64,000 nucleotides of DNA, taken from the NCBI RefSeq assembly GCF_000145255.1, contig NC_014394.1, positions 1,736,001 through 1,800,000 on the forward strand. Reading direction: 5' to 3'. The notes under the pieces were generated by a model. That model was not told the DNA's origin and did not search any database. It worked only from the letters and a program-made list of their open reading frames with translations. Position 1 is the stretch's first letter. Every line of letters begins with the position of its first letter. The DNA is from Gallionella capsiferriformans ES-2 (lineage in GTDB: Bacteria > Pseudomonadota > Gammaproteobacteria > Burkholderiales > Gallionellaceae). This document shows, in pieces, positions 1 to 64,000 of this stretch. Made by a program: the position numbers and the translations under genes.

Positions 1-94
1 ACGCGGTTTCAAAGATAAGTTTTAACGACCACTCGCCTTGTTCGCTGTGAATATTATTAAACCGTTTTTTTTCAGGCTTGAGCGCTGCGGACAT
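1..94 (-). CDS. possible 5' end of an unidentified gene (cut by window edge)
   Basis: An open frame begins at an ATG (complement of 92-94), overlaps the end of scpA by about 20 bp in another frame, and runs off the left edge after about 31 codons (starts MSAALKPEKK). I do not recognise the fragment and it does not look like the start of ScpB. The position directly downstream of scpA suggests another member of the same leftward operon. It is too short to assign. Confidence 0.3.
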   Translation of the reverse strand, partial: MSAALKPEKKRFNNIHSEQGEWSLKLIFETA

Positions 95-860
95 AGATGA
101 CTCCAAACGTTGCAACCTGCTGTATTTCAATCAGATATTCTTTAGCAAGTTCCAGCATGGCGATAAACGTAACCACGAGTCTTGCACGGCCATCCGACAG
201 ATCGAAAAAGCTGTCGAAAGCGACATACTCGCCGCCTTTCAGACAGCGCAGAATATGCGCCATCTGTTCCCGGACGGAGAGTTGTTCGCGACGCACGGTA
301 TGATGCGTATTCACTCTGGCGCGTGCCAGCAAGCCCATCCATGCCAGCTTCAGATCTTCCACACTGATTCCCGGCTGACACGCCTCCACCGTCCGCTCGA
401 TGAGCACCGCAACCACCTCAAAATCCCGCCCGGCCTGCGGCAATTCATCAAGCTTTTGTGCGGCCAGTTTCATTTGCTCATATTCTTTGAGACGACGCAT
501 CAGTTCGATACGGGGGTCTTCTGCCTCATCGTCGGCGACCCTGACTGATTTTGGCAGCAACAGGCGCGACTTGATTTCGATCAGCACGGCCGCCATCAAC
601 AGATATTCGGCGGCCAGTTCCAGCTTGTGCTGCTTCAACAACTCGATATAGCTTAAATATTGCCGGGTCAACTCCGCCATCGGAATGTCCAGCACATCTA
701 AATTATGCTTTCGGATCAAATACAACAGCAAATCCAGCGGCCCCTGGAAATTTTCCAGCACCAGTTCCAGCGCATCCGGCGGAATATACAAATCCAGCGG
801 CAGCTGCAGCATAGGCTCGCCATGCAGACGTGCGACCGGCAGGATTTGAACTTCAACCAT
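72..860 (-). CDS. scpA: segregation and condensation protein A (ScpA)
   Basis: 262 residues, usual length for ScpA, the kleisin subunit that bridges Smc heads with ScpB in the bacterial condensin complex on the nucleoid. The N-terminal helical region around residues 33-60 has the family signature (FQGPLDLLLYLIRKHNLDVLDIP). A middle helical stretch with LMAAVLIEIKSRLLLP and a C-terminal winged-helix-like part with VVTFIAMLELAKE follow, as in kleisins. It starts 3 bp after the trpS stop, so it is probably the last recognisable gene of the operon that begins at ratA. scpB is not visible in the window. Confidence 0.95.
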   Translation of the reverse strand: MVEVQILPVARLHGEPMLQLPLDLYIPPDALELVLENFQGPLDLLLYLIRKHNLDVLDIPMAELTRQYLSYIELLKQHKLELAAEYLLMAAVLIEIKSRLLLPKSVRVADDEAEDPRIELMRRLKEYEQMKLAAQKLDELPQAGRDFEVVAVLIERTVEACQPGISVEDLKLAWMGLLARARVNTHHTVRREQLSVREQMAHILRCLKGGEYVAFDSFFDLSDGRARLVVTFIAMLELAKEYLIEIQQVATFGVIYVRSAQA

Positions 861-863
861 GGA

Positions 864-2066
864 TCAGGAGTAACTGAGCCCCATCGCTTCTCTCACATCG
901 CGCAAGGTCTCACCGGCGAGTTTGCGCGCCTTTTCGTTGCCGTCGGCGATGATGTTGCGCACCAGCGACGGGTCATCCAGGTACAGCTGCGCACGTTCTC
1001 TCATCGGACGCTGTTCGAGCAGCACCGCGTCGATCACCGGCTGTTTGCATTCGATACAGCCGATGCCAGCGCTCTTACAGCCCTGAATCACGCCCTGTTT
1101 CGTTTGCTCGCTGGAATACACCAGATGTAACTGCCAGACCGGACATTTTTCTGGATCACCCGGGTCAGTGCGCCGCGCACGCGCCGGATCCGTCGGCATG
1201 GTGCGAATTTTTTTAGCGACCGTCGCCTCGTCTTCGCGCAAGGTGATCGTGTTGTTGTAGGACTTGGACATTTTGCGCCCGTCCAGCCCCGGCATTTTCG
1301 AGGCAACCGTCAGCATCGCCTGCGGCTCTGACAAAATCATCTTGCCGCCGCCCTCGAGATAACCAAACAGCCGTTCGCGATCGCCCAGACTCAGACTCTG
1401 TTGCTCATCGAGCAGCGCCTTGGCGGATTCGAGCGCATCTCCATCGCCCTGCTCCTGAAACCGATTGCGCAGCTCATTGTATAAACGCGCTTTTTTGCTG
1501 CCCAGTTTTTTGATGGCCGATTCAGCTTTTTCGGCAAAGCCCGGATCGCGCCCGTACAAGTGATTGAAGCGGCGCGCAATTTCCCGCGTGAACTCAACAT
1601 GCGGCACCTGATCTTCGCCGACCGGCACTTGCGTGGCGCGGTAAATCAAGATGTCGGAACTCATCAACAGCGGATAGCCCAAAAACCCGTAGGTAGAAAG
1701 GTCCTTATCGGCCAGATGCAATTGCTGGTCCTTATAGGTCGGCATGCGTTCGAGCCAACCTAACGGGGTAATCATCGACAACAGCAAGTGCAACTCGGCG
1801 TGTTCCGGCACTTTAGACTGAATGAACAGCGTCGCGTGAGCTGGATCGATGCCGGCCGCCAGCCAGTCGACCACCATATCCCAGACGCTCTGCTCGATCA
1901 CTTGCGGCGATTCATAATGCGTGGTCAGCGCATGCCAGTCTGCAACAAAAAACAGGCATTCAAACTCATGCTGCATCTTGACCCAGTTTTTTAACACGCC
2001 ATGATAATGCCCCAGATGCAAACTTCCCGTGGGACGCATTCCCGATACGATGCGATCAGCAAACAT
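864..2066 (-). CDS. trpS: tryptophanyl-tRNA synthetase
   Basis: 400-residue class I aminoacyl-tRNA synthetase that charges tRNA-Trp in the cytosol. The HIGH-type signature is HLGH at residues 17-20 after the RPTG turn, and the KMSKS loop is at 265-269 (GRKMSKS). It is longer than the ~330-residue enterobacterial enzyme because of a charged insertion at roughly residues 155-230, which as I recall is usual for betaproteobacterial TrpRS. Its start directly abuts the stop of the M50 protease gene upstream, and scpA follows 3 bp downstream, so the genes are almost certainly cotranscribed. Confidence 0.97.
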   Translation of the reverse strand: MFADRIVSGMRPTGSLHLGHYHGVLKNWVKMQHEFECLFFVADWHALTTHYESPQVIEQSVWDMVVDWLAAGIDPAHATLFIQSKVPEHAELHLLLSMITPLGWLERMPTYKDQQLHLADKDLSTYGFLGYPLLMSSDILIYRATQVPVGEDQVPHVEFTREIARRFNHLYGRDPGFAEKAESAIKKLGSKKARLYNELRNRFQEQGDGDALESAKALLDEQQSLSLGDRERLFGYLEGGGKMILSEPQAMLTVASKMPGLDGRKMSKSYNNTITLREDEATVAKKIRTMPTDPARARRTDPGDPEKCPVWQLHLVYSSEQTKQGVIQGCKSAGIGCIECKQPVIDAVLLEQRPMRERAQLYLDDPSLVRNIIADGNEKARKLAGETLRDVREAMGLSYS

Positions 2067-2717
2067 TTAAATTCCAACCATAATAAAAAGAAGATTCTCA
2101 ACAAACTTGACCAGGGGAAACAGCACCCAGCTCAGCACCGGCGTCATTGCCATAAAAATCAGGATAAACATGCCATAAGGCTCAATCCGGCTCAGCTGAT
2201 ACGCCTCACGATGCGGCAGCAGACTCACCGCAACGCGCCCGCCGTCGAGCGGCGGCAGCGGCAACAAATTCAACACCAGCAGCACGACATTGATCTTGAT
2301 ACCTATTCCGGCCATACCCATCAACGGCTCGGCAAAATAATTCTCAGGGAATGCCGCTGAAAACTTGAACAGCAGTGCCCAGCCGAGTGCCATGACCAGA
2401 TTAGATAGAGGGCCTGCAAGCGCCACCCACAGCATGTCCTTTTTCGGATGGCGCAGCCCGCCAAAATTAACCGGCACGGGTTTAGCCCAACCGAACAGCA
2501 CGCCGCCCAGCACCAGCGTCAACAGCGGCAAGAGCACAGTACCGACCGGATCAATATGACGCAGCGGATTTAGACTGATGCGCCCCTGCAAATAGGCGGT
2601 ATTATCGCCAAAATGTCGCGCCGCATAGCCGTGCGCCGCTTCGTGCAGCGTAATGGCGAATAAAATAGGAATCGCGGCGAGCGTGATCGTCTGGACTAGC
2701 TGATCGATTTGCATCAT
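2067..2717 (-). CDS. site-2 protease family membrane metalloprotease (M50)
   Basis: 216-residue multi-pass inner-membrane protein of the rhomboid-unrelated M50 (site-2 protease) family. The zinc motif HEAAH lies at residues 25-29 in the first membrane helix, and the second conserved motif LNLLPLPPLDGG is near 148-159, supplying the third zinc ligand. No PDZ domain is present, so it is the short form rather than RseP. The natural substrate is unknown. The first two codons are both ATG, and the start overlaps the yciO stop by 4 bp (ATGA), indicating translational coupling. Confidence 0.92.
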   Translation of the reverse strand: MMQIDQLVQTITLAAIPILFAITLHEAAHGYAARHFGDNTAYLQGRISLNPLRHIDPVGTVLLPLLTLVLGGVLFGWAKPVPVNFGGLRHPKKDMLWVALAGPLSNLVMALGWALLFKFSAAFPENYFAEPLMGMAGIGIKINVVLLVLNLLPLPPLDGGRVAVSLLPHREAYQLSRIEPYGMFILIFMAMTPVLSWVLFPLVKFVENLLFIMVGI

Positions 2718-3343
2718 TGCGTAATTCCGAACGGCGCGATGTCGCCTATCCCCTGCCGCAACAGCACAGGGTGCTCTCCTGTCAGGTCAATCACGGTCGT
2801 GAAATCCACGCCGGCAGCGCCGCCGTCGATCACGGCATCCACCTTCTTTTCCAGCAATTCGCGTATCCGCTCGGCGTCATTCAAAGGCCAGACTTCGTCA
2901 GGCAAAATCAATGTGGAACTGGACATCGGCTCACCCAGCTCTTCGAGCAAGGCCAGCGCCACCGGATGATCAGGGATGCGGATACCGATGGTGCTGCGTT
3001 TGGGATGTTGCAGCCGCTTGGGCACCTCGCGGGTCGCTTCCAGAATAAAGGTGTAACTGCCCGGCGTATTCGCTTTGAGCAGCCTGAATTGCGCGTTATC
3101 CACCCGCGCATAATTGGAAATCTCCGACAAATCCCGGCACATCAGCGTCAGGTAATGCTCATCATCCAATTGACGGATCTCGCGTATGCGACTTACCGCG
3201 TTCTTGTCGTCCAGCAGGCATCCTAATGCGTAGCAGGAATCGGTCGGATAGACCACGATACCGCCGTCTTTAAGTATCGACACGGCCTGTTTGATCAGGC
3301 GCATGTTGATGTTGTTCGGATAGATGGTAAAAAACTGTGACAT
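2714..3343 (-). CDS. yciO: YciO (Sua5/YciO/YrdC family)
   Basis: About 209 residues from the second ATG, which gives the MSQFF start that matches E. coli YciO; an upstream ATG would add four residues. The conserved nucleotide-binding YrdC fold is visible as YPTDSCYALGC, LMCRDLSE, NTPGSYTFIL and IGIRIPDHP. The family includes L-threonylcarbamoyladenylate synthases (TsaC/Sua5) for tRNA t6A, but YciO itself is a distinct branch whose own role is less certain. It is embedded between the PHP-domain gene and the M50 protease gene, overlapping the latter by 4 bp. Confidence 0.93.
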   Translation of the reverse strand: MSQFFTIYPNNINMRLIKQAVSILKDGGIVVYPTDSCYALGCLLDDKNAVSRIREIRQLDDEHYLTLMCRDLSEISNYARVDNAQFRLLKANTPGSYTFILEATREVPKRLQHPKRSTIGIRIPDHPVALALLEELGEPMSSSTLILPDEVWPLNDAERIRELLEKKVDAVIDGGAAGVDFTTVIDLTGEHPVLLRQGIGDIAPFGITQ

Positions 3344-3360
3344 AGTCGTGTCCATTTAAA

Positions 3361-4209
3361 TTACTGGAATGCTTCCCAGACCGGACGGCAGATCATCGGC
3401 AGATCAGGCAGACGCCCCAGATCGCGATAGCTCTCAGCCGGCCCGTGAAAATCGGAACCGCATGAAGACATCAGCTTGAATTCATCGGCATAACGTGAAA
3501 ATTCGGCGTATTGCTCTGGCGTATGGCTGCCGGTGACGACTTCCAGCGCCTCGCCGCCAAGCGCCGCAAACTCAGTGAGCAGCGTGTGCATGGTTTGCCG
3601 CCCCATGCTGTGACGACCCACCATATAGCGGCCCGGGTGCGCGAGCACCGCAATTCCCCCGCTGCCCTTAATCCATGCGATCGCATCGCCCAACTCAGCC
3701 CACTGATGCGGCACGTAACCCGGTTTTCCGGTCGCAAGGTAACGGTTGAATACGCTTTTAACATCCTTGCAATGCCCGGCCTCGACCAGATAGCGGGCGA
3801 AATGCGTGCGGCCTATCATGTTCGGGTTACTGGCAAACTTCAGAGCGCCATGATAAACCCCGCCGATACCGGCGCGGGCCAGTTCATCGCCCATTTTACG
3901 GGCACGCTCGCCCCGTCCGCTGCGCACGCTGCGCAAGCCCTCCTGCAAGGCAGGAAAAGCGGGATCAATGGCAAGCCCCACGATGTGCAAGGTGTGCTTA
4001 CGCCAGGTCACCGAAATTTCGACGCCGTTGATAAAGATCATGCCGTGCCCGCTTGCTACCGCGCGCGCCTCATCGAGTCCATCCGTATCGTCGTGATCGG
4101 TCAGCGCCAGCATTTTGACACCGCGCCCGAACGCGCGCTCGACCACTTCGGTCGGCGTCAAGGTTCCGTCGGAAATATTAGAGTGGCAATGCAGGTCGTA
4201 ATCAAGCAT
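3361..4209 (-). CDS. yciV: PHP-domain phosphoesterase (YciV/TrpH family, RNase AM-like)
   Basis: 282 residues from the ATG at 4209. I chose this start because a perfect AGGAGG lies 7 nt upstream; an ATG eight codons earlier has no such site. The metal-binding PHP motifs are clear: DLHCHSNISDGT at the N terminus, LTDHDD, the central LAHPGRY and the C-terminal SDFHGP. E. coli homologues act as 5'-3' exonuclease on short RNA (RNase AM) and as 3',5'-nucleotide bisphosphate phosphatase. It sits between ratB and yciO, with yciO beginning 17 bp after its stop. Confidence 0.92.
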   Translation of the reverse strand: MLDYDLHCHSNISDGTLTPTEVVERAFGRGVKMLALTDHDDTDGLDEARAVASGHGMIFINGVEISVTWRKHTLHIVGLAIDPAFPALQEGLRSVRSGRGERARKMGDELARAGIGGVYHGALKFASNPNMIGRTHFARYLVEAGHCKDVKSVFNRYLATGKPGYVPHQWAELGDAIAWIKGSGGIAVLAHPGRYMVGRHSMGRQTMHTLLTEFAALGGEALEVVTGSHTPEQYAEFSRYADEFKLMSSCGSDFHGPAESYRDLGRLPDLPMICRPVWEAFQ

Positions 4210-4239
4210 TCCCACGCCTCCTGCGCTCAGCAAAACCGC

Positions 4240-4551
4240 TCACGCGTCACCACCGCCTTTTTTCATGACCTTGCCTTCTTCGGCACGGCGACGGCGCACT
4301 TCTTTAGGGTCTGCGATCAGCGGACGATAAATCTCGATGCGATCCATTTCCCGCAGCACGGCGTCCGCTTTCGTCAGTTTGCCAAAAATTCCCAGCTTGT
4401 GAGCGGCCAGATCGAGTTCGGGATACTTTTCCAACAGGCCGCTGGCTTGTATGCCCTCCAACACGGTCGTGCCCTCAGGAACCGCTTTTTTTAGCAGCGT
4501 TTGTTCGTCTCGCAGGGCATACACTATTTCGATATTTATTTTGTCAGTCAT
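4240..4551 (-). CDS. rnfH: RnfH/RatB family ubiquitin-like protein
   Basis: 103-residue small protein of the UPF0125 (RnfH/RatB) family. The diagnostic core is visible: an N-terminal strand IEIVYALRDEQ, then GIFGKLTKADAVLREMDRIEIYRPLIADPKE, ending in a basic tail RRRRAEEGK. These proteins have a beta-grasp fold and are almost always encoded directly after ratA, as here, with a 4-bp overlap of start and stop codons. The biochemical role is not settled. Confidence 0.93.
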   Translation of the reverse strand: MTDKINIEIVYALRDEQTLLKKAVPEGTTVLEGIQASGLLEKYPELDLAAHKLGIFGKLTKADAVLREMDRIEIYRPLIADPKEVRRRRAEEGKVMKKGGGDA

Positions 4552-4985
4552 GTGTTCGGATAAACTTTCTCGGCCCGGTGTATAAAGGCATCCACGAAGC
4601 TGTTGGCGATGTAATGAAACACCGGCCCGACCAGCTTTTCCAGCAATTTACTGGAAAACTCGTAGTGGAGACGGAATTCTATTTTACAGGCAGAATCGTT
4701 GAGCGGAATAAATCGCCAGCAGCCATCCAAATGGCGGAACGGCCCGTCCTGCAAGGTAATGTCGATTTGACTGGGCGGCGTTCGGTTGTTTTCAGTCGTA
4801 AAACTTTGTTTAATATGATGATAATTTATATGCACCGTCGCGTGAACAACATTATCCGACTTATCTACCACGCTCGATCCGCCGCACCAGGGCAGAAAAT
4901 CGGGATAGTCTTCGACGCAATCCACCAGCTGAAACATCTGTTCCGCACTGTGTGCAACCAATACTGTTTTCTCAACCGTCGCCAT
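4548..4985 (-). CDS. ratA: RatA-like START/SRPBCC protein (coenzyme Q-binding type)
   Basis: About 145 residues from the ATG at 4985 (MATVEKTVLV); the open frame extends 20 codons further up, but that would consume the divergent promoter region before smpB. The SRPBCC fold is seen in HSAEQMFQLVDCVEDYPDFLPWC and in the C-terminal helix GPVFHYIANSFVDAFIHRAEKVY. Bacterial relatives are described as ribosome-association toxin RatA or as coenzyme Q10-binding Coq10-type proteins. I cannot choose between these roles from sequence. It is the first gene of the leftward operon. Confidence 0.9.
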   Translation of the reverse strand: MATVEKTVLVAHSAEQMFQLVDCVEDYPDFLPWCGGSSVVDKSDNVVHATVHINYHHIKQSFTTENNRTPPSQIDITLQDGPFRHLDGCWRFIPLNDSACKIEFRLHYEFSSKLLEKLVGPVFHYIANSFVDAFIHRAEKVYPNT

Positions 4986-5050
4986 TAGCAATCTAGATAC
5001 AATTCCAAAGGCTGGTAGAATAGCCGAACACACAGCAAAATTCACCTATC

Positions 5051-5500
5051 ATGAGCATTATTCAGAATAAAAAAGCATTTCACGAATACTTCGTCGAAGA
5101 CAAATACGAGGCGGGGCTGATGCTGGAGGGATGGGAAGTCAAAGCCATTCGTGCCGGGCGCGCCCAATTGAAGGAAGCCTACGTCACCGCAAAGGACGGC
5201 GCGCTGTACCTGTTCGGCTCGCATATCAGCCCGCTACTCAATGCTTCCACGCACATCCACCCTGATCCGGTGCGCACCCGAAAACTGCTGCTGCATGCAG
5301 CAGAGATTTCAAAAATCCTGATCAAAGTGCAGCGGGCGGGTTACACCGTGATGCCGCTGGACATGCATTACAAGGGCGGGCGCGTCAAACTGGCCATCGG
5401 CCTTGCCAAAGGCAAAAAGCTTCATGACAAGCGCGCTACGGAAAAAGAGAAAGACTCAAAACGCGAAGTCGCTCAGGCGATGAAAAAAGAGCGGCGCTAA
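5051..5500 (+). CDS. smpB: SsrA-binding protein SmpB
   Basis: 149-residue partner of tmRNA in trans-translation; it delivers tmRNA to stalled ribosomes. Family motifs are complete: NKKAFHEYF at the N terminus, [24 protein letters not shown], the GSHISPL loop, and the basic C-terminal tail with [15 protein letters not shown]. Transcribed divergently from ratA, with only 65 bp between starts. A TAGAAT at 5016-5021 could be its -10 element, but no convincing -35 is seen. The tmRNA gene (ssrA) is not in the window. Confidence 0.97.
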
Positions 5501-5521
5501 CGAATTTATGGAGCATGCCGG

Positions 5522-6085
5522 ATGAAACGATTCATTTTTATGCTTGCCACCCTGCTACCCCTGACTGGAGTTGCCATGACTAACAACACACAAACAGCTT
5601 ATCTTGCCGGCGGTTGCTTCTGGGGACTGGCCGATCTGGTCCGGCAAATGCCGGGGGTGATTGCGACCGAGGTCGGCTATACCGGCGGCACAACCCCCAA
5701 CGCCGTGTATGAACAGGTCAAGACCGGACGCACCGGGCATGCCGAATCGCTCAAAATTGTTTTTAATCCCGAAAAACTCAGCTACCGGCATCTTTTGTTC
5801 GAGTTTTTCCGCATGCACAACCCGACCACGCGCAACCAGCAGGGAAACGACATCGGCAGCCAGTACCGCTCGGCCATTTTTTATCTGGATGAGGCGCAGC
5901 AGCATACCGCGATGGAGGTCATTAAAACCGCAGAGGCCTCTGGCGAATTAAAAAGTAAAATCGTCACCGAAGTGGTGCCGTTCCGCGAATTTTACCGGGC
6001 AGAGGAATACCACCAGCAATATCTAATCAAACACCCCGGCGGCTACACCTGCCACTACATCAGACGCCTGAATCTGGGAGAGTAA
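5522..6085 (+). CDS. msrA: peptide-methionine (S)-S-oxide reductase, possibly exported
   Basis: 187 residues. MsrA reduces the S epimer of methionine sulfoxide in oxidised proteins. The catalytic motif GCFWG is at residues 31-35 (Cys32), followed by VGYTGG and GHAESLKIVF. Residues 1-18 form a short signal-like peptide (basic MKR, hydrophobic core, LTGVA end). A second ATG at codon 19 has its own ribosome-binding site (GGAG, 5 nt away), while the first ATG has GGAG 7 nt away. Both an exported and a cytosolic form are therefore possible. It follows smpB by 21 bp and converges on cysG. Confidence 0.95.
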   Translation: MKRFIFMLATLLPLTGVAMTNNTQTAYLAGGCFWGLADLVRQMPGVIATEVGYTGGTTPNAVYEQVKTGRTGHAESLKIVFNPEKLSYRHLLFEFFRMHNPTTRNQQGNDIGSQYRSAIFYLDEAQQHTAMEVIKTAEASGELKSKIVTEVVPFREFYRAEEYHQQYLIKHPGGYTCHYIRRLNLGE

Positions 6086-6124
6086 TACACCGGGTCCGTG
6101 CAGCAACAGCAGGGATACGCAGCG

Positions 6125-7489
6125 CTAGCACCACGACAGCGTGTCACGCAGCTTGACCACTTCGCCGATGATAATCAGACAGGGAGATTTCAGCCCCGCG
6201 CTAGCCACCTTGTCTGCCAGCGTCTGCAACGTGCCCACCACCACGACCTGATCGGGTTGGGTGCCGTTCATGACAACCGCAGCAGGCCAGTCTGGTATGA
6301 GACCGTGGGCCATCATTTGACGGCAAATCTCGGCCAGCGCACCCAAGCCCATGTAGATAACGACCGTCTGTCCCGGCCTGCACAAGGCCTCCCAGTCCAG
6401 ATCAAGCACGCCTTCCTTGAGGTGTCCGGTGGTAAAAATTACCGACTGCGCATAGTCTCGATGGGTGAGCGGAATGCCGGCATACGCTGAAACACCGGAT
6501 GCAGCGGTAATCCCGGGCACCACCTGAAAAGGAATGCCGTGTTCTGAGAGTGTTTCGATTTCTTCGCCACCGCGCCCGAAGATAAACGGATCGCCGCCCT
6601 TCAGTCGCACAACGCGGCGGCCCTCCATGGCCAATTTAACCAGCAGCGCATTGATCTCCTGCTGAGGCAGCGTGTGATTGTCACGCTGCTTGCCGACAAA
6701 AATTCGCGCAGCATCGCGGCGCGTCATATCCAGAATCTGCGCGGACACTAGATTGTCGTACACCACCACATCGGCCTTTTGCATCAGGCGCAGCGCGCGA
6801 AATGTCAATAAATCAGGATCGCCCGGCCCGGCACCCACCAGATAGACCTCACCTTGCGGCCGCAACCCCGCATCCTCCAGTTGAGCCATCAACTGAGCCT
6901 TTGCACCGGCCGCATCACCTGCCAGCACCTTTTCAGCAATCACGCCGTCCAGCGCATTTTCCCAAAAGATACGCCGACTGGCAGCGGTGGAGATACGCGC
7001 CTTAACGGTGTCGCGCATATCGGCGCAAAATTGAGCCAGATGGCCATAACGCGCCGGGATCATCGTCTCAAGCGTCGCGCGCAACATGCGAGCCAGCACC
7101 GGGGATGCCCCGCCGCTGGAAAAAGCCACCACCAGCGGCGAGCGATCCAGTATCGAGGGCATGATAAAACTGCACAGCTCCGGACTATCGACCACATTCA
7201 CCGGAATGTTCAGCAGGCGTGCCTGTTGCGAGACGTCAAAATTGACCGCGCGGTCATCCGTCGCCGCAATCACCAGCACGACGCCGTCAAGGTGCACGGC
7301 TGCAAAACGTGCGTGGATACATTCAACACCCGTCAGAGCGGCGAATTCAGCGCAGAACGCCGGCGCCACGACCCTGACCGAAGCACCGGCACTGAGCAGG
7401 ACCGACGCCTTGCGCAACGCGACCTCACCGGCACCGACCACCAGACAAGTGCGCCCTTTAACCTTCATAAAAACGGGGAGAAAATCCAT
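6125..7489 (-). CDS. cysG: siroheme synthase CysG (trifunctional)
   Basis: 454 residues, full length. It converts uroporphyrinogen III to siroheme, the cofactor of sulfite and nitrite reductases. The N-terminal dehydrogenase/ferrochelatase half begins with the NAD-binding VVGAGEVALRK. The central dimerisation part is followed by the SUMT methyltransferase half from about residue 215 (VYLVGAGPGDPDLLTFRALR), with VVRLKGGDPFIFGRGGEE and the SAM-site ITAASGVSAYAGIPLTHR. No reductase gene lies nearby; the nearest neighbour in the same direction is the HPP-family membrane protein. Confidence 0.97.
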   Translation of the reverse strand: MDFLPVFMKVKGRTCLVVGAGEVALRKASVLLSAGASVRVVAPAFCAEFAALTGVECIHARFAAVHLDGVVLVIAATDDRAVNFDVSQQARLLNIPVNVVDSPELCSFIMPSILDRSPLVVAFSSGGASPVLARMLRATLETMIPARYGHLAQFCADMRDTVKARISTAASRRIFWENALDGVIAEKVLAGDAAGAKAQLMAQLEDAGLRPQGEVYLVGAGPGDPDLLTFRALRLMQKADVVVYDNLVSAQILDMTRRDAARIFVGKQRDNHTLPQQEINALLVKLAMEGRRVVRLKGGDPFIFGRGGEEIETLSEHGIPFQVVPGITAASGVSAYAGIPLTHRDYAQSVIFTTGHLKEGVLDLDWEALCRPGQTVVIYMGLGALAEICRQMMAHGLIPDWPAAVVMNGTQPDQVVVVGTLQTLADKVASAGLKSPCLIIIGEVVKLRDTLSWC

Positions 7490-7603
7490 CTAAAACCTTT
7501 GTAAAACGCTTATTGATTACTCTTGAAGGATGCGATCTTAACGGAGCTTGCTCGTCCCACCACTTACAACCCGTTCCGCCCGCGCGCTGCTTAACTTGCA
7601 ACT

Positions 7604-7657
7604 TCTAATGCAGATTGAATAGTGAGTCAGTTTCATCGACACAGTCTAATGCAGATT
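7604..7657. repeat. 13-bp direct repeat at the end of the HPP gene
   Basis: TCTAATGCAGATT occurs at 7604-7616 and again at 7645-7657. The right copy covers the last codons and stop of the HPP-family gene. The left copy lies 41 bp away in the cysG/HPP intergenic region, suggesting a small local duplication or slippage. Confidence 0.6.
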
Positions 7658-8578
7658 AGGCATTGAGGCCTGCCTGATCCGGTGCCACTCGCCATTTTTG
7701 AAGATCACTTCATAGCGCTGCCAGCCAGTGAATTCTGCAAGGGTCATCGTTTTTACCGCCCCCACGCCTTCTCCTGCCACCACGGTAAAAGTGATGAGGG
7801 CATCAGTGCCGGTGCCTGAACATTCGATGACACGACGCACAGACAAACTATCGCCCGTCTCACCGTTGCTGTAATAAAAACCCGGCGTAATTACGTCCGG
7901 CAGGTCCGACAACTGCCACGCATGCTTGCAGGCTAACCGGTATAGCCTGAGCAAATCTTCTTCGCGAATATCGACATAAGTGCCAATCTCATCGAGCGCA
8001 TACCTAAAATCGGCCTGCCCCAGAGGATGATCATTGCTGTTGCTCTGCACCGCTTTAACGGTCTTTTGCAAGCGTGCAGGATAGCGACGCCACGGAAATG
8101 CATAGTTCACCGCAATGGCGGCAAGCAACAGGATGAGCGCATTGATCAGCACTGGCGTGAGAACAAATTGAAACCCCAGATCATGCACCTGTGCACCGCC
8201 AATCACCGCAGTAATGGCTGTTGCACCGCCGGGCGGATGAATGCAGCGCAGGTAATACATCAACGCGATCGCCAGCGCTACTGCCAGAGGCGCCGCGATC
8301 AGCATATCCGGAACAAGTTGTGCACAAGAAACACCGATCAACGCGGAGAACACATGTCCGCCCATCAGCGGCCAGGGTTGCGATAATGCGCCATTGGGCA
8401 CGGCAAACAGCAGCACGGCGGATGCGCCCATGGACGCAACCAGCAGCGCCGCCCCCTGTGTGCCTAAATAATGCTGGCTAACCCACATGGCCAGCAAGAT
8501 GCCGATAAAGCCACCGATGCCTGAGATAATTTTCTCCGCATGGCCGCCTGCTTCGACTCCGCCCCTGATAAAGTTCAT
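7646..8578 (-). CDS. HPP family integral membrane protein
   Basis: 310 residues. The first ~165 form the HPP membrane domain: helices at about 17-35, 41-60, 73-90, 92-110 and 140-160, with the name-giving HPPGGATAITA motif near 113-123 and a preceding MGASAVLLFAVPNG. Residues ~195-310 are a soluble extension of unknown type (DEIGTYVDIREEDLLRLYRLACKHAW). HPP proteins of plant chloroplasts and cyanobacteria have been reported to transport nitrite. Placement next to cysG (siroheme for nitrite or sulfite reductase) makes a role in anion uptake attractive, but this is inference. Confidence 0.85.
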   Translation of the reverse strand: MNFIRGGVEAGGHAEKIISGIGGFIGILLAMWVSQHYLGTQGAALLVASMGASAVLLFAVPNGALSQPWPLMGGHVFSALIGVSCAQLVPDMLIAAPLAVALAIALMYYLRCIHPPGGATAITAVIGGAQVHDLGFQFVLTPVLINALILLLAAIAVNYAFPWRRYPARLQKTVKAVQSNSNDHPLGQADFRYALDEIGTYVDIREEDLLRLYRLACKHAWQLSDLPDVITPGFYYSNGETGDSLSVRRVIECSGTGTDALITFTVVAGEGVGAVKTMTLAEFTGWQRYEVIFKNGEWHRIRQASMPNLH

Positions 8579-8681
8579 GTATGTTCCGCGCTAACATTAA
8601 AGGTGAATAGCGATTGACGGGCATTGCCGCCCGGCGTGCCGTCAGTCAACATGCGTGGTGTTTAACGCTAAACTCAAAGCA

Positions 8682-8710
8682 GATAAGGTCTGATGTCACC
8701 CGACCTTATC
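8682..8710 (-). terminator. possible terminator after cphA
   Basis: Inverted repeat GATAAGGTC (8682-8690) / GACCTTATC (8702-8710) with an 11-nt loop, beginning 16 bp beyond the cphA stop. On the minus strand it is followed by TGCTTTGA, a poor T-run, so termination strength is doubtful. Confidence 0.4.
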
Positions 8711-8726
8711 CTGTTTTAAGGCGCAA

Positions 8727-11297
8727 TCAGGATTGCGCTATCGTTTTTTCGATATGAGCCAGCGCTTCATCAACCTGATCGATCAGTATCAGACATAAAT
8801 CACCCGGCATCAGGCGCGCCAAAGCCGTATCGATGGCGAGAAACTCCCCGTTGATCTCGTCGGTAATTTTCGCGCGCTTCGCATTGATCAGTCCCGCTCT
8901 TAACAGGCTCAACACTTCACCGTCCGCACGGCCTCGCTGACACTGATCCTGATACAGAATGACCTCATCAAAAACATCGCCCAATATTTCAGTCTGCAGG
9001 CGAATGTCTTCGTCGCGGCGATCTCCGGCCCCGCTGATCACTACCATGCGCTTTTTGGCAGGCATATTTTGCACAGCGGAAATGAGCGCCAGGATGGCGT
9101 CAGGGTTGTGGCCGTAATCGGCAATCACGGACGCACCGCGATAGTCAAAGAAGTTGAAACGCCCCGGTGCCGTGGCCGCATCGTTGACAAAGGACGCCAG
9201 CCCGCGACGTATAGTGTCCCAGTCGACACCGAGGGCCCAGACTGCCGCGATGGATGCCATCGCATTTTCGATCTGGAAGCCGATGACGCCGTTGCGGGTA
9301 ATGGGAATATGGCTCAATTCGACGCGCTGCTCGAATGTGTTCTCGCAGGCCACGACTTGATTACCCTCGACATACACCACCCGTTTGCCCTGCGCGCGAT
9401 GCGCCGCCATCACCGGATGGGAGCGATCTTGTGCAAAAAAGGTCACTGAACCCGGACAGATATCGGCCATCGCAGCAGACATCGGATCGGCCGCATTGAG
9501 TACCGCCACACCGCTGAGTGCAACGTTCTGCACCACGACGCGTTTAACGACGCTCAAATCCTCGACCGTACTGATGTAATTGAGCCCTAAGTGATCACCC
9601 ATGCCGATGTTGGTGACAACCGCCACGTTGCAGCGGTCAAAGGCCAACCCTTCACGCAGTACGCCGCCGCGCGCAGTCTCGAATACCGCCGCGTCGACAT
9701 CAGGATGCAACAACACATTTCGTGCACTCTTAGGCCCGCTACAATCGCCTGTATCAATGCGTTTGCCCTGAATATACACGCCATCGGAATTCGTCATCCC
9801 GACCCGCAACCCCTGACAGCCTAAAATATGAGAAATCAGCCGCACCGTGGTGGTTTTGCCATTGGTTCCTGCCACCGCGACCAGCGGAATGCGTCCGTCG
9901 TTACCCGCCTCAAACATCATCGAGACGATGGCGTCTCCCACCGCACGCCCCTTGCCGAACGAAGGCTGCAAATGCATGCGCAAACCGGGTGCGGCATTCA
10001 CTTCGACCACGCCACCGCCCTGCTCGTCCAGCGGACGCAATACAGAATCGCACACCACGTCCACGCCGCAGATATCGAGCCCCACCATTTGCGCAGCCGC
10101 AACCGCGCTGGCTGCCATCTCAGGATGCACATCATCGGTGACATCGGTAGCCGACCCGCCGGTACTCAGATTGGCGTTGTTACGCAATATCACATAGCGC
10201 CCTTTATCGGGAATCGAATCCACCGTCAGCCCCTGCACTTCGAGACGCGCCAGCGCAATGCTGTCGATACGCATCTTCGTCAGTGAGGTTGCATGTCCGT
10301 CGCCGCGCCGGGGATCGCTATTGACCTGATCGACCAGTTCACGCACCGAATGCACGCCATCGCCAATCACCATCGGCGGTTCGCGACGCGCTGCCGCCAC
10401 CAGCTGGTCACCGACCACCAGCATGCGAAAATCGCTGCCGGGAATAAAGCGTTCGAGTAAAACTTCAGAACTGATTTTTGCCGCTGCGGCGTAAGCAATT
10501 TCCAGATGCTCGCGTGTCACAATATTGACCGTCACGCCTTTGCCCTGATTGCCATCGAGCGGTTTGACCACCACCGGCCCTGCGATTTCGCACATCGCCA
10601 CCCACGCATCTTCGATATCCGCAACGGGTCGCCCCTGAGGCACCGGCACACCGGCCGCTTCAAGCAGCTTTTTAGTCAGCTCCTTATCTTGTGCAATCGC
10701 TTCACCGATTGCGCTGGACAAATCCGTTTCAGCAGCCTGAATGCGGCGCTGACGACTGCCCCAGCCGAATTGAACCAGACTACCCTCAGTCAGACGACGA
10801 TAGGGGATATTGCGTTTGACAGCGGCCTCGACGATCGAACCCGTACTGGGCCCCAAGCGCACATCCTCATCGAGTTCACGCAATTGCGCGAGTGCACCTG
10901 GCAGATCAAACGGGGTATCTTCCAGCGCCGAGGCACACAGGTCGCGAGCCAGCTTAAACGCTAACCGCCCCACCGCCTCTTCGCTGTACTCGAAGACAAC
11001 TTGATAGACGCCCGCTTCCATCGTCGCCGAGGTGCGGCAAAAAGTAACCGGACAACCGGCCTGCGCTTGCAATCCTAAGGCCGCGACTTCGAGCACATGG
11101 GCGATGGTGACTGCCTCCGCGTGCCCCGGCAATCGCAACAGGCCGATTTCCGGGAAGCGTGCACGAAGCCGCCCCTCGAAACCACTCATTTTAGCAATGT
11201 CGCACTCGGTGTCAGTACAGGACACGATGGCTTCAATGGCGGTATGCCGACTCCAGAGATTAGGTCCGCGCAGGGCGCGTATGCGTGACACTTTCAT
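8727..11297 (-). CDS. cphA: cyanophycin synthetase (Mur-competent subunit)
   Basis: 856 residues, the usual length of cyanophycin synthetase, which polymerises Asp and Arg into multi-L-arginyl-poly-aspartate granules. The N domain (1-160) is followed by the ATP-grasp domain (VVVKPLDGNQGKGV near 242-255 and the metal-binding VEVNAAPGLRMHL near 431-443). The Mur-ligase-like domain has an intact P-loop GTNGKTTT at 477-484 and DYGHNPDAI further on. The N-domain helix that in the sister gene reads HILEH...E here reads HVLEV...G (67-75), so a putative metal/primer site looks lost. It starts 17 bp after cphA' with AGGGAAG as ribosome-binding site. Confidence 0.95.
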   Translation of the reverse strand: MKVSRIRALRGPNLWSRHTAIEAIVSCTDTECDIAKMSGFEGRLRARFPEIGLLRLPGHAEAVTIAHVLEVAALGLQAQAGCPVTFCRTSATMEAGVYQVVFEYSEEAVGRLAFKLARDLCASALEDTPFDLPGALAQLRELDEDVRLGPSTGSIVEAAVKRNIPYRRLTEGSLVQFGWGSRQRRIQAAETDLSSAIGEAIAQDKELTKKLLEAAGVPVPQGRPVADIEDAWVAMCEIAGPVVVKPLDGNQGKGVTVNIVTREHLEIAYAAAAKISSEVLLERFIPGSDFRMLVVGDQLVAAARREPPMVIGDGVHSVRELVDQVNSDPRRGDGHATSLTKMRIDSIALARLEVQGLTVDSIPDKGRYVILRNNANLSTGGSATDVTDDVHPEMAASAVAAAQMVGLDICGVDVVCDSVLRPLDEQGGGVVEVNAAPGLRMHLQPSFGKGRAVGDAIVSMMFEAGNDGRIPLVAVAGTNGKTTTVRLISHILGCQGLRVGMTNSDGVYIQGKRIDTGDCSGPKSARNVLLHPDVDAAVFETARGGVLREGLAFDRCNVAVVTNIGMGDHLGLNYISTVEDLSVVKRVVVQNVALSGVAVLNAADPMSAAMADICPGSVTFFAQDRSHPVMAAHRAQGKRVVYVEGNQVVACENTFEQRVELSHIPITRNGVIGFQIENAMASIAAVWALGVDWDTIRRGLASFVNDAATAPGRFNFFDYRGASVIADYGHNPDAILALISAVQNMPAKKRMVVISGAGDRRDEDIRLQTEILGDVFDEVILYQDQCQRGRADGEVLSLLRAGLINAKRAKITDEINGEFLAIDTALARLMPGDLCLILIDQVDEALAHIEKTIAQS

Positions 11298-11314
11298 TAA
11301 AAACTTCCCTTTAT

Positions 11315-13477
11315 TTAACGGGCTGAAATTTCAGCTACTTCAAACGAAGCAATGCCGGCACGAATCAAACTAGGCGAAACGCCCAACGCCCAGGCTGCAG
11401 CGACGGCGGCCAGCACATTCTCCAGTTGCGACAAATTACATTCATCAGCGGACATCGGCACCGCGCACAGCGTCAGCAGCAAGACCTCATCTGATCCGGT
11501 GCAAAACACAATTTTATCGCCTCTGACCAGCACGGCCCGCCCGCCTGCCTGCAAATGTTCAGTGACAGCCGGCAACTCGCCCTCGCGTGCGAAATAAATC
11601 ACTTCACCGTCGCAATAGTCAGCCATCGCTGCCACCAGCGGATCGGCACCATTGAGCACCGCCACACCGTTGGAGAGCACGACATCGATTTGTGTGCGCA
11701 CGACATTACAGACCTGCTCAGCGGTTTCGATGTAATACGCACCGAAATGCTTCGCCGGTTCCAGGTTGGTGATAATACCCACCTGACAGCGGTCGTAGCC
11801 TAAGCCTTCGGACAAAATCGTTTCGATGCTGTTTTCGATGACAGCGGCGTTAACCGATCGATTCAGCAGCACTTTTTGCGCAGACGACCAGTTCGAACTA
11901 TCCCTTTTATCCACAATGCGCTTATCAAACGACAGCCCGTCCCGGCTTGCCAGCCCGACGTAATAGCCTGCGAGTTTAAGCAACCGGGTCACAATGCGGG
12001 CGACCTGCGCCTTGCCTTGCGTGCCGCAAATTCCCACCACCGGAATTCGCCCGGTCTCCTCCGCTGTAAACAGACTATCGACGATTGCGCGCCCGACAGG
12101 ACGCGGCTCGCCTGAGGCGGGTTTCAAATGCATCAAAAGACCCGGGCCCGCATTAATTTCGACAATCGCCCCGCCCTGTTCTGCAAGCGGCCGGGAAATA
12201 TCTTCGGCGACCAGATCGATGCCGGCGATATCAAGCCCCACGATGCGCGCAGCCAGCGAAACCGTCGCAGCCACCTCGGGATGCACGAGATCCGTGACAT
12301 CGAAGGCGACATTGCCGTTGCGCTGAATCAGCACTTCAGTGCCCGCTTCAGGCACCGAATCAGCAGCATATCCCTGCCGTTTGAGTTCAAACTGCGCGGC
12401 GGCATCGGTATCGATCTCGACCCTATCCATCGGAAATTCTTCGGCTTCCCCGCGTCGCGGGTCGGTATTGATCTGTTCTGCGATCAGGCTTCGGATCGTG
12501 GATTTTCCGTCCGCAACCAGCGATACCGTCTCGCCGCGTGCCGCTGCCGCCAGACGCCCGCCGACCACCAGCAGACGGTGCTCATTGCCGCGAATATAAC
12601 GCTCGACGATCACTTCGCTGCCCTGGGCATCGGCCAGCACAAAAGCGGCCTCGACTTCTTCCTGCGTCATCAGTTCAGTGGAAACGCCACGCCCGTGATT
12701 GCCGTCGGTGGGTTTTACCACCACCGGCAAACCGATATCTTCTGCAGCTTCCCATGCATCCGCCGGATTATCGACGATGCGCCCTTCAGGAACGGGTACG
12801 CCGCAAGCCGACAACAAGGTCTTGGTCAAATCTTTATCGCGGGAAATACTCTCGGCAATCGCGCTGGTCTGATCGGTCTCGGCAGTCCAGATGCGGTGCT
12901 GGCTCACGCCGTAACCCAGCTGCACTAGATTTCCTTCCGTCAGGCGGATAGACGGAATGCCCCGGTCGCTTGCCGCATCGACGATACAGGCGGTGCTAGG
13001 CCCAAGACACAAGGAATCGACCATGTCGTTGAGTTTTGCAACGACGGGCGCCACTTCAAAGGGTTTGTCCTGCATCGCAGCCAGAATCAGATCGCGGGCG
13101 GCTGCCAGCGCCGCACGTGTAACGGCCTCATTGCGCGAACGCACGACAACCTTGTAGACGCCGCGCACGGAGGTTTCGCGCGCCTTGCCAAAGCCACTTT
13201 GCATACCGGCCAGATTCTGCAATTCGAGGGTGACGTGTTCGAGTATGTGGCCGGGCCAGGTACCTTCACGCAAACGCTGCAGAAAACCGCCTCGCTCACC
13301 GATGCCGCAACGGTGCTCGATCAGCGTCGGCAACCAGGCAGTCAGTCGTTCGTAAAAACCGGGAATGGTATTGGAAGGGGAATCCTCCAATACACCGATA
13401 TCCAGCCACACCTCTAGTACGGGGCGATAAGTCCAGATGTTCGGGCCACGCAGAGACAATATTTTGAGAAACTCCAT
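11315..13477 (-). CDS. cphA': cyanophycin synthetase-like CphA' with dead Mur P-loop
   Basis: 720 residues, sharing the N domain and ATP-grasp domain of CphA (VVVKPTDGNHGRGV near 252-265, VEINAGPGLLMHL near 439-451). The Mur-like P-loop is degenerate: GTQGKAQV at 485-492 where active enzymes have GTNGKTT. The protein also stops about 130 residues early and so lacks the third Mur domain. The N-domain motif HILEH with a following Glu (77-85) is kept. It is the first gene of the leftward pair, with AGGAAAG as ribosome-binding site. Such cphA'/cphA pairs are known in betaproteobacteria. I infer a heteromer in which only CphA performs the Arg-adding step. Confidence 0.9.
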   Translation of the reverse strand: MEFLKILSLRGPNIWTYRPVLEVWLDIGVLEDSPSNTIPGFYERLTAWLPTLIEHRCGIGERGGFLQRLREGTWPGHILEHVTLELQNLAGMQSGFGKARETSVRGVYKVVVRSRNEAVTRAALAAARDLILAAMQDKPFEVAPVVAKLNDMVDSLCLGPSTACIVDAASDRGIPSIRLTEGNLVQLGYGVSQHRIWTAETDQTSAIAESISRDKDLTKTLLSACGVPVPEGRIVDNPADAWEAAEDIGLPVVVKPTDGNHGRGVSTELMTQEEVEAAFVLADAQGSEVIVERYIRGNEHRLLVVGGRLAAAARGETVSLVADGKSTIRSLIAEQINTDPRRGEAEEFPMDRVEIDTDAAAQFELKRQGYAADSVPEAGTEVLIQRNGNVAFDVTDLVHPEVAATVSLAARIVGLDIAGIDLVAEDISRPLAEQGGAIVEINAGPGLLMHLKPASGEPRPVGRAIVDSLFTAEETGRIPVVGICGTQGKAQVARIVTRLLKLAGYYVGLASRDGLSFDKRIVDKRDSSNWSSAQKVLLNRSVNAAVIENSIETILSEGLGYDRCQVGIITNLEPAKHFGAYYIETAEQVCNVVRTQIDVVLSNGVAVLNGADPLVAAMADYCDGEVIYFAREGELPAVTEHLQAGGRAVLVRGDKIVFCTGSDEVLLLTLCAVPMSADECNLSQLENVLAAVAAAWALGVSPSLIRAGIASFEVAEISAR

Positions 13478-13588
13478 CAGACTTTCCTGGCGAATGTAAA
13501 ATTAGGGCACGAAGCGGTTAACGCAGACCACTCCACATCGGTTTACCTGACCGCAATACAAGTTTACCAGAGGGCGCGGCAAAACTGT

Positions 13589-15895
13589 TTGTCCGTGCGT
13601 TTTATTGTAGTAATATCGCAGCCAGTGAATACTCAAACACCCTTCCCCGTGACCCTATCTATACCCGATGCATGGCGCATCAAAGCCCAGTCATGTTTGA
13701 CTGACGGCGAAACTATCACCGGCCATCTGGAACTCAACCTCGATGCGCAGCTTAATTTTACGCACAACCTGCTGCTCATCACCGATTGCCGGCTGATCGA
13801 TCTGGGTTCAGATTGCGATTACCCGTATCGCGACACACTGACCCTGCAGCACCGGGATCACGGCGGCGTCGGACGCATCGAACTGTTCGACGGCGCCACT
13901 CGTTTAGTCTGCTGGTTTTACACACTGGCTCACAACGCATCGGCTGTCCGCTTCATCAAACAGTACAAGCAGCAACAAACCAGCGCGTGCTCCGGCATAC
14001 CCGCCACGCCTGACGCACCCGAACTCTGTCCGGATTGCCTGACACCGCTTGATCAGGGCGAATGCCCGCATTGCAGCATCACTCTCAATGCGCCGCCACG
14101 GGCCTGGACGCTGCTGCGCCTGTGGCGCTTTGCCAGACCCTATCAGTGGCAACTGCTGTCAGGATTCCTGCTGATGCTCGCCTCGACCGCTGCCACACTG
14201 GTGCCGCCTTATCTGACCATGCCGCTGATGGACAAGGTACTGATTCCGTACCAGAACGGCACGCCGATCGATTTCGTCATCGTCGGCTGGCTGCTGGCAG
14301 GGCTTTTAGGCTCGGCCTTGCTGGCATGGGGACTGGGCTGGGCGAAGACTTATATCCTGGCGCTGGTGAGCGAGCGCATCGGTGCCGATCTGCGCACCAT
14401 CACTTACGAACACCTGCTGCGCCTCTCACTTGAATATTTCGGCGGCAAACGCACCGGGGATCTGATGTCGCGCATCGGTTCGGAATCGGATCGTATCTGC
14501 GTATTTTTATCGCTGCATCTGCTCGACTTTGCAACCGATGTGCTGATGATCGTGATGACCGCGGCTATCCTGTTCTCGATCAATCCGTGGCTGGCACTGG
14601 TCACGCTGGTACCGCTGCCCTTCATCGCCTGGATGATCCACAACGTGCGCGACCGCTTGCGTACCGGCTTTGAAAAAATTGATCGCGTCTGGTCTGAAGT
14701 GAGCAACGTACTGGCCGACACCATCCCCGGCATCCGCGTGGTCAAGGCCTTCGCTCAGGAAAAGCGCGAGGCCGAGCGCTTTCACGTCGCCAACGCGCAC
14801 AACCTGCAAGTCAACGACCGCATCAACAAAATCTGGTCGCTGTTTACCCCGAGCGTCTCGCTGCTGACCGAAATCGGCCTCTTGGTCGTCTGGGCATTCG
14901 GCATCTGGCAGGTCTCCAACAACGAAATCACCGTCGGTGTACTGACGGCCTTTTTAGCCTACATCAGCCGTTTTTATGCGCGACTGGATTCGATGAGCCG
15001 CATCGTCTCGGTGACGCAAAAGGCCGCAGCGGGTGCCAAGCGCATCTTCGACATCCTCGACCATGTCTCTAGCGTACCCGAACCAGCGAATCCGGTTCAT
15101 CTGGGCCAGATTGAAGGCCGCATTGATCTCAAGGGTGCCGGATTCCGCTATGGCAACCGCGCCGTGATCAAGGACCTGAATCTGACCATACAACCCGGCG
15201 AAATGATCGGGCTTGTCGGCCACAGCGGCTCGGGCAAGAGCACGCTGGTCAATCTGATGTGCCGCTTCTACGATGTCTCGGAAGGTTCCATCAGCATCGA
15301 CGGCGTTAACATCAAATCGCTGCCCGTTTCCGAATATCGCCGCCATATCGGGCTGGTATTGCAAGACCCGTTCCTGTTCTTCGGCTCCATTGCCGAAAAC
15401 ATCGCCTACGGAAAACCGGATGCAACCCGCGCCGAAATCGTTGCCGCAGCCCACGCGGCTCATGCGCATGAATTCATACTGCGCCTGCCGCACGGCTACG
15501 ACTCTCTGGTCGGTGAGCGCGGTCACGGCTTGTCCGGCGGTGAGCGCCAGCGCATCTCGATTGCCCGCGCGCTATTGATCGACCCGCGCATTCTGATCCT
15601 CGATGAAGCAACTGCATCGGTCGATACTGAAACCGAAAAAGAAATCCAGAAGGCGCTGGACAATCTGGTGCACGGCCGCACCACGATCGCCATCGCCCAT
15701 CGCCTCTCCACCCTGCACAAGGCGAACCGCCTGGTGGTACTGGACAAGGGCGAAGTCGTTGAAATCGGCAGCCACGACGAACTGATGGCAACTCAAGGGG
15801 CTTATTACCGCCTGTATCAGGCACAGGCCCGCAACGTCGATACGGACTTAAACGATGTCCCCGCCATCCAGACAGACAACAAGGTGAGCGCATGA
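13589..15895 (+). CDS. cyanophycin-associated ABC transporter (fused permease-ATPase)
   Basis: Up to 768 residues from a TTG at 13589; a GTG at 13625 is an alternative, and neither has a good ribosome-binding site. Order: an N-terminal soluble domain (~1-140); a four-Cys zinc-ribbon-like knuckle (C147, C150, C159, C162); a six-helix exporter membrane domain (~185-465); and a C-terminal ATPase with Walker A GHSGSGKS (544-551), signature LSGGERQR, Walker B ILILDEATAS and switch His (AIAHRLST). It is divergent from cphA' and overlaps the DUF1854 gene by 4 bp. This gene pair accompanies cphA'/cphA in other proteobacteria. The substrate is unknown. Confidence 0.9.
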   Translation: MSVRFIVVISQPVNTQTPFPVTLSIPDAWRIKAQSCLTDGETITGHLELNLDAQLNFTHNLLLITDCRLIDLGSDCDYPYRDTLTLQHRDHGGVGRIELFDGATRLVCWFYTLAHNASAVRFIKQYKQQQTSACSGIPATPDAPELCPDCLTPLDQGECPHCSITLNAPPRAWTLLRLWRFARPYQWQLLSGFLLMLASTAATLVPPYLTMPLMDKVLIPYQNGTPIDFVIVGWLLAGLLGSALLAWGLGWAKTYILALVSERIGADLRTITYEHLLRLSLEYFGGKRTGDLMSRIGSESDRICVFLSLHLLDFATDVLMIVMTAAILFSINPWLALVTLVPLPFIAWMIHNVRDRLRTGFEKIDRVWSEVSNVLADTIPGIRVVKAFAQEKREAERFHVANAHNLQVNDRINKIWSLFTPSVSLLTEIGLLVVWAFGIWQVSNNEITVGVLTAFLAYISRFYARLDSMSRIVSVTQKAAAGAKRIFDILDHVSSVPEPANPVHLGQIEGRIDLKGAGFRYGNRAVIKDLNLTIQPGEMIGLVGHSGSGKSTLVNLMCRFYDVSEGSISIDGVNIKSLPVSEYRRHIGLVLQDPFLFFGSIAENIAYGKPDATRAEIVAAAHAAHAHEFILRLPHGYDSLVGERGHGLSGGERQRISIARALLIDPRILILDEATASVDTETEKEIQKALDNLVHGRTTIAIAHRLSTLHKANRLVVLDKGEVVEIGSHDELMATQGAYYRLYQAQARNVDTDLNDVPAIQTDNKVSA

Positions 15896-16353
15896 ACAGC
15901 TTCCAGTTAATACGCAACGCAGCAGGTCAGCTGGTGCTCACCCGGAACGGCGAAAGTCATGCTGGCGTCGTACCCGTACGCGCCTTCCCCATCGCAGCCC
16001 CCGACGAGTGCATCTCGCTGATGGGCATAGAAGGCCATGAACACGTCTGGATAGAAAAACTCACCGATGTATCAGGCGACATCCAAACCTTGATACGGGA
16101 GGAATTGGCGCACCGGGAATTCACGCCCGTAATACGCCGCATCTGCAGCGTATCGAGCTTTGCCACCCCAAGCAGCTGGCAGGTTGAAACGGATCGCGGC
16201 GACACGGAACTGTTGCTCAAAGCCGAAGATCATATCCGCCGGCTATCCGCCAGTGCGCTGCTGATCACCGATGGTCACGGCGTGTCATTCCTGATCCGCA
16301 ATACCGAAAATCTGGATGCGCATAGCCGAAAGCTGCTGGACAGATTTCTGTAG
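15892..16353 (+). CDS. DUF1854 protein associated with cyanophycin locus
   Basis: 153 residues, soluble and without a signal peptide. I recognise it as the DUF1854 family from the core GIEGHEHVWIEKL, REEFTP-like HREFTPVIRRI, and the C-terminal TDRGDTELLLKAEDHIRRL followed by LLITDGHGVSFLI. It overlaps the ABC transporter stop by 4 bp (ATGA), so it is translationally coupled to it. No biochemical function is known to me; tight linkage to the transporter and cyanophycin synthetases suggests a regulatory or assembly role. Confidence 0.85.
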   Translation: MNSFQLIRNAAGQLVLTRNGESHAGVVPVRAFPIAAPDECISLMGIEGHEHVWIEKLTDVSGDIQTLIREELAHREFTPVIRRICSVSSFATPSSWQVETDRGDTELLLKAEDHIRRLSASALLITDGHGVSFLIRNTENLDAHSRKLLDRFL

Positions 16354-16536
16354 CACAGGCTCTATCGTGCTCCCGCACTGCAAAAAACTTCCGTTTGCTC
16401 GTAGTGCTTTGATCGCAGCACCATGGGACATGAATTCAGAGCATGGGCGCAGGTTAACGTCGAACATGCCTGGATTGCTTGCAATAATCCGGCGATCGTC
16501 ATAGGCTTCAGGACATTCAATAATGCGAAGCTGCTG

Positions 16537-17353
16537 ATGACTAATATCGAATCCCTCCTCTTTGGCGGCGTCAATTTTCCGGAAGACGAAGAATATCAGC
16601 GCTTCCAGTTCCGCCTGTTGTATGCGCTGCTGCTGATGGGAATTTTCTTTTCAGGCCTGTTCATTCTGGCTGACCGCCTGCAAGTGAACCACCTCTCCGG
16701 CCTGCATGTGCGCAACAACATCGCCTATTTTGCCACGTGCATTGTGCTGACCGCGGCACTATACGGACACAAGGAGCGCTTTTTTGTCATCGCGATACTC
16801 ACCGAAACGGCCAGCCTGCTGATCTACCTTTCCGCACTGATTCTGGTGCCGGACGATCCGAGCGGCAACCGATCCACTCACGGGACTGATGAATGCCCGC
16901 GCTTATTATGCTACGTGCGAGCAACTGATCAGCGGCGCATTGCGCACGGGTGCTCCGTTCGCCGTGCTGTTTATCGACCTGGACCACTTCAAACGCGTGA
17001 ATGACACCTACGGACACGAAGCCGGGGATACGGTCTTGCGTGACACCGCCGCCTGCCTGCTGCGCAATACCCGTCTAAGCGACGCGCTGGGGCGTATCGG
17101 CGGAGAGGAATTTTCCATGTTCCTCCCCAACACGGATTTGCAAGGCGCATTGACGCTGGCAGAAAAGCTGCGTCTGGACATTGAAAGCCTGATGCCCACA
17201 ACCGGCGAAACGTAACTGAAAATCACTGCCAGCATCGGCGTCGCACCTAATCTGCCGCACCATCATGCAATCGAGGATATCCAGCGCGATGCAGATCAGG
17301 CGATGTATCACGCAAAACAAGAAGGTAGAAACCGCGTGACCTGCTTTGCCTGA
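16537..17353 (+). pseudogene. broken membrane-bound diguanylate cyclase
   Basis: The N-terminal part (from ATG 16537) encodes about four membrane helices (LLYALLLMGIFFSGLFIL and following). The frame then shifts near 16850-16870, because the GGDEF domain continues in another frame from TDPLTGLMNARAYY. That domain has FIDLDHFKRVNDTYGHEAGD and the active-site GGEEF, then hits an in-frame TAA at 17213, after which the expected sequence resumes in the same frame (KITASIGVAP ... ADQAMYHAKQEGRN) to a stop at 17351-17353. One frameshift plus one nonsense change means the gene is very likely dead. Confidence 0.85.
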
Positions 17354-17434
17354 TCAGTGTGAGACGTACAATTCGCCGAATGTATGCTCTTCTGGGTACC
17401 CGCTGGGGATCCTGAGCAATGCTAAATAAATTGA

Positions 17435-17732
17435 ATGGCAGATAAGCTGACAAAGGAGCGGCGAAGCTGGAATATGAGCCGGGTTCGCAGTAAAAATACC
17501 GTGCCGGAGCTGAGTCTGTTGCACAGGCAGAGATTTCGTTTACAGTTACACCATATTGCCCGGTAAGCCTGACATTGTTCCGCCGAAAGATAAAACCGTC
17601 ATATTCGAGCATGATTGTTTCTGGCACAGTCATCCTCATTGTTCTGGTGCAATATTACCGAAAAGTCGTACAGAGTTTTGGGTGAAGAAATTTACAGACA
17701 CGATTAAACGTGATGAGAATAATCAGGCTTAA
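17435..17732 (+). pseudogene. vsr: decayed very-short-patch-repair endonuclease (vsr)
   Basis: From the ATG at 17435 the frame encodes MADKLTKERRSWNMSRVRSK, matching the Vsr N terminus. It continues to FRLQLHH, where it stops. After a frameshift near 17550 the next frame reads LPGKPDIV, then KTVIFEHDCFWHSHPHC and RTEFWVKKFTDTIKRD, all Vsr landmarks. It then ends at a stop (17730-17732) before the C-terminal WEC region. Vsr nicks T:G mismatches left by deamination of 5-methylcytosine and normally accompanies a cytosine-5 methyltransferase, which is absent here. It sits directly upstream of a methyl-cytosine-type restriction system. Confidence 0.85.
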
Positions 17733-17867
17733 TTCAAACAATCACATTAAAGAATGGATTTGTAGTAATTGTCGATTATAGACTCACGCGCCAACTTACG
17801 GATTCCTCTGTAATGCCGCTCAAGCGCAAGAAACCAAATACTCGTAATTGCCAAATTAGGAAAAGTT

Positions 17868-19688
17868 ATGCTTAGAGAAATCCTTAAACGTATATTGACT
17901 GAATGGCCTAAAGCTACAACTGAGCCCTTTACAAATCATCCACTTGCTCACGCGATTCGTCAGGAACTTCGAGATGAAGTTATCTCAATTATTGATGAAA
18001 AATATCCAAATTATATTGTTTCTGGTAGTGCTGGAGCAGGGAATTGGGCAAATGTTCCTTGGCTTTCAATCCTGAATCCTGAAATTACTAAAACCACACA
18101 AGATGGAATTTATCCTGGGTATTTGTTTCGTCCTGATGGATTAGGTGTTTATTTATCAATTGGGCGCGGATCTACAAACCCACAAAAACTATATGGAAAA
18201 GTACAAGCTGATAAGCAAGCCGACTTGATCGTATCCAAAATCAGAGAAAAAATGCCAGAACTAAGCAAATGGGGTCAACAGCAAGTTGAACTAGGTGCAA
18301 GTACTTCACTGGGGAAATCTTATGAAAAGGCAAATATTGCTGCTCGTTTTTACAAGCTAAATTCCCTACCATCTAACGATGAACTTAAAGTTGATTTATT
18401 GGATTCTATGAAGTTTTACGATGAAATTGAACCCATCTGGCGAGCAGCACAAAACCATGATGAATTGAATTCATCAACTCTGGCACTTAAAAAAATTGGA
18501 ACGCCAATCCCTAAGCCCTTTCTTCTCCTTGCGGGTATCTCCGGCACAGGTAAAACCCGTTTTGTGCGCGAACAAGCAGCCGTGCACCGTAATGGAAATT
18601 TGACCAATTACTGTCTGATTTCCGTGCGTCCAGACTGGCATGAGCCCTCAGACTTGCTGGGCTATGTGTCGCGCATCGGTTCAAATGGTTCAGCACGTTA
18701 TGTGGTAACCGAGCTATTACGCTTCGTGGTACGTGCCTGGCTGGATGCGGTGGCCTTAGAGGATGCTTCTGATGCAAAGCTGCCGTGTATATCGCCGGAA
18801 GAGATGACGCCATATTGGTTGTGTCTGGATGAGATGAACCTGGCTCCGGTGGAGCAGTATTTTGCCGACTATTTGTCGGTGGTGGAAACGCGCAAGTGGG
18901 ATGCAGGATGTTATACCTGTGATCCGCTGCTGAAGGGCGCGACAATTAAACAGTTAGATGATGACGGACGCAGCGCACTGCGCAAAGAATTGAATATAGA
19001 GGATCCGCAATATGACGGGCTGTGGGCATACTTCCTTGAGAAGGGCGTGCCGTTACCGCCCAATCTGATTGTCGCCGGTACGGTGAACATGGATGAGACC
19101 ACGCACGGATTTTCGCGCAAGGTGATCGACCGCGCTTTTACTATCGATTTTGGCGTCTTCTATCCTAATGATTTTGCTGAGTTTTTTGACGAAGATAAAA
19201 TCAGCCAGGCTAAAACACTGAGCTTTCCGCTGATATCAAAAGCCTCGCGGGCTGATTTGGCAGAGGTTGAGGCGGATAAAGGCGGTGAGAACAGCATTCA
19301 ATTTCTGGCTGCGATCAATAAGGTATTAAGCGGTTCGCCGTTTGAGCTGGCCTATCGCGCGCTGAACGAGTTGCTGCTGGCGGTGGTGTGCTTTAACCCG
19401 AAAGATGATGCCGGGTTGTATGCGGTGTGGGATGATTTTTTGATGAGCAAGGTGTTGCCGCGTATTGATGGTGATGCGGAAAAATTAAATTCAAACGGCA
19501 CGGTCAGTTTGCTCACGCGACTACAGGATGAAATCTCCACACAATTCAAAGATAAGAAAGCTGATCGACCTGATTTGCTGCGCGAAAAATCCGGTGGCGA
19601 GTGCACCGTGGCCTGGCGCGCATCTGCCAAGTTGTCTTGGATGCAAAAGCGTTTAGACGAAAATGGTTTTACGACATTCTGGCCGTAA
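17868..19688 (+). CDS. McrB-like AAA+ restriction NTPase with MrcB_N domain
   Basis: 606 residues. Residues ~10-190 look like the MrcB N-terminal recognition domain (GSAGAGNWANVPWLSILN, then YLFRPDGLGVYLSIGRG). The AAA+ motor follows: Walker A GISGTGKT at 223-230, Walker B WLCLDEMNLAP, and the sensor region GTVNMDETTHGFSRKVIDRAF typical of McrB-type GTPases. It should translocate DNA and drive the nuclease encoded next. The ribosome-binding site is AGGAAAAGTT-ATG. The first ~630 bp are clearly AT-richer than the rest, the change falling at the boundary between the two domains, which suggests exchange of the recognition domain by recombination. Confidence 0.88.
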   Translation: MLREILKRILTEWPKATTEPFTNHPLAHAIRQELRDEVISIIDEKYPNYIVSGSAGAGNWANVPWLSILNPEITKTTQDGIYPGYLFRPDGLGVYLSIGRGSTNPQKLYGKVQADKQADLIVSKIREKMPELSKWGQQQVELGASTSLGKSYEKANIAARFYKLNSLPSNDELKVDLLDSMKFYDEIEPIWRAAQNHDELNSSTLALKKIGTPIPKPFLLLAGISGTGKTRFVREQAAVHRNGNLTNYCLISVRPDWHEPSDLLGYVSRIGSNGSARYVVTELLRFVVRAWLDAVALEDASDAKLPCISPEEMTPYWLCLDEMNLAPVEQYFADYLSVVETRKWDAGCYTCDPLLKGATIKQLDDDGRSALRKELNIEDPQYDGLWAYFLEKGVPLPPNLIVAGTVNMDETTHGFSRKVIDRAFTIDFGVFYPNDFAEFFDEDKISQAKTLSFPLISKASRADLAEVEADKGGENSIQFLAAINKVLSGSPFELAYRALNELLLAVVCFNPKDDAGLYAVWDDFLMSKVLPRIDGDAEKLNSNGTVSLLTRLQDEISTQFKDKKADRPDLLREKSGGECTVAWRASAKLSWMQKRLDENGFTTFWP

Positions 19689-19735
19689 TGCGTTCCCGTA
19701 ACCCGTATCTTCTGTCGAACTGCATGGCGGGCTGG

Positions 19736-19755
19736 ATTCCCGCCTGCGCGGGAAT
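19736..19755. repeat. dRS3-like 20-bp palindromic repeat
   Basis: ATTCCC-8nt-GGGAAT (inner GCCTGCGC), within a longer GGATTCCCGCC...GGGAATGACGG context, between the McrB-like and DUF2357 genes. The layout matches the neisserial dRS3 element pattern, and similar repeats are common in many proteobacteria. Only one copy is seen in this window. Confidence 0.6.
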
Positions 19756-19784
19756 GACGGTATGGATGCCTATAAGGACAGACC

Positions 19785-22115
19785 ATGCCTGAAATCTTGA
19801 CACTTTCAACCTCGCACTTTGAATTGTCGGTCTGGACGAAGGAAATAGACAAGGCGCAAGACTTACTGAAGAAAACACACCATGCGCGAAATGCAGACCT
19901 GCCAGTTACTTCGATACGCTTTAGTCCTGCCCTGCTGCTTACACAGCCGCAAGATGCGCAATTGGCGAAGTCGCAACCCGGGCTTGTTTTGCCCGAAGCC
20001 TTATTCTTTGAAAACAAACAATATACTTTTGAATTCATTTTCAGCGATGCGGTAAGCACTCGCATCGAACCGGTCATTATTCATCGTTTGCGCGGTATAG
20101 AAGAGGTTTTTCATTACAAGCCGTGCAGGTTGAGTGGCAGTGTCAATTTCGGCAACGATATCGGATGGTTTCGGCTGGGTGTTCGTTATTACGTGAACGA
20201 GACGCTGATCGAACAGTACCTGTCTTTTGAGGTGTTGCCGACCAAGATGGCGATGGCAAAAGACCTTGAAAAAATTCACAGCGATGTAGATGCCTTGTAC
20301 CCGCTGTGGCGTTTCTCACTGGCGCAAAAAACCGATCAAGAGCTGGCAAAGTCGAATAAGCCGCATGAACGGTTTCCGTTGTTATGGCTGGCGCATTTCG
20401 AGTCGTTACGAAGTGCATTGGAAAGCGGCGTGCAACAAATCTGCCGCACGCCCCATACCCGTTTAATGCCTTATGCGAAAAATGTCAGCGCGGAACGGTT
20501 ACGCGGAAGGCTTTCGGCTAAATTGGAAGAGCGTGTCACCGGAGATTTACGCAACGGTGAATATCAGCACCGCTATCAAATCAATGCAAAGCGTCTTTCG
20601 GTGAATACACCGGAAAATCAGTTTGTGAAAATGGTGCTGAACAAAAGTATTTTAGAACTCATGCGTTTTAAGGATCGCGTTGAACGTGAAGATAAAGTGC
20701 CTGAACAGGGACGTATTTCCGTCTCGTTTTTGAACGAATTAAGCGGCTGGAAAAAACCGCTGGAACAATTATTGAATCGCCCTTTCTTTGCTGACGTGGG
20801 CGCGTTTGAAGGCATGAGCGCAGAGTCACTGGTATTGCAGCAGCGCGCAGGTTATGCCGCCGTGTATAGAATCTGGCAGGAACTTAAACTTTACCTGGAT
20901 TTGTTCGGCCGGCACGCAGCCGTTTCTATGAAGTCCGTCGCGGAACTGTATGAAGTCTGGTGCTTACTGGAAGTACGGGGAATGCTGCTTGCGCTAGGAT
21001 TTGTCGAGACTGCAACCAGCCGGGCACTGCTCAATAACAAAGGTCTGGAGAAGACGCTGACCGATGGTATGGGCGCAGCATTTCATTTCTCAAGAGCTGA
21101 CGGCATCAAAATCAGACTGGCACACGAACCCGTATTTTCGCGCAGCAAAGACCCCGCTTTCGGCAAAATTTATTCCTGGACGACGGTACAAAAACCCGAT
21201 ATTTTTCTTGAAGCTACGTTTGCTAACGGCGAAAAAATTCAGTGGATATTCGATGCAAAATACCGCATCGCAGAAGATAAAAACGGCGTAGATTGCGCAC
21301 CGGACGATGCGATTAATCAAATGCACCGCTATCGTGATGCGCTGATACATATTCATCAGGCCGATGACGGCGGGCATGAGAAAAGCCGCCCGGTTCTGGG
21401 GGCCTTTGTGCTGTATCCCGGCTGGTTTGAGGAGGATGCAGGTGCCAATCCGTATAAGGATGCCATCGACTCTGTGGGAATTGGCGGCTTTCCACTGTTA
21501 CCGGGGCAAAATAACAAATGGTTGCAGGGATTCCTAACCAACTGTTTTGGAATCTTACAATACGAAAATGATGCATCGAAGGAATTAACCTATTTCATTC
21601 CTCATCCGGATCAGTTTTTTGCGGAAGACTCAGGGCGCATTGCACAGTCCGGCACTTCTCTTTCCCGCTACACGGATTTGACCTTGACAGCGCCATTGGG
21701 TCCGGATCGAAGCAAAGTCTATTCAGAGCACTATTGTGACGGAAGTGCGCGCTGGTATCACATCCCTCTCAGTACAACCAATAAGTTCTCCGTCGAACGA
21801 AATGCAATGCGTGAAGTTCGTTATTGCGCAATCGCGCACGGCGATGCTGACGGGAGACACATTACACATTTGTATCCGGTTAAATCGGTGAAATTAAAAA
21901 ACCGCTGTGATTTGAGTATTGAACAAACCGGCAGGATGGACAGTGAGAAGAATACTAAATATTGGCTGTTTGAATTGGGCTATGCACAGCCACTGCCGAC
22001 AGCTTTAATTTTTCCTGTGTTCCCGCATTTCAAATTCAGGCTGACCAGTGCGGCCGATGTACTCACTACTAAGAGCTGGAATGATTTACCCGCGCGGTAT
22101 GCACAGGTCAAGTAG
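19785..22115 (+). CDS. DUF2357 / PD-(D/E)XK nuclease, McrC-like partner
   Basis: 776 residues. The N-terminal ~380 residues form a DUF2357-type region of beta-strand-rich and helical segments. A PD-(D/E)XK-like core follows, with KPDIFLEATF and then WIFDAKYRI (Asp ... Asp-x-Lys), and a helix containing DDAINQMHRYRDAL; LGAFVLYPG follows as in DUF524/McrC-type nucleases. The last ~150 residues are an extra domain I do not recognise. A good ribosome-binding site (AAGGA, 6 nt) precedes the ATG, and the McrB-like motor lies 96 bp upstream. Together they are best read as a type IV-like restriction system against modified DNA; the target is unknown. Confidence 0.85.
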   Translation: MPEILTLSTSHFELSVWTKEIDKAQDLLKKTHHARNADLPVTSIRFSPALLLTQPQDAQLAKSQPGLVLPEALFFENKQYTFEFIFSDAVSTRIEPVIIHRLRGIEEVFHYKPCRLSGSVNFGNDIGWFRLGVRYYVNETLIEQYLSFEVLPTKMAMAKDLEKIHSDVDALYPLWRFSLAQKTDQELAKSNKPHERFPLLWLAHFESLRSALESGVQQICRTPHTRLMPYAKNVSAERLRGRLSAKLEERVTGDLRNGEYQHRYQINAKRLSVNTPENQFVKMVLNKSILELMRFKDRVEREDKVPEQGRISVSFLNELSGWKKPLEQLLNRPFFADVGAFEGMSAESLVLQQRAGYAAVYRIWQELKLYLDLFGRHAAVSMKSVAELYEVWCLLEVRGMLLALGFVETATSRALLNNKGLEKTLTDGMGAAFHFSRADGIKIRLAHEPVFSRSKDPAFGKIYSWTTVQKPDIFLEATFANGEKIQWIFDAKYRIAEDKNGVDCAPDDAINQMHRYRDALIHIHQADDGGHEKSRPVLGAFVLYPGWFEEDAGANPYKDAIDSVGIGGFPLLPGQNNKWLQGFLTNCFGILQYENDASKELTYFIPHPDQFFAEDSGRIAQSGTSLSRYTDLTLTAPLGPDRSKVYSEHYCDGSARWYHIPLSTTNKFSVERNAMREVRYCAIAHGDADGRHITHLYPVKSVKLKNRCDLSIEQTGRMDSEKNTKYWLFELGYAQPLPTALIFPVFPHFKFRLTSAADVLTTKSWNDLPARYAQVK

Positions 22116-22197
22116 CAGCCCCGTTTCTAAGCGCTGGTAGCGGCAGCAGGATTACTTTTGAAAAAAAGCGCCTGTGACTCACATCGTCGCTCCCCTA

Positions 22198-22246
22198 TTG
22201 AATAGGTACATATTTTGGTATAACCTGTACACATGCTAAACACGGA
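22198..22246 (+). promoter_or_regulatory. promoter and likely operator of the toxin-antitoxin pair
   Basis: TTGAAT (22198-22203) and an extended -10 TGG-TATAAC (22216-22224) with 15-nt spacing. The arms GTACA (near 22205) and TGTAC (near 22226) flank the -10, a layout suited to autorepression by the antitoxin. A CGGAG ribosome-binding site ends at 22246, 8 nt before the antitoxin ATG. Confidence 0.55.
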
Positions 22247-22254
22247 GTCTAACC

Positions 22255-22491
22255 ATGCCAACATGCCTTACCGCCACTCGCCTGCGCGCCGAGCTTTTCA
22301 GCACACTGGATAACATTCTCGCCACCGGTGAAGCCGTGCAAATCAAACGACCCAACGGTTCGCTGCGCATCGTCCGCGACCAGTCAACCCGGCGCCTCGC
22401 TGCGCTTAAACCACATCCCGGCATAATCAATGGCAACGCCGATGATCTGGCCAGCCTTTCCTGGGAACAGGAATGGAAACCCACACTATGA
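22255..22491 (+). CDS. antitoxin of PIN-type toxin-antitoxin pair (Phd-like)
   Basis: 78-residue small protein encoded directly before a PIN toxin. The N-terminal half (TATRLRAELFSTLDNILATGEAVQIKR) has the layout of Phd/YefM-type antitoxins, with a helix followed by VQIKRPNGSLRIVRD, which in Phd-like proteins forms the DNA-binding fold. The C-terminal part (DDLASLSWEQEWKP) would neutralise the toxin. Its stop overlaps the toxin start by 4 bp. Type assignment rests on size and context. Confidence 0.8.
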   Translation: MPTCLTATRLRAELFSTLDNILATGEAVQIKRPNGSLRIVRDQSTRRLAALKPHPGIINGNADDLASLSWEQEWKPTL

Positions 22492-22871
22492 AACGGCTTT
22501 ATCTCGACACCCACATTCTGATCTGGCTTTATCAAGATGGCGGGGCGCGCCTGACCCCACAAGGAATCCGCGCGATTGATTTTGCAGAACAACTGCTCAT
22601 TTCACCCATGGTAGAACTGGAATTGGCCTACCTGCAAGAAATCTCCCGTATCAATTGCCCCGCAGCGACAATTCTCGACTGTTTGCAGCGCGATATTGGC
22701 CTGCAAACTTGCCAGCAACCCTTTGCCGCCGTGATCGGCGCAGCACTTAAACTCGACTGGACACGGGACCCGTTTGACCGGATCATCGTCGCCCAAGCCG
22801 CACACCGCGAATCCCCCCTACTCACAGCAGACCAAAACATCGCCAAATATTATTCTGCGGCAATCTGGTAG
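22488..22871 (+). CDS. vapC: PIN-domain toxin (VapC family)
   Basis: 127 residues from the ATG at 22488, which overlaps the antitoxin stop (ATGA); an in-frame ATG five codons earlier lies inside the antitoxin gene and is less likely. PIN ribonuclease acidic residues are in place: the N-terminal LYLDTHILIWL, the Glu in PMVELELAYL, the Asp pair in WTRDPFDRIIVAQA and the C-terminal LLTADQNIAKY. VapC toxins cleave tRNA or rRNA when freed from the antitoxin. The location beside a restriction system is typical of a defence or mobile region. Confidence 0.88.
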   Translation: MKRLYLDTHILIWLYQDGGARLTPQGIRAIDFAEQLLISPMVELELAYLQEISRINCPAATILDCLQRDIGLQTCQQPFAAVIGAALKLDWTRDPFDRIIVAQAAHRESPLLTADQNIAKYYSAAIW

Positions 22872-23086
22872 TTATCGCTGTGTCACTATTCAGTCGGCCT
22901 CAACAATCTGCACAGCAATCGCAACGCGGCTGCGCAAAATTGAATCGCTGGAACAAGGACGTTCAGGAATTCAGGAAAGCGTTGATAACGCTGAACTGGC
23001 CACACAAGCACGGGTGAATAAAATCGTGGTGGAGGTTAAAACGGCGCGCAGCAGCGGCAGCTAGCCGGTTTTGGCGGACAGAATGC

Positions 23087-23117
23087 AAAAAAGGCAGCTT
23101 GAATAATCAAGCTGCCT
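23087..23117 (-). terminator. rho-independent terminator of the gltX-tRNA transcript
   Basis: Perfect 11-bp stem (23092-23102 with 23107-23117, TTAT loop) followed on the minus strand by six T. It lies 12 bp beyond the last tRNA-Glu gene. Confidence 0.85.
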
Positions 23118-23128
23118 CTTAAAAAATC

Positions 23129-23204
23129 TGGCGTCCCCAACGAGATTCGAACTCGTGTTACCGCCGTGAAAGGGCGATGTCCTAGGCCTCTAGACGATAG
23201 GGAC
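23129..23204 (-). tRNA. tRNA-Glu (TTC), copy 2
   Basis: 76 nt including encoded CCA. Cloverleaf arms are complete; the anticodon loop reads CTTTCAC, giving TTC. It is identical to the copy 28 bp upstream, and the pair follows the gene for glutamyl-tRNA synthetase. Confidence 0.97.
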
Positions 23205-23232
23205 GTTGAAACTTTTACTTCTACTGCAAATC

Positions 23233-23308
23233 TGGCGTCCCCAACGAGATTCGAACTCGTGTTACCGCCGTGAAAGGGCGATGTCCTAGGCCTCTAGACG
23301 ATAGGGAC
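23233..23308 (-). tRNA. tRNA-Glu (TTC), copy 1
   Basis: 76 nt with encoded CCA, identical in sequence to the next copy. The short flank AAATCTGG before the 3' end is also shared, which points to a recent tandem duplication. Confidence 0.97.
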
Positions 23309-23330
23309 GTAATCTAAAACTTTTCTTCTT

Positions 23331-23406
<76 letters not shown>

Positions 23407-23460
23407 GTTTCGAAGAGCGCGCATTATAGGGATATGCCCAGAATCTGTAAAGTCTTTTTT

Positions 23461-24852
23461 CTATAAATAACGGGCCATACGCACCAAGACGGTCTCGCGC
23501 GGAAACAACGCCAGCACGGCGTCAACCGATGGCGTATGCGTCTGACCTACCAGCATCACGCGCAAAGGCATCGCAAGCTTAGGCATCTTAAGCGTATGCT
23601 TAGCCAGCAATTCCTTGATCAGCAGCGCCAGCGCCGGTGCCTGCCACTCGACATCGGCAAACCGTTCGGCCAGTTCACGCAACGCAGGCTTTACTTCCTC
23701 AACCAATTGTTCATCGAGCAGGGCCTGATCAGGATGCACATCGGCATAAAACACTTCAGCCTCATCCGCCAGTTCGAGCAGCGTCGCAACACGCCCCTTA
23801 TAGAGCGCGATCACGTCTTCCAGTTTCGGCGCATTGCTCGCTACAATGCCGCGCGCCAGCAGGTGCCCGCCTACCAGCTCCGCCAGACGGGTGTTGTCCG
23901 CCAGCTTGATGTAATGCTGATTAAGCCAGCGCAGCTTTTCCGGATTGAACTGTGCCGCCGATTTGCTGATGTGCTCCAGATCAAACCATTCGACGAATTG
24001 TTCGACCGAAAAGACTTCTTCATCGCCATGCGACCAGCCCAGACGCGTCAGGTAATTGATCAGCGCCTCAGGCAGAAAGCCGTCTTCGGCATATTGCATC
24101 ACACTCACCGCCCCGTGGCGCTTCGACAGCCGCTCGCCATCGCTGCCCAGTATCATCGGCACGTGCGCATACTGCGGCAGGGTCGCGCCCAGCGCCTTCA
24201 AAATATTGATCTGACGCGGCGTGTTATTGACGTGATCATCGCCGCGTATTACCTGCGTGATCCCCATATCCAGATCATCTACCACCACACAGAAATTATA
24301 GGTCGGCGTGCCATCCGGACGGGCAATGATCAGATCGTCCAGTTCGCTGTTTTCGAAAACAATCCGCCCCTTGACCATGTCGTCCCAGGCGGCAACGCCC
24401 GTCAACGGATTTTTAAAGCGTACCACGGGCTTCACACCCTCCGGCGGCACCGGCAGCACCTTGCCCGCCTCAGGACGCCAGCATCCGTCATAGCGAGGCT
24501 TCTCGCCGCGTGCACGCATGGCTTCACGCATGGCTTCGAGTTCATCGGGCGTGGTGTAACAATAATAGGCATGGCCTTGTGCGATCAGCCCGGCGAGCAC
24601 TTCCTTGTAACGGTCCATGCGCTGCATCTGATAAAAAGGACCCTCATCGTAATCCAGGTTCAGCCACGACATCCCGTCCAGAATTGCCTGCACCGAAGCC
24701 TGGCTCGAGCGCTCGAGATCCGTATCTTCAATGCGCAAGATGAATGTCCCGCCGAGCTTTCTGGCATAGGCCCATGAAAACAGCGCGGTGCGCGCGCCGC
24801 CTATATGCAGATAACCGGTTGGACTGGGAGCAAAACGGGTACGAGTCGTCAT
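23461..24852 (-). CDS. gltX: glutamyl-tRNA synthetase
   Basis: 463 residues, usual length for bacterial GluRS, which charges tRNA-Glu (precursor for protein and tetrapyrrole synthesis). The HIGH-type motif is YLHIGGAR near residues 14-21, the KMSKS-type motif GERLSKRHG near 245, and LRIEDTD is present. No extended zinc-knob cysteine set is evident. On the same strand 54 bp downstream lie tRNA-Ala and two tRNA-Glu genes, ended by one clear terminator, so enzyme and substrate tRNA are probably in one transcript. Confidence 0.97.
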
Positions 24853-25226
24853 AACGGCCTAACAATTAAACAAAAGGGGGCACATTTTACGAGCTTTGCA
24901 TGCGCCCTGCTTAAGTAAATTGATGCCTGCAGGATTAAATGCCTGCGCTACAAACAAGCGCGCCAGCACAGCTAAAGCCGCGACTTTGCTCAACACGCCC
25001 TGCACATTTTCTACACGGGCACAGACAGGCTACATGCAACGAGGCCAAAATATACCGTTCACACCCGAATTAATACCGCTCATCAGGGCAGGCGCGCCGT
25101 TGAGGCAATTAGTTTAATTATGTCCGAACGGACTTGAGTTTAAACCCCGTTGCGCGTAAATTTGCGCTCAGAAAATGACACGTACAGATGTCAAATAATC
25201 AATGAACAACTCAGGGGAGCAAAGGC
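24853..25226. other. intergenic stretch, nothing recognised
   Basis: 374 bp between the divergent gltX start and the leader ORF at 25227. It must hold the promoters for both directions. I see no RNA gene, hairpin terminator or repeat of note. Confidence 0.5.
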
Positions 25227-25313
25227 GTGACAGGAAATTACACAGACAATTTATCCGCCCTTGATGAAGATGGCCTTATTTCCAACCGACAATCGCAGCA
25301 GCTGAGCCTATGA
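25227..25313 (+). CDS. possible 28-residue leader peptide coupled to the GGDEF-EAL gene
   Basis: GTG start with a strong GGGGAG site about 7 nt upstream, 28 sense codons (begins MTGNYTDNL), and a stop that overlaps the ATG of the next gene as ATGA. The downstream gene has no obvious site of its own beyond this coupling. Expression is inferred from layout only; it could also be the relic of a longer N terminus. Confidence 0.45.
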   Translation: MTGNYTDNLSALDEDGLISNRQSQQLSL

Positions 25314-26599
25314 ATAGCACAGACCCACTCACAGGACTTCTGGGGCGCTTCGGCTGCTTAGCGGCGGCAGGACGATTTGCCGCGACATCACAATCCCAGC
25401 CTTACGCGGCTATCTGGATTGATCTGGACCGTTTCAAACGCATCAATGAATCCTTCGGACACCCCGGAGGCGACGAAGTGATCAAGGATCTCGCTGTCCG
25501 GCTGCGCAATCGTGCCAGCGGCCGCGCCGAAATTGCCCGCATGGGAGGAGATGAGTTTGTCTTCCTCGTGCCTCGCTGCAACCGGACAAGCGCGGAAAAT
25601 TTTGCCCGTGAACTTGCCAGTACCATCAGTGAAATCATCAATATCGGCAATCTGACACTCTGCCCTACCGCCAGTATCGGCATCGCAATTTGCGACACGG
25701 ATGAAAGCTCCCTCGCCTTACTCGAGCGCGCAGACCGTGCCATGTATGCGGCCAAGGACAAAGGAGGAAACTGTATCGTTTTTTCCGGCGACGAACCCAT
25801 TCCGGGCAGACTGGGCATCACGCTGGCGCGAGAAGAAATTTCAATTGAAAGCATGCTGCACGATGCGCTGGAAACGGGTGGTCTGTGCCTGCACTATCAG
25901 CCTATCATTCTTGCCAATGGAAAAATTGAAGCCGTCGAAGCTTTAATGCGCTGCACCGTTAACGGCATCAACCTGCCGCCGGGAAAATTTATCCCGGTTG
26001 CCGAAAAGACCGGACTGATCGTCCGACTCGGCGAATGGAGTTTATTGCAAGGCGCATTGCAAGCGCGCCAGCTTCAGGATGCCGGATATCACACCAAGGT
26101 GGCCATCAACGTCTCACGCGCTCAACTCGTTTCTTCCAAGTTCACGCAGGCGCTGCATGCGGCGCTGATCTGCTCCAACGTAAAACCGGAATTGATCGAA
26201 CTGGAGCTGACCGAATCGCTGTTCATGGACATCTCCGATACGGTGCAGAACAATCTTAAAAATGCCATTGCTGCGGGCGTGAGTTTATCGATTGACGATT
26301 TCGGCACGGGCTATTCATGCCTGGCTAACCTGAAAGACATTCCGGCCAAAAAACTCAAACTCGATCGCGCTTTCGTGACGGTACTGCCGGAAGATCGCCG
26401 CGCCCTTGCCGTGGTCCGTGCGATGACGCAACTCGGGCACGAACTGGGAATGACGGTGGTCGCCGAAGGCTGTGAACACCAGAAGGAAATCGACGCCTTG
26501 TTCGATGCAGGCGTCGATGCAATCCAGGGATTTTTCTACGCAAAACCGATGCCCGAAGAAGCCCTGCTTCACTGGCTTCAGAACAGGAATACACAATGA
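25310..26599 (+). CDS. GGDEF-EAL c-di-GMP signalling protein
   Basis: 429 residues made only of the two catalytic domains, with no sensor domain or membrane helix. The GGDEF domain begins at once (DPLTGLLGRFG) and has an intact MGGDEF active site near residue 80, but no RxxD inhibition site. The EAL domain (~185-425) has EAVEALMR, the Asn of AINVS, ELTES, DDFGTGYS, the catalytic Lys in KLKLDRAF and VAEGCEH, so phosphodiesterase activity should be possible. It overlaps the HDOD gene by 4 bp. Either or both activities may operate; the sensory input is not encoded in this protein. Confidence 0.93.
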   Translation: MNSTDPLTGLLGRFGCLAAAGRFAATSQSQPYAAIWIDLDRFKRINESFGHPGGDEVIKDLAVRLRNRASGRAEIARMGGDEFVFLVPRCNRTSAENFARELASTISEIINIGNLTLCPTASIGIAICDTDESSLALLERADRAMYAAKDKGGNCIVFSGDEPIPGRLGITLAREEISIESMLHDALETGGLCLHYQPIILANGKIEAVEALMRCTVNGINLPPGKFIPVAEKTGLIVRLGEWSLLQGALQARQLQDAGYHTKVAINVSRAQLVSSKFTQALHAALICSNVKPELIELELTESLFMDISDTVQNNLKNAIAAGVSLSIDDFGTGYSCLANLKDIPAKKLKLDRAFVTVLPEDRRALAVVRAMTQLGHELGMTVVAEGCEHQKEIDALFDAGVDAIQGFFYAKPMPEEALLHWLQNRNTQ

Positions 26600-27474
26600 C
26601 GCAAACCCTGCACGATACCTCCCCGTCAGCCGTTGACAACCTGATCGAACGTTCCATACTCGACGTCGGCATCCCCCCCTGCCCGCTGATCTTGGATCGT
26701 TTTATGAATGAGGCGCGTCTGGAGGAACCTGACTTTAACCGGCTGGCCAGTATTATCGGCAGCGATGTCGGCCTGTCAGCCGGACTGATCAAAACAGCCA
26801 ACTCGCCCTACTTCGGTTTGCGTCAACGCGTGCGATCCGTCAATGAAGCGCTCACCATACTGGGACTCAAACCAGCCAGTCGTGCGGTAGCAGGCATTAT
26901 TCTGCGCAAGGCTTTTCCTAACGTGCCGAATATGGAGCGTTTCTGGGACGCCTCCGCCCGTATTGCATATTTGTCAGGCTGGCTAGCCCAACACTTAAAT
27001 ATCCGCGGCCTGCGCGCTGAAGACACCTATACCTTCGGCCTGTTCCGCGACTGCGGCATCCCGGTGTTGCTCGGACGTTTCCCGCAGTATGAAAAAATTC
27101 TCAATGAAGCCAATGCAAGCACGGAACAAAGCTTTACCGAAATCGAAAATAACGGCCTGTCCACCAACCACGCGATGATCGGTTGCATACTCGCGCAAAG
27201 CTGGTGGCTGCCTGAGGAGATTTGTCTGGCGATACGCAATCACCATGACCTCACTGCGTTAGAATCGCTGAGTTCTCAAATCCCGCTACTCAGCCGCAGA
27301 CTGATTGCCACCGCACAACTGGCCGAGCACATCGTGCAAAAGCAGCTCGGCCTTAGCATGACGCACGAATGGAGCAAGCTGGGGGATGTCAGCCTGCGTA
27401 TTTTAGAACTTGACGAGGCACAGCTTAATACACTGTATTCTGAGGCGGAATCCGTTGTTAACAGCGAGCTTTAA
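26596..27474 (+). CDS. HDOD-domain signalling protein
   Basis: 292 residues. HDOD is a non-catalytic relative of HD phosphohydrolases found in signalling proteins. Family features are seen in the region ~20-220: IPPCPLILDRFMNEA, LASIIGSDVGLSAGLIKTANSPYFG, VNEALTILGL, and NHAMIGCILAQSWWLPEEICLAIRNHHDL. The canonical HD metal pair is not preserved. It overlaps the GGDEF-EAL gene by 4 bp and is therefore translationally coupled, suggesting that the pair acts in one pathway. Confidence 0.9.
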   Translation: MTQTLHDTSPSAVDNLIERSILDVGIPPCPLILDRFMNEARLEEPDFNRLASIIGSDVGLSAGLIKTANSPYFGLRQRVRSVNEALTILGLKPASRAVAGIILRKAFPNVPNMERFWDASARIAYLSGWLAQHLNIRGLRAEDTYTFGLFRDCGIPVLLGRFPQYEKILNEANASTEQSFTEIENNGLSTNHAMIGCILAQSWWLPEEICLAIRNHHDLTALESLSSQIPLLSRRLIATAQLAEHIVQKQLGLSMTHEWSKLGDVSLRILELDEAQLNTLYSEAESVVNSEL

Positions 27475-27640
27475 TCCGGCTCAAAGCTTAAATGGACGAG
27501 CGATCCGCTTATAAAGTTACCGCCAAAGCTGTTATGCTCCAAACTGATTAAAATATCCGTCTGCATCCTGCCTGCCATGTAAAATAATGGATTGTGAATA
27601 CACATCGCGGCAACGCTAACCGATTTTGAGCACGGCCCTA

Positions 27641-30031
27641 ATGACAAGTGAAAAGTTCAAAATAGTAATCGTTGGATCCGGGCCCGGCGGCCTGTCAGCC
27701 GCTGCCCGCGCAGCGGAACATGGCATCAGCCACCTGCTGCTCGAAGCCGCACCACAGCTGGCCAATACCATCCACCACTTTCAAAAAGGAAAGTCGGTAA
27801 TGGCGGAACCCTCCGTGCTACCGCTACGCAGTACTATCAGCTTCGGCGCCGGCATACGCGAACACATTCTAACTACCTGGCACAACGAACTCGGCGGGCT
27901 TGGGGTCAATTTTCGTGTCGGTTCAGCCGTTACCGCCATTACAGGAGAAGCGGGCGCCTTCGAAATCACACTGGCATCGGGCGAGTCATTCAGCGCCGAA
28001 TTCGTCGTGCTTGCCATCGGCGTGCAGGGCAATATTCGCAAACTGGCCGTACCGGGGGAAGACCTGCCCGAGGTGCAGTACCATCTGGACGACCCGGAAG
28101 CATTCCGCGATGAAACCATAGTCGTCGTTGGCGGCGGCGATGCCGGCGTAGAAAATGCACTGGCGCTGTCTGCGCAAAACCGCGTGATTTTAATTAACCG
28201 TCAGGAAGAATTCAGCAACTGCAAGGAGGCCAACTTTGATCAGCTGACGGCGGCTATTGCACAGGGAAAAATCGAAACCCGCGTCAGCACGCTGACCGAA
28301 CGCATTGAAGCGTCCAACACCGGCAATTTCAAGCTGAGCTATCTCGCGCAAACGCCTGAAGGTCACGAGCAAATCGAATGTCACCGCGTCATCGCGCGTC
28401 TGGGGGCAAAGCCCCCCCGCCAACTGGTGGAAAGTTTCGGTGTCACCTTCCCGAACAGCGACTCGACGTCCGTTCCCCAGTTGACCGAACAATATGAATC
28501 AAACCTGCCGGGTTTATATATCGTTGGTGCGCTGGCAGGTTACCCGCTCATCAAGCAGGCGATGAATCAAGGCTACGAGGTCGTCGAATATATTCTGGGC
28601 AATCCGGTCGAACCGGCCGACGAAGCGCTGCTGAAACAAAAATTTGCCGGCGTACCCGACATACACACGGTCAGCGAGGGAATTGCGCTGCTGCGCATCA
28701 ACCAACCCCTGCTCGCGCCGCTCACGACCTTGCAATTACGTGAATTCATGCTCGACAGCAGCGTGCGCATCCCGGCACGCGGCGAGGTTATTTTCAGCCG
28801 CAACGATTACAGCAACAGCTTCTTTTCGATCCTGGAAGGCCGCGTGGCGGTGCAAACGGAAGACCAAAACGGCAACGAAGCCGTTTTTGCCCTGGGAGCT
28901 GGCAACTTCTTTGGTGAAATGGGACTGTTGTCCGGCCGCCGCCGCTCAGGCACCGTTGTCGCCAGCGAAGACTGCGTACTGGTCGAAACGCCGCGCCGCT
29001 CAATGCTCAAACTACTCTATTCTGCTGCCGGTGTTCAACGCAAACTCGACGAGGTATCCCTCAAACGCGCCGTGAGCAGCTGCCTTGACACCTCACTGCC
29101 TGAAAGTGAACTCAGCTATCTGGTGCAGGGTGCGCAACCCAGACGCTATGCGGTGGGGGATGTGCTGTTTAAAGAAGGGGACAAGGCGGACGGCCTGTAT
29201 ATGATACGGCGCGGCTCGGTCACCGTATCGCGCATCGTGGCGGGCAAAGAGGTGGTGCTAGCCTATGTGTCAGCGGGAAATTATGTAGGAGAGATGGCGC
29301 TGATGTCGAGTCAGCCGCGTTCAGCGACGGTACGGGCAGCCTCCCCGACCGAAATCGTCTTATTAGAATCGGTCCGCGTCGCCGAAGTGCTGGGCAGAAA
29401 CACATCGATGCGCCGTAAGGTCGACAGCCGTTATATGGAACAGATGCGCTCCGATGAACACGCGCTGTCGAGCGAGTCGAGCGAACTGATCAATTTCCTG
29501 ATGGGTCAGGGTGTCGGTGAAGCCACCGATGTGCTGCTGATCGACTATGCACGCTGCATACGCTGCAACAACTGCGAAACCTCCTGTGCGGATGCGCATG
29601 ACGGCACTTCCCGTCTCGACCGGGAAGCGGGTTCAACCTTTGCGCAAATTCACGTTCCCACATCCTGCCGGCACTGCGAGCATCCCCATTGCATGAAGGA
29701 CTGCCCGCCCGACGCAATACACCGCTCGATCAACGGCGAGGTATTCATCAGCGACAATTGCATAGGCTGCGGAAACTGCCAGACTAATTGCCCCTATGGC
29801 GTGATTCAAATGGCGGTAAAACAGGATTATCAAAAGCGCAGCATCTGGCAAGTCATGCTGGGTATTTCCCCGTCGCAGGCGAAACCAGCAGCAAGCGATG
29901 CACTGCCTAAAGTCGCCGTCAAATGCGATATGTGTAAAGACATCATCGGCGGCCCCGTCTGCGTACGGGCCTGTCCAACGGGTGCTGCGTTTCGCGTCAG
30001 CCCGGAAAATTTCATGGAATATGTCAAGTAG
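27641..30031 (+). CDS. cNMP-gated FAD oxidoreductase fused to 4Fe-4S ferredoxin domain
   Basis: About 796 residues from the ATG at 27641 (a TTG at 27626 would add five; numbering below includes them). Order: a thioredoxin-reductase-like flavoprotein with FAD motif GSGPGG (17-22) and NAD(P) motif GGGDAG (169-174), but no redox-active CxxC; two cyclic-nucleotide-binding domains (~365-465 and ~485-590), each with the FGEM/VGEM Glu and the Arg of the phosphate cassette; then a NrfC/DmsB-type domain (~635-790) with four Cys clusters such as CIRCNNCETSC and CIGCGNCQTNC. This predicts NAD(P)H-FAD-FeS electron flow gated by a cyclic nucleotide. It is the first gene of a run with a membrane protein and a multihaem cytochrome. 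Confidence 0.9.
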   Translation: MTSEKFKIVIVGSGPGGLSAAARAAEHGISHLLLEAAPQLANTIHHFQKGKSVMAEPSVLPLRSTISFGAGIREHILTTWHNELGGLGVNFRVGSAVTAITGEAGAFEITLASGESFSAEFVVLAIGVQGNIRKLAVPGEDLPEVQYHLDDPEAFRDETIVVVGGGDAGVENALALSAQNRVILINRQEEFSNCKEANFDQLTAAIAQGKIETRVSTLTERIEASNTGNFKLSYLAQTPEGHEQIECHRVIARLGAKPPRQLVESFGVTFPNSDSTSVPQLTEQYESNLPGLYIVGALAGYPLIKQAMNQGYEVVEYILGNPVEPADEALLKQKFAGVPDIHTVSEGIALLRINQPLLAPLTTLQLREFMLDSSVRIPARGEVIFSRNDYSNSFFSILEGRVAVQTEDQNGNEAVFALGAGNFFGEMGLLSGRRRSGTVVASEDCVLVETPRRSMLKLLYSAAGVQRKLDEVSLKRAVSSCLDTSLPESELSYLVQGAQPRRYAVGDVLFKEGDKADGLYMIRRGSVTVSRIVAGKEVVLAYVSAGNYVGEMALMSSQPRSATVRAASPTEIVLLESVRVAEVLGRNTSMRRKVDSRYMEQMRSDEHALSSESSELINFLMGQGVGEATDVLLIDYARCIRCNNCETSCADAHDGTSRLDREAGSTFAQIHVPTSCRHCEHPHCMKDCPPDAIHRSINGEVFISDNCIGCGNCQTNCPYGVIQMAVKQDYQKRSIWQVMLGISPSQAKPAASDALPKVAVKCDMCKDIIGGPVCVRACPTGAAFRVSPENFMEYVK

Positions 30032-30058
30032 ATCGCCTGCACACTACCGGAGTCGAGA

Positions 30059-30985
30059 ATGAACAAGATGCAAGGCGCTACGCTGCTCAAATACAAGAAT
30101 TTCCGCTACCTCAAAGCCACCAGTGCATTGATACTGGTCGCCATCACCGCCTACGCGCTGATCAATCCCGCCGGTGGCGAATCCTACGGCGGCACATGGT
30201 TAGGCTACACCTTAGGGACCCTCTCCACCCTGATCATGCTGCTCCTGATGTGGTATGGCGTGACCAAACGACGCATCACGGGCGCACCGGACAGACGCGA
30301 TGCTCGCCGGCAATCCGCGCCCTCAGGTCAGGAGCGCCGCAGATCCCAGACAAAATCGCGCAACGGCGCCACGCTTCAGGAATGGCTCTCGGCGCATGTC
30401 TATCTAGGGGCATCGCTTGTCGTACTGGTCACACTGCATACCGGATTTCATTTCGGTCTGAATGTGCATACGCTGGCCTATGCGCTGATGCTGCTCGTCA
30501 TTAGCAGCGGTTTATACGGGCTGACCGTCTACCTGAATTATCCCAGATTGATCACTCTCAACATGGGGGAGGAAACGCTGGAAGATCTGATGCTAAAAAT
30601 CAATGAACTGGATGAACTAGCCCGTACCCGCGCACTGGGATTACCCGACGAAATCAATTCCCTGATTGCAAAAGTGCGCAATGAAACGCGTATAGGCGGC
30701 ACGCTCTTACAACAATTGAGCGGCAAGCAATATAATTGCCCGACGAGCCAGGGCGTCGAACAACTGCGCATATTGAGCGAAAAATACAATCGGGATGAGC
30801 AGCCAAAAATCATGCGGGATCTCTATTCTCTGTTGCTGCGTAAAGAAAAAATGGTTTTGCGGGCAAGAACGGAAGTCATGCTCAAAGCACGCATGGAATG
30901 CTGGCTCTACCTGCACGCACCGCTAGGGATTGCCCTGCTGGCCGCACTGACGGCACACATCGTTTCCATCTTTTTTTACTGGTAA
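30059..30985 (+). CDS. putative b-type cytochrome membrane protein
   Basis: 308 residues, not a family I can name. Helices are at about 20-38, 44-66, 112-130, 136-158 and 284-306, with a basic loop (RRDARRQ...RRRSQTKSR) at 70-102 and a long coiled-coil-like segment at ~165-280. His113/His127 and His286/His300 are each 14 residues apart, the spacing of bis-His haem b ligands across paired helices; His131 lies on the same face. It lies between the flavoprotein/ferredoxin gene and the multihaem cytochrome gene (6-bp gap to the latter), so I infer that it carries electrons across the membrane. Confidence 0.7.
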   Translation: MNKMQGATLLKYKNFRYLKATSALILVAITAYALINPAGGESYGGTWLGYTLGTLSTLIMLLLMWYGVTKRRITGAPDRRDARRQSAPSGQERRRSQTKSRNGATLQEWLSAHVYLGASLVVLVTLHTGFHFGLNVHTLAYALMLLVISSGLYGLTVYLNYPRLITLNMGEETLEDLMLKINELDELARTRALGLPDEINSLIAKVRNETRIGGTLLQQLSGKQYNCPTSQGVEQLRILSEKYNRDEQPKIMRDLYSLLLRKEKMVLRARTEVMLKARMECWLYLHAPLGIALLAALTAHIVSIFFYW

Positions 30986-30990
30986 CCAGA

Positions 30991-32625
30991 ATGATTTCCT
31001 GCCTGTTAATTCATGTCTCGCGTAACCCGCAGGGACTGCCTGTTTGCAAGGACAGCTTCATTTCGGGTGCGACGATCGAAATTGGCCGCGGAGCCGCATG
31101 CAAAATCCACCTGCTCGATCACCGCGTCAACCAGCTGCATGCATCCATCGTCAGATCTGAAAACGGCGCGCTGTTCATCAACGGCGAGAAAAATGTCACG
31201 CTGAAAATCAATGGTTATATCGCTCAGCACGCGGAACTGACACCTGGAACACAGATAGAAATTGGCCCCTATTTGCTCATCGTCGAACCGCTAGCCGGCG
31301 GGTATGACCTGATTTTATCTATCGAACTGATTCATCCGCTCAATCATACCGAGGCAGCAAAACCGGACACCCCGCTCACCGTTGCAGCACTCGGGTTGAG
31401 CAAACGAAAGTTCGGGTTTAGCCTTGCCGCTGGCATTTTGTTTTTGTTCCTGTTTTTGCCTATGCTGCCGCATTTTTCGGCCGCATTGGACAAGTGGCAG
31501 GTAAGTCTCCCCCTCACCTTAACGGGCGCCTGGAGTCCGGGTTCGCTCGCCGGCGGACACCGCATGCTGGATGCGCAATGTTCGTCCTGCCATCAAAAGC
31601 CGTTCACTGCGATTTCCGATGAAACCTGTACCGTGTGTCACACGCAAGTAGGTCGCCACCTTGAAAAAGAAGCGTTGCAGGATAAAACCTTCCATACGAT
31701 GCGCTGTACCAATTGCCATATCGACCACAAAGGCGCCGAACGCCTGCTGCTGCATGACTCATCGAAGTGTGTGAGCTGCCACGATAATATCAAACACAAG
31801 CTTGCCGACACGCAACTGGGCAACGTCAGCGATTTTGCAGCAGGTCATCCGCCCTTTCGACTGTCCCTATTCAAGGGAGACGGCCTAATCCGCCTGCGTC
31901 AGGATAATAAAGCCGGCTTAACCGAACAATCCGGATTGAAATATTCACATCAGGTTCATCTGGCCAAGGAAGGCATTTCGACGCCGGAGGGAGATACCGT
32001 GATGCGCTGTCAGGATTGCCACAAACTGGAAGAGTCCGGGCGACATTTTTCGGCGATGACGATGAAAAACACCTGCCAGCAATCGGGGTGTCATGCGCTT
32101 GATTTCACAGAGCCTGTGGAAGGATTGGCGCCGCACGGCTCTGAACATGCCGTCATGGACAGGTTACGCGAGTTTTATATCAACTGGCTGGCCAGCACAC
32201 CTGAAAATCAGTCTGCATGTCAGAATAACGCCGACACACCATCGATGCTGTCCTGTGCAAATGAACTGGCTGATAGAAATGCAGCCGCAACCCTGTTCAG
32301 AACCCGCCCCGTCTCCAAAAAGGACCGGCTGGAATGCGGCGAATGTCATGAAATCAAACCCAGCGGCGAAAAGGAAGTCCCGTGGAAAGTCACGCCCGTA
32401 CGCATCAATCGTGACTGGCAGCCCGGCGCTGTGTTTAACCATGCCAAACACGAAACGATGAAGTGCACGGATTGCCACGACAAGCTAAATTCAAAATTCA
32501 GCGCAGACATCGCGATACCTGCGATTACAAAATGCCGCGAATGCCATAGCGGTAACCGACCTGCAAAGGGGATGGTGACCAGCGGTTGCGACAGCTGCCA
32601 CCGCTTTCACCAGCCGGCGAAATAG
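30991..32625 (+). CDS. FHA-transmembrane-multihaem cytochrome c fusion
   Basis: 544 residues from the ATG at 30991. An N-terminal cytoplasmic FHA-like domain (~1-100) has IGRG at 31-34 and NQLHAS at 47-52; the Ser-Arg pair that usually precedes the His is Asn-Gln here, so phosphothreonine binding is doubtful. One membrane helix lies at about 141-162. The periplasmic part carries nine CXXCH motifs plus one CX4CH (CQQSGCH), ten potential c haems. The first block, SPGSLAGGHRML...CSSCHQKPF, resembles cytochrome c3-type modules. It starts 6 bp after the membrane protein gene and is probably the outward end of the same electron chain. Confidence 0.88.
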   Translation: MISCLLIHVSRNPQGLPVCKDSFISGATIEIGRGAACKIHLLDHRVNQLHASIVRSENGALFINGEKNVTLKINGYIAQHAELTPGTQIEIGPYLLIVEPLAGGYDLILSIELIHPLNHTEAAKPDTPLTVAALGLSKRKFGFSLAAGILFLFLFLPMLPHFSAALDKWQVSLPLTLTGAWSPGSLAGGHRMLDAQCSSCHQKPFTAISDETCTVCHTQVGRHLEKEALQDKTFHTMRCTNCHIDHKGAERLLLHDSSKCVSCHDNIKHKLADTQLGNVSDFAAGHPPFRLSLFKGDGLIRLRQDNKAGLTEQSGLKYSHQVHLAKEGISTPEGDTVMRCQDCHKLEESGRHFSAMTMKNTCQQSGCHALDFTEPVEGLAPHGSEHAVMDRLREFYINWLASTPENQSACQNNADTPSMLSCANELADRNAAATLFRTRPVSKKDRLECGECHEIKPSGEKEVPWKVTPVRINRDWQPGAVFNHAKHETMKCTDCHDKLNSKFSADIAIPAITKCRECHSGNRPAKGMVTSGCDSCHRFHQPAK

Positions 32626-32641
32626 CACGCCGCTGATGCAG

Positions 32642-32650
32642 CCCCCCCCC
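32642..32650 (+). repeat. C9 homopolymer tract upstream of a GGDEF gene
   Basis: Nine consecutive C in the 55-bp gap between the cytochrome and GGDEF genes, about 30 bp upstream of the chosen GGDEF start. Homopolymers of this length can slip during replication. Confidence 0.6.
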
Positions 32651-32680
32651 GCACTTGAGTATTTTTTAAGGATGCTTAGT

Positions 32681-33742
32681 ATGAGCAAAGTTGTCAATTC
32701 GGCAGAATATCTTCTGAATCAGTTGGGCGAATTAAGTTATCACCTAAGCAACGTTCCTCATCGTGATCGTAGTTATTTTGAGAAACCGCTGCAAATCATC
32801 AATAACACACTGGGATTTCATATCGGTGTGCTGTACAAAATCACTAATGTGATTGAACAGGATCTGATTTTAGAAGTAATGACCGTTTGCAATCCTGATC
32901 ACATCAGGCCCGATTTGCTCGAAGGCACTAAGCTGTGCCTTAATATTGAGCACCCGCCGCTGGAATTTACCAATGAAGTATTGGCTTTCAAGAACCGGAA
33001 TGTCTCGGCCATCAATATCCCCGGCTGGGGGTGCGATATGGTGGGCAGCATTTATCTGCCGGAAAATTTAGGCTACGGTTATTTGCTGGCGGGAGATTTT
33101 TTCGGCGACGAGTCCGACATTAAAGAGCATGAAGTACGCATGTGCGAAATCATGTGCAATATGCTCAGCGCCGTGCTGATGAAAACCCAATTTGAAGCGC
33201 TGGCAAGCTATGACAGCTTAACCGGTCTGATGAACAGCCGCGCCATCCGGGAAGAACTGGAAAAATCCGTCCAGCGCCAAATGCGAAAAGGCCATACATC
33301 CGGTGCGGTGGTGCTCGCGGACATCGATTTCTTCAAAAAAATAAACGATGAATACGGACATATTCAAGGCGACTCGGTGCTGCAAGAAGTGGGGGCACTC
33401 TTTAATGCTGCGATACGCAAGCATTTAGATGTCGCAGGCCGCTATGGCGGTGAAGAGTTCTTGCTGATTTACGAAGATACCGAAATCAATCAGGTGCTAG
33501 CGATCGTTGAGCGCCTAAGACTCACCATTGCCGGGCATCGATTTGCAAAAATCGGGCCGACAGGTCATGCGCTGGAGGATGAATGGTTACAGGTGACCCT
33601 GTCTTTTGGCGTTGCAAGACTAAACCAACACCCGCTGAAAAACGGCAAAGCGATCTTATCACTGGCTGACGCTGCGCTATATCAGTCCAAAGCCGCCGGC
33701 CGCAATCGAATCACGCTCAGCGAGCACGACATCACGGAATAA
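32681..33742 (+). CDS. diguanylate cyclase with GAF-like sensor domain
   Basis: 353 residues from the ATG at 32681, chosen for an AAGGA site 8 nt upstream. Residues ~1-165 look like a GAF-type domain (FEKPLQIINNTLGFHIGVLYKI...LLAGDFFGDESDIKEHEVRMCEIMC). The GGDEF domain follows from YDSLTGLMNSRA, with DIDFFKKINDEYGHIQGD and the active-site YGGEEF; the inhibition-site Arg is replaced (KHLD). It should make c-di-GMP. It follows the multihaem cytochrome on the same strand, so it may report on the redox module, and its end overlaps the convergent exchanger gene by 11 bp. Confidence 0.93.
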   Translation: MSKVVNSAEYLLNQLGELSYHLSNVPHRDRSYFEKPLQIINNTLGFHIGVLYKITNVIEQDLILEVMTVCNPDHIRPDLLEGTKLCLNIEHPPLEFTNEVLAFKNRNVSAINIPGWGCDMVGSIYLPENLGYGYLLAGDFFGDESDIKEHEVRMCEIMCNMLSAVLMKTQFEALASYDSLTGLMNSRAIREELEKSVQRQMRKGHTSGAVVLADIDFFKKINDEYGHIQGDSVLQEVGALFNAAIRKHLDVAGRYGGEEFLLIYEDTEINQVLAIVERLRLTIAGHRFAKIGPTGHALEDEWLQVTLSFGVARLNQHPLKNGKAILSLADAALYQSKAAGRNRITLSEHDITE

Positions 33743-34823
33743 GCCCCTGGTACAGGAAGAATGCATACCCGCCGATCAGGCCAACGCCCAATACACGTGG
33801 AACACGCCCGAGAGTCGCGATAGACAGAAAGTGGACCACCCCGGCACTCAGGATGACATAGACCCCCATAGACAAAAAAGCCGGCACCTGTATGGGATTG
33901 AACACCGAGAACAGACCGATGCACATGGGAATGCAAATGTGCCCGTCACCGATTTGCGAACTCATCACGATGTCCTGCCGGCCGATACGCGTATAGTACA
34001 AGGCAAGAAACGCATTAGGCACCACCATCAATAAGCCGCTAAACCACCCCAGCCTGGCAAAGCTGAACAGCGGATTTTCGGTATGGCTCACCCAGGTCAC
34101 AAGGTGATCGACGGCAAAATAGATGCAATAGGCGCTGGCAGCGAGCAGCATGACATCGGTTGCGATAGACCAGTGAAACGCCTGATTCTTTCGGATTTTA
34201 TCTTTCAAGACTTCAAAAACATGCAAGATCTGCCAGAACAGAAAAAGTCCAATCAATACCAGCCCGTCATAAAAATCGAGTACGCCATCACGGGCCAGCG
34301 CCCACAACGTACCGGTAAACAGGAATAGTGCGATCAGGGTAAACAGCAAATTCAGCCGGTTGATACGGAAAAATTCAGCATGTCGTTTTGCAGCACTTTT
34401 TTTGACCACCGCAGCAGAGCCAAACAGCGCGGAAAGGCCGAGCAGCAAAGTAAGGTTAGTGGCATTGTTGACCAGGCAATTCTCGATGACCAACCCGCCA
34501 TTACCGGCCGACTTGCTCATCACATAGGCGAACACCAGATTGGCAAATCCAGAGCAGTAAGGCATGATGAGCGTACCCAGCACCGTGCCTTCAAAGCCCT
34601 TGCTCTCCATCGCGTGCAGACGCCAAATCATCATAAAACTTGCCGCAACAAACACGATAAGCAAGCCCAGAGGATGGGTCAGATAGATTTGAATGGTATC
34701 GATATCGCTTTGCACTGTTAGATGAGACTGTTTTATAGTGAATGGGAAGTAGAACTCATCCGGCGTTTTATCGTCAAGCGATGAATACACGGTAGTGGCG
34801 CAAAGAGGCGGTGCACACCCCAC
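33732..34823 (-). CDS. sodium/calcium exchanger (CaCA) family membrane protein
   Basis: Up to 363 residues, with roughly ten membrane helices in two related halves. The first half has GFEGTVLGTLIMPYCSGFANLVFAYVMS...NCLVNNATNLTLLLGLSALFG, and the second VVPNAFLALYYTRIGRQDIVMSSQIGDGHICIPMCIGLFSVF. These resemble the alpha repeats (G-T-x-x-P/N-x-x-x-N) of cation/Ca2+ exchangers, but the usual acidic ion ligands are mostly replaced, so ion specificity is unclear. The first ~37 residues are poorly conserved-looking and the true start may be a GTG near residue 37. It is convergent with the GGDEF gene. Confidence 0.7.
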   Translation of the reverse strand: MGCAPPLCATTVYSSLDDKTPDEFYFPFTIKQSHLTVQSDIDTIQIYLTHPLGLLIVFVAASFMMIWRLHAMESKGFEGTVLGTLIMPYCSGFANLVFAYVMSKSAGNGGLVIENCLVNNATNLTLLLGLSALFGSAAVVKKSAAKRHAEFFRINRLNLLFTLIALFLFTGTLWALARDGVLDFYDGLVLIGLFLFWQILHVFEVLKDKIRKNQAFHWSIATDVMLLAASAYCIYFAVDHLVTWVSHTENPLFSFARLGWFSGLLMVVPNAFLALYYTRIGRQDIVMSSQIGDGHICIPMCIGLFSVFNPIQVPAFLSMGVYVILSAGVVHFLSIATLGRVPRVLGVGLIGGYAFFLYQGLIP

Positions 34824-34866
34824 CTCATTTGGGTAAACTACGTCATTTTTTTGAAAGCTGGTTGCA

Positions 34867-35409
34867 ATGAAAAACAGGTCCTCACTTCAGGCTGATGCGG
34901 CTGCCGAACGCATCGTCCAACATTTCCAGGCGAACGGCTTTGCCGGCATCACCGAAGCCTTCATTATTCAGATACGCAAAAAAGCGGGCAGTCGAACAGA
35001 AATTGAAACCGCCTTCGAATTAACCTTCGAACAGGAGAAAATGCCCCCCGTACAGCAGTTCTTCGAAATTCAGCCCTGCGGATATTTTTCAAATTTTCGT
35101 ACGTTCACGGAAGCAAAATCAGCCATTCCGTCAGATTTTACCGTAAGCCTGCGCCATGAAATTCCCCGCCTGTTTTTTGATGACGCGCCCGTTGTCGTTG
35201 ACGATATTTTGGCGAGCAGCACTAAATATGATGTCCTAATGAAACTTCAGGACAATATTGACGGTTGCGCAATCGCTATCCTGCTCAACGATCCTGACGC
35301 ATCATTCCTCGACTACATAGGCACCCATCACGGCTACGACTGGCAGACAATCATGGGCGACTTCAAAATCACCACCAGCTCCTTAGCATCCGAAATAAAT
35401 CTGCTCTGA
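34867..35409 (+). CDS. hypothetical soluble protein
   Basis: 180 residues, no signal peptide or membrane segment, and no family I recognise. The N terminus (AAAERIVQHFQANGFAGITEAFIIQIRKKAGSR) looks helical and basic; the middle and end are mixed strand/helix with acidic patches (FFDDAPVVVDDIL). Base composition is like its neighbours and codon use looks normal, so it is probably a real gene. It starts 43 bp from the divergent exchanger gene and ends before the terminator at 35491, so it is likely monocistronic. Confidence 0.65.
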   Translation: MKNRSSLQADAAAERIVQHFQANGFAGITEAFIIQIRKKAGSRTEIETAFELTFEQEKMPPVQQFFEIQPCGYFSNFRTFTEAKSAIPSDFTVSLRHEIPRLFFDDAPVVVDDILASSTKYDVLMKLQDNIDGCAIAILLNDPDASFLDYIGTHHGYDWQTIMGDFKITTSSLASEINLL

Positions 35410-35490
35410 GCTGCTGCGCAGTCATTTGGCGCTTCGATGCAGGCTTACACCGAAGCGCACCATTGCGGCGACGATTGCAAGACGCATAAA

Positions 35491-35518
35491 AAAAGCCGCT
35501 GATTTCTCAGCGGCTTTT
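35491..35518. terminator. bidirectional rho-independent terminator
   Basis: Twelve-base-pair stem (35491-35502 with 35507-35518, loop TTTC), GC core GCCGCTGA, with A-run and T-run on either side. It serves the hypothetical gene on the plus strand and the tRNA-Asp end of the ppiD transcript on the minus strand. Confidence 0.85.
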
Positions 35519-35524
35519 TAATGT

Positions 35525-35601
35525 TGGCGGAGTGGACGGGACTCGAACCCGCGACCCCCGGCGTGACAGGCCGGTATTCTAACCAACTGAACTACCACTC
35601 C
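35525..35601 (-). tRNA. tRNA-Asp (GTC), copy A
   Basis: 77 nt with encoded CCA. Anticodon loop CTGTCAC, anticodon GTC. Identical to the copy at 37703-37779. Confidence 0.97.
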
Positions 35602-35645
35602 AATACGACAGACTACTTACTTCTTGCTACTTTTCAGCAGCTATT

Positions 35646-35721
35646 TGGTGGGTGCTGACGGGTTCGAACCGCCGACAATCGCCTTGTAAGGGCGGTGCTC
35701 TACCAGCTGAGCTAAGCACCC
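35646..35721 (-). tRNA. tRNA-Val (TAC), copy A
   Basis: 76 nt with encoded CCA. Anticodon loop CTTACAA, anticodon TAC. Lies 18 bp after the ppiD stop and 44 bp before tRNA-Asp. Identical to the copy at 37836-37911. Confidence 0.97.
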
Positions 35722-35739
35722 GTATCTACTACAAAAACC

Positions 35740-37635
35740 CTAGGGTTTTTCTGTTTCAGCTGCCGCTTCCGGCAACTTTAACTTAATCTTTGCATCCTTC
35801 TTCGCATCAGCGATGTAGGCCTGAAACAGCTCATCACCTGCCATCTGACGCAACTGCTGTGCATACCGGCTACGCTTGACCTCATCGGGCTTAGCACCTT
35901 CTTTTACCGCATCAATACGAACGATCGTGTAACCATCAGCGGTTTCCGAACCCACATACTGTGGCAGTTTAGAGCCATCCGCCTGGAACAACTTACGCAC
36001 CATTGCTGCATCGAGTGCACTATGCTGACCATGAGTAACCGGCTGAGCAACCGACCAATCCAGAGCAGCTTTACCACCCTGCTGCAATTGACCGAGCAGC
36101 ATTGTACCTTGTTTTACAGACATGTCCAGTGCTATTTTCAATAATAGTTTCTGTTTGATCGAATCAGCAACGTCAGCAAGCCCGCGAACCGCCGCTGGCT
36201 TGTGCTCCAACAGGCGCGCCGCAACCAAAGTACTGCCCGCAACTTCGACAGCCGCAGTATTGCGATGATTCTTGATCACATCATCGCTAAAAATCGCCTG
36301 CATCATCTTAGCCGTCCAGATCTCGCCCGCAGCAGCCCCCTTGGACAGCCACCCGCTCTGCTCTACTTTGACCCCTGCCAGTACGGCCGCAGGTTTCAGG
36401 GTATCGCTTTGCTCATACACCGTATTGCTGAACTTATCAGCCAGCTCTGCGAACGAATCTGCCGCCTTTTGCTGACGCAGTTTGCCGGCAATTTCTGCCT
36501 GAACTTCATTGAACGGTGTGGCGCGGGACGCTTTGATCGCCGTTAATTTAATAATGTGATAACCAAAATCAGATTTCACCAGCCCGCTGATCTCACCTGC
36601 CTTCAGCGAGAATACCGCCTCGTCAAACGGCTTAACCATCATACCGCGCCCGAACATTCCTAAGTCGCCGCCGTTAACCGCCGACCCCGGATCCTGAGAA
36701 TTCTGGCGTGCTAAATCGGCGAATTTACCGGGTTCCTGCTTCACCTGCGCCAGCAGCTTTTCAGCCTTTGCTTTTACCGCATCCTGTTCAGCCTGCGGTG
36801 CAGTCGCTGCGACCACCAGCAGGATATGCGAGGCCTGACGCTGCTCGGCACTGGCAAATTCGGACTGATGTTCGTCATAATATTGACGCACCTCTTCAGC
36901 CTTGATATCCGCTTTCGCAATCAGATCAGCAATCGAAAATTTAACGTATTCGACTTTAACCTGCTCCGGCACCTGAAATTCTTTTTGATTAGCGTCAAAA
37001 TACGTCTTGATCGCTGCATCGTCCACCTTAGCCTGAGCCATAAATGACCGGCTCAAAATCGGAGCAATACTCACGATGCGCTGCTGCTCATTGATTGCAA
37101 TAATGTTATCAGCAACGGCGTTCGATACATAACCATTCTGAGTATAGGCATCGCGCATCTGCTGACCGGTTAACTCATCCTTGACGCGCGCCTCGAATAT
37201 CGCAGGCGTCATGTTTTGCGCTGCCAACGCGCTGGTGTAACGCGCCTTGTCGAATTTACCGCCGTCCTTAAAGGCATCAATCCCGCCGATCACCTGGGCG
37301 ATCTGCTCGTCCGTCACCGTGAGTCCCGCCGCCTTAGCGCGCTCAAGCAGTAAGCGCTGCGCAACCAGATTATCCAGAATCGCGCGCTTCATCTCCGCTT
37401 TTTCGAACAGAGCAGGATCGAAATTTTCCCCCAGCACCTGACGCATCTTGTCTTGCTGCTGCCGCATCGCAGTATCGAATTCTTGCTTGGTGATTTTTTC
37501 ACCGTTCACCGTAGCCGGCGCATCCGTGTCGCCTGAATGACGGTATGAATCCACACCAAAGAATGCAAATGGCAAAATAATCAATAGCAGGACGATTTGC
37601 ACAAACCTTCTTTTTTCATGAACAAAATCAAACAT
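35740..37635 (-). CDS. ppiD: peptidyl-prolyl isomerase PpiD-like periplasmic chaperone
   Basis: 631 residues, usual length. An N-terminal membrane anchor (residues ~12-30, VQIVLLLIILPFAFFG) is followed by a SurA-type chaperone region (VNGEKITKQEFDTAMRQQQ...LDNLVAQRLLLERA) and one parvulin domain (~268-365: ASHILLVV, FADLARQNSQDPGSAVNGGDLGMFGRG, VKSDFGYHIIKL). A second, degenerate parvulin-like region may follow. PpiD folds newly exported proteins near the Sec translocon. It sits in the conserved tig-clpP-clpX-lon-hupB-ppiD order. tRNA-Val and tRNA-Asp follow 18 bp downstream on the same strand. Confidence 0.95.
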   Translation of the reverse strand: MFDFVHEKRRFVQIVLLLIILPFAFFGVDSYRHSGDTDAPATVNGEKITKQEFDTAMRQQQDKMRQVLGENFDPALFEKAEMKRAILDNLVAQRLLLERAKAAGLTVTDEQIAQVIGGIDAFKDGGKFDKARYTSALAAQNMTPAIFEARVKDELTGQQMRDAYTQNGYVSNAVADNIIAINEQQRIVSIAPILSRSFMAQAKVDDAAIKTYFDANQKEFQVPEQVKVEYVKFSIADLIAKADIKAEEVRQYYDEHQSEFASAEQRQASHILLVVAATAPQAEQDAVKAKAEKLLAQVKQEPGKFADLARQNSQDPGSAVNGGDLGMFGRGMMVKPFDEAVFSLKAGEISGLVKSDFGYHIIKLTAIKASRATPFNEVQAEIAGKLRQQKAADSFAELADKFSNTVYEQSDTLKPAAVLAGVKVEQSGWLSKGAAAGEIWTAKMMQAIFSDDVIKNHRNTAAVEVAGSTLVAARLLEHKPAAVRGLADVADSIKQKLLLKIALDMSVKQGTMLLGQLQQGGKAALDWSVAQPVTHGQHSALDAAMVRKLFQADGSKLPQYVGSETADGYTIVRIDAVKEGAKPDEVKRSRYAQQLRQMAGDELFQAYIADAKKDAKIKLKLPEAAAETEKP

Positions 37636-37669
37636 AGCAACCCCAGGCGAAATTTATGAACGACAGATA

Positions 37670-37698
37670 TGAAAAAAGGCGAACTTTACGTTCGCCTT
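37670..37698 (-). terminator. rho-independent terminator after the hupB-tRNA-Val-tRNA-Asp unit
   Basis: Nine-base-pair stem AAGGCGAAC (37676-37684) / GTTCGCCTT (37690-37698), loop 5 nt, followed on the minus strand by a run of T. It lies 4 bp beyond tRNA-Asp and just upstream of ppiD. Confidence 0.85.
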
Positions 37699-37702
37699 AA
37701 TT

Positions 37703-37779
37703 TGGCGGAGTGGACGGGACTCGAACCCGCGACCCCCGGCGTGACAGGCCGGTATTCTAACCAACTGAACTACCACTCC
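37703..37779 (-). tRNA. tRNA-Asp (GTC), copy B
   Basis: 77 nt with encoded CCA, identical to copy A. Follows tRNA-Val copy B by 56 bp and precedes the terminator at 37670-37698. Confidence 0.97.
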
Positions 37780-37835
37780 AAAACTTGTACTACAGGTCAC
37801 TTACCACTCGCTACTGATTGTTACTTACTGCAAAT

Positions 37836-37911
37836 TGGTGGGTGCTGACGGGTTCGAACCGCCGACAATCGCCTTGTAAGGGCGGTGCTCTACCAGCTGA
37901 GCTAAGCACCC
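37836..37911 (-). tRNA. tRNA-Val (TAC), copy B
   Basis: 76 nt with encoded CCA, identical to copy A. Begins 12 bp after the hupB stop codon, so it is probably processed from the hupB transcript. Confidence 0.97.
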
Positions 37912-37923
37912 GACTAAAGAACG

Positions 37924-38196
37924 CTAGTTTACAGCATCTTTCAAACCTTTACCAGCACGAAATTTAGGAACTTTCGCTGCTTTGATCGTAATCGCTGCAC
38001 CCGTTTGCGGATTGCGCCCCACACGACCCGCGCGTTCACCCACGGTAAATGCGCCAAAACCCACCAAACTGACTTCCTCACCATTTTTCAGCGCAGTCTT
38101 AATCGCGTTGAGCGCACCGTCAAGTGCACGCCCGGCGGCAGCCTTTGAAATATCAGCAGATGTTGCAATTGCATCAACTAAGTCAGATTTGTTCAC
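37924..38196 (-). CDS. hupB: DNA-binding protein HU-beta
   Basis: 90 residues, full length. HU bends and compacts DNA as a dimer. [11 protein letters not shown] at the N terminus, the [11 protein letters not shown] strand, and the DNA-binding arm with the conserved GRNPQTG proline are all present. It sits between lon and ppiD as in many proteobacteria. tRNA-Val and tRNA-Asp follow on the same strand and share its terminator. Confidence 0.97.
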
Positions 38197-38303
38197 GTTA
38201 ATCCCCTGTTATTGTAATTAAATTTTTGACAGCAACTAAGTTGCGCTTTATATCAAACCCGCGATACACAGGTCAAGAGATTATGCGCAACAGCGGATAA
38301 AAT

Positions 38304-40709
38304 TTAATGCTTAGTCGCAGCAACCGGTTTAGTCAGTGCAGTGTCGGCAACCAATTCGACCGCCGGCACTTCATCCTCACGGGGTACCGGCTTGCGTTCC
38401 AGCGCCATGTCCAGCACCTGCTCTATCCATTTAACAGGATGAATATCGAGCTTGTTTTTCACATTATCTGAAATCTCAGCCAGATCCTTGACGTTTTCTT
38501 CAGGGATCAACACCGTCTTGATACCGCCTCGCTGCGCCGCAATCAATTTTTCCTTCAGACCGCCGATCGGCAACACCTCGCCGCGCAACGTGATCTCGCC
38601 CGTCATCGCAACGTCCGCTCGCACAGGAATACCGGTGAGCGCCGACACCATCGCGGTGCACATGCCGACGCCTGCACTCGGGCCATCCTTGGGGATCGCG
38701 CCTTCGGGCAAGTGGATATGCAAATCCGTCTTCTGATAAAAATCATCATCAATCCCCAGGCGCTTGGTACGGCTGCGCACCACACTCAAGGCGGCCTGTA
38801 TCGATTCTTGCATGACTTCACCCAACTTACCCGTCGTCGTCGTCTTGCCTTTACCCGGCAACACCACGGTTTCTATGGTCAGCAGCTCACCGCCCACTTC
38901 GGTCCAGGCAAGCCCGGTCACCTGACCTACCTGATTATGCTTTTCAGCCACACCGTAGGAATAACGGCGCACACCCAGATATTTATCCAGATTGCGCGAA
39001 TTCACCGTCACTTTGCTGTCGCGCGTTTTAAGCAGCAACGCCTTGACGACTTTGCGGCAAATTTTGGAAATTTCCCGCTCCAAACCGCGCACACCCGCCT
39101 CACGAACGTAATAACGCACGATATCGCGCAAGGCCGTTTCTGCGATGCTGATTTCATCCGGCTTCAGACCGTTATTCTTGATCGCCTTAGGCACCAGATA
39201 GCGGGTCGCAATATTGATCTTCTCGTCCTCCATGTAACTTGAGACATGAATAATCTCCATGCGGTCGAGCAAAGCATCAGGGATATTCAAGGTGTTCGCA
39301 GTAGCCACGAACATCACGTCAGACAGATCGTACTCCACCTCGACATAGTGATCGACGAAGGTGGAATTTTGTTCGGGATCGAGCACTTCAAGCAACGCCG
39401 CTGACGGATCGCCCCGCATATCCTGCCCCATTTTGTCGACCTCATCGAGCAAAAACAGCGGGTTTTTCACGGCGACCTTGCTCATATTCTGCAAGATTTT
39501 ACCCGGCATAGAGCCGATATAGGTGCGCCGGTGTCCGCGAATCTCAGACTCATCGCGTACGCCGCCCAGCGACATGCGCACAAACTTACGATTCGTGGCG
39601 CGCGCAATGGACTGACCGAGCGACGTCTTACCCACGCCTGGAGGACCGACCAGGCAAAGGATCGGCGCTTTAAGCTTATCGACACGCTGCTGCACAGCCA
39701 GATATTCCAAAATGCGCTCTTTAACTTTGTCCAGACCGTAATGATCTTCTTCGAGCACCACTTCAGCCTGTTTGAGATCAGCACTGATCTTGGTCTTCTT
39801 CTTCCAGGGCAGTCCGATCAACACATCAATATAGTTACGCACCACAGTCGCTTCCGCTGACATGGGCGACATCATGCGCAGCTTCTTCAATTCAGCTTCA
39901 GCCTTAACGCGCGCCTCTTTAGGCATGCTGGCGGCCTTAATCTTCTTGTCCAGCCCGTCAAAGTCAGCACCGTCTTCTTCTTCGCCCAATTCCTTCTGAA
40001 TCGCTTTAACTTGCTCGTTCAGATAGTACTCGCGCTGACTCTTCTCCATCTGCCGCTTGACGCGGCCGCGGATGCGTTTTTCAACCTGCAGGATATCAAT
40101 TTCACCTTCGAGTAATCCCAGCAAATGCTCCAGACGCCGTCTGACAGCCTCAATTTCCAGCACTTCCTGCTTCTGTTCAAGCTTGAGCGGCAAATGGGCC
40201 GCGACGATATCGGCCAACCGGCCTGCATCATCTATACCAGCCAGAGAGGACAAAATTTCAGGCGGAATTTTTTTATTCAGTTTAACGAACTGCTCAAACT
40301 GTGCGATCAGTGCGCGACGCATCGCCTCAGTCTCGCTGCCGTCACCTTCGATGGAGTGCAAAATATCGACTTCCGCCACAAAATGACTATCGATATCCTG
40401 AACGCTCAACACATTAACGCGCTGAGTTCCTTCCACCAGTACTTTGACGGTACCATCCGGCAGCTTGAGCATTTGCAGCACATTCGCCAGGCTTCCTATC
40501 GAAAACAGATCGTCAGTACCCGGATCATCCTTAGAAGCCGCTTTCTGTGCGACCAGCACGATAGGACGTCCGGCTTCCATGGCGAGTTCCAGCGCTTTGA
40601 TCGACTTGGCACGGCCGACAAACAGCGGAATCACCATATGCGGAAACACCACTACGTCTCGTAGCGGCAATAGCGGGTAAAGTTCAATCGGGGTATCTTG
40701 TGCAGACAT
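38304..40709 (-). CDS. lon: ATP-dependent protease Lon
   Basis: 801 residues. N-terminal substrate-binding domain ([20 protein letters not shown]), a coiled coil with [20 protein letters not shown]+ module with Walker [10 protein letters not shown] and Walker [12 protein letters not shown], and the protease domain with the Ser of DGPSAGVG and the catalytic Lys of [10 protein letters not shown]. It degrades misfolded and regulatory proteins in the cytosol. An apparent sigma-32-type promoter lies about 30 bp upstream of the start (see 40740-40767). The clpX terminator separates it from clpX. Confidence 0.98.
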
Positions 40710-40739
40710 GGCAATTACCTATTCGTTGTCAGGATTGCT

Positions 40740-40767
40740 AAATGGGGATAGCTTACGCGAATACAAT
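40740..40767 (-). promoter_or_regulatory. heat-shock (sigma-32-type) promoter of lon
   Basis: On the minus strand the -10 element CCCCATTTA (complement of 40739-40747) is a perfect match to the RpoH consensus. ATTGTA (complement of 40762-40767) lies 14 nt upstream as a 4/6 match to CTTGAA. The ATG of lon is 30 bp further on. Confidence 0.65.
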
Positions 40768-40787
40768 CCCTATGGGGACAAGAAAAA

Positions 40788-40819
40788 CTCAAAAAACCGG
40801 GAAAAACCGGTTTTTTGAG
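40788..40819 (-). terminator. terminator after clpX
   Basis: Thirteen-base-pair stem CTCAAAAAACCGG / CCGGTTTTTTGAG with a 6-nt loop, just beyond the clpX stop. The stem itself supplies the T-run, so it could work in both directions. Confidence 0.8.
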
Positions 40820-40843
40820 TCGACGTGCATGACCAAAAAGCGT

Positions 40844-42094
40844 TTATGCCGCGATCGGCGTATCGGCGTAAACAATAATAGGTTTAATTTCACCCTCGAC
40901 ACCCGAATCATCCAGCACAACTTTGCTGACATTATCCATTGAGGGAAGATCAAACATCACATCCAATAACGCCTGCTCCAGAATCGAGCGCAAACCGCGC
41001 GCTCCGGTCTTGCGTGCCAATGCCTTTTTGGCGATTGCCAGCAACGCATCTTCACGGAACTCAAGCTCAACGCCTTCCATCTCAAACAGTTTCTTATACT
41101 GTTTGGTCAGTGCGTTCTTAGGCTCAGTGAGAATCTGCTTCATCGCAGCCTCATCCAGTTCTTCAAGCGTGGCAATCACCGGCAAACGACCGACAAACTC
41201 AGGAATCAGACCGAATTTGACCAGATCTTCCGGCTCCACATCCCTTAAAGTTTCGCCGGTCTTGCGCTCATCCACCGAACGGATCGTGGCCCCAAAACCG
41301 ATACTGGCTTTAGAGGAACGATTGCGAATGACCTTCTCCAGCCCGTCAAACGCGCCGCCGCAAATGAACAAAATGTTCGTCGTATCGACTTGCAAGAACT
41401 CAGTGTTAGGATGCTTACGCCCGCCTTGCGGTGGAATCGAGGCTTTAGTGCCCTCAATCAGCTTCAATAACGCCTGCTGCACACCTTCCCCTGAGACGTC
41501 ACGCGTGATCGACGGATTGTCCGATTTTCTGGAAATCTTATCGATTTCATCCACATAGATAATGCCGCGCTGTGCCTTTTCGACGTTGTAGTCACACGCC
41601 TGCAACAGCTTCTGAATGATGTTCTCGACGTCCTCGCCAACGTAACCGGCTTCGGTTAATGTCGTCGCATCCGCCATCACGAACGGCACATCCAGCATGC
41701 GTGCAAGCGTTTGAGCCAGCAGCGTCTTACCTGAACCGGTCGGCCCGACCAGCAAAATATTGCTCTTGGCCAGTTCCACCCCGTCGTCGGTATTGCACTT
41801 GAGGCGCTTGTAATGGTTATATACCGCAACCGACAAAATACGCTTGGCGCGCTCCTGTCCGATTACGTATTCATCCAGTGTTGCGCAAATATCCTTGGGC
41901 ACCGGCAGTTCGGTCTTATCACCTTTAGCCGCTTCGCCCTGAATCTCTTCGCGCATGATGTCATTACACAAGGTGATGCACTCATCGCATACGAACACGG
42001 AAGGTCCTGCGATCAGCTTTTTCACTTCATGCTGACTCTTGCCGCAAAAAGAACAATACAACAACTTTTCGCCTGTCTTTTTATCGATAGCCAT
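40844..42094 (-). CDS. clpX: ATP-dependent Clp protease ATPase subunit ClpX
   Basis: 416 residues from the ATG at 42094 ([10 protein letters not shown]); a TTG three codons earlier is unlikely. The zinc-binding domain has CSFCGK and [11 protein letters not shown]+ motifs: Walker A GPTGSGKT, Walker [11 protein letters not shown], the pore loop GYVGEDVE, sensor GGAFDGL and the ClpP-docking IGFGA loop. ClpX unfolds substrates, including SsrA-tagged proteins made through SmpB/tmRNA, and feeds them to ClpP. It follows clpP by 21 bp in the usual tig-clpP-clpX order. Confidence 0.98.
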
Positions 42095-42115
42095 CTTTAG
42101 CAACCTTTGTTATCG

Positions 42116-42724
42116 TTAAACACGCTTTTCCAGCACCTGATCAACCAGACCGTAAGCGACTGCATCAGCCGCACTGAGGAAGTTGTCGCGATCGGTGTCG
42201 CGCTCAATCGCCTCAACCGTCTGACCGGTGTGATCCGCCAGCATTTGATTCAGCTTTTGTTTCAAATACAGTATTTCGCGGGCATGAATTTCGATATCGG
42301 ACGCCTGACCGCGGAAGCCGCCCAAGGGCTGATGTATCATCACCCGCGAGTTCGGCAAAGCGAAACGCTTGCCCTTTTCGCCGGCCGTCAACAAGAAGGC
42401 GCCCATGCTGGCCGCCTGACCGATGCACAGGGTGCTCACGGCAGGTTTGATGAATTGCATCGTGTCGTAGATCGCCATACCGGCCGTCACCGACCCGCCG
42501 GGTGAATTGATATAGAAATGAATATCCTTGTCAGGATTTTCAGATTCCAGAAACAACATCTGCGCGACGATCAGATTCGCACTGTGATCGTTCACCTCCC
42601 CTACCAGGAACACAACGCGTTCCTTGAGCAGGCGAGAGTAAATATCATAGGCCCGTTCACCGCGCCCGCTGGTTTCAACAACCATCGGAATCATGCCGAT
42701 ATTTTGCGGCTCCAGGTTAAACAT
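42116..42724 (-). CDS. clpP: ATP-dependent Clp protease proteolytic subunit ClpP
   Basis: 202 residues. Serine protease that forms the double heptameric ring used by ClpX. The catalytic Ser is in [11 protein letters not shown], the His in [11 protein letters not shown], and the Asp in ERDTDRDNF; the oxyanion region [11 protein letters not shown] is intact. A short N-terminal propeptide ([10 protein letters not shown]) precedes MIPMVVE. Its start is 1 bp downstream of the tig stop, so the two are cotranscribed. Confidence 0.98.
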
Positions 42725-42725
42725 C

Positions 42726-44024
42726 TTAGTTCCCCATCAATTCAGCGAACGCGATCGCTTTGTCAGCAACCTTGGCGCGGGACAAGACCCACTCAACCAC
42801 GTTTTCTTCCAGAACCAGATTTTCAATTTCCTGGAAACGGGCTGGATCTGCATAGTACCAGCGTACAACTTCTTCAGGATGCTCGAAGCTCTGCGCATAA
42901 TCTTCAACCAGTGTACGAACCTTTTCAGGCTGCGCCTTCAGATCGAATTTCTCAACCAGATCCGCCAGTATCAAGCCCAGCTTGACGCGCTTTTCAGCAC
43001 GCTCCTTGAACAATTCTGCCGGCAATTGCATGCCCTTCATGGCCATACCGCGCTTTTCCATGTCCTGCACGGTTTGTTCCATCAAACGCTGCGACTCCCA
43101 TTGCACGAGTGCAATCGGCAACTCAAACTGAGCGACCTTAACCAGCACGTCCATCGCCGCATCCTTGTTGCGTCCCTTGAGACGGCGCGTGACTTCGCGA
43201 TCCAGATTGCTGCGAATTTCGTCAGCCAGCTTTGCAACATCGCCATCTACGATGCCGACCGACATCGCGAATTCGGCATTCACTTCCGGCAATACACGAC
43301 CTTCAACGCTATTTAGCGTGATGGCGAAAGTAACCTGTTTACCTGCGACATCCTTGCCGTGGTAATTTTCCGGGAAAGTCATATCAAAAGACTTTGTCTC
43401 GCCGACTTTCATACCGGCGATCGCAGCTTCAAATTCAGGCAGCATGCGTCCTGAACCCAACTCGACCGGATATTCCTTCGCTTCACCACCCTGAAACACA
43501 ACGCCATCCAAGGTACCGACGAAATCGATGACCACCTTGTCATCACTGGCTGCGGCACGATCAACGGACTCGAAAGTCGCGCGCTGTTTACGCAGCGTTG
43601 CGATGGTGTTATCCACATCAGCCTGGCTCAGTTCGTACGTTGCGCGTTCAACCGATTCAGCCGCCACATCGCCCAGCACAACTTCGGGATAAACTTCAAA
43701 CGTTGCGCTGTATTCGATTTCTTCAGCATTCCAGTCGCTGGTTTTGACGGTGAATTCAGGATCGCCTGCGACGCGCAGTGCTTCGGCAGCAACCGCAGTT
43801 GCAAACGACTGTTGCAAAGCATGTCCCAGCGCTTCCTGACGTGCTTCCATACCATAATGCTGCTCGAGCACTTTTGCTGGAATCTTGCCTGGACGGAAGC
43901 CGGCGATCTTAGCCGTACGACCGATGTGCTTCAAGCGATTGGCTACCTGAGTGCGCAATGCTTGCTGGGGGATAGTTGCGTTCAGGCGACGTTCTAACGC
44001 GCTCACGGTTTCTACGCTTGGCAT
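42726..44024 (-). CDS. tig: trigger factor
   Basis: 432 residues. Ribosome-bound chaperone that meets nascent chains at the exit tunnel. The ribosome-docking signature is GFRPGKIP near residues 42-49, followed by the FKBP-type isomerase domain (~150-245: [36 protein letters not shown]) and the helical C-terminal chaperone domain. AAGGA lies 7 nt before the ATG. It heads the tig-clpP-clpX operon. Confidence 0.97.
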
Positions 44025-44046
44025 ACTGTGTTCCTTAGAAATAATT

Positions 44047-44073
44047 TAAATGGGATGCTGGGCAATGTGAAAG
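44047..44073 (-). promoter_or_regulatory. possible sigma-32-type promoter of tig-clpP-clpX
   Basis: On the minus strand TCCCATTTA (complement of 44047-44055) matches 8 of 9 bases of the RpoH -10 consensus, with CTTTCA (44068-44073) 12 nt upstream as a weak -35. About 22 bp before the tig start. Confidence 0.35.
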
Positions 44074-44251
44074 CCAATTTACAAGCAATTGAATCAATTT
44101 GAAATTAACAACAACACAATTTAATGTTGCGGATATCACACCTGTCCATTGCTCGCATCCGGCAGATTGTAACAGAATACCAGCGCACCGACACAGCACG
44201 CGCCCTCTCGACACACGAGATTATTATTCTACATACCGGGCTGAGCAATGC

Positions 44252-44257
44252 TATAAT
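44252..44257 (+). promoter_or_regulatory. -10 element of tRNA-Leu
   Basis: Perfect TATAAT ten bases before the tRNA-Leu 5' end; no good -35 hexamer at the expected distance. Confidence 0.55.
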
Positions 44258-44267
44258 GCGCAGCTAT

Positions 44268-44352
44268 GCGAAAGTGGCGGAATTGGTAGACGCACTGGAT
44301 TTAGGTTCCAGCGCCTCGCGGCGTGAGAGTTCGAGTCTCTCCTTTCGCACCA
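44268..44352 (+). tRNA. tRNA-Leu (TAG)
   Basis: 85 nt with encoded CCA and the long variable arm of a class II tRNA (GCGCCTCGCGGCGT region). Anticodon stem CTGGA/TCCAG encloses TTTAGGT, anticodon TAG. Confidence 0.97.
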
Positions 44353-44388
44353 AATAGATATTTCATCTGGTTTAAAACCAATCCGATT

Positions 44389-46071
44389 TTATTTATCCTG
44401 CACGGGCATCATCTCGGGTTCATACAAACGGACCTGATTACGTCCGCTCTGTTTGGCGTAGTACATCGCAATATCTGCATGCTCGAGTAATTCATGCTCA
44501 CTCGCACCGTGCTCAGGATAAACAGCAACGCCAAGGCTGCTGGAAATTTGCAAACGTGCACCGCTAATCTGAAAAACCTGCTCGAGTGCGATGCGTATTT
44601 TCTCAGCCACGGTCAATGCATCACGCTGATCCTCACTGCTGGTCAACAACACGACAAATTCGTCACCGCCCATTCGTGCCACCGTATCGGCTTCACGCAC
44701 ACAAGACCTGATTCGAGCGGCAACTTCCTGCAGCAGCAAATCTCCCACCGCATGCCCCAAGGTATCGTTAACAGGTTTAAACTGATCCAGATCAAGATAC
44801 ATCAGCGCCAAGTGCATTTTGTCGCGTTTTGCCAAAGACAACGCCTGACGCAGACGGTCGATTAACAACACGCGATTGGGCAAGTCAGTCAGTGCATCGT
44901 GTTGCGCCTGATGACGGATATTTTCCTCATCCGCCTTACGCAGCGTAATATCAGAGAAGGCGGCAACGTAATGCGTCAGTTTTCCATGCGGATCGCGCAC
45001 CTGCTTGATAGTCGACCACTCGACGTAAAGTTCGCCATTTTTCCGGCGATTCCATAGCTCACCGCACCAGCTCCCAGTACAGGTTAATTGCGCCCACAGC
45101 TGCCGGTAAAAATCCGCATCGTGCTTACCGCTCGACAACAGATGAGGATTTTTTCCGATCACCTCTTCAGCCTGATACCCCGTCACCCGGGTGAACGCGG
45201 GATTGACCATGACGATACGATTATCTGCATCGCACACCAGTATGGCCTCATCTACGGTATTAAATACCGTACTGGACAGGTTGAGCATTTCTTCCGCTTG
45301 TTTGAGCATATCGATATCAGTATGCGTCCCGATCATGCGCAACGGCTCGCCTGCCGCATCAAAACTCACCACCCGCCCCCGATCGAGTATCCACTTCCAC
45401 CTGCCATCTTTACACAGCAAGCGATGCTCGTTGAAATAGGCTGGCAACGCACCGGCAAAATAGGCCGCTACATCCGCCTGCACTTTTGGCAAATCTTCCG
45501 GATGAATACGGCGCATCCATTCATCCAGATGATCCGCTATCTCGTCGTCGGCATATCCCAGCATCTCTTTAAGTCGCACAGAAAATTTGACCTCATTGGT
45601 CTGAACGTTCCAGTCCCAGACACCGTCACCGGCCCCTTCCAGCGCGAAACGCCAGCGTTCCTCAGCTTCTATCAGACGCTGTTCAAGTTTTGCGCGACTC
45701 ATTGCATAGCGTATCGAACGGATCAGATCGTCGGCACAAAATTCTCCTTTAACCAGATAGTCCTGCGCGCCTGATTCCAGCGTCTGCAAGGCAAATTCCG
45801 GATCGTTGTGCCCGGTCAGCACGATCAAGGGCAAGGCACCTGCCGCGCGCCGTCCATCCTGCACCGTCTGAAGACCACTCGAATCAGGCAGGGTCAAATC
45901 AAGCAACACCACATCGGGTACATTTTTCTGCAAATACAGCTGTGCCTCGGCCATACTGGTCACCCAGTCTATCGTGAACGTTGGCGCACTCTTCATAGAC
46001 TGACGCAACAAGCTCGCATCGCTCTCTTCATCCTCCACCAGCAAAATCCGGCACGGTGCATTGTTCATCAT
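44389..46071 (-). CDS. response regulator REC-PAS-PAS-GGDEF (diguanylate cyclase)
   Basis: 560 residues. An N-terminal receiver (RILLVEDEESDASLL, phospho-acceptor Asp in VVLLDLTLPDSSG, KGEFCADDL). PAS 1 (~130-260) is of the WRFALEGAGDGVWDWN type with a PAC tail, and PAS 2 (~265-385) has DNRIVMVNPAFTRVTGYQAEEVIGKNP. The GGDEF domain has an intact MGGDEF and an RxxD product-inhibition site (READ) five residues before it. It therefore should make c-di-GMP on phosphorylation. Its start overlaps the preceding kinase gene by 4 bp, which makes that kinase its likely partner. Last gene of the corrinoid signalling run. Confidence 0.95.
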   Translation of the reverse strand: MMNNAPCRILLVEDEESDASLLRQSMKSAPTFTIDWVTSMAEAQLYLQKNVPDVVLLDLTLPDSSGLQTVQDGRRAAGALPLIVLTGHNDPEFALQTLESGAQDYLVKGEFCADDLIRSIRYAMSRAKLEQRLIEAEERWRFALEGAGDGVWDWNVQTNEVKFSVRLKEMLGYADDEIADHLDEWMRRIHPEDLPKVQADVAAYFAGALPAYFNEHRLLCKDGRWKWILDRGRVVSFDAAGEPLRMIGTHTDIDMLKQAEEMLNLSSTVFNTVDEAILVCDADNRIVMVNPAFTRVTGYQAEEVIGKNPHLLSSGKHDADFYRQLWAQLTCTGSWCGELWNRRKNGELYVEWSTIKQVRDPHGKLTHYVAAFSDITLRKADEENIRHQAQHDALTDLPNRVLLIDRLRQALSLAKRDKMHLALMYLDLDQFKPVNDTLGHAVGDLLLQEVAARIRSCVREADTVARMGGDEFVVLLTSSEDQRDALTVAEKIRIALEQVFQISGARLQISSSLGVAVYPEHGASEHELLEHADIAMYYAKQSGRNQVRLYEPEMMPVQDK

Positions 46072-47960
46072 GACGCGACTCCATCGGGTAATTCAAATAC
46101 AACCATCGCACCCCCGGCGGGAAGATTCTCGATCCATATTTTCCCGTGCCGGCTCTCGACAATGCGGCGCGCGATAGACAAACCGATACCCGCGCCCCCA
46201 TCGCTTCCATGACTTAAACGTTCAAAGATTTCAAAGACGCGCTCCAGATATTCGCTTGGAATACCGCACCCGTTATCGCTAATACGAAATCGGCTCAATG
46301 CGCCTTCACGCTCCCCGCTAATGCAAATAACAGGTAACACATCAGGATCTGCCGGCTGACCGTGCTTGAGCGCATTATCGAGTAACACACCGAATAGATC
46401 GTTAAGTCGCGCGCGATCGAGCATCACCTGCGGCAACGTCGTCATTTCCACCTTCATATTAGGTGGCATTTTGTGCAGATGGGAAGCGAGCAATTCATTC
46501 GGATCTTCCAGCTGAATTTCACCGCGCGGCATTCCTGCCGCGAGAAAAAGCTGCACATCGCGTATCAAGGTACGCAAACGAAAAGCATCCCGTTCGATGT
46601 AGTTCAGCGACTCCATAACCTCATGATCCTGACACGTATCTGGCATTTCGTTTACCCGCGTACGCAATTTTTGCGCATAACTGATCAGTCGGCGCGTCGG
46701 CTCCATAAAATGATGGGCGGAAACATCGGAAAATCGCGTCAGGTCGGCATTCGCGCGCTCCAGCTCTGCGCTGCGCAACTTAAGATCAGTGTCTGCATTG
46801 ATCTGCTCCGTGACATCGGATCTCAGATACAAATAGCTGGCCACCTTCCCCTCATTGTTGTAAATAGGCGAAACATTGATCTGCTCCCAGTACAATCTAC
46901 CGCTCTTATGTCGATTGCGGATGACGCCGCTCCAGAGCTTTCCTGCCATCAATTGGCTCTGCACATCGCCATATTCAGCCTCTGTCAATTCCGAAGAAAT
47001 AATTTCACGCGGGGTACGATGCTCGATATAAAAATCTGCAAACTGATATCCACTGATACGACTGCACGCTGCATTCATATATTCGAGCACGCCGTTTGTA
47101 TCGGTGATCACAACACCGGTCGGATTTTGCTCAATCGCCTGCGCCAGACGATTGATTTCCATCTCGAACAAGTGCCGGTCCGTAATATCTGTCGCAATAC
47201 CATCCCAAACAACTAACCCTTCGTTATTCTTGCGCGGATGAGACTTAAACTGCAGCCAGCGCCACTCGCCATCAGGTCGCTGCATTTGCAATTCCATCGA
47301 AAAATTGTTCAAACACTGCAAACTTACCGCCTGTGCCGCAGCGTAAGTCTCGCGCTGTGCAGGCGCAATCTGTGCCAACAGAACCATTGCATCCTGCAAT
47401 ACCTGATCAACCTTAACGCCATTGGTGCGCTCAACCCCTGAACTCAGAAACAGGAATACGGGAAACCCCTCATTTAGAGTGTACTGATACAAAAAGCTGT
47501 CGGGCAAACTATTCCCCAGATTCAGCAACTGTATTTCCCTGTCCTTGATGTCGTCGGTGAGTTTTTTAAGCGCTTCACTGGCTGCTCGCAACTGAGCTCT
47601 GCTTGGCAGAGTCATGACGAGAGGCTTTAATTTCCACAACAAAATGAGCGCCAGCATAATGACAAATGCCGTCAGCATGTCCATCAACACTTCGAGGTAG
47701 TACACCGGGTACCACAACTCAATGACATGCAACAGATGCGTGAACCCGCACGTCACAATAAAACCGGCAAACAGCCAATGCAGATATTTAAAATCGATAT
47801 CGGTGCGATCGCGTATAAATTTTAGAACCATCAGAGGAGCGGCAAAACAAGACAGTGCAATCAGAAGATTACCAATGATCAGCACCGTCGCCAATTCAGG
47901 CTGCCACGATATCCAAGAACCGTGTGCAATTGAAACCGCTGGCGTTAAATTGTCGATCAT
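46068..47960 (-). CDS. PAS histidine kinase with ethylene-receptor-like membrane domain
   Basis: 630 residues. Three helices at about 23-48, 60-80 and 88-110 align without gaps to the ethylene-binding domain of plant ETR1: CGFTH at 71-75 matches the copper ligands Cys65/His69, and Pro42 matches Pro36. Asp25, Tyr32 and Ile35 of ETR1 are Asn31, Cys38 and Ala41 here. Two PAS domains follow (second: VLEYMNAACSRISGYQFADF, with PAC). The kinase core has the phospho-His in VSAHHFMEPTRRL, N box VLLDNALKHG, and G boxes SDNGCGIPSE and GAGIGLSIARRI. It overlaps the DUF1638 and regulator genes by 4 bp each. Ethylene or copper sensing is possible but unproven. Confidence 0.9.
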   Translation of the reverse strand: MIDNLTPAVSIAHGSWISWQPELATVLIIGNLLIALSCFAAPLMVLKFIRDRTDIDFKYLHWLFAGFIVTCGFTHLLHVIELWYPVYYLEVLMDMLTAFVIMLALILLWKLKPLVMTLPSRAQLRAASEALKKLTDDIKDREIQLLNLGNSLPDSFLYQYTLNEGFPVFLFLSSGVERTNGVKVDQVLQDAMVLLAQIAPAQRETYAAAQAVSLQCLNNFSMELQMQRPDGEWRWLQFKSHPRKNNEGLVVWDGIATDITDRHLFEMEINRLAQAIEQNPTGVVITDTNGVLEYMNAACSRISGYQFADFYIEHRTPREIISSELTEAEYGDVQSQLMAGKLWSGVIRNRHKSGRLYWEQINVSPIYNNEGKVASYLYLRSDVTEQINADTDLKLRSAELERANADLTRFSDVSAHHFMEPTRRLISYAQKLRTRVNEMPDTCQDHEVMESLNYIERDAFRLRTLIRDVQLFLAAGMPRGEIQLEDPNELLASHLHKMPPNMKVEMTTLPQVMLDRARLNDLFGVLLDNALKHGQPADPDVLPVICISGEREGALSRFRISDNGCGIPSEYLERVFEIFERLSHGSDGGAGIGLSIARRIVESRHGKIWIENLPAGGAMVVFELPDGVAS

Positions 47961-48583
47961 GCTGTCATCCCTTGATTTTTACTATCCTCAATCAGTTGCC
48001 GATGCGACATCGCTTCGCGCAGCACCCTATCAAGTTGCTGCAGGTCTACATCCATCCAGCGCAGCGGCAAGCCGATTTTTTCGCCAATCGCGATTGCTTC
48101 GGCTTCAAAATCACCTGAACAGGGAGTGCGCAGACACAGCAGCGATTTATTGGACAACTGAAATATCTCGCGTGTCACATCGGGGTTATCCCCGAACGTT
48201 TTGCCTATCGCCTCATCCCAGCGCAAGGCCCAGTCTTCGAGCAGAAAAAAAGCGCCGTCGCTCAGTTCTGCCATAAATCGCTCCGGCCCCAGTAACATCT
48301 CCACACAGTTTTGCCCTGCAGTTCTAAAAATATGCGCCGTTTCCAGTATTTTTTCCATACGGGGATGGCAACATCCGTAAAAAACAATCACATCGCGGCC
48401 TCTGTTGCGCAAAATACCGCTTTGCAAAGCATGTGCTAATTTTTCGAAATTGACATGCAGCGACGAATCCAGAAAATCCGTGTCCAGCTGCCAGCCATTT
48501 TTTTTAATCAGCCACCTCACTTCAGCCTGCAAAATGCCACAGCCCAGCAGCATGCAATCGGGCGTAGCCTTATCCGACATCAA
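47957..48583 (-). CDS. DUF1638 protein
   Basis: 208 residues, soluble. DUF1638 features: MLLGCGILQAEVRWLI at the N terminus, LDSSLHVNFEKL, VIVFYGCCHPRMEKIL, and NCVEMLLGPERF. Several Cys/His positions (CG, CCH, NC) suggest metal or cofactor binding. To my knowledge DUF1638 genes often lie beside corrinoid methyltransferase genes, as here; the function is unknown. It overlaps the corrinoid fusion gene and the kinase gene by 4 bp each, so its dosage is tightly tied to both. Confidence 0.78.
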   Translation of the reverse strand: MMSDKATPDCMLLGCGILQAEVRWLIKKNGWQLDTDFLDSSLHVNFEKLAHALQSGILRNRGRDVIVFYGCCHPRMEKILETAHIFRTAGQNCVEMLLGPERFMAELSDGAFFLLEDWALRWDEAIGKTFGDNPDVTREIFQLSNKSLLCLRTPCSGDFEAEAIAIGEKIGLPLRWMDVDLQQLDRVLREAMSHRQLIEDSKNQGMTA

Positions 48584-50286
48584 ATCCGCCCGTATTCCTT
48601 GGCAGCCGCGATCATGGCTTTAATATTTTCCTCAGGGATACCATACGGCATCACCACCGTGCCGAAGAATAATTTTTTCCCCTCCGCCAATCCGCCCTGC
48701 ACAATGCGCTTTACCTCGCTTCGCACCTCGTCCGGCGTCCAGTCCAGCAACTTGATATCATTGATCACCCCAGCGCAAAGTGCCCGGTCACCGATCAGAC
48801 GCATCGAATCGGTAATATTATCCAGAGGACCGGGATAATAAGTCGTGATACCGACTTCGCGAATGACTTCATCCACCACGGAATTTAACCGCGCGCCCCC
48901 CACGTAATACACCACACCATCCAAGCCGCCGGGTTCCAGATCACGCTTGATCCATTTGAGCGAGAGTTCCTTGAACAGCTTCATCGGAATAATGTCGGTC
49001 GAACCATAAGGGTCGGCATACACCAACACATCGGCACCCGCCCGGCGATAGGCCTCGATTTCCTTACGGAAAAAATCGGAACATTTTTCCAGCAGCATGT
49101 CGCGCACGGCAGGGTCGCCTATCATCAGCAACTCCATCCATTTCTCCATGCTCATCAAAATGGCGGGAAGCGACATCGAAGCGGTCAGATAGGCGCAGAT
49201 CGGCACCTTACCGCCGACTTCGCGCTTTAAAATTTCCAGACACTTAGCCGTCTCGGCAAATGCAGGGTGTGTACTGATGTCGTCAGGCACCTGCAAATTG
49301 GCGATATCCTCGTACGACTGGATGATGTAATCCTCAACATTAGGCGGGCCATCGGTTGCGTAGCGAATTTTTTTACAACCGAAAAGTTCGGCTTCCCGCC
49401 CCACGTAAAACAGACTCCAGACGTTATCGTGTCCGAATTTTTCCAGCATTTTCAACTGCGCTTCGGCGACATGTTCCCCTTTGGAGAAATATTCCTCGAT
49501 GGACAGGCCAAGTTCACGTGCGCCCTGATCGAGCAGGTTGCAGAACACCGGAATATGGTCGAGTATTTTGCCGTTCGCAGCGGCAAGCAATCTGTCCATA
49601 CTCGTAATCGCCTTCACCTCCGCAATGCAATCCATAATCACTTTCAAGGCCGATACGCCATTTTCAGCCCAAGCGTCCGCCTGCACCAGTTTATACAGGT
49701 CAGCATCGTAGCGGAACGGCGCACCTCCCACCACCAGCTTGATTTTGCGCTCCAGCCCGCGCGCCTTGAGTATCTTGCGCACTTTGAGCGCGCCGTTCTC
49801 GCCGCGCGCCGTATGCACCATCATCGCCGATACCCCGATGACCTGTGCGCCACGCGCCACGGCCTCATCCACGAAACGCTCTGCTGGCACATTGACGCCA
49901 AGATCGGTCACCTCGATCATCTGCGCTTTTAAACACCCGATCACAATGCGTTTACCCAGCGTATGCAAATCTCCCGCTGCCGTACCGATCACGACACGAC
50001 CGGTAATCTCCGGGGGAACCTTGAACAACAGCAGCATTTTTTCGGTCACATCGGCCGCAATCTGCGATGTCATAAAATGCTGTGCCAGATTGGTATCAAA
50101 TCCTTCGCTCAGCGCCTTAACCATCAAGTCCATGCCCGGAATCACAACCTTAAACACAATATCTTCAGGAGTCAGCCCCTGTTCGATGGCGTCAGCCACC
50201 ACTTGCAGCGCTCGCGTTCGATCGGTGTCCATCACCGCCTCGTTGTAGCTTTTGATCACCTCATCTAACATCACGCGCCCCTTCAT
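48580..50286 (-). CDS. corrinoid protein fused to UroD/MtaA-like methyltransferase domain
   Basis: 568 residues; ATG at codon 6 is an alternative start. Residues ~1-90 form the helical cap of methyltransferase corrinoid proteins. The B12-binding domain follows with DLHTLG at 106-111 (His108 as lower cobalt ligand), GVNVPAERFV and VVGGAPF. Residues ~235-565 resemble the uroporphyrinogen decarboxylase/MtaA-MtbA fold. The zinc-binding HxC of thiol methylases appears as YYV (in VVYYVGGARLNS), and the C-terminal Cys is also missing, so coenzyme M or another zinc-activated thiol is an unlikely acceptor. Substrate unknown. Gene order puts it between the RACo-like activator and DUF1638. Confidence 0.88.
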   Translation of the reverse strand: MKGRVMLDEVIKSYNEAVMDTDRTRALQVVADAIEQGLTPEDIVFKVVIPGMDLMVKALSEGFDTNLAQHFMTSQIAADVTEKMLLLFKVPPEITGRVVIGTAAGDLHTLGKRIVIGCLKAQMIEVTDLGVNVPAERFVDEAVARGAQVIGVSAMMVHTARGENGALKVRKILKARGLERKIKLVVGGAPFRYDADLYKLVQADAWAENGVSALKVIMDCIAEVKAITSMDRLLAAANGKILDHIPVFCNLLDQGARELGLSIEEYFSKGEHVAEAQLKMLEKFGHDNVWSLFYVGREAELFGCKKIRYATDGPPNVEDYIIQSYEDIANLQVPDDISTHPAFAETAKCLEILKREVGGKVPICAYLTASMSLPAILMSMEKWMELLMIGDPAVRDMLLEKCSDFFRKEIEAYRRAGADVLVYADPYGSTDIIPMKLFKELSLKWIKRDLEPGGLDGVVYYVGGARLNSVVDEVIREVGITTYYPGPLDNITDSMRLIGDRALCAGVINDIKLLDWTPDEVRSEVKRIVQGGLAEGKKLFFGTVVMPYGIPEENIKAMIAAAKEYGRI

Positions 50287-50295
50287 GATCCGAAC

Positions 50296-51855
50296 TTACG
50301 GTATCGCTTGCAGATAAAGATTTTCCACAAATAGTGACTCGAACCCGACATCCTCGGCAAGATTATAAATCCGGCTCACCGCCAGAACAGCTGCCAGCTC
50401 AGCCTCGGCCAGATCCGAGATCAGTAACGCCTCGCAACCGCCCAGCGCCGTATTGCCCTCCAGATGCACCATAGCTGTTTGCGGCAACAAACCGATTTGC
50501 TGTGCATTTTCGACCGTAAGCAACTGACCGAACGCACCGCAAGCGTAAACCTGTGTCAGATCGCCAGTTTCAAGACCGGCCTGCTGACATAACCATTGCA
50601 CCCCGGCGCCGATCGCAGCTTTAGCACGCTGCAACACATCGATGTCGCCGCGCTTTAATACAACGCCTTCTGACAACACCCATCCCCCGGAGGTCTTGTC
50701 GGTAAAACGTCCAACTTTATCAAGCTGCCCCGTACGCAGCAGATAGGCTGCAGCATCCACCAGTGCGGACCCGCACAATCCACGCGGCGCCAGGTCTCCC
50801 AGCACGTGCAGCTTAATTTCGCCCCCCGTCTGATCGATACGATAGATCGCACCGTCTTCAGCCGGCATTCCGCAACTGATGCCACCGCCTTCAAAGGCCG
50901 GGCCTCCAGCGGTCGCCGTGACATGCAGCGTCTGACCATCCCACAGTGCCATCTCAGAATTGGTGCCAAAATCGATCAACAACGCGCCTGCCGGCTGCCG
51001 TATCAAACCGGTAGCGATTACGCCTGCGAGCAAATCAGAACCGACAAAACCACCTAAGGGTGTCACCAATCGAATGTTTGCCGCCTCGCTCACCCCCCAG
51101 GCTGCACGCAAGAAAGTTGTTTGCTCTGGTTGACACGCGATACGGCGGGTCCAGTTTTCAGGATCCAAGAGCATCCGGTAATTGAGCCCTGCCAGCAGGC
51201 TGAGCATCGCCGTATTGCCCACGATCTGAACCTCCCCGACGGCTGACAACGCAATCGAGCTTTGAGATGACATATTAGCCAGTGCATCTGCAATCCGATC
51301 CCGTATCAGTTTGCCCAGCGCACGCGCGCACGCTTCAGCGCGATCGGCCTCCATCAACCGTGTCAACACATCCGCACCATAGCTTCCCTGCGGATTGAGT
51401 CCTGAACAGGCATTGATGCGTACTCCGGCAACCAGATCCCAAAGCGCAAGGCGCACCTGCGTGGTCCCGACATCAATCGCAACCCCGTATCGCACGGTGT
51501 GCGCACGTGGAGCAAAAGACCATGCGCTACGGCTACACTCATCTTCACGCAACGCCCGCCAGCTCATCTGCGCCAGAGGTTGCATCACCTCGACATGTAA
51601 ATCCATCAATGCATTCAGCTGGCACGCAAGCCGTATTCCTGCCGCTAACTGCGCTCCCGACAGCCTTGCCCGTTCTGAAAATGTATAGGGGATTGCCCCA
51701 CTTTCAGCCACGCGGACCTGACATTGCCCGCAGCGTGCCTGTCCGCCGCAAGACGAGCGCACCGCACATCCACCTGCGATCAGCACTTCGCGTAAATTAG
51801 CGCCAGGCTGCAGGGACTGCAGTATTTCGCCTTGCGAGTTTTGCACCACGATCAT
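50296..51855 (-). CDS. RACo-like reductive activator of corrinoid protein (2Fe-2S + ASKHA)
   Basis: 519 residues. An N-terminal plant-type 2Fe-2S ferredoxin domain has SSCGGQARCGQCQV and a later RLACQ (four Cys). After a linker, the ASKHA ATPase fold (DUF4445 type) begins with VAIDVGTTQVRLALWDL (phosphate 1), then VGNTAMLSLLAG, LLIDFGTNSEMALWDG (phosphate 2) and YACGAFGQLL. Such proteins use ATP to reduce inactive Co(II) corrinoid to Co(I). The cognate corrinoid protein is encoded 9 bp downstream. The receiver-domain gene upstream ends 4 bp before it, so signalling and corrinoid genes share a transcript. Confidence 0.9.
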   Translation of the reverse strand: MIVVQNSQGEILQSLQPGANLREVLIAGGCAVRSSCGGQARCGQCQVRVAESGAIPYTFSERARLSGAQLAAGIRLACQLNALMDLHVEVMQPLAQMSWRALREDECSRSAWSFAPRAHTVRYGVAIDVGTTQVRLALWDLVAGVRINACSGLNPQGSYGADVLTRLMEADRAEACARALGKLIRDRIADALANMSSQSSIALSAVGEVQIVGNTAMLSLLAGLNYRMLLDPENWTRRIACQPEQTTFLRAAWGVSEAANIRLVTPLGGFVGSDLLAGVIATGLIRQPAGALLIDFGTNSEMALWDGQTLHVTATAGGPAFEGGGISCGMPAEDGAIYRIDQTGGEIKLHVLGDLAPRGLCGSALVDAAAYLLRTGQLDKVGRFTDKTSGGWVLSEGVVLKRGDIDVLQRAKAAIGAGVQWLCQQAGLETGDLTQVYACGAFGQLLTVENAQQIGLLPQTAMVHLEGNTALGGCEALLISDLAEAELAAVLAVSRIYNLAEDVGFESLFVENLYLQAIP

Positions 51856-51859
51856 AAGG

Positions 51860-52309
51860 TTAGCTTTTTCTGGGTAACCGGGTCAAAGTAAACCAATAAT
51901 TGTCTAGTTGCCTGATCGCATCAATGAACTGATTCATGTCAACCGGCTTAGTGATATAACCTGCCGCCCCCAGTTTGTATGACGCGACCACATCACGCTC
52001 TACATCAGAAGTCGTTAGTACGACCACCGGAATCACGGACAAATCGGGATCTTTTTTGACTTCGGCGAGAAACTCTCGTCCATTCATGCGGGGCATGTTC
52101 AAATCCAATAAGATCAGATCAGGTTGAGGCGCATTCTTGTAACGCTCTCCCTGCTTGCGCAAAAACGCTAAGGCATCCACCCCGTCGAGTTCGTGATGTA
52201 AATTACAAAAAACCTTATTGCTTTTGAGTGCAGAACGCACCAGATTCGCATCAGCCGGCTCATCTTCCACCAGCAAGACATCAAAGGCTTGGGCATGGTT
52301 CATCAACAT
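51860..52309 (-). CDS. single-domain response regulator (Rcp1/CheY-like)
   Basis: 149 residues, receiver domain only. VLLVEDEPADANLV at the N terminus, phospho-acceptor Asp in DLILLDLNMPRMNG, switch Thr in VVVLTTSDVERD, and Lys in YITKPVDMNQF. The layout with an extra loop (RKQGERYKNAPQP) matches Rcp1-type regulators that partner PAS or phytochrome kinases. The large PAS kinase lies 105 bp upstream. An ATG two codons in (MNHAQ) is an equally good start. Confidence 0.93.
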   Translation of the reverse strand: MLMNHAQAFDVLLVEDEPADANLVRSALKSNKVFCNLHHELDGVDALAFLRKQGERYKNAPQPDLILLDLNMPRMNGREFLAEVKKDPDLSVIPVVVLTTSDVERDVVASYKLGAAGYITKPVDMNQFIDAIRQLDNYWFTLTRLPRKS

Positions 52310-52414
52310 TCATCTCTCCTCGTTGCAGCACATAGGCTGACATGACGGTGTACAGTTCCGGTTTAATAAATACTAGCACGCAAAACAACACCCTATACAA
52401 GGTTAAAGCGGAAC

Positions 52415-55243
52415 TCAATGATCGTGAGTAATAACGGGCAATTCAAAAATAAAGGTACTACCCGAGCCGACTCCGGCAGACTCGACCCAGATACGACCAT
52501 CGTGATGTTCAACAATACGCCTGCATAACGCCAATCCCATGCCAGTCCCTTCAAAAATGGTTCGCGACTGCAAACGACTGAAGAACTGAAACAGACGGTC
52601 GGCTTGCTTGGGATCAATGCCCACGCCATGATCTTTAACGCTAACGCGCCACATTGCTTTTGCCACAACCGATTTGATTTCAATCAGGGGCGCTTGCCCG
52701 GATTCGTGAAATTTGATGGCGTTGCCAATCAAATTTTGAAATAATCGCGTCAGTTCGTCACGACTGGCGAAGAGCTGCGGCCATACCCCTTGGAAGGTAA
52801 CCTGCGCTGCGGATTCCTGGATCATCGGTTGTAAAAAACTCAGCGCCTCATCCAAAACCGCGCGGCTCTCTATCCCTTGTTTTTCGCCGGTCTTTCTGCC
52901 GACACGAGAGTAGTCGAGCAGCGAGACAATCATCGAATCCATGCGTTTTGCACCATCGAGTGCAAAATTCATATTCAACAAATCGTCCTCACTCAGCTGC
53001 TCTTTGAGGCTATGTTGCAACAATTGCAGATGACCGCTTACCGCGCGCAACGGCTGACGCATATCGTGCGAAACGCTATAGGCGAAGCGTTCCAGATCCG
53101 CGTTGGAGCGTTTGAGCGCATCTTCGATCCGCTGCCGCTCGGTGATATCGCGTGTGACCGCCAACTGTACCCGCTTGCCGTACGCTTCCATCGGCACGGC
53201 GTGTGTCTCCAGCATGCGTCGGCCGCCTTTTAAGCCCAACACTTCAAATTTCAATTGCATCGACTCGCCGGCAATCACCCGCTTATGCATTTGCAAAAAT
53301 GCCTCGCGATACTCGGGGGCAATCACACCGGTGACAGGGCGACCGGCAACCTGCGCCAGTGAATCGGCTTCAATCATCTCCAAACCGGCCGGATTCATCT
53401 GGATCAGTATGCCCTGATCGTCAACGATCTTAATGCATGCGGGTTCATTGTTAATGATCGCGCGCAAATGCGCTTCACTTTCCAGCAGCTGTGCTTCTGC
53501 CTGCTTGCGCTGCGTAATATCGACCACTGAACTGATGAAATACAGCGCAAGTCCCTCCGTATCACGCAGCAGCGCGACCGAAAGATTAACCCAAACAATC
53601 CCCCCGTCCTTGCGAATGTAGCGTTTTTCCATTTCATAATGATCGTCCGCACCACTGAGCAAACGCTGCACCTGCGCCATATCTGAGGCCAGATCTTCCG
53701 GATAGGTAATTTGCCCGAAAGAAAAATGCTGCGACAACACCTCAGATTGCGTATAACCGATAATATTGCAAAATACCCGGTTGATTTCCAAAAACACACC
53801 GTCCGTGGATACTTGCGCAATGCCCACGGCGGCATGATCAAAGGTCGCGCGATAACGCGCCTCGCTCAGACGCAATGAAATTTCCGCACGTTTAAAATCA
53901 CTGATGTCGCGACTGATGCCAAATATGCCCGTCACCGTCTTGCCATCCTCGGCAAACACCGGCCATTTATTGGTGCTGACCCAACCTTGCCGCCCTGCTG
54001 AATCATAATAAGGATCGATCCGATTAAGAATAGGCGACCCGCTATTGAACAGAGGCAGCTCCTCCTCATAATAAATTTTCGCCACATCTTCAGGAAAAAT
54101 TTCCAGATCATGCTTGCCTATCATCTCGCGCCAGTTCTGATGCCCGGTGATATTGGCCAGCGTCTGGCTGCAAAAACGAATCCGGCTATCCCGGTCCTTA
54201 AAATAGATAAAGTCAGTCGTGCTCTCCAGCAACGTCATGAAATCCCGATTTAATATCTGCAAGGCATCCACCGCCTCCCGGCGCCGGCGCTCGCCTCTGT
54301 AGAGCATACCGAGCAACAAAACGGAAATAACAAGAAATACCGCCGACAGCCCGACCAGCTTTAAAGAGGAATTGCGCCATTGCGCCAGATAATCATCAGC
54401 GGAAAAACCAACGGTAATATAAAGCGGATAACCGGACACTTTACGATAGGAGTAGGTTCGTTCGACCTGATCCAAAATGCCCGCCACCCGATAAGTGCCC
54501 TTGGTAAGCCCCGCCTCGAGAGAGGATTTCAACTGCGGGGTCATGGTATTTTTTCCTATCGTCGCCTGAGCAGATGACGGTTCAGGATAGCGCACGATGA
54601 TGTTCATGTCGCTATCGCGGAGATTTACGATGCCGCCCTTTCCCACCTCGAGATGCGAAAATGAAGTCGAAATTTTTTCCAGTGAAACTAACGCATACAC
54701 AATGCCCGCGAACGTGCCATCCGGGTGATTGAGTCGGCGCGCAATCGGCAGCACCCATTTTTTGTCGATGCGGGCAAATACAGGTTCAGATATGAACAGG
54801 CGATCGTCGTTTTTCGACTTGAAATAAATAAAATGTTTTCGATCGTTAATATCGACATTTGAACCGGGTAAAACGCCCGTACCATAGCTGATTATACCTG
54901 CCGAATTTGCAATGCGCAGATTGTCGATTTCAGGTAAACGCACCTGCCGTTTTTGCAAAAAAACATTAAGCTCCGCCGGATTGATTTTTCCGCTTTTATA
55001 CTGTCGCTGCACCTCATCGATCGCCGACAGCATGGAGGCATCCACTCGCGCAAGCATGCCGGAAAAACTCTCTTCCAGAATATGCGCCAGACTCTGCGTC
55101 ATTTTCTCGGCATTGTGCTGATACTGATGATAACTTTGGTACAGTATCAAACCGACCAGAAAAAACATCGCCAGATTCACTAGCACTGCGCCCGCAACCA
55201 TTTGCAAGAAAAATCGTGAAGGCGCAACGGTATCTTTTAGCAT
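52415..55243 (-). CDS. Cache-PAS histidine kinase
   Basis: 942 residues from the ATG at 55243 (MLKDTVAPSR); the frame runs 21 codons further into the previous gene, which I consider unlikely. Two membrane helices (about 15-37 and 295-315 from this start) bracket a periplasmic double-Cache domain (NVDINDRKHFIYFKS, LPIARRLNHPDGTFAGIVYALV). Three PAS domains follow, one with EINRVFCNIIGYTQSEV. The kinase core has H box YSVSHDMRQPLRA, N box NLIGNAIKFH, and G boxes KDHGVGIDP and GTGMGLALCRRI. It probably signals to the receiver protein encoded next and/or the REC-GGDEF-EAL protein before it. The ligand is unknown. Confidence 0.93.
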   Translation of the reverse strand: MLKDTVAPSRFFLQMVAGAVLVNLAMFFLVGLILYQSYHQYQHNAEKMTQSLAHILEESFSGMLARVDASMLSAIDEVQRQYKSGKINPAELNVFLQKRQVRLPEIDNLRIANSAGIISYGTGVLPGSNVDINDRKHFIYFKSKNDDRLFISEPVFARIDKKWVLPIARRLNHPDGTFAGIVYALVSLEKISTSFSHLEVGKGGIVNLRDSDMNIIVRYPEPSSAQATIGKNTMTPQLKSSLEAGLTKGTYRVAGILDQVERTYSYRKVSGYPLYITVGFSADDYLAQWRNSSLKLVGLSAVFLVISVLLLGMLYRGERRRREAVDALQILNRDFMTLLESTTDFIYFKDRDSRIRFCSQTLANITGHQNWREMIGKHDLEIFPEDVAKIYYEEELPLFNSGSPILNRIDPYYDSAGRQGWVSTNKWPVFAEDGKTVTGIFGISRDISDFKRAEISLRLSEARYRATFDHAAVGIAQVSTDGVFLEINRVFCNIIGYTQSEVLSQHFSFGQITYPEDLASDMAQVQRLLSGADDHYEMEKRYIRKDGGIVWVNLSVALLRDTEGLALYFISSVVDITQRKQAEAQLLESEAHLRAIINNEPACIKIVDDQGILIQMNPAGLEMIEADSLAQVAGRPVTGVIAPEYREAFLQMHKRVIAGESMQLKFEVLGLKGGRRMLETHAVPMEAYGKRVQLAVTRDITERQRIEDALKRSNADLERFAYSVSHDMRQPLRAVSGHLQLLQHSLKEQLSEDDLLNMNFALDGAKRMDSMIVSLLDYSRVGRKTGEKQGIESRAVLDEALSFLQPMIQESAAQVTFQGVWPQLFASRDELTRLFQNLIGNAIKFHESGQAPLIEIKSVVAKAMWRVSVKDHGVGIDPKQADRLFQFFSRLQSRTIFEGTGMGLALCRRIVEHHDGRIWVESAGVGSGSTFIFELPVITHDH

Positions 55244-55263
55244 GGAAACGGCCTTTAATCTCG

Positions 55264-57762
55264 TTACAAATCTGTCGCGCCCGACTGCGACAGACGCGCC
55301 CGCCACACTGCGGCGGGTTCAGGACGACCATACAAATAGCCTTGATGAATAATCTGTCCGCGCGCATTCAAAAATTCGCTCTGACCCAGCGTTTCCACCC
55401 CTTCGGCCACCACCTGAAAATGCAGGTGTTTTGCAATAGACAGGATCGTCTCAACGAGCGCGGCATCATTAGGATCACTGGTGCAATCCTGAATAAAACT
55501 CTTGTCTATCTTCAGCTCATGGATAGGCAGTCGCTTGATATAGGCCAGACTCGAGTAGCCGGTGCCAAAATCATCGATGGAAAAATGGATCCCCAACGTC
55601 GATAAAAGGGTCATTTTGGCGATCACATCGCCAATATCACCGATCACGATCCCTTCGGTCAGCTCAAGTACCAAGCGGCTGGGATCCGCACCGCTCGCCT
55701 CTAATTGATGCTGGATCTCGCTGACGAAATCTGCCTGCTGAAAATGACGCGGACTGATATTGACCGACAGCCTGATTGAACTCCCCTCAGCATCCAGCTC
55801 GGCCAGCAATCGACAAACAGCCGATAACATCCAGCGATCAATCGATATGATCAGATCAGATGACTCCGCTAACGGAATAAACAGACCGGGAAGCGTGAGA
55901 CCCCGCGTGGGATGCTGCCAGCGCACCAGCGCTTCTGCACCGACCTGCACGCCCGACGAATTCACCTGCGGTTGCAGATACAGTCGCAGCTGATCCTCTA
56001 AAATTGCCAGACGCAACTCTGCCTCCAGCTGAAAACGCGCCCTGACGGTCTCTCCCATCAATGACTCAAAGAACATGGTGCGCGAGCGCCCCTCTGCCTT
56101 TGCATTCGTCATCGCCATATCCGCCTGACGCAACACATCAATCGCGGTTTCCTGAGGCGTATCGGGCAGCATGGCAATACCGATACTGGCATCGACATGA
56201 ATAAACTCGCCATCCATTTCAATCGCGCAGCGTAATGCAGCGCGCAATTTTTCTGCCACCGCCAATGCCTCGCGCCCCGCTTTTTCACGGGGAATATGCA
56301 ATCTCGGCAGCAACACGGCAAACTCGTCCGAATCTAAGCGCGCCAGCAGATCATCGCGATGCAAAGTCTGCCCTAGGCGATCCGCCACAGAGCGCAGCAA
56401 GGCATCTCCGATCGCTAATCCGCGCGCTTCGTTGATTTCCTTGAAGCGATCCAGATCAATCAACAACACCGCAGCAAAATAATCATCGCGCTTAGAACTC
56501 ACTAGCGCCTGCTCTACCTGACGCAAAAACAACGCGCGGTTAGCCAGCCCCGTCAGAGGATCACGCCAGGATAGCTCTTCGACCTCTGCCTGCGCCTTTT
56601 TAATTTCGCTCATATCGGAAAATACCGCGACATAACTGCTGGTATTCCCCTTCGAATCTTTAATGGTCGTGACCGACTCCCACTGTGCATACAGCTCGCC
56701 ATTTTTACGGCGATTCCAGATTTCACCGCACCACTGACCATGCTTGATCAATTCCGACCAGAAGTCACGGTAAAAAGCTTGTTTGTGCAGCCCTGATTTA
56801 TACATACGGGGATTTTTACCGACCACCTCAGCTTCGCTGTATCCGGTAATGCGGCAAAAAGCTGGATTGACCGCGATGATGGCGCCGCTGACATCGGTGA
56901 CAACAATCGCCTCCCCCGTGGTCTCAAAGACCCTTGATGCCAACTCAAGACGCGCTTCAATTTTTTTATTTTCGGTAATATCGGTAATAAAACCGTGCCA
57001 CAGTATGCTGCCATCTACCTGTTTTTCGGGTCTGGCGTCACCCCTGCGCCAGCAAACACCCTGCTCAGGTAACAAGATGCGATACTCATGATGCCAAGGC
57101 GTCAAGGTACGGGCGGACTCTTGTATCGATGCGGCAATACCGGCTGTATCATCCGGATGCTGAAAGGCAAACACCGCGGTAGCATCGTCACGAACCGCAT
57201 CAGCCTCTACGCCATACAGCTCCAACATCGCACGGCTGGCAAACGGAAAACTCATATGGCCGTCCACATCGAGACGAAACTGAAAAATCAATCCGGGTAC
57301 ATGATCTGAGAGTTTGTGCAATAAATCGTGGCTTTTCTGCAAATTAACCGACAGTAGTTTTCTCTCGATTGCGTAACGAATCGAGCGCACTAACGCATCG
57401 GTATCAAATTTCCCCTTGACCAGATAATCCTGAGCGCCCGCTTCGAGTGTCTGCAGCGCAAAACTGGTATCGTCGTGTCCCGTGAGCACGACCAACGGCA
57501 TCTCGGATGCGACCTCGCGTATGCGATGCACGGTTTCAATTCCATTGGAATCAGGTAAGGATAAATCCAGCAACAACACGTCAAAGCGCTGTTGTTTGAG
57601 TTCCAGCAAACTGAGGGCCAGTGTAGTGACCCAAACGACGCTGAAAACAGGTGAACGACTGGCGCGCAGTGCTTGCTGCGCCAAATGCGCATCCGCCGGC
57701 TCGTCTTCGACCAGTAATACAGAATATTGGGTGTTCAACTTGAACACCCGTACGCGCAGCAA
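55264..57762 (-). CDS. response regulator REC-PAS-PAS-GGDEF-EAL
   Basis: Up to 832 residues from a TTG at 57762; a GTG or TTG six to nine codons later is possible, and all fall in a 21-bp palindrome. The receiver has VLLVEDEPADAHLA and LLLDLSLPDSNG. Two PAS domains follow, the second with IAVNPAFCRITGYSEAEVVGKNP. In the GGDEF domain the signature is DSDEF (ARLDSDEFAVLL), so cyclase activity is doubtful. The EAL domain looks complete (GAEALVRWQHP, SVNISPRHF, LELTEG, DDFGTGYSSL, KIDKSFI, VAEGVET), so the protein probably degrades c-di-GMP. First gene of the long leftward run. Confidence 0.93.
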   Translation of the reverse strand: MLRVRVFKLNTQYSVLLVEDEPADAHLAQQALRASRSPVFSVVWVTTLALSLLELKQQRFDVLLLDLSLPDSNGIETVHRIREVASEMPLVVLTGHDDTSFALQTLEAGAQDYLVKGKFDTDALVRSIRYAIERKLLSVNLQKSHDLLHKLSDHVPGLIFQFRLDVDGHMSFPFASRAMLELYGVEADAVRDDATAVFAFQHPDDTAGIAASIQESARTLTPWHHEYRILLPEQGVCWRRGDARPEKQVDGSILWHGFITDITENKKIEARLELASRVFETTGEAIVVTDVSGAIIAVNPAFCRITGYSEAEVVGKNPRMYKSGLHKQAFYRDFWSELIKHGQWCGEIWNRRKNGELYAQWESVTTIKDSKGNTSSYVAVFSDMSEIKKAQAEVEELSWRDPLTGLANRALFLRQVEQALVSSKRDDYFAAVLLIDLDRFKEINEARGLAIGDALLRSVADRLGQTLHRDDLLARLDSDEFAVLLPRLHIPREKAGREALAVAEKLRAALRCAIEMDGEFIHVDASIGIAMLPDTPQETAIDVLRQADMAMTNAKAEGRSRTMFFESLMGETVRARFQLEAELRLAILEDQLRLYLQPQVNSSGVQVGAEALVRWQHPTRGLTLPGLFIPLAESSDLIISIDRWMLSAVCRLLAELDAEGSSIRLSVNISPRHFQQADFVSEIQHQLEASGADPSRLVLELTEGIVIGDIGDVIAKMTLLSTLGIHFSIDDFGTGYSSLAYIKRLPIHELKIDKSFIQDCTSDPNDAALVETILSIAKHLHFQVVAEGVETLGQSEFLNARGQIIHQGYLYGRPEPAAVWRARLSQSGATDL
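57729..57749. promoter_or_regulatory. perfect 21-bp palindrome at the start of the REC-GGDEF-EAL gene
   Basis: Arms GGGTGTTCAA and TTGAACACCC around a central C. It covers codons ~5-11 of the annotated frame, so it could be an operator, or an mRNA hairpin that hides a start site. No repeat of it is seen elsewhere in the window. Confidence 0.5.
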
Positions 57763-58128
57763 GTTAAAATTCCAACAAAATCCGGTTGACTTAACTTGCG
57801 TGACGCGAATTTATTTATGGGCATAATGTACTGCAGGAACGATGATTTTTATTTATAAAATCCCTTAAATTCGCTCGTTCACTCCTCCTAGCCGCATGGT
57901 ATCAGACGGGAGGAAATTTGCGGTCAAAATAACAATGTTTCATCGAAAAACAGCTAGGCCGCCTTTAAAATTGCTAAATTTAGCGCCACAAAGAATCCAG
58001 CATAATTCATAACCGTTCGCGCACAATCCGAACTTCGAATTAGCAAGGGGCGTTCCTCCCATGGTAAGCTTCAGATACTTAAAGACGGATTATTTATACA
58101 TCCGCCTATATTTTTGAGAGTTTCGAAT
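57763..58128. other. AT-rich intergenic stretch
   Basis: 366 bp between the divergent REC-GGDEF-EAL gene and the small ORF at 58129. AT-rich runs near 57848-57865 and 58086-58100 are likely promoter regions for the two directions. No RNA gene or terminator recognised. Confidence 0.4.
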
Positions 58129-58365
58129 ATGATCCTGCGCGGCACACATCGCCCTGACCTTCTCAAGCCCCCTCTCCCCGACTTGCTGAACACCGCTGCA
58201 ATGCGTTTTGCCGCACAACGCTTATCAAATCTGCGCGAAAACACATATTTTGCCGGCGTGACGGTGCACGGTATTTACTGCGTGCGATGGATAGGCTCAC
58301 TGACCGTGTGCGATTTAACAGGCACGATATTTAAAATTAACCAACCTATTAAATTCGAATGTTAA
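58129..58365 (+). CDS. small hypothetical protein upstream of SapC-FGE gene
   Basis: 78 residues from the ATG at 58129 (an ATG five codons earlier is possible). No family recognised. There are three Cys residues in the second half (YCVRW, VCDL and the terminal C). Its stop overlaps the start of the SapC-FGE gene by 7 bp, the kind of coupling seen in real operons, but the ribosome-binding site is weak. Could be a genuine small protein or a spurious frame. Confidence 0.45.
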   Translation: MILRGTHRPDLLKPPLPDLLNTAAMRFAAQRLSNLRENTYFAGVTVHGIYCVRWIGSLTVCDLTGTIFKINQPIKFEC

Positions 58366-60131
58366 ATTTTAATGGAACTCTCGTTGAGCTCAATTCCGGC
58401 TCGCATCAAAATCTGAGAATTGAAGAGGCAAAGCCGGATTACGGGTTCGCTCGCAATTGCACTTCGATACCCGTCACGTTTGATGAGTTGACCAGCGCAG
58501 CCCAAGAGCTTCCCATCTCATTCATGTACGACGAGCATGAACAATTGTGCCCTGTCGTACTGTTCGGTCTTCCCGCCACAGGCAATCTGCTGGTCAGTAC
58601 CACGGGCCTATGGCGTGCCGCCTATATCCCGCAAGCCTTGCAACGCTACCCGTTTATACCGAACCTAGATCAACCCGCAAAGATTTATCTGGACGAGACC
58701 TCGCGTGCGCTGAATTTTACAACGGGTGAACTGCTCGTTGATGCAGAGGGGGTATTACAACCGCGCGCGAATGATGAGTTGCAATTTTCCCAGCATTACG
58801 CTGAGCGGCTCGCACAAACACGCCTGATGGCGGAGCAACTCAAGCAGCTGGACTTATTGTCGCCGCTGAAATGCGACGGCAACAACATCGATTTTCCCGC
58901 GCTCTACTCAATCGATGAAGCGAAACTCAAAAAACTGAGTGATGCCGCCCTGCCCGGGCTGTTCCACAGCGGTGCGTTACAATTAGCTTACTTGCAACTT
59001 GCCTCACAGGATCACCTGCCCGGTCTGATCCACACCGCGAACAGGCAATTGGCATTAAACGCGGACAAGGCCACTAACAAACCTGAGCCCCTCCCGCGCC
59101 GCGCAGAACAAATAATCCAGCGACCGGCACTCAAAGCCAGAATCGTTGACACGCCGCCGATTATTTCAGTCGATGATCAACAGGAAATACTCCGCAAACA
59201 GGAAATTGCCAAAAAGCTCAGCGATGAGGCAAATCGTCTGGCGCAAGTGCATAAGCAGCGTTACACGCAAAGTTTAACCGAAACACCCATCGTGCCGGAG
59301 ATACCCGAACCTCTCGATACCCTAATCAATACGAAAAAGCCCCTCCAATGGCGATGGGCACTGGGTGCATCGGCCGGCGCAGTTATTTTCACCGTCTATT
59401 TTTTGACAGGTTCAAAAAATACAACCGCCCCTTCGACACCGAGCCCTACCCCCCCCACCGCTTCTTCGCCCGCGCTGACCGATCCCTTTAGTACTGCCAT
59501 GATACGTATAGCACCGGGGACATTCGAGATGGGTTCGACGGACGGTGATAAGGATGAAAAACCGATCCAGCAAAACCACATTAGCCCGGCCTTTGAGTTA
59601 GCCAAGACGGAGGTCACACAAGGCCAATGGGTGAGCGTGATGGGGCATCTGCCTGAAAAGCTGGCATTTAAACAGTGCGGCGACAACTGCCCGGTCGAGA
59701 ATATCAGTTGGAACGATGCTCATGAATTTATTAATGAACTCAATAGGATAACGGGAAAGTCGTATCGTCTGCCCAGCGAAGCGGAATGGGAGTACGCCTG
59801 CCGCGCGGGCAAAAATCAACGCTATTGCGGCGGCAACAATCCAGATGAATTAGCCTGGTACAACACCCAAACGCCCCACCCGGTCGCATTGAAACAGGCG
59901 AATGCCTGGGGATTGTATGACATGAGCGGCAATGTTTGGGAGTGGGTTGACGACTGCTACCACACCCGCGCGACACAAGGTGATCGCAAAGAGACATGCG
60001 ATACGCGCGTGTTACGCGGCGGTTCCTGGTCCAATGATGAAGACACGCCTCGGGCAGCCAACCGCTACAAACGTTCAGCGAAGGAGCGCGTCAACAATAA
60101 CGGCTTACGTCTGGCAAGAACGCTGCCCTAA
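58359..60131 (+). CDS. SapC-like domain fused to formylglycine-generating-enzyme-like domain
   Basis: 590 residues. Residues ~1-225 match the SapC family (LNSGSHQNLRI, YGFARN, SIPVTFDELTSAAQELPISF, VLFGLPATGNLLV, GLWRAAYIPQALQRYPF, IDEAKLKKL). A charged helical linker, one membrane helix (331-350) and a Pro/Thr-rich spacer follow. From ~380 an FGE/SUMF1-type domain begins (MIRIAPGTFEMGSTDGDKDEKP, KTEVTQGQWVSVMG, PVENISWNDAHEFINELN, YRLPSEAEWEYACRAG, GLYDMSGNVWEWVDDCY, LRGGSW). Topology would put SapC inside and FGE in the periplasm. The fusion is unusual; FGE-like domains often only bind ligands, so enzymatic activity is open. Confidence 0.88.
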   Translation: MLNFNGTLVELNSGSHQNLRIEEAKPDYGFARNCTSIPVTFDELTSAAQELPISFMYDEHEQLCPVVLFGLPATGNLLVSTTGLWRAAYIPQALQRYPFIPNLDQPAKIYLDETSRALNFTTGELLVDAEGVLQPRANDELQFSQHYAERLAQTRLMAEQLKQLDLLSPLKCDGNNIDFPALYSIDEAKLKKLSDAALPGLFHSGALQLAYLQLASQDHLPGLIHTANRQLALNADKATNKPEPLPRRAEQIIQRPALKARIVDTPPIISVDDQQEILRKQEIAKKLSDEANRLAQVHKQRYTQSLTETPIVPEIPEPLDTLINTKKPLQWRWALGASAGAVIFTVYFLTGSKNTTAPSTPSPTPPTASSPALTDPFSTAMIRIAPGTFEMGSTDGDKDEKPIQQNHISPAFELAKTEVTQGQWVSVMGHLPEKLAFKQCGDNCPVENISWNDAHEFINELNRITGKSYRLPSEAEWEYACRAGKNQRYCGGNNPDELAWYNTQTPHPVALKQANAWGLYDMSGNVWEWVDDCYHTRATQGDRKETCDTRVLRGGSWSNDEDTPRAANRYKRSAKERVNNNGLRLARTLP

Positions 60132-60848
60132 ACAACACGCAGATCCCATCAAGCGGCTCCGTTTCGAAAACCGGCCTGCATCCAAAGGGCGCATGGTCAG
60201 GACGGTATTGAATCATCGCAACACGGCCCTCAAAGCGTTGACCTCCTTAAGATCGACGCCTTCCCGATATCGATCCACTGGCGCAGCGCTAGCTGCCGAT
60301 CGCTGAAATCAACACCGATCGCGAGCAAGTCTACACGGACTGCCGTCTGATCGAATCTGAACAATTATAAAGGCTACCAAGTAGCCGTTACGACGTTAAC
60401 CGCACCCAGGCTATACCAACACGCCTAGTATCCTCATCGACTTGCATCCCGCTACCCCATAAATCCTATGGGCCTCAGTCCGTCTCTGACGGACAAAGCA
60501 TAAGAATTTCCTTAGATAAAATCAGTACTCTCTAATGGTGTCAGACGAAGTGATCTGTGCATAATGAAAAAAGTTTGATCAACCGCTCCCCAGCCCATTT
60601 TAGCCATCTCACCTTCAATTCGATCACGATAATTCATGAATCCAACCCCGCCCACCGGCCCTAAAGCGCCCCTGATACTATCGTCCGAACAGCGCCCTTC
60701 TCTGACTGCCGACTTGAAGAGTTGCTCGCCGGGCTCGCCTAAAATGCAGGAATTACGCACCAGGGATGCCGCACGTCGACAAACACGGTCATTTCCCGCA
60801 CCCGGTATTCGCAAAAGCTGATTGACATGGCCACCTGAGCAAATCCAC
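60132..60848. other. 717-bp stretch without a convincing gene
   Basis: Short frames exist on both strands (for example 60512-60862 minus, 116 codons), but none has a recognisable domain, good start site or conserved look. The first ~300 bp read like decayed sequence without long frames. I see no terminator after the SapC-FGE gene and no clear repeat. The last part must hold the promoter of the next gene. Confidence 0.45.
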
Positions 60849-63626
60849 ATGTCCGCTCTCAATCTTAAGTTAAAGAAAAAGTCCGTACTCTTTCATCTGT
60901 TGATATGGTTTCTGCCATTCGCATTGCTCGTCATCGCATCGGCCGTCTATTTATATAAATCAGAAGAGCAAAGAGAGTTTATTGCGCAAAGCCTCAGTGA
61001 AAATGCAAAAATTTCACTTGCAAAGGGCGCGGTTGAACAAACGCTGGAAGGGATTTATAGCGACACCTATCTCGTTGCTCAAAACCTGAGTTTACAGGAA
61101 CTCATCGCAAACAAATCATCTGGTTTGACGTGGCGTTTTTTGCATGATTTGCGTCTGATTTCACAAAGCCGCAAACATTACGACGAAATCAGCTGGATAG
61201 ATGAAACCGGCATGGAGCGAGCCCGTGTTCATTTCAACGGTCATCACACCAACCTGATCCCCGAAGAAAAACTGACCAACAAATCCACTGCCGATTATTT
61301 CACCCGGACGCTTGGGCTCAATGCCGGCGAAATTTATGTCAGCCCGCACGATCTCGATGCCGAGTCAGCCGAATTGGCGCGCAAACACATCCTGCGCATC
61401 GCAACACCGGTTGTCGATATCAATGGATATAAACACGGTGTGATCGTATTCAACTATCCAAGTGAAATTCTGGTTCAGAAATTTATTTCCTCCGCCCCGA
61501 CCGGCGACGAGCATGCCATGCTGGTCAACCGGGACGGCTATTATCTCGAGAAATCACCCGGGGTAGAAACCTTAAGCAATCCGCCGTACCCGGATACGCA
61601 GTCGATAGCGAACAGTAAACCGGTTGCATGGCAGCATATCGGCGGCCATACACAGGGGCAGTTTATGACCGCTGACGGGTTATGGACATTCGCGAGCATT
61701 TATCCTGCCAGCATTACCCCAAGTAAACGTGTAGCCTACAGCGCCGATTTCAATGCAACGCAAAACCTCGACTGGAAAGTGGTCAGACATATTCCCCGAG
61801 CGCAGCTGCTTTCCAGAACAAAGGTATTGGGAGAGCGTCTGATTCCTGTGAGTACACTGTTGCTGGGCCTGATATTTTTCTCCAGCTTAAAACATGCGCG
61901 TACGCATGTCAGAGCCCAATTAGCCGAAACAGATTTGCGCATCGCAGCCACCGCATTTGAATCTGAGGAATCGATGATCATCACTGATTCCCGTGGCATT
62001 ATCCTGAAGGTCAATCAGGTCTTTACCGCAACTACCGGATACACGAGCGAAGAAGCCGTAGGAAAAACGCCGAGCCTGCTAAAAACAGATCGCCACAGCG
62101 CAGAGTTTTACCACGAGATGTGGCGGCAAATTAAACAAACCGGAAAATGGCAGGGAGAAATTTGGGATAAACGCAAGAATGGCGAAATTTACCCTAAGCT
62201 GCTCAACATTTATGCAGTTAAGAGTAAAAACGGTGTCGTCACGCATTATGTCGGATCTTATACGGATCTGACTGAACGCAAAATGGCCGAAGAAAAGATT
62301 ATCAGCCTAGCGTTCTACGACACGCTGACAGGCTTGCCCAACCGTCGCTTGTTGCTCGACCGACTTAACTATGCGCTGGCATCAGGTCTGCGAACCGGTA
62401 AAAATGGCGCACTGCTCTTCATTGATCTGGACAAGTTCAAAACCCTGAACGACACACTGGGACATGATATTGGCGATTTATTGCTCAAACAGGTCGCACA
62501 TCGCTTAAAAGCGTGTGTACGGGAAATCGATACCGTGGCGCGCATCGGCGGAGATGAGTTTGTCGTCATGCTCGAGGACCTGAACATCGAATCGGTGGAA
62601 GCCGCTGCGCAAACCGAGGTCATCGGGGAAAAAATATTGGCGGCATTAAGGATGCCCTACCAATTGCTCACCAACGAATTTCACAGCTCTGTTAGCATCG
62701 GAATCTCACTATTCAGCAACAACGGGCAATCACAGGACGAGCCCCTGAAGCAAGCCGACATCGCAATGTATCAAGCGAAGAAATCGGGCCGTAACAAGTT
62801 GAGGTTCTTCGATCAACGCATGCAGGACACCATCAGTTCGCGTGCAAATCTTGAAGCGGAATTGCGCAAAGCGCTTGCAAATGAGCAGTTACAGTTGCAT
62901 TACCAGATTCAGGTAGACAGCGCGCACCAGACTATCGGTGCAGAAGTGCTGCTGCGCTGGATTCATCCTGTGAACGGCATCATTTCACCGGCACAATTCG
63001 TGCCCGTCGCAGAGGAAACCGGTCTAATTTTACCCATCGGTTTATGGGTACTCGAAACAGCCTGTGCACAACTGAAAAAATGGCAGGATAATCCCGCGAC
63101 CGCTCAGCTGATTCTCGCCATCAATGTCAGCGCCCGCCAGTTCCACCAGAACGGATTCGCAACCGAAGTCCGATCTGTCATTGAAAGACACGACATCAAC
63201 CCGGCGTTGCTGAAGCTGGAACTGACCGAAGGTATGCTGCTCAATAATCTGGACGATACAATTGCCACCATGCGCAGTTTGCAGGAATTCGGCGTACAGT
63301 TCTCGCTGGATGACTTCGGCACAGGATATTCGTCATTACAGTATTTGAAGCGTCTGCCGCTAGCCCAACTCAAAATCGATCAATCCTTCGTGCGCGATCT
63401 GGCAACGGGCTACAACGATCAGGCCATTGTGCGCACTATCATTGCCATGGCGCACAGTCTGAACCTGAATGTGATCGCCGAAGGGGTAGAAACCGAAATT
63501 CAACGGCAAATTCTGCTGAAAAATCAGTGCTCACACTTTCAAGGCTATTTATTTGGCAAACCGATGCCCATTGAGCAGTTCGAGTCATTGCTATCAAGCG
63601 ATTCAACTGCCGCGGCTTGCATTTAA
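60849..63626 (+). CDS. Cache-PAS-GGDEF-EAL membrane protein
   Basis: 925 residues from the ATG at 60849; a TTG nine codons earlier is less likely. Membrane helices at ~13-35 and ~335-355 enclose a long periplasmic Cache-type sensor (ISWIDETGMERARVHF, LRIATPVVDINGYKHGVIVFNYPSEIL). One PAS with PAC follows (GIILKVNQVFTATTGYTSEEAVGKTP). GGDEF is intact (IGGDEF) with an RxxD inhibition site (REID). The EAL signature is EVL (GAEVLLRWIHP), but INVSARQF, LELTEG, DDFGTGYSSL, KIDQSFV and IAEGVET are present, so phosphodiesterase activity remains likely. Confidence 0.94.
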   Translation: MSALNLKLKKKSVLFHLLIWFLPFALLVIASAVYLYKSEEQREFIAQSLSENAKISLAKGAVEQTLEGIYSDTYLVAQNLSLQELIANKSSGLTWRFLHDLRLISQSRKHYDEISWIDETGMERARVHFNGHHTNLIPEEKLTNKSTADYFTRTLGLNAGEIYVSPHDLDAESAELARKHILRIATPVVDINGYKHGVIVFNYPSEILVQKFISSAPTGDEHAMLVNRDGYYLEKSPGVETLSNPPYPDTQSIANSKPVAWQHIGGHTQGQFMTADGLWTFASIYPASITPSKRVAYSADFNATQNLDWKVVRHIPRAQLLSRTKVLGERLIPVSTLLLGLIFFSSLKHARTHVRAQLAETDLRIAATAFESEESMIITDSRGIILKVNQVFTATTGYTSEEAVGKTPSLLKTDRHSAEFYHEMWRQIKQTGKWQGEIWDKRKNGEIYPKLLNIYAVKSKNGVVTHYVGSYTDLTERKMAEEKIISLAFYDTLTGLPNRRLLLDRLNYALASGLRTGKNGALLFIDLDKFKTLNDTLGHDIGDLLLKQVAHRLKACVREIDTVARIGGDEFVVMLEDLNIESVEAAAQTEVIGEKILAALRMPYQLLTNEFHSSVSIGISLFSNNGQSQDEPLKQADIAMYQAKKSGRNKLRFFDQRMQDTISSRANLEAELRKALANEQLQLHYQIQVDSAHQTIGAEVLLRWIHPVNGIISPAQFVPVAEETGLILPIGLWVLETACAQLKKWQDNPATAQLILAINVSARQFHQNGFATEVRSVIERHDINPALLKLELTEGMLLNNLDDTIATMRSLQEFGVQFSLDDFGTGYSSLQYLKRLPLAQLKIDQSFVRDLATGYNDQAIVRTIIAMAHSLNLNVIAEGVETEIQRQILLKNQCSHFQGYLFGKPMPIEQFESLLSSDSTAAACI

Positions 63627-63668
63627 CCCGCATCAATTTTCAATCCGAAAGATTGAAAACAGCTACAA

Positions 63669-64000
63669 TCAAACAAACAGTTGATGTTGAATCGAATAGT
63701 GGACCAGTTCGACGACGTTTTTTAATCCCAGCTTATTGAGCAGATTGATTTTATGCGCACTGACCGTTCTGTCGCTGATAAATAATTGCCGGGAAATATC
63801 GTCATTGCTGAGTCCTTCCACGAGCAGCCGAAAAATCTCCTGCTCTCTGCTGGACAACAAAGCCAATGAATTATTTGCTTGTGGAATAGCACTCGTATAA
63901 GCCAACTCTTCTGCCATCAACGGTGAGAGATACTTGCCCGTCGCAACGACTTTATGAATCGCTTCCAGCAGCGTTTTTGGAGAACAATCTTTGCAAATGT
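63669..64000 (-). CDS. NarL/LuxR-family response regulator (5' end outside window)
   Basis: Only the C-terminal ~110 residues are in the window; the frame continues past the right edge. The end of a receiver domain is visible (CKDCSPKTLLEAIHKVVATGKYLSP), followed by the LuxR helix-turn-helix (LLSSREQEIFRLLVEGLSNDDISRQLFISDRTVSAHKINLLNKLG). This is a two-component transcription regulator. It is convergent with the GGDEF-EAL gene, 42 bp apart. The cognate kinase is not in view. Confidence 0.93.
   Translation of the reverse strand, partial: ICKDCSPKTLLEAIHKVVATGKYLSPLMAEELAYTSAIPQANNSLALLSSREQEIFRLLVEGLSNDDISRQLFISDRTVSAHKINLLNKLGLKNVVELVHYSIQHQLFV

Follow-up and report, generated by a model that had tools for sequence, protein, structure and literature searches.

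A gene cluster for corrinoid-dependent methyl transfer, embedded among signalling genes of Gallionella capsiferriformans ES-2, is likely to operate as a sensor in which a methylated compound would load the cobalt of a corrinoid protein and a DUF1638 protein would pass the state of that cobalt to the PAS or GAF domain of a histidine kinase (probability about 0.55). Since the arrangement of enzyme and kinase recurs in distant bacteria, the enzyme is more plausibly a sensor than a means of feeding. The cluster lies within the window, a 64,000-nucleotide stretch of contig NC_014394.1 (positions 1,736,001 to 1,800,000). An eight-gene leftward run had been predicted there, and ORF coordinates and a Pfam search agree with it: all eight ORFs were found in place with the expected domains. 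The features are as follows, in window coordinates.

55264..57762, minus strand, REC-PAS-GGDEF-EAL protein (Pfam; sequence inspected by eye)
52415..55306, minus strand, histidine kinase with a Cache-like domain, three PAS domains, HisKA and HATPase (Pfam)
51860..52309, minus strand, stand-alone CheY-like receiver (ORF list, Pfam)
50296..51855, minus strand, RACo-like corrinoid reactivator with Fer2, RACo middle and ASKHA C-terminal domains (Pfam)
48580..50286, minus strand, fusion of an N-terminal, B12-binding corrinoid protein with a C-terminal UroD-type methyltransferase (Pfam)
49954..49971, minus strand, cobalt-ligand motif DLHTLG (DxHxxG) of the fusion (translated frame)
48592..49605, minus strand, URO-D domain of the fusion (Pfam, alignment)
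47957..48583, minus strand, DUF1638 protein, PF07796 (Pfam)
46068..47960, minus strand, histidine kinase with an ETR1_N membrane domain, PASX, a second PAS domain and HATPase (Pfam, PASX profile)
47610..47894, minus strand, ETR1_N domain with CGFTH (Pfam)
47139..47543, minus strand, PASX input domain (profile match, residues 140-274, 234.8 bits)
44389..46071, minus strand, REC-PAS-PAS-GGDEF protein (Pfam; motifs inspected by eye)

The close packing predicted for the last five genes is evident from the coordinates, with a 9-bp gap between the RACo-like gene and the fusion and 4-bp overlaps at the fusion/DUF1638, DUF1638/kinase and kinase/REC-PAS-PAS-GGDEF junctions; the receiver and the RACo-like gene are separated by 4 bp. 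In the upstream kinase (52415-55306), dCache_1 reaches 34.3 bits, below the Pfam cut-off of 45. An Rfam scan of 40000-62000 returned a tRNA as the sole match above gathering score and no cobalamin riboswitch. Shuffled sequence would give 15.0 promoter-like sites (sd 4.7) and 15.9 terminator-like sites (sd 4.0), close to the 18 and 21 counted.

At the centre of the run, the fusion combines a DxHxxG motif and a B12-binding fold, as in MtaC/MtbC-like corrinoid proteins, with the URO-D fold of the UroD superfamily. None of the 55 family members compared departs from the D, H and G of this motif, in which the cobalt ligand is His108. The fusion falls short of the NCBIfam cut-offs for corrinoid proteins (TIGR02370, 90.2 bits versus 215.3) and for MtaA/CmuA (TIGR01463, 105.9 bits versus 235.4). 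MtaA binds zinc through His, Cys and Cys. When read from an alignment to 4ay7 at roughly 22% identity, two of these three positions are altered in 57/57 UroD domains, the His being replaced by Tyr or Phe and the last Cys by Thr, Asn or Ser. On these positions, an MtaA-type zinc thiol methyltransferase is rejected. As a Cys adjoins the middle position in 36 of the 57 domains, a different metal site is possible. The inferred role of the domain is methyl transfer from substrate to corrinoid (MTI). A pattern search of viral contigs gave no match for close relatives of the fusion.

The adjoining DUF1638 protein scores 105.9 against a Pfam cut-off of 27 and is encoded by a single copy in the genome. 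Structural comparison returned generic Rossmann/periplasmic-binding-like matches only. Fusions of DUF1638 with a kinase occur in two lineages, and a single locus fuses it with UroD; among loci chosen for long or fused-looking DUF1638 frames (L195-L204), L202 has a B12 domain, L195 has UroD and L204 carries a DUF1638 frame. The family occurs in 73 of 277 genomes, well beyond the 32 with a module UroD, and is therefore not specific to signalling; a signalling-only role is ruled out.

The predicted coupling of corrinoid methyl transfer to kinases is conserved, on the evidence of synteny, fused genes and the dedicated input domains described below. The core of the module, consisting of a corrinoid-binding domain, a UroD-type methyltransferase and DUF1638 followed by a signalling protein, keeps its gene order in distant phyla, and a histidine kinase lies within the next three genes in 51 of 57 mapped loci. 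Histidine kinases make up 11 of 253 genes in arbitrary control stretches, which were set at round coordinates in 12 genomes and are not random draws. Given this low background, the recurring order is beyond chance. The 57 loci include genomes of close kin (e.g. L010/L013 and L127/L128) and two loci each from genomes G758 and G763, and so they are not independent. Two distant UroD proteins (L020 and L022, 25% and 21% identity) and one locus sharing a contig with L099 (L014) were left out, and ORF calling placed L112 and L131, both with UroD, DUF1638 and a histidine kinase, outside the 57. Several loci depart from the pattern: no kinase follows DUF1638 in L113 and L130, the former having its kinase upstream of RACo instead; in L012 all signalling genes lie on the opposite strand; and no DUF1638 match was found at L016 or L115. 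Recurrent neighbours include a few PhnD-like binding proteins and MCPs, and no consistent enzyme that might hint at the substrate appeared among gene clusters found in at least four loci. Fusions and synteny establish association; the direction of information flow is not thereby given.

Turning to the kinases, the product of the gene that follows DUF1638 has, in most cases, either of two dedicated input domains, named GAFX and PASX here, with profiles refined on their own matches. PASX is the PAS-type input domain of kinases after DUF1638 in Gallionellaceae/Methylobacter-type loci. Of 277 relatives of Geobacter searched, 32 have the UroD gene and 31 of these also have GAFX; among 201 relatives of Methylobacter, the corresponding numbers are 38 and 36. 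GAFX is not confined to the module. Two scanned proteins of G665-G668, four genomes that all carry the divergent-lineage module, have it fused to PAS-SpoIIE, and an orphan kinase (L190) has it in an 18-kb stretch that lacks B12, UroD and DUF1638. At one locus (L021), a 28-bit GAFX fragment is all that follows DUF1638, and the full copy in the same genome is 14 kb away.

Within the proposed sensor, the UroD-type methyltransferase would transfer a methyl group from a methylated compound to the corrinoid cobalt. DUF1638 may then relay the cobalt state to the dedicated PAS or GAF domain of the kinase, with methyl-cobalt as the putative signal, and RACo, where present, could reset Co(II) to Co(I). 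In the Gallionella genome, the kinases would phosphorylate neighbouring receivers and so shift c-di-GMP. The protein at 44389-46071 has an intact GGDEF with an RxxD motif upstream (PF00990, 169 bits) and is a predicted diguanylate cyclase; that at 55264-57762 has a degenerate GGDEF (DSDEF) and a retained EAL motif (PF00563, 221 bits), and is a predicted c-di-GMP phosphodiesterase under receiver control. As a general feature, the c-di-GMP link of the original prediction did not hold, since no more than 20 of 57 loci have such an enzyme at a distance of up to five genes, which rules out c-di-GMP as the defining output. In its widest form, tentative at a little under even odds, the proposal describes a chemosensor spread over many phyla and derived from a corrinoid methyltransferase loaded with methyl groups of environmental compounds, whose methyl-cobalt signal DUF1638 would relay either to kinases or straight to a diguanylate cyclase; this would form a distinct input class of two-component systems with at least two divergent lineages.

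The RACo-like protein has ferredoxin, RACo middle and ASKHA C-terminal domains that all exceed Pfam cut-offs, it aligns to 3zyy over 122-501, and no other gene in the genome matches PF14574; it misses the cut-offs for RamA (TIGR04270, 109.2 versus 500) and AcsV (NF040756, 254 versus 800). RACo had no match in 9 of 25 module-bearing genomes examined, the completeness of these genomes being unstated, so a RACo-driven reset is not to be assumed everywhere and RACo is ruled out as a universal part of the module. The same gap speaks for a rather unlikely alternative, in which the cobalt would switch between Co(II) and Co(I) as the redox state of the cell changes, the DUF1638 cysteines and RACo would carry the electrons, and the kinase would respond to reduction instead of methylation. 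Many carriers, including Gallionellaceae, Geobacter, Mariprofundus and Methylobacter, are by name redox-gradient bacteria. Moreover, Cys15, Cys72 and Cys93 of DUF1638 are invariant in 41 aligned sequences, and three conserved cysteines of this kind could bind a metal cluster. However, a pure redox sensor would have no need of a highly conserved UroD domain, and the 55 positions conserved in at least 97% of its 57 members suggest a specific ligand.

An ordinary demethylating enzyme, which would feed methyl groups into metabolism while the kinases, without reading the corrinoid, regulate or accompany this route, appears distinctly improbable. Known metabolic systems do consist of a UroD-type methyltransferase with its corrinoid protein and a RACo-type activator, as in CdmBC with its activating enzyme (PMC13222342), and the MetH-like frame in the genome could in principle accept the methyl group. 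Yet the operon has no MTII-type gene, in keeping with the predicted lack of an acceptor pathway, and the methyl-tetrahydrofolate-type (PF00809) frames of the genome are FolP-like and MetH-like only. Further points against it are the dedicated input domain, the fusions of DUF1638 with kinases and, in distant phyla, the signalling genes next to the module.

The ETR1_N domain of the kinase at 46068-47960 scores 82 bits against a cut-off of 27 and retains the copper-ligand Cys and His (CGFTH), as would suit a kinase that is itself the true sensor of ethylene or copper, with the corrinoid enzyme making or removing its ligand. Asp25 is required for ethylene binding (PMC11819568). The domain lies outside the shared part of the module, occurring in 7 mapped stretches only, and PASX is also found in the L006 kinase, which lacks ETR1_N. 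The position that, on our presumed alignment to AtETR1, matches Asp25 is Asn in 6/6 sequences viewed, and the seven-residue ethylene-binding set is incomplete. Because of this narrow distribution and altered residue, ethylene sensing is rejected as the core function, and an ethylene or copper sensor is very improbable. Co-occurrence across genomes holds for fusion, DUF1638 and kinase and is not general for the CGFTH domain; the ethylene-receptor domain and the c-di-GMP output are local additions.

If the proposed methyl-cobalt sensor is correct, cobalt-methyl chemistry would serve sensing, not eating, and offer bacteria a little-suspected route to detect methylated compounds. Methanotrophs, iron oxidisers and metal reducers would gain a sensor for methylated compounds or low redox potential, and DUF1638, a family still labelled unknown, would gain a role in signal relay.

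No description of a system joining corrinoid/UroD, DUF1638 and kinase was recognised in the open-licence literature, judged by title and the start of the abstract. The methyl-transfer sensor Ada and the B12 photoreceptor CarH also use a methylation or corrinoid event as a signal, as proposed here; to our knowledge, neither involves a two-component kinase or a substrate:corrinoid methyltransferase. The bacterial ethylene receptors AzoEtr1 and SynEtr1 are likewise histidine kinases with an ETR1_N membrane domain, but here the Asp25 equivalent is Asn and most mapped loci lack ETR1_N. Compared with the methylcobamide:CoM methyltransferases MtaA and MtbA, the zinc-ligand positions are altered and the NCBIfam MtaA/CmuA cut-off is missed. 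Zinc-free members of the UroD type do exist, CdmB among them (PMC13222342). The UroD-superfamily corrinoid systems, namely Cdm, the O-demethylases MtvB/OdmB/VdmB/MtoB and CmuA, are alike in combining a corrinoid protein, a UroD-type methyltransferase and an activating enzyme, whereas the Gallionella operon has no MTII acceptor gene and continues with DUF1638 and kinases. RamA-like and DUF1638 proteins also stand beside a corrinoid protein in the split methionine synthase or betaine demethylation sets of Phaeobacter/Ruegeria (PMC5764234, PMC12478193). Those sets serve methionine synthesis or demethylation, while DUF1638 of the present module adjoins a kinase or is fused with one.

The corrinoid methyltransferase-kinase system seen in Gallionella is real and recurrent, and it is larger than the original prediction could see. 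ORF and Pfam checks of the window recovered the eight leftward genes with the domains first described for them. Along the RACo gene, the fusion, DUF1638, the kinase and the REC-PAS-GGDEF gene, the junctions consist of one 9-bp gap followed by three 4-bp overlaps. By genome search, Gallionella has exactly one DUF1638 and exactly one RACo-type match, both located in this operon. Its principal features are:

44389-46071, minus strand, predicted diguanylate cyclase, a predicted output in the Gallionella genome
46068-47960, minus strand, kinase with an ethylene-receptor membrane domain (ETR1_N)
48580-50286, minus strand, fusion of a corrinoid (B12-binding) protein and a UroD-type methyltransferase
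50296-51855, minus strand, corrinoid reactivator-like gene (RACo)
55264-57762, minus strand, predicted phosphodiesterase with a degenerate GGDEF, a predicted output in the Gallionella genome

The C-terminal part of the divergent upstream gene (58359-60131) resembles, by eye, a formylglycine-generating-enzyme-type domain. A tRNA-Asp/tRNA-Val pair occurs twice in the window, about 2 kb apart (35525-35721 and 37703-37911).

Gene order was mapped with home-built profiles in 59 stretches, 57 of which yielded a UroD gene; L112 and L131, outside the 57, were recovered from stop-to-stop frames. A histidine kinase lies among the next three same-strand genes after UroD in 51 of the 57 loci, compared with 11 of 253 genes in control stretches (20 stretches at round coordinates in 12 genomes). 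Where no kinase was called, the contig ends (L005, L011 and L015, whose cut gene bears the input domain GAFX), the signalling genes are on the opposite strand (L012), the kinase is upstream of RACo instead (L113), or no kinase occurs within the mapped stretch (L130). The first mapping placed DUF1638 after UroD in 49 of 57 loci; re-search recovered it in six of the other eight, while L016 and L115 gave no match even then. L104 carries the UroD/B12/DUF1638 module twice, once on each strand, and the second copy is the more divergent.

The kinases after DUF1638 mostly carry one of two conserved domains, either at the start or behind ETR1_N. GAFX is GAF-like and about 176 residues long (alignment A2); it gave 74 matches of at least 165 bits among module loci and retrieved proteins and none in the 20 control stretches; PASX matched 11 loci at 226-241 bits, the next match being 52 bits. 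In L094, the gene immediately downstream of DUF1638 joins GAFX to PAS-GGDEF, and the one after it joins GAFX to a kinase. GAFX was also searched in the same genome groups as UroD. Among 277 genomes of the class of Geobacter genome G527, 31 have both, 1 UroD only, 5 GAFX only and 240 neither; the figures for 201 genomes of the order of Methylobacter genome G522 are 36, 2, 0 and 163. Across both groups, 73 of 81 GAFX matches lie on the same strand within 5 kb downstream of the UroD gene. Exceptions include a contig that stops after UroD (G773), PASX in place of GAFX (G522), a kinase located upstream (G863) and a GAFX match at a contig start (G594). G665-G668 (L183-L186) are further exceptions: their GAFX lies apart from this UroD, and the two proteins scanned are fusions with PAS and a SpoIIE-type phosphatase. 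In three of the four genomes this GAFX gene is adjacent to one for a class I tRNA synthetase. An orphan GAFX kinase occurs in L190, whose 18-kb stretch contains no module gene.

Single chains combining DUF1638, GAFX and kinase domains emerged from the protein search and in L018, L099 and L100. The Geobacter group also contains a second lineage, more divergent, which pairs B12 and UroD (about 200 bits against the UroD profile) with a DUF1638-kinase fusion, a set present in all eight stretches chosen for long DUF1638 frames (L195-L202). Seven genomes of the Geobacter class (G692, G700, G701, G702, G704, G705 and G709) carry a divergent DUF1638 within open frames about 860-1200 residues long, and the four fetched (L195, L196, L200 and L202) all encode the DUF1638-kinase fusion. 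L203 has a UroD-DUF1638 fusion followed by a kinase, and L204 has B12, UroD, a DUF1638 frame and a kinase. Because DUF1638 is fused to the kinase in some loci and to UroD in another, the three form one functional unit.

The fusion as query found 21 loci in species genomes: two distant UroD proteins (L020 and L022) and 19 relatives at 58-98% identity, in records named Gallionellaceae, Methylobacter, Comamonadaceae, Geobacter, Desulfuromonadales, Verrucomicrobia and Marinilabiliales, among others. Protein searches added relatives from records named Nitrospirae, Mariprofundus, Magnetococcus, Thermodesulfovibrio and Azotosporobacter. The UroD domain is patchily distributed (E ≤ 1e-60), occurring in 4 of 369 genomes of Gallionella's class and 7 of 150 of its family (both including Gallionella itself), 32 of 277 of the G527 class and 38 of 201 of the G522 order. 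PhnD-like periplasmic binding proteins recur near the module, assigned by PF12974 in L006 (4269-5174), L019 (6179-7069), L021 (12480-13328) and L095 (12410-13264) and by similarity cluster in L103 and L116; they could possibly supply a second sensory input. Methyl-accepting chemotaxis proteins also lie nearby (L093 5967-7664, L096 5319-7013, L108 968-2608). A Pfam-scanned nitrogenase component 1-type gene (L093 17074-18942), with similar genes by similarity cluster only in L094, L095, L097, L106 and L109, is 3-7 genes away.

What the sequences show is the anatomy of gene order, input domains and fusions; from it we propose, as a strong inference, a sensing mechanism. The UroD domain would move a methyl group from a compound to cobalt, and DUF1638, docked on the corrinoid domain, would relay the corrinoid state to GAFX or PASX. 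Several results count against it. DUF1638 itself occurs in 73 of 277 genomes of the G527 class versus 32 with this UroD, and its structural model has no clear structural relative. In L021 the sequence after DUF1638 contains no more than a fragment of GAFX. Of 25 genomes with the module, whose completeness is not given, 9 yielded no RACo match. A general link to c-di-GMP does not hold, since c-di-GMP genes lie within five genes in only 20 of 57 loci. Fusion, DUF1638 and kinase recur together, but the ETR1_N (CGFTH) domain appears in seven stretches only. In ethylene receptors, the ethylene-binding Asp is required, according to PMC11819568; the six ETR1_N sequences viewed have Asn at that position.
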